Source: a virus. Taken from it: a DNA stretch of 20,012 bases. The stretch lies in the IMG/VR virus record IMGVR_UViG_3300008262_000394, positions 1-20,012 of that record; one strand, 5' to 3'. Numbering within the stretch: the first letter of the stretch is position 1; every line of letters begins with the position of its first letter. The translations under genes and the position numbers were made by a program. Under the pieces are notes generated by a model, which saw only the letters and a list, made by a program, of their open reading frames with translations, had not been told where the DNA came from and made no database searches. Below are positions 1 to 20,012 of this stretch, piece by piece.

Positions 1-277
1 CAGGAGCAGGTCCCGGAGCAGGTGAGGGTGATGGCGACGGAGCAGGTCCCGGAGCAGGAGCAGGTCCCGGAGCAGGTGAGGGTGATGGTGACGGAGCAGG
101 TCCCGGAGCAGGAGCAGGTCCCGGAGCAGGAGCAGGTCCCGGAGCAGGAGCAGGAGCAGGAGCGGGTGAGGGGGGTAACGTAAAAGTAACCAAAGGTGTC
201 GGCGACGGAGCAGGTCCCGGAGCGGGAGCGGGAGCGGGAGCGGGCCCAGGAGCGGGAGCGGGCCCAGGAGCGGGTGA
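1..277. repeat. Degenerate 12-bp tandem repeat block encoding PAPG/PSP
   Basis: The unit agcaggtcccgg and variants recur throughout, encoding P-A-P-G on the minus strand, mixed with tga-ggg units encoding S-P. The block is interrupted at about 170-205 by a TFTLPP-encoding island. It continues past the left edge. Third-position changes that keep proline at alternate positions suggest expansion followed by selection on the protein. Confidence 0.85.
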
Positions 278-2740
278 GGGGGTAACTAATGGCTCAATTG
301 GCGTTCCGGGCACCGGGACTATTGCAGGGCGAACTGCCGGATCAGGCTGATCCGCAGGAACTACAGGCCCCACGGGAGGGGCTACAGGTACGACATTTGG
401 TCGTGTATCTGGGTTAGGTTGGTTGTCTGGCTGGGGTTTAGGGACCGCTGCACCGCCTTCGGTAGGGAACACAAAACCGTAGATGTCTAGCATCTCTTGG
501 TCAGTGAGATAGCCGTACGGAGTAAGCCGTTTACCTGTGATGACTACTTGTTGAACCTCTGGACTTACGGTAACTGCTGGTGCGGTCGGTGCAGGGGCGG
601 GCGCAGCCACATCCCCGGGGATAACAGCAGCGGCGGTTAACCCCAACGCCGTAGCCACGTACTGCATCAACGGGTTAGCCGACCGGGCTACCAACGCCGC
701 GAATCTTGGGTCATTTGCCGCCATACGTGCTATGGCGGGCATAGCGGTTTCAACTGCTTCAATCGCTACCGGAACCCCCCGAGCAAGTCCAACCGCCAAG
801 GCAGGTAGCGCCGCATACTGTTCGGTGGGCGCGTTTTCTTGTATTAGCCGGTTGACGTAGGCGTTTAACTCATCGTCAGTTGTAGGAGTAGGGAGTTGAT
901 CTACGGGGGTATTTCGATCAAGATACGCAGCGCCTGGGGTATAAGCTGAATAAGTTGGTTGTGTTGGCGCAGGGGTTGGCTGCAGAACATCCTGCGACCG
1001 TGACGGGTCGGCATAGGCAGCGGATACCGTTTTACCGGTCTGGTACTTATCTATCTCAGAGCCAAACCCCTGAATTGCAGAAGTTATGGCAGCTTGGTTA
1101 CCAGAGCTAATAGCAGTAGCAAGCCGACTTGCGGACGTAGCAAGCCCCAGCTCAGGGCTATCGATGAAGTTGTTAGCCCCAGCCAGAACTTGGGTTAGGT
1201 CTCCAGACTGAATACCCTTGGCGATGCCGATTGCCGCGCCAATGTCTTTTGAAGACAGCCCCGACGATTGCAGTACCCCCGCAGATCCTGTGGTGATCGC
1301 ACCAGAAGCCGCAGCCGTAAGAACACTTCCAAAGTTCCCAGTCGCCAATGCGCTCGGCAGTGCTCCCGCAGCGCCTGTAATCGCACCCTGAACAGCTTTA
1401 CCGGCGATATCTCCGGCTGTACCGCCCATCTGACTTGCAATCTGCGCGCCTGTGGTCTGAGCAAAATTGGCGACTGAGTTAACAGCGGCTTGGCTCAATC
1501 CACTTGCAGCGGCGGCTTTCAACGCATCTTGAAGGTTCCCACCTTGTGCAACAGTAAGCGCGGCGTTGATTGCTGCATTACCAATTGCCGTGGCCGTTGC
1601 GCCGGTCGCTCCAAGCGCAGTGCCGATACTTCCAGCCAAAGGGCCGAGCGCACCGGCGCTCATAGCGGTCATGATCAACGGAGCAAAGTCCGTTGCTATT
1701 GTCTCTACCGCCCCGCCTAACGTGCTGAAGAAATCTCCGAAGAATCCTCTACTACCTTCTTTGAACTGACCTGTACCCGTTACTTGCCCAGTGGCCCTAT
1801 CAATAATCTCATAAGGCTGACCGGCACCTGTTTGCCCAGTTTTGTACCGGTATACGTATTCAACCGCCCCCGGTGCTTCGCCTGTTTCCGCGCTAGCGGG
1901 TTGTGAATACACAGGTTGATATGTGTACTCACCAATAGTCCTCGTGTCGTATTCATTTGTACCCCAAGACCATGCGGCAGTAGGCGCAGGAGTAGGCGCA
2001 GGAGTAGGCGCAGGAGTAGGCGCAGGAGTAGGCGCAGGAGTAGGCGCAGGAGTAGGCGCAACGGTGCGGGGTAAGGTGAACGTCGGTGTGGGTGTCGGAC
2101 CTACGAAACCAGTTGGTAATGGGGTAGGCCCCGCTATTGCAGGAGCAGCGGTCGGAGCAGCCGTAGGAGCAGCCGTAGGAGCAGCCGTAGGAGCAGCCGT
2201 AGGAGCAGCCGTAGGAGCAGCCGTAGGAGCGCGAGTGACTAGGAGAGTCGGCGCGGGGGTAGTAGTCGGCGCGGAAGTGACCAAAAGGGTCGGTGCGGGG
2301 GTAGGAGCAGCAGTTGGTGCAGGGGTAGGGGCGGGAGTCGGAGCGACCGTAGGGGGTAGAGTAAATGTCGGTGCGGGTGTAGGTGCCGCAGTTGGAGCCG
2401 GGATATACGGCCCGTATTGCTCGTACGGATCAGAGTACGTCTCTAAATCCGCTTCAGACGCCAACGTCTGGTATCCGCTCGTGGGACGAAAAATTGTTGG
2501 GGCCGGAGCAGGTGTAGGTGCAAGTGTTGGAGCGACAGTAGGGGGTAGCGTGAACGTCGGTGCTGGAGTAGGGGCCGGGGCGTAAGTCCCTAAATATCCA
2601 TTGTTAAGCATCCAGTTAATAGATGCTTGGTCTACGCCCTGACTTAGTAAGGTGTTGGTATCAACTTGGTTTTGGTTAAACCAGTTGATTTTCTTCGTGG
2701 CATCGTAAGTGCCCCAGTCTGATGGCAGTGCAAGAGCCAT
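1..2740 (-). CDS. Giant Pro/Ala/Thr-rich repetitive virion protein, 3' end beyond window
   Basis: An open frame runs from ATG at 2740 to the window edge with no stop, giving at least 913 residues. Residues 1-50 are a short globular head (KKINWFNQNQ, then INWMLNNGY). Residues about 53-260 are mostly P-x-P-x low-complexity sequence (PAPT, AAPT) with a non-repetitive island near 82-113. Residues about 260-310 look folded. Residues about 310-570 are Ala/Gly-rich and probably helical. A second folded stretch near 610-690 is followed by VVITGKR at 732-738, and from about 770 the chain returns to Pro-rich sequence ending in PAPG/PSPSP repeats. The motif TFTLPP occurs four times. The gene starts 4 bp after the 457-aa gene, so it is part of the late operon. 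From memory, similar N-termini open very large proteins of environmental phages. The function is unknown; an ejection or tail-tip protein is an inference. The coding call is strong because the frame stays open through non-repetitive sequence. Confidence 0.88.
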   Translation of the reverse strand, partial: MALALPSDWGTYDATKKINWFNQNQVDTNTLLSQGVDQASINWMLNNGYLGTYAPAPTPAPTFTLPPTVAPTLAPTPAPAPTIFRPTSGYQTLASEADLETYSDPYEQYGPYIPAPTAAPTPAPTFTLPPTVAPTPAPTPAPTAAPTPAPTLLVTSAPTTTPAPTLLVTRAPTAAPTAAPTAAPTAAPTAAPTAAPTAAPAIAGPTPLPTGFVGPTPTPTFTLPRTVAPTPAPTPAPTPAPTPAPTPAPTPAPTAAWSWGTNEYDTRTIGEYTYQPVYSQPASAETGEAPGAVEYVYRYKTGQTGAGQPYEIIDRATGQVTGTGQFKEGSRGFFGDFFSTLGGAVETIATDFAPLIMTAMSAGALGPLAGSIGTALGATGATATAIGNAAINAALTVAQGGNLQDALKAAAASGLSQAAVNSVANFAQTTGAQIASQMGGTAGDIAGKAVQGAITGAAGALPSALATGNFGSVLTAAASGAITTGSAGVLQSSGLSSKDIGAAIGIAKGIQSGDLTQVLAGANNFIDSPELGLATSASRLATAISSGNQAAITSAIQGFGSEIDKYQTGKTVSAAYADPSRSQDVLQPTPAPTQPTYSAYTPGAAYLDRNTPVDQLPTPTTDDELNAYVNRLIQENAPTEQYAALPALAVGLARGVPVAIEAVETAMPAIARMAANDPRFAALVARSANPLMQYVATALGLTAAAVIPGDVAAPAPAPTAPAVTVSPEVQQVVITGKRLTPYGYLTDQEMLDIYGFVFPTEGGAAVPKPQPDNQPNPDTRPNVVPVAPPVGPVVPADQPDPAVRPAIVPVPGTPIEPLVTPSPAPGPAPAPGPAPAPAPAPGPAPSPTPLVTFTLPPSPAPAPAPAPGPAPAPGPAPAPGPAPSPSPSPAPGPAPAPGPAPSPSPSPAPGPAP
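1980..2063. repeat. Perfect 12-bp tandem repeat, 6 copies plus a degenerate copy (PAPT)
   Basis: The unit gtaggcgcagga is repeated without change from 1980 to 2051; a seventh copy at 2052-2063 diverges at its end. It encodes P-A-P-T repeats in the giant protein. Because 12 is a multiple of 3, copy-number change keeps the frame. The identity of units suggests recent slippage or unequal recombination. Confidence 0.95.
2151..2234. repeat. 12-bp tandem repeat, about 6 copies plus a degenerate copy (AAPT)
   Basis: The unit gtaggagcagcc recurs from 2151, with the first copy carrying gtc for gta and the last diverging after gtaggagc. It encodes A-A-P-T repeats. The unit is related to, but different from, the block at 1980-2063, so the two arrays expanded separately. 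Confidence 0.95.
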
Positions 2741-2744
2741 TACC

Positions 2745-4118
2745 TTACCCCGTTAAGTCCCAGAAGGTCAGAGAGCCCACGGCGTCACCCGTGGTAGCGC
2801 CCGACACGGTTCTGATCTGGATGGTGTATATGTCACTGACCCCGGCAAGGGAGGAGCCAAGCTGCAAGTCCCAGTTATAACCAGCAGGGTCCGCAAGGGG
2901 GTTTGTACCACCGCTGCCACTGGAAGTCACGTAGTCGGTTTGAACAATCGTCCCGCCTGTCACCGCCGTAGCGGTCACATCCATCTCGACGTTGTTTGAG
3001 GTCGTAGCAACCCAGGATGCACCAGTCAGCGTGGGGTTCTTCACCAGAGCGACCTCGTAGTTTTGCGAGGTGGTTGGCAACACTTGAACCCGTTGAGGGA
3101 GCACCACTGCACCAAGTCGCGTGGACTTCAGGCGGATGGAAACTATGGGGAGGAATGTGCTGCCGATGGTGCCAAGGATCGCAGTGCGCCGAGCGATATG
3201 CCCGAACGAATACTGCTCATACCCGCCCTCAGAAACAACCGAGGAGCAGATCTGCTTGAGCGTCCCTGCCACAGCAACAGAGGAAACAATCTCGTAGCGC
3301 ACCGGCAACGTAGCCGTGCTCATGTAAACAGTGGCTACGTTGTTGGCGTTCTCAAACGTGTGGCAGACGATGTACTGGCCGTCGATGATGAATCCGCACC
3401 GCACAGAGCCAACGCCCAGCCACTCAAAGTCCATCCACAGAATCTGTGCCTTGGACGGGTCAAGGGTATACCCTGAGTCTCCGGTGCCATCGAGCTTATC
3501 CCCGTTCCAGTCAGTTTGGTTGACTGTCCGCGCATCGCTGGGCGTACCGGGCGTGGGGATGGAGTTTGAACGCAGGACGAAGGAATAGACCCCGTCTACC
3601 TTCTGGAAGAACACACCGTTGTCGGTGTTGTAGTAACCAACCCGCTGGGTCAGTCCCGCATTCAAACTGCTGTCCATCACAAATGTGGAGAGGACGAGTA
3701 GACCCTTACCCGGCTGGTACGGGAAAACCCGATACGTCTGCTTGACTACGGAACCCACACCGCCCGCAGTCACGGCCATGTTTACCGCAGCTTCGTTTGA
3801 AGCGTAGGTGGCTGACCCAGTGCCCGTAGTAGTGGTGTCGAACTGGGGATCTGCTTCGTACCGGCTCTGAGAATCAAACAACGTGTACGGCTGGCTTACA
3901 CGTACACGCCCAAACGCATCGGTGTTGGTCCCGCCAATGGAAATAGGTACAGGACTTCCGGTAGTTGCCACGATCTGCTCCAGCAGGTTGTCTAGTTGGT
4001 TGAAGTACAACCGCAGAATGTTGACGAGCGCATCAAAGTAGGTGCGGTCATACTCCACCCCTGGTTTTGGTAGCGCGGGAGCCTTAAACCGCTTGATGAG
4101 GCTTACCCAAATACTCAT
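2745..4118 (-). CDS. Virion structural protein, beta-rich, 457 aa
   Basis: Residues 1-50 form a likely helical start (KAPALPKPGVEYDR, then ILRLYFNQLDNLLEQI). The remainder is rich in short Ser/Thr/Gly/Val beta stretches, as in phage tail, baseplate and fibre-associated proteins. A distinctive block lies at residues 229-250 (DFEWLGVGSVRCGFIIDG), which I recall from proteins of tailed phages of aquatic bacteria annotated only as structural or hypothetical. Its start overlaps the stop of the 619-aa tail-hub gene by one base (TGATG) and it is followed 4 bp later by the giant Pro-rich gene, so the three are probably co-translated parts of the distal tail. There is no catalytic motif. A LamG/concanavalin-like fold is possible but not demonstrated. 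Confidence 0.85.
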   Translation of the reverse strand: MSIWVSLIKRFKAPALPKPGVEYDRTYFDALVNILRLYFNQLDNLLEQIVATTGSPVPISIGGTNTDAFGRVRVSQPYTLFDSQSRYEADPQFDTTTTGTGSATYASNEAAVNMAVTAGGVGSVVKQTYRVFPYQPGKGLLVLSTFVMDSSLNAGLTQRVGYYNTDNGVFFQKVDGVYSFVLRSNSIPTPGTPSDARTVNQTDWNGDKLDGTGDSGYTLDPSKAQILWMDFEWLGVGSVRCGFIIDGQYIVCHTFENANNVATVYMSTATLPVRYEIVSSVAVAGTLKQICSSVVSEGGYEQYSFGHIARRTAILGTIGSTFLPIVSIRLKSTRLGAVVLPQRVQVLPTTSQNYEVALVKNPTLTGASWVATTSNNVEMDVTATAVTGGTIVQTDYVTSSGSGGTNPLADPAGYNWDLQLGSSLAGVSDIYTIQIRTVSGATTGDAVGSLTFWDLTG

Positions 4119-5977
4119 CAGCTTTTCCTGCCGTCCTGCTTAATGTCAAGTCGCGGTGCCCCTAACTGCCACTGTACGCCAACAGCATCAGACGCAATTT
4201 TCAACGCCATCTGCCTACCCCGCACTCGGACATTGATTTGCTGTGTGAACTGTTCAATAGGCACAGTTGCAACCCGAGAAATCGCGCCGTTGTTTGTACC
4301 ACCTTGGGACACAGGACTGTTGTACCCTGAACCCGAGTTTTGTAAAGGGAGGAGTGTAAGCGTGGCGCTCGGTGTGCCAGCGGTAGACCCACGGAATGTG
4401 ATATCGGGCAGTACGCGCCAAACGAAACCAAAGCGATCCCCGTCCTCAATGTCAAACTCAGACGAAGTAATGTACGCGTTGATGGGTACAGGTGTTCCAG
4501 TAGTGTTGTCATCAACACCGAACTCGTGATAGACCAGCTTATTGGCGGTTGCGGCTATCGGATAATCACTGGTGACGTTGGCATCGATCCAAGCGGTGCG
4601 ATTCAGCGTGCCGTAGTACCACGCTTTTTCAAGGTAGTTGTAGATTACGTACCTATCGATTTCGGTACTGCTGGCGGAGCAGTAGAACCACCAGACTTCG
4701 TTGAACTGCTCAACGGTGGAAGAAAAAATCTGCTCGTTCTGGTCGTAGTTAAAGTCACTGAAAATGTACTGCCGGATATCGCACTCAAGCGTGCTCACGC
4801 GACCGTCATAGCTATAAAACTTTTCTTGCCCCATCCAGTAGGTTACGCCTGCCGCGACAGACCAAGCCCGGTCGCTAAAAATAGACACGTTGTCAGAGAG
4901 CAGTTGGGAACCCCAAACAATCGGAGGGCCAAAATACTGCAAAGAATACATGGAAGTGTCGGTCCAAACCAGAATTTCCTGCCTGACCTGACCAACAGCA
5001 ACGATCTCTGAGCCGTGGGATAAGCGCAAAGACCCCGCTTGGTTGGTGGCGGCAGGGGTCCAGTTAACCGCACTTTCCTGATCGCTCCAGCGGATCAGCA
5101 TAGGATCTTGGGCCGAAGTGCCGTAGTCGTTACACCCAAACACCAGCACAAAACGAGAAGCATCGGAGACGAGCAAGCTATTTTGGATTACTGGGGCATC
5201 AGAAGCTCCAGGCAACGAAGTAAGTGCAACGCCTCTATTAAGCAAACCGCTGCTTGCGTCCCAATAGTACAAACCCCCACCGCGAGGCCCAAAGATAAGA
5301 TCTTCACCAAAGTTCTGGTGGTTCCAGATTCGGAACTCCTTAGTGTTCAGACTGCCTGAACCCCAGGTGCCGCCACCCCAAGTGCCTGTGCCCCAACCGG
5401 AAAGCGGGTATTGAATATCCCCACCGGTAGTAACTTGGTACGCCGCTGTTACCGTCCCCCCTCCACCGGGAGGTTGGGTTACCGTTGAACTTGCGTTGCT
5501 TCCAGCGTTGATGGTGTATGTGCTGGCGTCAATTACCGTTACGACGTACTCACCAGAAATAGTCAGCCCACCAACCGCTGTTGCCCCCGAAAAAGTTACA
5601 TAGTCGCCCGTCAAAGCTCCGTGGTTTGAATCGGTAACGGTTACCGTCGGCAAGCTGATTGTGGTAGAAAACGGGTTTGTCAGAACAACGCTGCGCCGAA
5701 TCGGTGTGATGTCGTAGTACACACCACCAAAGGTGATGTAATACTTTAGGTTGGTGCCAACGCCGAGCAATCCAGAGTAAGAGAAGGTTGACCACGGCCA
5801 CAGCGCCCTGCAGATCCCAAGGTATGTAGTCGTGGAGAATTGCTGCCACCCACCAATTTTCTCAGGCGTACCTTGGCGGAACCGTACCTTGTCGCAATCG
5901 TACCAACCACCTTCAGTGGTATAGCGCGTGTTTTCGCGGTTTACGCCCGGTTTGAATACTATCTTCTTGAGTGGCAT
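4118..5977 (-). CDS. Putative tail hub / DNA stabilisation protein (P22 gp10-like), 619 aa
   Basis: The chosen start is ATG at 5977 (MPLKKIVFKPG), three bases past the endolysin stop. The frame stays open 27 codons further upstream, but that extension lies inside the endolysin gene and reads like out-of-frame sequence. The N-terminal block GVNRENTRYTTEGGWYDCDK and the following VRFRQGTPEKIGGW match a widespread phage tail protein. Recurring W/Y-rich segments (LIRWSDQESAVNWTPA, EILVWTDTSMYSLQY, YVIYNYLEKAWYYGTL) are spaced like blades of a beta-propeller, as in P22 gp10. A Gly/Trp-rich loop (GWGTGTWGGGTWGSG) lies in the first half. The C-terminus (QWQLGAPRLDI) is also typical. Assignment to the gp10 class rests on recalled similarity; the coding status is certain. 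Confidence 0.85.
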   Translation of the reverse strand: MPLKKIVFKPGVNRENTRYTTEGGWYDCDKVRFRQGTPEKIGGWQQFSTTTYLGICRALWPWSTFSYSGLLGVGTNLKYYITFGGVYYDITPIRRSVVLTNPFSTTISLPTVTVTDSNHGALTGDYVTFSGATAVGGLTISGEYVVTVIDASTYTINAGSNASSTVTQPPGGGGTVTAAYQVTTGGDIQYPLSGWGTGTWGGGTWGSGSLNTKEFRIWNHQNFGEDLIFGPRGGGLYYWDASSGLLNRGVALTSLPGASDAPVIQNSLLVSDASRFVLVFGCNDYGTSAQDPMLIRWSDQESAVNWTPAATNQAGSLRLSHGSEIVAVGQVRQEILVWTDTSMYSLQYFGPPIVWGSQLLSDNVSIFSDRAWSVAAGVTYWMGQEKFYSYDGRVSTLECDIRQYIFSDFNYDQNEQIFSSTVEQFNEVWWFYCSASSTEIDRYVIYNYLEKAWYYGTLNRTAWIDANVTSDYPIAATANKLVYHEFGVDDNTTGTPVPINAYITSSEFDIEDGDRFGFVWRVLPDITFRGSTAGTPSATLTLLPLQNSGSGYNSPVSQGGTNNGAISRVATVPIEQFTQQINVRVRGRQMALKIASDAVGVQWQLGAPRLDIKQDGRKS

Positions 5978-5979
5978 GG

Positions 5980-6483
5980 TTACCCCAAAAACAACGCACG
6001 TTCGTCTTTGCGGCGCTTGGCGAGCCCAGGCAACTCTCTGCCGCCGCCCTTGGTCCAAGCCATGAACGCATCGGCTGCACCTTCAAAGTCACCCCGGTTG
6101 TTCTTCATGCGGATGGTGCTTCGCTGGTAGTTGCCTAACCCGGCGTTGAAACTAAAAGAGACCACAGCGTCAAATGCGCCTTGACGATCAGCCAGATTAG
6201 GAGACAGTCGAAGAGCACCACGCTCAAAAGATGCGACATCTTGGCTGAAAAGCTCTTCAATCTCATCTCGGCTCCAGACCCGGTTGTCCTCTGGGCGCAG
6301 CGGGTACTCCTTGCGGATGACCCCAGTGTAATCGCCTACCCTTGCGACAGGAAGCCTGATCTGTTCTTGGTACAGAACGTGGCCGTAGCCGATGGTCCAG
6401 ATGTGCGCAGGGCAAAGGTAAGGCTTCGTCCGATACCCCTCGTATCGGTGCATCAGATCAGCGCCGACCTTGCTGAGTTTCAC
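5980..6483 (-). CDS. Endolysin, T4-type lysozyme (GH24), E-C-T triad, GTG start
   Basis: The product hydrolyses the MurNAc-GlcNAc bond of peptidoglycan at the end of infection. At 167 aa it has the usual length. The catalytic signature E-8aa-[D/C]-5aa-T is intact: Glu15 (RYEGYR), Cys24 (YLCPA) and Thr30 (WTIGYGH). Cys replaces the Asp of T4 lysozyme, a known natural variant. The C-terminal lobe includes FDAVVSFSFNAGLGNYQRST, typical of the family. The start is GTG at 6483, overlapping the holin TGA (GTGA), which indicates translational coupling. There is no signal peptide or SAR domain at the N-terminus, so export should depend on the holin. The following tail-hub gene begins three bases after the stop. 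Confidence 0.95.
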   Translation of the reverse strand: MKLSKVGADLMHRYEGYRTKPYLCPAHIWTIGYGHVLYQEQIRLPVARVGDYTGVIRKEYPLRPEDNRVWSRDEIEELFSQDVASFERGALRLSPNLADRQGAFDAVVSFSFNAGLGNYQRSTIRMKNNRGDFEGAADAFMAWTKGGGRELPGLAKRRKDERALFLG

Positions 6484-6983
6484 TTCTTGTTCCAGCTACG
6501 GGTTCCGAACCAGAACCCAATGATTCCACCCAGCATTGCCATCTCGTCTTCAGAGAAGATCACGGCGGTCACGCGAATCAAGCTGTCCACATCCTTGATC
6601 AACCCAGGCTGGTTAAACGCGTACCAAGCAATCGCTGCGTTGATCGCCACAAGCTCAAGGATGAAGATGTAGGTCACTGTCGGGCGCACAGTACCGACAT
6701 AGTTGGCAACCCAGCGAGATGCTTTCTCCAAGACCTTCTCGTCATGCTCCAGAGCCCGCTCGGTCATGGAGGCTTCGGTCTGCATCTGGACCTGCTCGGT
6801 CCTGATCTCTTCCATCCGGGCCTGGGCGGCAAAGCCTTGAGCCGCGAGTTGCAGTTCTCGCTCCGTCTGCACACGGGCAAGCGCCAGTTCATGCTTCTGG
6901 TCAGCACGGTTCTGGAAGAAGTCCAGCAGCTTTGGTAAGCCGGAGATCAACAGGCCACCGAGGGTGGAAAGAAGAGACAGCAT
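6480..6983 (-). CDS. Holin, 3-TM family (GTA-holin type), 167 aa
   Basis: This membrane protein would form inner-membrane lesions that release the endolysin. A hydrophobic N-terminal segment lies at about residues 3-20. It is followed by a long charged coiled coil (about 25-88, rich in E/Q/R/K/A), a transmembrane segment at about 102-122 (TYIFILELVAINAAIAWYAF) and a final one at about 148-161 ending in GGIIGFWFGTRSW. The C-terminal GxWFGxR-type ending is what I recall from the 3TM holin family of proteobacterial phages and gene transfer agents (Pfam Holin/GTA_holin_3TM). It overlaps the endolysin start by 4 bp and begins at the stop of the 156-aa protein, completing a compact lysis cassette. 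Confidence 0.88.
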   Translation of the reverse strand: MLSLLSTLGGLLISGLPKLLDFFQNRADQKHELALARVQTERELQLAAQGFAAQARMEEIRTEQVQMQTEASMTERALEHDEKVLEKASRWVANYVGTVRPTVTYIFILELVAINAAIAWYAFNQPGLIKDVDSLIRVTAVIFSEDEMAMLGGIIGFWFGTRSWNKK

Positions 6984-7454
6984 TTACTTCTCCAGCAAGA
7001 AGGTCAGGTTCTTGTGCTTGGGGTACGTCACAGTACGCTGGCCCTCGGGGCACTTGTATGTAATCGTTGCAAGCAGCGTAGCCGTCCCAGGCGCGATCTT
7101 GTCCTTGGGAGACATTGTCAGTTGGTAGGTGAAGGTGTCCACCTCGGGGCTTGCGGGGCCAGTGAACTTTGACATGCTCGGCGTGGCTTCGTGGATCACC
7201 CCAGACGCATCACGCACCGTGGGCAAAAAGCCTTCAACTGAGCAGTCATCGCGCCGCTTGATACGTGCCACCTGCACCGTTATGGGGGCTCCAACCTTGG
7301 CAGGCTGGATCTTGAAGTGCTCCGGTGACCACTCCAGAATTGGCTTCTCCGTTGACCACCACCCAAACTTGTCGCCAGCCGTAAAGCCCCCCACCGCCAA
7401 TGCGAACGCAGCGGTACAGAACTGAACAACGGGGGTGAGCTTAGGGATTTCCAT
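6984..7454 (-). CDS. Membrane-anchored periplasmic protein of the lysis block, 156 aa, function unknown
   Basis: Residues 8-28 form one hydrophobic segment (TPVVQFCTAAFALAVGGFTA), and the rest is soluble and beta-rich. Two cysteines, Cys71 (RRDDCSVEG) and Cys135 (TYKCPEG), could form a disulfide if the domain is periplasmic. There is no lipobox, so it is not an obvious lipoprotein. It sits directly upstream of the holin (ATG of the holin abuts its TAA) and downstream of the 674-aa fibre gene. The position suggests a role in lysis, for example as an antiholin or outer-membrane disruption factor, but no motif proves this. I recall homologues with an EWSP-type segment annotated only as hypothetical. 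Confidence 0.82.
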   Translation of the reverse strand: MEIPKLTPVVQFCTAAFALAVGGFTAGDKFGWWSTEKPILEWSPEHFKIQPAKVGAPITVQVARIKRRDDCSVEGFLPTVRDASGVIHEATPSMSKFTGPASPEVDTFTYQLTMSPKDKIAPGTATLLATITYKCPEGQRTVTYPKHKNLTFLLEK

Positions 7455-7474
7455 AGGTTTATGGTTTTGCCAGC

Positions 7475-9499
7475 TTACGTAAAAAACGCCAGAAGATTGC
7501 CTTGGGAAGTAGGGAAGTTGAACGTCCAGTTGACGTTGTTCCCGGCGTTGGTGGAGTTCACTGCGTAGAAGGTGGACGCGGGGGAGGCGTTGATGTCCTT
7601 GACCGAAATAAAGTTGGACACGCTAAACCCGCCACCTGTCTTTGTTAGATTGGCACGAGTGCCAGAAGACGAGCTTTCAACTGTAATGATGTTCCCAGAG
7701 CTTCCGTTTACGTTCCACGCACCGACCGTAGTTGTACCGCTGGCAGGTAGCCTCAGAAAGTAGGCATTAGTCTTGGTGCTGGTGATGGATGTAAAGGTGT
7801 TGTTACCCGATATTGAAATTGCAGCCGCGCCCGTCGACCCACTAATTAACAAGTTATTGTAAGTAGCCCCACCACCGGCAAAGGAATATGTCACCCCAAC
7901 CGAAGCCGCAATTTCAATCGTGGATGTTTCTGGGAAAAGAGTAAAAGTACCACTTGCGGTATAACTCCACCCAGAAGTGCCAGTGGCTGTCCACGTTCCG
8001 GACCCCATATAAACGGTCAAATTTGGGGAGGAGGTGTAACCGGTTGTGGAGTTTTGAACGGAGAACCTACCAGAGGTAAGGTTGTAGTTATTAGCTTCAA
8101 ACAGCCCGCCGTATATGTAGCTATCTGTTTGAACGGACAAATTTGCGTTCAGCCTATAGTTACCAGCAAAAATTGTGAAGTACAGCTGCTTTCCAGCGGT
8201 GTTTATTGTATTAGTTCCATCCCCCAAAAAAGATAGTATCTTGTTGTTGTTGGTAAACGTCAAGGCCGAACTCAAGGTAAAACTCTTATATACCTCAATA
8301 TCCACCCCAAGAGAGATTACCCGAGCGCCTAGCGCTGATGCGTTCAAAGCGCCAATACGGGGCACGTTAAATGTATATGTGCCAGCCCCAGTGTTGGCAT
8401 CAAATACAGCCGTGTCTTGAGGTAGGGGTACTGATGCGCCTACTGAGCCCCCAGAAGTAGCCGACCATACAGAAGTATTGGAGAAATTACCTGAAGCCAC
8501 CGCATACCGAGTTACGGCTGCGGGGAATGTGATGTCCGAGTTATTACCCAGGTCTCCTACACGTTGCCCTGACAGAGCCCAAGGAACCGCCGCGCCGTTG
8601 GCGTTTATGTCACGAAAATCCGTGTCTTGAATGGAAACAGCGGCTGCGTTGATTGCCCTTTGCGTACCTCGAATGTTGCTGTAAACGACGTTACGATCTT
8701 GAACGCCTGTGCCAAAGCTGGTAAACGTACCGTTTACCGTAATGTTTGCAGATAGCTCAACCTGCATATACGACGCGCTCGGTACAATAGAGAGATTATT
8801 AAATGTGGTTGCAACAGTAAATTGGTTAAAAGCTAAAACGCTACCATTTATTGTTACGTTGTACAGCGTATATGGCCCCCCCGAGGGTATTTGTACAACC
8901 CCAGTGGTTATGGTTGATGTACCCGCGTTTACAGTAGCGCCCGATAGATATAAAGAGCTACACGTTATTGTTGAGGACCCCAATACTACAGTGCCGCCAA
9001 CAGGAGCAAACTGCCCACAGGATATGTTGTAGTTGTTTGTGGTGAAGGTTCCGTTGGCTACTTGTATCGGCGCAGTATTGGTTAGGGCGTCCTGAAGCGT
9101 CCAACCCCCACCAGAACCAAAAAGTATCAGTGCGGAATTACCAACACTCTTACCGTTTGTGGTAATTGTCTTACCAGAAGTCGTAGCGGCAAACGCAAGA
9201 TTGCTGCTGGCGGACCATGTCATGCCAGCGGATACAACCAAGTTACCGTATATGTATATTTCCGGCGTGTTTGAAACGCTAAAGATTGTGCCGGTGAACC
9301 CGGAAAAATTCAGGTTATTGCAGTTGGCGTTGACTGTTGAAATTGTTACCGTGCCAGAACCAGAGCTAGCGTCAAAAAAGACATTATCGGCAGAGGTTGG
9401 AACAGATGCACCACCAGCACCACCAGAAGTGGCGGACCACTTGGTCCCAGCCGTGCCGTCCCAATTTGCGGTGCCGCCGACCCAGTAACGATCTGCCAT
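7475..9499 (-). CDS. Tail fibre / receptor-binding protein, beta-repeat, 674 aa with internal duplication
   Basis: The N-terminus MADRYWVGGTANWDG followed by WSATSGGAGGASVPTSADNV is characteristic of a phage tail-fibre family. The chain is dominated by Ser/Thr/Asn/Gly-rich beta strands, consistent with a beta-helix or elongated trimeric fibre that contacts the host surface. The N-terminal unit returns at residue 331 (RYAVASGNFSNTSVWSATSG, then GASVPLPQDTAVFDANTGAG), so the protein has two head-like units, each followed by a beta-rich stretch. The end reads NNVNWTFNFPTSQGN. A GGAGG Shine-Dalgarno sequence lies 5 bases before the ATG and partly overlaps the end of the preceding fibre gene. Coding status is certain; the receptor-binding role is inferred from the family. 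Confidence 0.87.
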   Translation of the reverse strand: MADRYWVGGTANWDGTAGTKWSATSGGAGGASVPTSADNVFFDASSGSGTVTISTVNANCNNLNFSGFTGTIFSVSNTPEIYIYGNLVVSAGMTWSASSNLAFAATTSGKTITTNGKSVGNSALILFGSGGGWTLQDALTNTAPIQVANGTFTTNNYNISCGQFAPVGGTVVLGSSTITCSSLYLSGATVNAGTSTITTGVVQIPSGGPYTLYNVTINGSVLAFNQFTVATTFNNLSIVPSASYMQVELSANITVNGTFTSFGTGVQDRNVVYSNIRGTQRAINAAAVSIQDTDFRDINANGAAVPWALSGQRVGDLGNNSDITFPAAVTRYAVASGNFSNTSVWSATSGGSVGASVPLPQDTAVFDANTGAGTYTFNVPRIGALNASALGARVISLGVDIEVYKSFTLSSALTFTNNNKILSFLGDGTNTINTAGKQLYFTIFAGNYRLNANLSVQTDSYIYGGLFEANNYNLTSGRFSVQNSTTGYTSSPNLTVYMGSGTWTATGTSGWSYTASGTFTLFPETSTIEIAASVGVTYSFAGGGATYNNLLISGSTGAAAISISGNNTFTSITSTKTNAYFLRLPASGTTTVGAWNVNGSSGNIITVESSSSGTRANLTKTGGGFSVSNFISVKDINASPASTFYAVNSTNAGNNVNWTFNFPTSQGNLLAFFT
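8310..8509 (-). repeat. Second copy of the fibre head-like unit (partner at about 9290-9490)
   Basis: Residues about 331-397 of the 674-aa fibre repeat residues about 4-70. Aligned landmarks are RYWVGGTANW / RYAVASGNFS, WSATSGGAGGASVP / WSATSGGSVGASVP, and NVFFDASSGSGT / TAVFDANTGAGT. The duplication is clear in protein but diverged in DNA, so it is old. Confidence 0.85.
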
Positions 9500-10420
9500 T
9501 TAGACCTCCGAGGCGATGCCCACTACATCCCAGAAACCTGCGTCTGAGTTGTATACGCACCCAACATAGATGGTTTTGTTAATGGTAGTCGTGGTAGGCA
9601 GCACGGTGCCGATGACACGGTAGCCGCCAGCAGTGATAGTCCAAGAAATTGTCCGAGACGTCCCGTTATCCTTGATCCGAATCATCAGCTTCTGTCCGTT
9701 GACGGGAGTACCCGAGGGGGCGGCAATTGCTGTGTTGGTCGCTAGTGCTGTGATGGTATAAACATCACAAGTGTCCGCTGTGGGAGTGATGGTAGCCGAG
9801 CTTGCAACCGTGTCTACCCGAGGGTTCACCCGCTTGTTTGTCAGCGTTTCTGTACCCGCCAAAGTCGCCAACGTGCCGGTTGTAGGCAGCGTAACAGACG
9901 TTGTATTGGTCGCGGTAAACGTGATGCCAAAAGCACCGACCGTCGTAAACGCATTGGCAAAGGTAGCGTTACCCCCCAAGGACAGCGTGTACCCGCCGAT
10001 AGTGAAGGAACTCAGGTTGGTGATGGCATCTACTACGCTTGTCCCATTGCAGTACAACGCCATCGTCTTGCCGTTGGGAACTGAGATCCCTGCACCAGAC
10101 AGCGTTTTCAACGTCAAAGCATACCCGCCCGTGACGTTGTTAGACAGGAAATACAGCTTACTTACAGCAGGGCAGATTACATTACGGGCCGCACCGGGGG
10201 AGCCGGTAGCCACAATAAACATCTTTCGCGCTTCGTTTGTGCCACCGTCTGTGTTGGTCAGGGTGTAATCGGAACCCGCAATCGTTATGTTGGCAGTCCC
10301 TGCTACTGCATCGTCAACGAGCTGTGTAATGCCGGTGTTGACGATATTGCCCCACGTGCCGGAGTTTTCACCTGTTGCCGGAAGCGTCAGGCGCAGGCTG
10401 GTGGTATAGGTTGACGGCAT
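9500..10420 (-). CDS. Tail fibre protein, 306 aa
   Basis: The N-terminus MPSTYTTSLRLTLPATGEN plus SGTWGNIVN is a common start of short phage tail-fibre proteins. The middle is a GGxTLSLGGNATFANAFTTVGAF-type beta-repeat stretch, and a boundary GTLATLAGTETLTNKR separates it from a C-terminal domain (about residues 190-306) ending in FWDVVGIASEV. That TETLTNKR followed by a compact C-terminal domain is typical of phage fibres and is likely a trimerisation or tip domain. The Shine-Dalgarno GAGG lies 7 bases before ATG. It sits upstream of the larger 674-aa fibre, so the two may form one adhesion device. No enzymatic motif is seen. Confidence 0.87.
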   Translation of the reverse strand: MPSTYTTSLRLTLPATGENSGTWGNIVNTGITQLVDDAVAGTANITIAGSDYTLTNTDGGTNEARKMFIVATGSPGAARNVICPAVSKLYFLSNNVTGGYALTLKTLSGAGISVPNGKTMALYCNGTSVVDAITNLSSFTIGGYTLSLGGNATFANAFTTVGAFGITFTATNTTSVTLPTTGTLATLAGTETLTNKRVNPRVDTVASSATITPTADTCDVYTITALATNTAIAAPSGTPVNGQKLMIRIKDNGTSRTISWTITAGGYRVIGTVLPTTTTINKTIYVGCVYNSDAGFWDVVGIASEV

Positions 10421-10428
10421 GTGTTACC

Positions 10429-10857
10429 TCAAGGAAAGCGGAGCAGAGCAGTGGTGGGCGTGGCGGCGGGTAGCTGCACCGTGAAGGTAGTGGTCGAGGT
10501 CTTGTCCGCGCCAAAGTCCAAAATTGCCACCGAGCGATCTGCCTTGCTGGAGTTGTAGATCAGCGCCCCACGGGCCGTCAGGGCCGCGTTAAACACCGGG
10601 TTGTCGAAGGTGACGTAAACGGGAGCAGGTTGCGTTGTCGTTGCAGGCCCCGTCGTGATCGTCACTCCAGTCAAAACCAAACCACCTGCGGTGTATCCGC
10701 TGGCTACAACTTCCCCGGTGAGCGTGTAAACCTGGGTGGTCGGGTACAGATCCGCAACGCTCGTGTAGAGCGCCATCTTCAGGATGTCAGTGTCAAGGTC
10801 ATGAACACCTTGCAGCATCTCCGAGCGGAATGAGTTGGTAACGCACTGGATAAGCAT
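10429..10857 (-). CDS. Conserved phage structural protein, 142 aa, function unknown
   Basis: The sequence runs DILKMALYTSVADLYPTTQV, GEVVASGYTAGGLVLTG, a short PVYVTFDNPVF strand, RGALIYNSSKADRSVAILDF and a C-terminal QLPAATPTTALLRF. This pattern recurs in many tailed phages and prophages next to head-tail or fibre genes. It reads as one small beta-sandwich domain. Its start follows the adaptor stop without a gap, and GAGGTG upstream of ATG can serve as ribosome binding site. The neighbours (adaptor upstream, fibres downstream) place it at the connector-tail boundary. A minor tail or fibre-connector role is only inference. Confidence 0.85.
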   Translation of the reverse strand: MLIQCVTNSFRSEMLQGVHDLDTDILKMALYTSVADLYPTTQVYTLTGEVVASGYTAGGLVLTGVTITTGPATTTQPAPVYVTFDNPVFNAALTARGALIYNSSKADRSVAILDFGADKTSTTTFTVQLPAATPTTALLRFP

Positions 10858-11505
10858 TTACACCACCTCAGTTCGGACCTGCCCCGAACGATACGCATCC
10901 TGTCGATCCTTGCCGTCACCCAAGTTCTTCAACAACGTCAAAGACTGGACGTACTGTTTGCTGGCTTCCGCCACAACGTCAGGCTCCTGCTTCATCCACC
11001 GAGCAACTTCAACCAGCACCGCGTTAAACAGTACGCTGTCAAAGTTGTCGCCAAGCCATGTGGTAGTAGCCGTGACAATGCTCTCTGGGTAGTAGAAGTA
11101 GTTCAGTTCTGCTGTCAGCGCAGCGGCGGGCGTGGGCCCCAACAGGAAGGATTGGACCTTCGGAGTTCCCGTCTGCGTGCCGTACAGAGCGTAATACTTC
11201 GGCGTTCCAGTAACGGCAACACTTGGGAAAGACTCCCGCATGAAGTTCACATCCTTGTTCAGCAGAAAGCTGAACTCCCCAGCGACGGTCACGCCCAAAG
11301 AAAAAGCTGAAAGGAAGTCAGCCGGGACAACAAGCAGTGGGTTGCCGATGACCAGCGTAAGGTTTGAAGTCTTACGTAGGTTGGGGAGTTGCACCGAGTT
11401 GTAGATGCGCTGCTCCGCCAACTTCGTCATTGTGGCAAAGTCAGCCGACGAGAACGTGTTCTCTACCGCGTCCTGAACAGCGGTCTGCAACTCGGTGTAG
11501 TTCAT
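10858..11505 (-). CDS. Putative head-tail adaptor (SU10-adaptor-like), 215 aa
   Basis: The N-terminal segment (MNYTELQTAVQDAVENTFSS, then MTKLAEQRIYNSVQLPNLRK) and the following VPADFLSAFSLGV and FSFLLNKDVNFMRESFP match the pattern I recall for the phage adaptor family named after phage SU10. Such proteins form the ring under the portal that connects head and tail. The C-terminal part (NAVLVEVARWMKQEPDVVAE) is helical, as expected for adaptors. No clear Shine-Dalgarno sequence precedes the ATG; instead there is an A-rich small inverted repeat. The family assignment is from memory of motifs and moderately secure; the gene call is certain. Confidence 0.8.
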   Translation of the reverse strand: MNYTELQTAVQDAVENTFSSADFATMTKLAEQRIYNSVQLPNLRKTSNLTLVIGNPLLVVPADFLSAFSLGVTVAGEFSFLLNKDVNFMRESFPSVAVTGTPKYYALYGTQTGTPKVQSFLLGPTPAAALTAELNYFYYPESIVTATTTWLGDNFDSVLFNAVLVEVARWMKQEPDVVAEASKQYVQSLTLLKNLGDGKDRQDAYRSGQVRTEVV

Positions 11506-11507
11506 AG

Positions 11508-11523
11508 CATACTTTTTTGTATG
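11508..11523 (-). other. Small inverted repeat just before the adaptor start
   Basis: CATAC and GTATG flank a run of six A (minus strand), ending 2 bases before the adaptor ATG, where a Shine-Dalgarno sequence would be expected but is absent. The hairpin is weak (5 A/U-rich pairs). It could be an A-rich translation enhancer or chance. Confidence 0.35.
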
Positions 11524-11712
11524 TTACGCCATTGGCCCACGGGCCATGAAGCCACGGGTGGCGGCACCAGCACCGCGCATCTTCACGCCGGAGGTCTTGG
11601 CCGGAGGAGCAACCTCCTTGGAGGAGTTGCCAATCACCATGCACAGGTCACGGGGGTTCTCAGCGCCTTGAGGATAGCTGGACTTGGCAGGAGCAAGTTT
11701 CTTGGTCTTCAT
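11524..11712 (-). CDS. Small basic protein, 62 aa, with C-terminal RGxGxxxRG tag
   Basis: The protein starts MKTKKLAPAKSSYPQ, contains a short conserved-looking middle (NPRDLCMVIGNSSKEV) and ends KMRGAGAATRGFMARGPMA. That ending aligns with the C-termini of three other small proteins in this window. It starts 3 bp after the stop of the preceding small gene, with GGGGTGAG upstream, and ends 18 bp before the adaptor gene. It is too small and basic for an enzyme. I recall such endings in small phage proteins of unknown function. A role in assembly or nucleic-acid contact is conjecture. Confidence 0.75.
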   Translation of the reverse strand: MKTKKLAPAKSSYPQGAENPRDLCMVIGNSSKEVAPPAKTSGVKMRGAGAATRGFMARGPMA

Positions 11713-11715
11713 GGC

Positions 11716-11871
11716 TCACCCCGTCTTCTGGTTCATGGCGCGGGACATATTCTTGCCCAGGCGCATGCGGTCATCGGTGGTCGGGCCACCCTTTTTGAAG
11801 CCTTTGCCGTGAGCTTCACTGGCGGGCTTCTTGGCGTGGGCTCGGAGAGCCGCCATTGCATCTTTTTTCAT
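11716..11871 (-). CDS. Small basic protein, 51 aa, function unknown
   Basis: The reading starts MKKDAMAALRAHAKK, continues through GKGFKKGGPTTDDRM and ends RAMNQKTG. The second of two consecutive ATG codons (11871) is chosen because AAGGAG lies 5 bases before it but only 2 bases before the first (11874). It fills the gap between the zinc-ribbon gene and the 62-aa gene with 3-9 bp margins, which supports it as real. It is strongly basic and carries a K-G-G segment like its neighbours. It has no recognisable domain. Confidence 0.72.
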   Translation of the reverse strand: MKKDAMAALRAHAKKPASEAHGKGFKKGGPTTDDRMRLGKNMSRAMNQKTG

Positions 11872-11876
11872 CATCG

Positions 11877-11882
11877 CTCCTT
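11877..11882 (-). promoter_or_regulatory. Ribosome binding site AAGGAG deciding the start of the 51-aa gene
   Basis: AAGGAG overlaps the TAA stop of the zinc-ribbon gene and lies 5 bases before ATG 11871. The tandem ATG at 11874 would be only 2 bases away, which is too close. Confidence 0.7.
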
Positions 11883-12273
11883 AAGTCACGACCACCGTGA
11901 CCGTACCGACTTCTGCTGGAGAAGTCAACCAATTGGGCGTCAGCCCGTCATCAAAAGACTGAGAACCACCGACTGGTGCCCAGCCCCACTGGATTACTCT
12001 GCTGCCCTCGCCGGTAGACCCAGTTGCCGTTTGGCCCGAGGCGTACCAAGTGTTTGTGTCTGGACGAGGATCGCGGATGGCCTGGGGGTCACTTACCGGG
12101 AAGGTCCCCAACAAAAGTTGTGGGTGATCCATTGACCAGCATTGAGGACACGCCTTTATTTGTGTCTGCTTTGTCTTTACAACTTCGTTTTTAAGTTTCT
12201 TCAGTGGAAACCTAAAATTACAATAATCGCAGAACCCGAAGGCCTTTGCGCCGTTTGCAAAACGATTGCTCAT
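11881..12273 (-). CDS. Zinc-ribbon phage protein, 130 aa
   Basis: Four cysteines in two CxxC pairs (Cys15/Cys18 in FCDYC and Cys42/Cys45 in CPQC), 23 residues apart, form a probable zinc ribbon. The segment CWSMDHPQLLLG and then DPQAIRDPRPD is characteristic of a small protein family in late regions of tailed phages. The C-terminal half (WGWAPVGGSQSF, TVTVVVT) is a short beta-rich tail. Start ATG overlaps the upstream TGA by 4 bp. The context between two head-tail connector candidates suggests a virion or assembly role rather than transcription control, but a nucleic-acid-binding regulator cannot be excluded. Confidence 0.85.
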   Translation of the reverse strand: MSNRFANGAKAFGFCDYCNFRFPLKKLKNEVVKTKQTQIKACPQCWSMDHPQLLLGTFPVSDPQAIRDPRPDTNTWYASGQTATGSTGEGSRVIQWGWAPVGGSQSFDDGLTPNWLTSPAEVGTVTVVVT

Positions 12274-12965
12274 GAGATGAACATCTGGCGTGGGACCAGA
12301 CGAATAGCTGCCTTCTCACGATCTTCCGTCGAAGCCAGATCCCAGGCTTCATCGTACTGCTGCTTCAGAACCTGCATGCGCTCCATAGCGCCAGGGATCT
12401 TCATGGACAGGTAGTACGCAAGCCCCGCAACCAGTGCGTTGAGGAAGCGGAACGGGATGTCCTGCGTGTACGTACCACCGGCCCCAGCATCCTGAATCCT
12501 GCGCAACCGCCAGTAGACGAGCGTGTAGGTCTGCGAGTTGTCGGGCGTGGGCCACACAGTGAACTGCGGAGCAGGGCCTTGGCGGTTGATCCAGATCTGA
12601 ATCGGCCTTGCTTGTTGCAGCTTGTTCGGGATGGACGAGTAGGTGGAGACCGAGATGCGCGTGATGGTCAGGTCGGTCTGTGTTGAAACAGAACCGGAGC
12701 CCGTGCGGATCACATGCTCAAGCAAATCCACCGTGTCGGCAGGCAGCGTGTAGGTATTTGTACCGGGTGTCAGGACTTGTGAGCCTTGCTCCACCGTCCA
12801 GAGGTTAATCCCTCGGTTGGCCCAGTCTGTGAAGAGCAGGTTCATCGACCGCCGTGCGGTCTTCAGGTCATAACCCGTGCGAAGCTCTGCACCACAGCGC
12901 TCAAAGGCTTCCTCAACCGCTTCGTTGAGGTCAAGATTGAATGTAGTGATGCCGGAGGTTGTCAT
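12270..12965 (-). CDS. Putative head-tail connector / tail accessory protein (P22 gp4-like), 231 aa
   Basis: The N-terminal half is helical (LNEAVEEAFERCGAELRTGY, then ARRSMNLLFTDWANRGINLW). It is followed by a beta-rich middle (TYTLPADTVDLLEHVI) and a helical C-terminus (FRFLNALVAGLAYYLSMKIP, QQYDEAWDLASTEDREKA). This layout and wording match proteins I recall beside gp10-like hubs in podovirus-like modules, where P22 gp4-type accessory factors seal the portal. The gene overlaps the zinc-ribbon gene by 4 bp. The presence of a gp10-like hub further downstream supports the placement. The exact homology to gp4 is not proven. Confidence 0.83.
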   Translation of the reverse strand: MTTSGITTFNLDLNEAVEEAFERCGAELRTGYDLKTARRSMNLLFTDWANRGINLWTVEQGSQVLTPGTNTYTLPADTVDLLEHVIRTGSGSVSTQTDLTITRISVSTYSSIPNKLQQARPIQIWINRQGPAPQFTVWPTPDNSQTYTLVYWRLRRIQDAGAGGTYTQDIPFRFLNALVAGLAYYLSMKIPGAMERMQVLKQQYDEAWDLASTEDREKAAIRLVPRQMFIS

Positions 12966-12966
12966 A

Positions 12967-13197
12967 TCACTTCGCCGTCATTGCGGAACGCTTGAACGCT
13001 TTGGCAGTAGGAGCGCCGGGAGCACCCGGCTTGCGCATGGTTTCGCCCGATCCTGCGGCAATCCGTTTGCGCTTGGCATTGATGTTGGCGTAGAGGCCAA
13101 CTTCGCCGCCCTTGGCGTACTCAGTGAAGTCAGTGTTATCACGGCGCTTCTTCACCACACCTTTACGGATTGCCCCCATACCCCGTGAAGCCATCAT
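12967..13197 (-). CDS. Small basic phage protein, 76 aa, function unknown
   Basis: The conserved block starts at Tyr27 (YAKGGEVGLYANINAKRKRI) and continues AAGSGETMRKPGAPGAPTAKAF. I recall this block as a frequent small protein of uncultured tailed phages with no assigned role. It is strongly basic. The start ATG overlaps the stop of the 255-aa gene (ATGATGA), implying coupled translation; AGG lies 5 bases before the first ATG. The neighbouring head-tail gene starts 2 bp after its stop. Confidence 0.8.
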   Translation of the reverse strand: MMASRGMGAIRKGVVKKRRDNTDFTEYAKGGEVGLYANINAKRKRIAAGSGETMRKPGAPGAPTAKAFKRSAMTAK

Positions 13198-13961
13198 ACA
13201 AACCTACCTTTGGTTTTACCCCGAGATTCGCATCCACCGCCACGGACTGATCCACCCGAAGCATAGCCAATCCGACCACCCTTAGCGCGGAGTTCGTAGT
13301 CAGGTTCACGATCCTCCCGTGTACGGTCACGAGGGGAAGCCTTCTTGGGGGTAGCCTGTAGGACGGGCTTGTTACGCTCCATCGTCTCTGCACGAGCTTT
13401 GGCGGTCCTACCCGCTTCTGCGCGTTTGGCTTGAAGTTGTTTACGCCCAACTGCTCCACGCATCGTGGACTCGGCGGCTTCCATCTCGGCCTTGGGGCTG
13501 AACCTACGCCCAGTTTCCGTGGTGACCTGCTTCGCCGTTTGTGGGGAGGAAAATTTAGCCGCTGCGGCCTTCGCAGTTTCTTTCGCGGCTTCTGCGGCCT
13601 TCTCGGCTCGGCTCAACCGTGCAAGTTTTGCTGCGCCTGCAATCCCCGCGCCCGCGCCCAACCCCATGAAAATGCGGTCCATGTTGCTGGGGCCAGAAGT
13701 ATCTTCACCCGTGCTCGCGGGGGCGGCTTCCTTACCCTTGGGGATCTCTGCGCTTGCCGCTTTTGGTGCGGGGGCGGGAGCAGATGCTTTGGGCTTTGGT
13801 TTCGCCGGTGCAGCCGCCTTGGGGGCGTCACTTCCCCCACGCTCTAGAAACTTTTTCGCCCGAGCGTAGGTATCTTCGTCAAAGCTACCCTTTTCACGCC
13901 CAGAAGCGAGTTCGTCTAGGGCAGCCGTGCCGCCTTCAGAGAATTTGCGGTACTTGCGCAT
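13194..13961 (-). CDS. Low-complexity Ala/Lys/Pro protein, 255 aa, with C-terminal RGKTKGR tag
   Basis: Residues 1-45 (MRKYRKFSEGGTAALDELAS) are followed by an Ala/Pro/Lys linker, a Gly/Ala-rich hydrophobic stretch near residues 96-113 (IFMGLGAGAGIAGAAKL), and a long charged helix rich in A, K, E and R. The last 30 residues contain RAKGGRIGYASGGSV and end RGGGCESRGKTKGRFV. The ending is shared with neighbours. The composition resembles scaffold- or DNA-contacting proteins, but no family is recognised. The plus-strand DNA here holds long open frames that I treat as shadows because this frame has consistent coupling at both ends. Confidence 0.75.
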   Translation of the reverse strand: MRKYRKFSEGGTAALDELASGREKGSFDEDTYARAKKFLERGGSDAPKAAAPAKPKPKASAPAPAPKAASAEIPKGKEAAPASTGEDTSGPSNMDRIFMGLGAGAGIAGAAKLARLSRAEKAAEAAKETAKAAAAKFSSPQTAKQVTTETGRRFSPKAEMEAAESTMRGAVGRKQLQAKRAEAGRTAKARAETMERNKPVLQATPKKASPRDRTREDREPDYELRAKGGRIGYASGGSVRGGGCESRGKTKGRFV

Positions 13962-13962
13962 A

Positions 13963-14196
13963 TCACATCACCCGTCCTTTGGTATGGCCCTTGGTTACAC
14001 AGCCGTCACCACGAGTTACAGACCCACCACCTGCCATCTTCTTTACCGGAACCTTGGCAGGCTTCGGGGGCGGGTAGTCTTTCTTGGTCTGAGCCGCTGC
14101 CTTCTTTTCCCCAGAAGCGCGTTGCGCCGGAGGAAGTGCGGACAACTGGTCGATGTCCACCGGAGGCGGACCCATCTCTTTACGGTATTCAGCCAC
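13963..14196 (-). CDS. Small Pro/Lys-rich protein, 77 aa, GTG start, C-terminal tag
   Basis: The frame could begin at GTG 14208, but GTG 14196 is preferred. GGAGG lies exactly 5 bases before 14196, and this start gives an 8-bp overlap with the upstream stop. The product reads MAEYRKEMGPPPVDIDQLS, a Pro/Lys segment (KKDYPPPKPAKVPVKK), then ends GGGSVTRGDGCVTKGHTKGR-VM. The end aligns residue for residue with that of the 255-aa protein. No domain is recognised. It is tightly packed between two tagged neighbours. Confidence 0.75.
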   Translation of the reverse strand: MAEYRKEMGPPPVDIDQLSALPPAQRASGEKKAAAQTKKDYPPPKPAKVPVKKMAGGGSVTRGDGCVTKGHTKGRVM

Positions 14197-14509
14197 AGGA
14201 ACCTCCACGCATCATTTTGACCATCTTGCCCTTGGTCTTGCCACGAGACTCGATGCCACCGCCCTTGGCGTAGCCCTTACCCTTGGCTTCCTTCATTTCT
14301 TCAGCAGCCATCTTGGGCTTACCGGCCTTCTTCAGGGCGGCAGCGTGGCGCATTTCCATTGCCTTCTTGGCTGGGGACATCTTCATTTCGCCTCCTTCGG
14401 CATGGGCTTTAGGCCCGACAAACTTCTTCGCTACGCTCGGCGGGACATCCGTCTTGCCAGCGAGAGACGCATACATGAACCGGCGCTGCTTCTCAGATTG
14501 AACCGGCAC
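14189..14509 (-). CDS. Small basic protein, 106 aa, GTG start, QRRFMYA family-like, tagged C-terminus
   Basis: The frame is open to 14554, but the start is placed at GTG 14509 because GGAG lies 8 bases upstream and the product then begins MPVQSEKQRRFMYASLAGKT. This opening is recurrent in small phage and prophage proteins. Two A-x-G-G segments occur (HAEGGEMKM and GYAKGGGIESRG). A Lys/Ala/Met-rich helix lies between them. The end is RGKTKGKMVKMMRGGSCG. It overlaps the 83-aa gene by 17 bp and the 77-aa gene by 8 bp. The function is unknown. Confidence 0.75.
   Translation of the reverse strand: MPVQSEKQRRFMYASLAGKTDVPPSVAKKFVGPKAHAEGGEMKMSPAKKAMEMRHAAALKKAGKPKMAAEEMKEAKGKGYAKGGGIESRGKTKGKMVKMMRGGSCG
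14202..14206 (-). promoter_or_regulatory. Ribosome binding site GGAGG deciding start of the 77-aa gene
   Basis: GGAGG is separated by five bases (TTCCT) from GTG 14196. It overlaps the alternative GTG at 14208, which has no comparable site. Confidence 0.7.
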
Positions 14510-14744
14510 TTTGCTTACTCCGCAGAGTATCCAGCTTGGCTTCGATCCTGTCAAAGCGCTCCAGCAACTCTTTCATATCAGCCCGGAACTCGGACCGAGT
14601 GATGTGATCACGAGCAATCTCTTCCCTCGTGCGGTTGAGCAGGATGGACAACCTATCAAGCTCCTTGAACTTGGCCGACATGAAGAACGCCACTGCACCA
14701 ATCAGGATGGTCAGGACGAGGTTCCAGAGTATTGTCGCTTCCAT
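14493..14744 (-). CDS. Small membrane protein with coiled coil, 83 aa
   Basis: One transmembrane segment at about residues 4-22 (TILWNLVLTILIGAVAFFM) is followed by a charged helix to about residue 77 with heptad-like spacing (LLNRTREEIARDHITRSEF, MKELLERFDRIEAKLDTLRS). The layout resembles the small TM/coiled-coil proteins found in many prophages. Basic residues (K25, K27) follow the membrane segment, which by the positive-inside rule favours a cytoplasmic helix; this argues against an inner-membrane spanin. The gene starts 3 bp after the 79-aa gene and overlaps the next gene. Confidence 0.82.
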   Translation of the reverse strand: MEATILWNLVLTILIGAVAFFMSAKFKELDRLSILLNRTREEIARDHITRSEFRADMKELLERFDRIEAKLDTLRSKQSAGSI

Positions 14745-14747
14745 GAG

Positions 14748-14987
14748 TCAGCACTTCCATGCACGCCGCGCTTTCCTCAGGCGGCTATCAGGATCTTTGG
14801 CCGCTTCCGGCCACATCTTCATCTGCCCCGCAGAACGGGCGCAGAACGACTTCTTGCGAGGACCGCCCTCGGGCTGAGGAGGCTTCAGATTCATACCCTG
14901 GGCTTTGGCAGATGCCCGCCCCTTGGCGTTTAGACCGCCCTTGGGGTTCTGCCCCTCCTTGCGGGTCCAAGCGGGAGACTTAGCCAT
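14748..14987 (-). CDS. Small basic phage protein, 79 aa (DUF6321-like)
   Basis: The sequence opens MAKSPAWTRKEGQNPKGGLN, continues AKGRASAKAQGMNLKPPQPE and contains RKKSFCARSAGQMKMWPEAA, ending RRAWKC. This order matches what I recall for a conserved small family in phages listed as DUF6321; function is not known. It is strongly basic with only two cysteines. It starts 1 bp beyond the stop of the 93-aa gene. Confidence 0.8.
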   Translation of the reverse strand: MAKSPAWTRKEGQNPKGGLNAKGRASAKAQGMNLKPPQPEGGPRKKSFCARSAGQMKMWPEAAKDPDSRLRKARRAWKC

Positions 14988-14988
14988 T

Positions 14989-15270
14989 TCAGCACCACAC
15001 CCTTCTCGGCACTGCAGGGCCGGGGTCCACGATGTATGCGTCCAACTCAGGCGCTTCAGGGGTCCGCACGTTCACATACCAGCCGTCCAGCGGCACGGGG
15101 TCATACGGCTCAGGCAGCGGCTCAGGCGGGCGCTCGTACAAGGTTCCCAGCGTGTCGATGGCGTAGTAGTTGGGCGTGAGAGTGACCTGACCCTCGTCGT
15201 CCTCGGTGGAGGTGTAGAGGATGGCCGTGGCCTCAGCCTCATCAGCAAAGCGCAGCATGTAGTCTGTCAT
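14989..15270 (-). CDS. Fibre-adjacent phage protein, 93 aa
   Basis: The start MTDYMLRFADEAEATAILY, a middle YYAIDTLGTLYERP, a Pro/Glu-rich linker, and an end GWYVNVRTPEAPELDAYIV followed by VPRRVWC form a pattern I recall in small proteins encoded directly after tail-fibre genes. Here too it overlaps the end of the 1276-aa fibre by 4 bp (ATGA). It is acidic, unlike the basic small proteins that follow. A fibre chaperone or accessory role is plausible only from context. Confidence 0.8.
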   Translation of the reverse strand: MTDYMLRFADEAEATAILYTSTEDDEGQVTLTPNYYAIDTLGTLYERPPEPLPEPYDPVPLDGWYVNVRTPEAPELDAYIVDPGPAVPRRVWC

Positions 15271-18200
15271 GTGGTCGTCAATGCCTGTAGGGTTGAGTTA
15301 GGAAGACGGGTGTTGTAGTAGCCGATGCGGCGGATGGTGCCGTTTAAATTGCTAGAACCATTGAAAGCACTACCAATGTTTAGTTTGTTAACTGGAGGTA
15401 TTGCTCCAGATGTATCAGTGGCTGGTGTCGCTCCATTTAGTGATGCAGCAAAATCATTTTGCTTGTATGCCGCTGCAATCTTTGTCAAAGACGTTGGAGA
15501 GCCACTAGATGAAAGTTGGGCTTGAGGAACACCCCCAACGTACACCCATTCTGTGTAAATAGTAGATGGTCCAGCGAAACTTTGGATTACGTTTGCCGAC
15601 GTTCCATCACTCAATTCGTAATACCTGTTTGTAGTGGTTCCTGCATATGCAGTCGCCTCAGCACTCAACGTCCCCTGATTCGGGTTATACCAAGCGTAGA
15701 AGTTGTCCCCCAGCATGCTTGCCGAGTCAGCGTTTCGCGTGACCTGAGAGGCTACAGTGGGGATGTAGCTGGTGGCGAAGGAGCCGGCTTCTAGTTGAGC
15801 GCCCCAGATGAAGATGCCAGAAGTGCCGTTGCCAGTTGTTGCTACCGTGTCTACAGGCAATATGCCGGACCTAATCGAAGTATCAGTGTCAGATGTAACA
15901 ATAAAAATGCAGCGATACCAACCGTTGCCAACAGACTCAATTGATGCCGTTGCTCCAGAAAAACCGCTCCCAAATGTTGTAAGTGAACTATAGGTGCCTG
16001 TAGCAAGGTTAAACGTGCATCTTCCGCCATTACTTCCGGCCCCGTTTGCCATGAACAGCATGACGCTGTTGAACTCGGCGGCTTTGGCAAAGACACTTTC
16101 GGTGTACGTTATTGAAGTTGCGGCTTTTGAAGGTTGTTGACGCACCCCCGCGCCCGTTAATGCTCCAAGTTGAACCCCATTTGCAATGATAATTTTGTCC
16201 GCAGTTGTTGCCCCGTCTGGTGCAATCGCGGAATTGGTATTGAATGATGCAGAGGTATTAATCCAAGCCGCATTACTGAAATCTTCGCTATACGTCACCA
16301 AGTTCGTCCGCTGCTCCTCAATCAGCAAGCCCTTTGCAGTGGCGGTGTAACCGGTGACTTCTTTGACGGAGATGTTGGAGACAACCGCAGTCGTTGTTGA
16401 AAGACGAGCACGAACACCAATAGCCCCAGTTCCAGTTGCGTAGACCAACTGTCGGTACACACCGTTTCCGGTTGCTACAAGTCCGATTGAGTTACCGGCA
16501 TTTGTAAAACTTACTCCGCCAGCCCCTGAATACCCCGATACAGTAAACTCAGCGATATACCCGACACCGACAACTACAGTTCCTGTATTAGCTGCCGCAT
16601 CTGTAGCAGGAGATGCAGAAAAAGTTACTACTCCACCGCTTTGACTCACGCCTGTGCCCGACACCGACCAAGATGAGGTAATAAGCTCACTCCCCAACAC
16701 CGGAAGCCCGGTCGGGTCATAGTCGAACCTCGGGCCGTAGTACGCCGTACTCGCCGCCGCTGCCTGTGGGTTGTAAACGTAAGGGTCTACGCTGGCAGAG
16801 TTGGAAAGCTGGAAGTCACTGACGTAGATGCCACTGGTGCCGTCGCCGGTGTAGCTGGTGCCTGTGGTTGCGTTGTCGTTAATGCCAATATAAGCCGTAG
16901 AAGACGTAACAATCGTCACAGTGTTGCCCACACGGCAGCGATACCAGCCATTGCCGACACTTTCGATTGAAAAGATCAACCCACCATTGCTGGAATAGGT
17001 CTGTGCCCCTGTCTCAAGGTCAAAAATAACGTAGCCTGAACTGCCGCCCCAAGCGCCGGGAAAGCCAACACGCACATACCTTTTTTCGCCTTGTTTGGCG
17101 TAGACCGAGAGCGTGTAAGGCGTGTTCGCGGTAGGCGTGAAAGTCGGGGTGCGAATCTCATGTTGTGTGCTGGTCGCCGTATCCTCAACCAGCTTCCTAC
17201 CCGTCAGCGTACCGTCCCAGTTCACATACCGCGTCGGTGCCGCTGCACTGGTGGTCTGCGTGTAGTCTCCTGCGGTGCTGCCTTGGACGAGTTGAGCGCC
17301 CCAGATGAACAGACCGTCTGTGCCGTTGCCTGTAAAACTCTCTCCGCGCACCGCCGTCGAGCTAGTGACTACCCCAATCCGAATGGCCGTAGAACCTGCG
17401 GCAAATGTCTTTGTCCCTGTGCAGCGATACCACCCGTTGCCCACAGATGTAATCGCGCCCGTATAACCCAATGAAGAACCTACCTGCTCCGTCAAGAGAT
17501 TGAAATTAACAAAGTCTGTCGTGAGGCCATCGAAAATCTGCACTGCACTGTATTCGCCAGCTTTTGCGTAGAAACTAAACGAGTGCGCTAAGTTCGGAAA
17601 AACATATGTCTGCTGCGCCGCGTGAAACCCAGCAACAGCGTTTGGAATAAATTTGTCTGCCGTTAAAGTGCCATCAGGCGCAACAATCGTATTTGCGCTA
17701 ACCGTTATCCCACCGTCAATGGTCTTCACCCAAGCCGCATTATCAAAATCCTGACTCCATGTCAGCAAGTTCTGCTGCACATACGAGTTGCTCTTGGTCC
17801 ACGCTGCGTTCTCAGGCTCCTGAGTGAAGCCAAGCAGGTTCTTGGGCGTGGTGGGGTTGTACGCCGGGGGCAGGTAAATGCTGCTCGTCGTGGCTACGTA
17901 GGGCAGGGCTACAGAGCCGGTGTTGAGTTGAGCGCCCCAGATGTAAACAGAAGTGACTGCCGCAAATGTCGGGTTTCTTGTAGCCGTACCTGAATCCACA
18001 GGAACCACAATAAACGTGGCACTTGAGCTTGTAAGCACCGTAGTCATCACTGCTACACAGCGATACCAGCCGTTGCCTACGCTAGTGATTGTTGCCGTTG
18101 CGGAACTACCAACAGCCGACACAACACCAGTTTGCAAATTGAAGTTTGCGTAATGGTTTGCGCTCCCTGCCGTCAAGTTTGTGGTGATCTGCAAAAAGTT

Positions 18201-19097
18201 GGTAGCCCCTGCTTTTGCATAGACACTGAACGCATACGTGGTGGTGGCAGCTAACGTAGGTGAAGCAGAAACAATGTGTTGGTTTGATAGTCCATCAGAA
18301 GTTAACGTATCCGCAGTAGTTGTGCCGTCTGGAGCTACTACGGAATTTGCCGCCACCGTTGCGGCGGATGGCGTCCAAGCCGCATTCGTGAAATCCTCAC
18401 TCCATGTCAGCAGATTGACCGGAGCGTTGGCGATGTTGAGTTGGGCTCCCCAGAGGAAGAGACCGCTGGTTCCGTTGCCGATGTAGTTTATTGTGCTCCC
18501 GGTTGAAACCAAACCCACTTGCACTCCGCCAGAGGCGGTCGATGCCGCCAAAACGGTTAGAGAGACTCGGTAAAAGCCATTACCGGCGGGCGTAACTGAA
18601 ACAGTGACAGAACCCGTTGAGGATACAACTTCCCCGGTACTAAAGTCTACATTAGCAGTAAAAGCAGTCAGCGTAGCGTTTGAACGCTCAAACCAAAGTC
18701 TTGTACGTTCTGCGGCTTTAACGTAAGCAGAAAAAGTATAAGAAACGCCAGAAGTTAAACTAGCGTTTTGGGCAGTTACATGCACGCCCGTTGATGTGTC
18801 TTCTACGAGTTTGTCTGCCGTAGTTGCTCCATCTGGTGCCACCGTAGCATTTGCGGTTACTGTAGCCCCGACTTTAATCCAAGCCGCAGCCTCAAAGTCC
18901 TCCGAGTTCGTCAGCAGGTTGTGCGGCGCATAGGCCACCCGTCCGTTACTGTCCGTCAGCGTGGCGTTGGTGCCTCGGGAGAAGGTGACCGTGGAAGGCA
19001 GGAGTCCCGTACCTACGAAATCAAGGTACAGCGATGGGCTCAGCCCACCGCCAGAGGTCAACCTGCGCGGAAACCCAAACCCGAAGCCAAACGACAT
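15267..19097 (-). CDS. Modular tail fibre with repeated jelly-roll-like domains and C-terminal LamG-like domain, 1276 aa
   Basis: The N-terminus MSFGFGFGFPRRLTSGGG and then SLYLDFVGTGLLPSTVTFSR anchors the fibre, as in other phage fibres. Repeated modules of about 170-190 residues follow. Each opens NLLTWSEDFxNAAW with VAPDGTTTAD, contains YTFSVYAKAGE-like and ITSVGNGWYRC strands, and closes NGTSGLFIWGAQL. Copies lie at residues about 60-226, 228-400, 443-622 and 931-1120. A split copy occupies 420-442 plus 623-775, and a divergent copy lies near 800-925. Residues about 1125-1276 form a LamG/concanavalin-like end (FYAWYNPNQGTLSAEATAYA, NGTIRRIGYYNTRLPNS). These resemble carbohydrate-binding folds, so cell-surface glycan binding is likely. 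The start ATG overlaps the upstream TGA by one base. Confidence 0.92.
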   Translation of the reverse strand: MSFGFGFGFPRRLTSGGGLSPSLYLDFVGTGLLPSTVTFSRGTNATLTDSNGRVAYAPHNLLTNSEDFEAAAWIKVGATVTANATVAPDGATTADKLVEDTSTGVHVTAQNASLTSGVSYTFSAYVKAAERTRLWFERSNATLTAFTANVDFSTGEVVSSTGSVTVSVTPAGNGFYRVSLTVLAASTASGGVQVGLVSTGSTINYIGNGTSGLFLWGAQLNIANAPVNLLTWSEDFTNAAWTPSAATVAANSVVAPDGTTTADTLTSDGLSNQHIVSASPTLAATTTYAFSVYAKAGATNFLQITTNLTAGSANHYANFNLQTGVVSAVGSSATATITSVGNGWYRCVAVMTTVLTSSSATFIVVPVDSGTATRNPTFAAVTSVYIWGAQLNTGSVALPYVATTSSIYLPPAYNPTTPKNLLGFTQEPENAAWTKSNSYVQQNLLTWSQDFDNAAWVKTIDGGITVSANTIVAPDGTLTADKFIPNAVAGFHAAQQTYVFPNLAHSFSFYAKAGEYSAVQIFDGLTTDFVNFNLLTEQVGSSLGYTGAITSVGNGWYRCTGTKTFAAGSTAIRIGVVTSSTAVRGESFTGNGTDGLFIWGAQLVQGSTAGDYTQTTSAAAPTRYVNWDGTLTGRKLVEDTATSTQHEIRTPTFTPTANTPYTLSVYAKQGEKRYVRVGFPGAWGGSSGYVIFDLETGAQTYSSNGGLIFSIESVGNGWYRCRVGNTVTIVTSSTAYIGINDNATTGTSYTGDGTSGIYVSDFQLSNSASVDPYVYNPQAAAASTAYYGPRFDYDPTGLPVLGSELITSSWSVSGTGVSQSGGVVTFSASPATDAAANTGTVVVGVGYIAEFTVSGYSGAGGVSFTNAGNSIGLVATGNGVYRQLVYATGTGAIGVRARLSTTTAVVSNISVKEVTGYTATAKGLLIEEQRTNLVTYSEDFSNAAWINTSASFNTNSAIAPDGATTADKIIIANGVQLGALTGAGVRQQPSKAATSITYTESVFAKAAEFNSVMLFMANGAGSNGGRCTFNLATGTYSSLTTFGSGFSGATASIESVGNGWYRCIFIVTSDTDTSIRSGILPVDTVATTGNGTSGIFIWGAQLEAGSFATSYIPTVASQVTRNADSASMLGDNFYAWYNPNQGTLSAEATAYAGTTTNRYYELSDGTSANVIQSFAGPSTIYTEWVYVGGVPQAQLSSSGSPTSLTKIAAAYKQNDFAASLNGATPATDTSGAIPPVNKLNIGSAFNGSSNLNGTIRRIGYYNTRLPNSTLQALTTT
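17232..17771 (-). repeat. Fibre module nested inside another module
   Basis: Residues 443-622 form a complete module. It is preceded by only the opening of a module (NLLGFTQEPENAAWTKSNSY, residues 420-439) and followed by a module lacking that opening (YVNWDGTLTGRKLVEDTATS onward). The two outer pieces together make one normal-length unit, so the 540-bp segment looks inserted. Confidence 0.65.
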
Positions 19098-19351
19098 CAG
19101 AACACCCTGGTCATCGACGTAGCGGTCGTGTTCGTTGCGAACACCTTGATCACCTGCACCGGGAGAACACTGCCACCCAGCACACTGGTGAACGTCACAT
19201 CACTGCCCTGAGCAGTCAACACACGCACGTTCCCCGCACCGCCCACGTAGATCACGCTGGGGGTAGAGAAGTTAACGGTGTCGCTCGTGGTCACAGCAGC
19301 CGCGTCCCCAGGGTACATGGGAAACGTCGGAGAGTAATTGGTTTTTGCCAT
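19097..19351 (-). CDS. Spike-base-like small virion protein (RCAP_rcc01079 type), 84 aa
   Basis: The segment VIYVGGAGNVRVLTAQGSDV, then TFTSVLGGSVLPVQVIKVFA and TNTTATSM, fits the pattern of small spike-base proteins known from the Rhodobacter capsulatus gene transfer agent, with a Y-x-G-x-G-x-x-x-V core and V-x-x-V-x-A-T-x-T-T-A ending. In the GTA these anchor head spikes. A GGGGG stretch upstream of ATG can act as Shine-Dalgarno. It directly precedes the modular fibre with a one-base overlap, so the two could form a spike plus fibre on the head or tail. The family call is from recalled motifs. Confidence 0.78.
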   Translation of the reverse strand: MAKTNYSPTFPMYPGDAAAVTTSDTVNFSTPSVIYVGGAGNVRVLTAQGSDVTFTSVLGGSVLPVQVIKVFATNTTATSMTRVF

Positions 19352-19360
19352 GCGGCCCCC

Positions 19361-19385
19361 AAAAGACTACCCCGCCGAAGCGGGG
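19361..19385 (-). terminator. Intrinsic-terminator-like hairpin with UUCG loop
   Basis: Read on the minus strand: CCCCGC, loop TTCG, GCGGGG (19385 to 19370), then TAGTC and TTTT. The stem is 6 perfect G/C-rich pairs with an extra-stable tetraloop. The U tract is short and begins 5 bases after the stem, so termination is probably partial. It lies 9 bases after the 159-aa gene stop. Confidence 0.6.
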
Positions 19386-19394
19386 CTGGGTTCA

Positions 19395-19874
19395 TCAGTT
19401 CTGGAACGTGGTCGGGTTCTGAGCGCCGTCCGGAGCACGCTGGATGTAAGTCACCGTCACGATGAACCGACCCTGCGTGGTTGCCAGAGTACCGATGGCG
19501 TTGCGGATATAGATCGTCGTATCACCCGTGGTGGAGGTCTGCCATGCCAACTGCGTAGCAGTGGTGGTTGTGCCCCGGAAACGCCCGCCAGCAGTCGTGG
19601 CAACACCCGCCATCAACTCCGCACCACCAGAGGTGGTACCCACAGAAATCGTAAACGTGGAGGTGGCCGTGGGGACTTGAACCTGATCCACCACGATGTC
19701 GTAAATTTGCGAGCCCTGCGGGATGACGAACGCCGTCACATCCACGTTGCCCGTAGCGGCAGACACAGTGCCCGAGTCATACGACTGAGCCAAGGTGACC
19801 AAGCCGGTGTTGCGGCCAGGGTTGTAACGGTTTGTGCCCACGCGAACCGGGCCAGAGAAGGTAGCGAAGCTCAT
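19395..19874 (-). CDS. Virion protein, possible head decoration protein, 159 aa
   Basis: The N-terminus MSFATFSGPVRVGTNRYNPG and following GRNTGLVTLAQ are typical of a phage protein family that I recall beside major capsid genes. The rest is a beta-rich domain (FVIPQGSQIYDIVVDQVQV, TTIYIRNAIGT, RFIVTVTYI), compatible with a capsid-surface or tail-tube role. It is the only gene between a promoter-like site and a terminator-like hairpin, so it could be expressed more than downstream genes, as expected of an abundant virion component. GAGGA lies 6 bases before the ATG. No catalytic motif is present and the decoration role is inference. Confidence 0.83.
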   Translation of the reverse strand: MSFATFSGPVRVGTNRYNPGRNTGLVTLAQSYDSGTVSAATGNVDVTAFVIPQGSQIYDIVVDQVQVPTATSTFTISVGTTSGGAELMAGVATTAGGRFRGTTTTATQLAWQTSTTGDTTIYIRNAIGTLATTQGRFIVTVTYIQRAPDGAQNPTTFQN

Positions 19875-19880
19875 GATTTG

Positions 19881-19935
19881 TCCTCAATCTGCTCTTGCCG
19901 TCTCTGAGGAGAAGTCCGCCTAGTCGGTCGGCAAG
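19881..19935 (-). promoter_or_regulatory. Leader with two mutually exclusive inverted repeats, one covering the Shine-Dalgarno
   Basis: On the minus strand TCCTCA (19910-19905) can pair with TGAGGA (19886-19881), which contains the Shine-Dalgarno of the 159-aa gene. CTTGCCG (19935-19929) can pair with CGGCAAG (19900-19894), which lies inside the loop of the first pairing. The two pairings cross each other, so they are alternatives or a pseudoknot. Confidence 0.4.
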
Positions 19936-19957
19936 CGTGAAGGTCTAGGTTTGTAGC

Positions 19958-19986
19958 AGGGTAGCATAGCGGGGTGGGGGAGTCAA
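19958..19986 (-). promoter_or_regulatory. Sigma70-like promoter TTGACT-17-TACCCT
   Basis: On the minus strand TTGACT (19986-19981) matches 5 of 6 bases of the -35 box. It is followed by a 17-bp spacer and TACCCT (19963-19958), a poor 3-of-6 match to the -10 box. Transcription would start near 19951, leaving a leader of about 75 bases before the 159-aa gene. The region 19875-20012 holds no gene. Confidence 0.5.
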
Positions 19987-20012
19987 GCCCTCCAGACCCA
20001 CCTCTTCTTGCC

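Follow-up and report, generated by a model that had tools for sequence, protein, structure and literature searches.

In one podovirus group, made up mostly of uncultivated water phages, dozens of small proteins from the head-neck gene cluster carry short conserved peptides that are restricted to the protein terminus, are portable among otherwise unalignable bodies, are under selection at the level of the peptide, have been swapped on near-identical bodies, and keep almost entirely to one phage lineage and one gene-cluster context. On balance these peptides are probably docking tags for virion assembly, borne by fast-changing, largely disordered small proteins. The window, by which we mean the whole 20-kb stretch analysed, is a podovirus fragment from IMG/VR, and its adaptor and stabilisation proteins have their closest named relatives in Phage DSL-LC04, Pelagibacter phages HTVC023P/027P, Roseobacter phages CRP-901/902 and Planktothrix phage Pag-Yong1.

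The preliminary description had reported a shared C-terminal tag on four small proteins whose upstream parts are unrelated. All four endings are present where it placed them, on the minus strand (Table 1), and no similarity is detectable among the four bodies; the endings are indeed related, but they fall into three classes rather than one. Tag-1 is found on the 255- and 77-aa proteins, the latter lying in an open reading frame (ORF) that gives 81 aa from an earlier GTG and reaches 14208. The 106-aa protein bears tag-3, in which tag-1 is lengthened by about nine residues (a KMxxGGxC-like extension) and is therefore not flush with the stop; the protein consists of an N-terminal KQxxFM...VPxSVxKxF domain followed by the tag, KGGGIESRGKTKGKMV with the extension KMMRGGSCG, encoded at 14192-14266. 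Tag-2, on the 62-aa protein, is a separate related class with one copy per locus, encoded in the window between the genes for adaptors 1 and 2. Of the 157 window ORFs of at least 40 aa, 4 have a core of the form [RK]GxGxxx[RK]G among their last 26 residues. Since 2,000 shuffles reached a maximum of 2 (mean 0.03 for whole-protein and 0.09 for last-26-residue shuffles), these endings are not a product of chance. The same core, missed in the first reading, stands at the N-terminus of the 76-aa protein (MMASRGMGAIRKG). As a separate observation, a 52-aa protein of this module (11716-11874) ends in KGGPTTDDRMRLGKNMSRAMNQKTG, which resembles KGGKTNMQMRQLGRNLAKVANQK in locus L411 and is possibly another conserved short ending.

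Table 1. Tagged genes of the window and their neighbours (positions in the window).
Feature	Position	Strand	Details
255-aa tag-1 carrier	13194..13961	-	ends RGGGCESRGKTKGRFV; tag-coding 13197-13244; stop 13194-13196
77-aa tag-1 carrier, GTG start	13963..14196	-	ends RGDGCVTKGHTKGRVM; tag-coding 13966-14013; stop 13963-13965
106-aa tag-3 carrier	14189..14509	-	ends KGGGIESRGKTKGKMVKMMRGGSCG; stop 14189-14191
62-aa tag-2 carrier	11524..11712	-	ends RGAGAATRGFMARGPMA; tag-coding 11527-11577; stop 11524-11526
76-aa protein, N-terminal tag and phrog_16028 payload	12967..13197	-	tag MMASRGMGAIRKGVVKKRRDNTDFTEYAKGG (13105-13197); payload GLYANINAKRKRIAAGSGETMRKPG... (12970-13104)
79-aa DUF6321 (PF19846) protein	14748..14987	-	untagged in window; relatives with tag-1 or N-terminal tag; passes PF19846 gathering score (55.9 bits, cut-off 28.5)
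SU10-type adaptor 1 (reference gene)	12270..12965	-	tag-1 genes just upstream
Conserved 130-aa gene	11881..12273	-	between adaptor 1 and tag-2 gene
SU10-type adaptor 2	10858..11505	-	just downstream of tag-2 gene

Terminal restriction extends far beyond the window. We scanned IMG/VR with stop-free back-translated patterns for tag-1 (RGDGxAx[RK]GxT[KR]G[KR]xx) and tag-2 (RGxGAATKGxxARGPMA). Among the matches listed, the frame stops exactly two residues past the core pattern in 145 of 146 distinct tag-1 hits and directly after the pattern in all 143 distinct tag-2 hits, a near-total C-terminal bias, and the similar endings that the preliminary description mentioned in other environmental phages do recur in many of them. 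The reversed pattern gave no match in 23 records. A looser core, applied to all collected ORFs, a set enriched for tagged loci through the way in which it was collected, gave 482 distinct cases. No more than 20 residues separate the core from the C-terminus in 408 of these, 6 lie close to the N-terminus, and 68 are internal, a good part of the internal cores listed being DUF6321-type domains or tandem tags. Such tandem tags were seen in L032 and its relatives, where an internal RGDGCVTKGHTKGKMMAMGGSCYAKGG precedes a terminal RADGVATKGHTKGKMV. In L164 and L116, relatives of tag-1 bodies bear the ending RGWG[IM]ARGARxAK[IM]R in place of tag-1. We rejected one candidate for tag-2 in a bacterial gene, as the single genome_contigs match is a 3-kb MAG contig that carries the podovirus group's neck genes and is probably phage DNA.

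A mirror-like tag occupies the opposite end of another set of proteins, to which the 76-aa protein of the window belongs. The SRGMG motif (SRGMGAI...YAEGG) stands at the start of 163 distinct ORFs and is followed by a YAEGG-like hinge and then by one of about 10 payload groups. Among these are phrog_16028, YPSAYA-type modules and a KPGAL-type module, with DUF6321 in a single case; the largest group (122), formed through single linkage, may combine several modules. The order is mirrored, body-KGG-tag at the C-terminus as against tag-YAEGG-body at the N-terminus, and tag-1 is found in none of the 142 ORFs that begin with SRGMG under a stricter count. Matches to the phrog_16028 payload itself cover only about residues 31-76 and come from T7-like cyano-, pelagi- and roseophages; the CRP-118 version, gp26, is encoded between the scaffold and capsid genes.

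Tag-1 bodies, clustered by BLASTP after the last 28 residues were trimmed, form 72 clusters at 1e-5 and, in a larger set, 142 at 1e-4. Up to four tag-1 copies occur in one locus, and none of the 153 pairs of bodies inside one locus is related. When the 142 representatives are aligned only the tail is conserved (KGGxVxASxRADGIAQRGKTRGRMV), and a Pfam search of them yielded one convincing match, DUF6321. The preliminary description had named full-length paralogy as the alternative to a shared tag, and none is detectable here, although the roughly 140 BLASTP-based clusters consist of fast-evolving disordered proteins and could be undetected homologues. Common descent, under which all carriers would be paralogues with bodies diverged past recognition, does find some encouragement in these low-complexity, fast-evolving bodies and in the Gly-Gly hinge that most of them share, with an N-terminal [KR][FY]xxGG motif in 20 of 142. 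Because unalignable bodies could still be ancient homologues, cases in which tags are exchanged weigh more. In the 255-aa family, the bodies of L001 (a relative of the window's 255-aa protein) and L005 are 98% identical and their tags are different; only over the last 60 nt does DNA identity drop to 0.43-0.47, against 0.87-1.0 in the upstream DNA and as much as 1.0 in the downstream DNA. At least three different tags occur in the 77-aa family, even on bodies whose aligned sequence is 100% identical. DUF6321 proteins are untagged in 160 of 166 cases, bear tag-1 in six, and once bear the N-terminal tag. For KQxxFM proteins we set the corresponding counts aside, since their seemingly untagged class includes overlooked tag-3 variants. 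Tags are separable from bodies, having been gained, lost and swapped, and they sit on distinct domains (DUF6321, KQxxFM) that are found untagged elsewhere, all of which makes common descent quite improbable as an explanation.

The bodies otherwise offered few leads. Protein searches with the window carriers gave no match in named phages, perhaps in part owing to low-complexity filtering. Searches against solved structures found no match for the 62-aa, Pag-Yong1 tagged, phrog_16028 and DUF6321 proteins and returned chance-level hits only for the 77-aa and KQxxFM queries, and the PADLOC defence models gave single weak hits only.

Localised replacement of a tag between near-identical flanking DNA would also be expected if the tag-coding DNA were mainly a recombination cassette, with new genes inserting before a conserved end. 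We regard this as the most improbable of the alternatives, since the tag is highly variable at third codon positions (entropy about 1.1-2 bits) and what is conserved is the peptide: where residues are identical, third positions agree at 0.41 when different loci are compared and at 0.52 inside one locus, from which it follows that selection acts on the peptide and not on its DNA. Positions fixed in the search expression are conserved by construction, but Asp at -14, a position that the expression left free, is kept in 92%, and Thr at -6, one of three residues that it allowed, in 97%. Tags from the same locus are more alike than shuffled ones (0.70 vs 0.63, a value reached by 0 of 2,000 shuffles); a shared partner predicts this likeness, and lineage or gene conversion would predict it likewise.

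The position of the tags at gene junctions raises a further alternative, that they act at translation, either as a nascent-chain (arrest-like) peptide or as a junction element regulating the next gene of the operon. Such a role would agree with the fact that the last ~25 residues alone matter, and the next ATG is no more than 12 nt away in 288 of 354 tag-1 genes. The codon of Gly -4 is GGA or GGG in 54% of genes with a near next start, in 22% otherwise, and in at most 12% at other tag glycines, so the last KG[KR] codons of the tag probably double as the ribosome-binding site of the next gene. This dual use could account for the last few codons only, the peptide is kept where the next start is far, and an N-terminal counterpart exists. 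Moreover, the spacing is no different at untagged neighbours (for both, the fraction within 12 nt is 0.67), and junction spacing therefore does not explain the tag. A translation-time role consequently seems very unlikely to us, and a special gene junction, like a DNA cassette and full-length paralogy, is disfavoured.

Composition points to yet another possibility, namely that basic ends rich in Gly, Arg and Lys bind nucleic acid and so anchor disordered proteins on mRNA or on the packaged genome, with no protein partner involved. Every tag contains several Lys/Arg residues, and the bodies, in which disorder-promoting residues abound, have a net positive charge of about +0.06 per residue. AlphaFold models are of low confidence (mean pLDDT 54 for the 106-aa protein and 57 for the 255-aa protein), the body of the latter being modelled as helical stretches with disordered linkers and tail. 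The conserved Asp and Thr, the hydrophobic final residues and the fixed distance to the C-terminus nevertheless exceed what charge needs, and charge alone would require no terminal position; we judge nucleic-acid binding to be unlikely, if less so than the alternatives above.

The phylogenetic and genomic setting of the tags is narrow. Among the matches listed, 226 of 229 tag-scan loci, including all of those longer than 6 kb, carry head-neck markers of the HTVC023P/DSL-LC04/Pag-Yong1-like podovirus group, and in long records the gene order is terminase, portal, GroES, putative scaffold, major capsid, tag-1 genes, adaptor 1, tag-2 and adaptor 2. In a sample centred on the adaptor, in which loci were not chosen by tag and 44 had enough upstream sequence, tag-1 is present in 28 of the 44, with two or more copies in 15. 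Of the 68 tag-1 genes found there, 67 have their ends in the interval from 3.5 kb upstream of adaptor 1 to 10 nt inside it, and tag-2 follows at 0.3-1.3 kb downstream of this adaptor. Among ten named phage genomes searched whole, Pag-Yong1 is the sole match for tag-1, in UMO75986, which has the C-terminus GRDGCAKRGRTKGRFI and is encoded between the capsid and adaptor genes. Tag-1 is dispensable, as it is absent from nine of these ten named relatives and from 16 of the 44 adaptor loci; HTVC023P gp51 ends in a looser variant, SRGGGAAVRGMGFKGVF. We observed in passing that the records OQ594354 (Synechococcus phage MinM2), OL906435 (Pag-Yong1) and PP438419 (Planktothrix phage Pra-JY27) all have 65,014 bases and that the proteins compared are 100% identical, yet different hosts are named.

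A link to the virion comes from one payload domain. KQxxFM makes up most of the 58-aa PHIKZ165.1, which is 47% identical over 36 residues to the 106-aa protein of the window and is untagged in phiKZ. A search with the domain consensus also places it at the N-terminus of CBB_322 (E 2e-3), a protein detected in purified CBB virions by mass spectrometry with 30 unique peptides and 43.57% coverage (PMC5259590). Direct BLASTP of the 106-aa protein against CBB_322 does not align the KQxxFM domain, so this link runs via the family consensus. A relative additionally matches two PHROGs with the annotation of virion structural protein, 22033 and 25121. From gene position together with the occurrence of this one domain in a virion protein of jumbo phage CBB, we infer that the tagged proteins are located in the virion.

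The docking reading starts from the small, mostly basic, largely disordered proteins of the head-neck cluster, each of which has a terminal peptide that can be exchanged (the N-terminal SRGMG tag, or tag-1 or tag-3 at the C-terminus) and that is joined to its body through a Gly-Gly hinge ([FYM]xKGG or YAEGG). A component of the assembling particle, which might be the capsid interior, scaffold, portal or adaptor, would recognise the tag, and varied payloads would so be brought to a common site; they would probably be packaged and might be delivered to the host. Tag-2 is the related variant present once per locus, on a single conserved gene of the neck region. As a modular set of tags used at both termini, the system has strong support. 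The targeting tag proposed in the preliminary description has part of its basis in what we observe, a strictly terminal peptide on unalignable bodies in many phages, with the targeting itself the conjectural part. More doubtful, though conceivable, is the fuller notion of a payload-hinge-tag system, in which the labels RxDGxAxxGKTxG (C-terminal) and SRGMGAI (N-terminal) load a fast-changing repertoire of proteins into the particles of an abundant podovirus group and are themselves exchanged between payloads, which would make it a C-terminal counterpart to the system of T4.

Two known systems offer analogies. The capsid targeting sequence (CTS) of T4 is N-terminal and is removed by the gp21 protease, and encapsulin cargo-loading peptides are C-terminal and recruit unrelated cargo into an HK97-fold shell. 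Like the latter, the tags include a C-terminal peptide on unrelated proteins; encapsulins are not phages and are likened here by description only. The internal proteins of T4 are highly diverse, the targeting sequence alone being conserved, and foreign proteins can be packaged with the T4 CTS (PMC3012670). Our tags resemble the CTS in being conserved short terminal peptides on otherwise diverse small proteins, a likeness of behaviour and not of sequence alignment. Unlike it, tag-1 and tag-2 are C-terminal and the phages are podoviruses; the SRGMG tag is likewise N-terminal. Pfam searches of the upstream head genes gave no match indicating a separate protease, and the capsid protein shows weak similarity to head/protease PHROGs. 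By analogy the tag system appears to work like the T4 CTS, and we do not file it as a member because its position differs. DUF6321, phrog_16028 and KQxxFM (phrog_16759) are payloads or neighbours in the same module, some of them tag carriers; they are bodies and not tags. In the open-access literature we found no earlier description of the tag system and no paper on a tag sequence or on DUF6321.

Should the tags be packaging signals, 16 residues alone would mark dozens of dark orphan proteins as probable particle components and would provide a label, open to testing, with which reporters could be loaded into these phages, an idea that is directly testable because Pag-Yong1, a named phage, bears tag-1. 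They would then represent a second case, besides T4, of a fast-changing set of phage payloads behind one fixed address.
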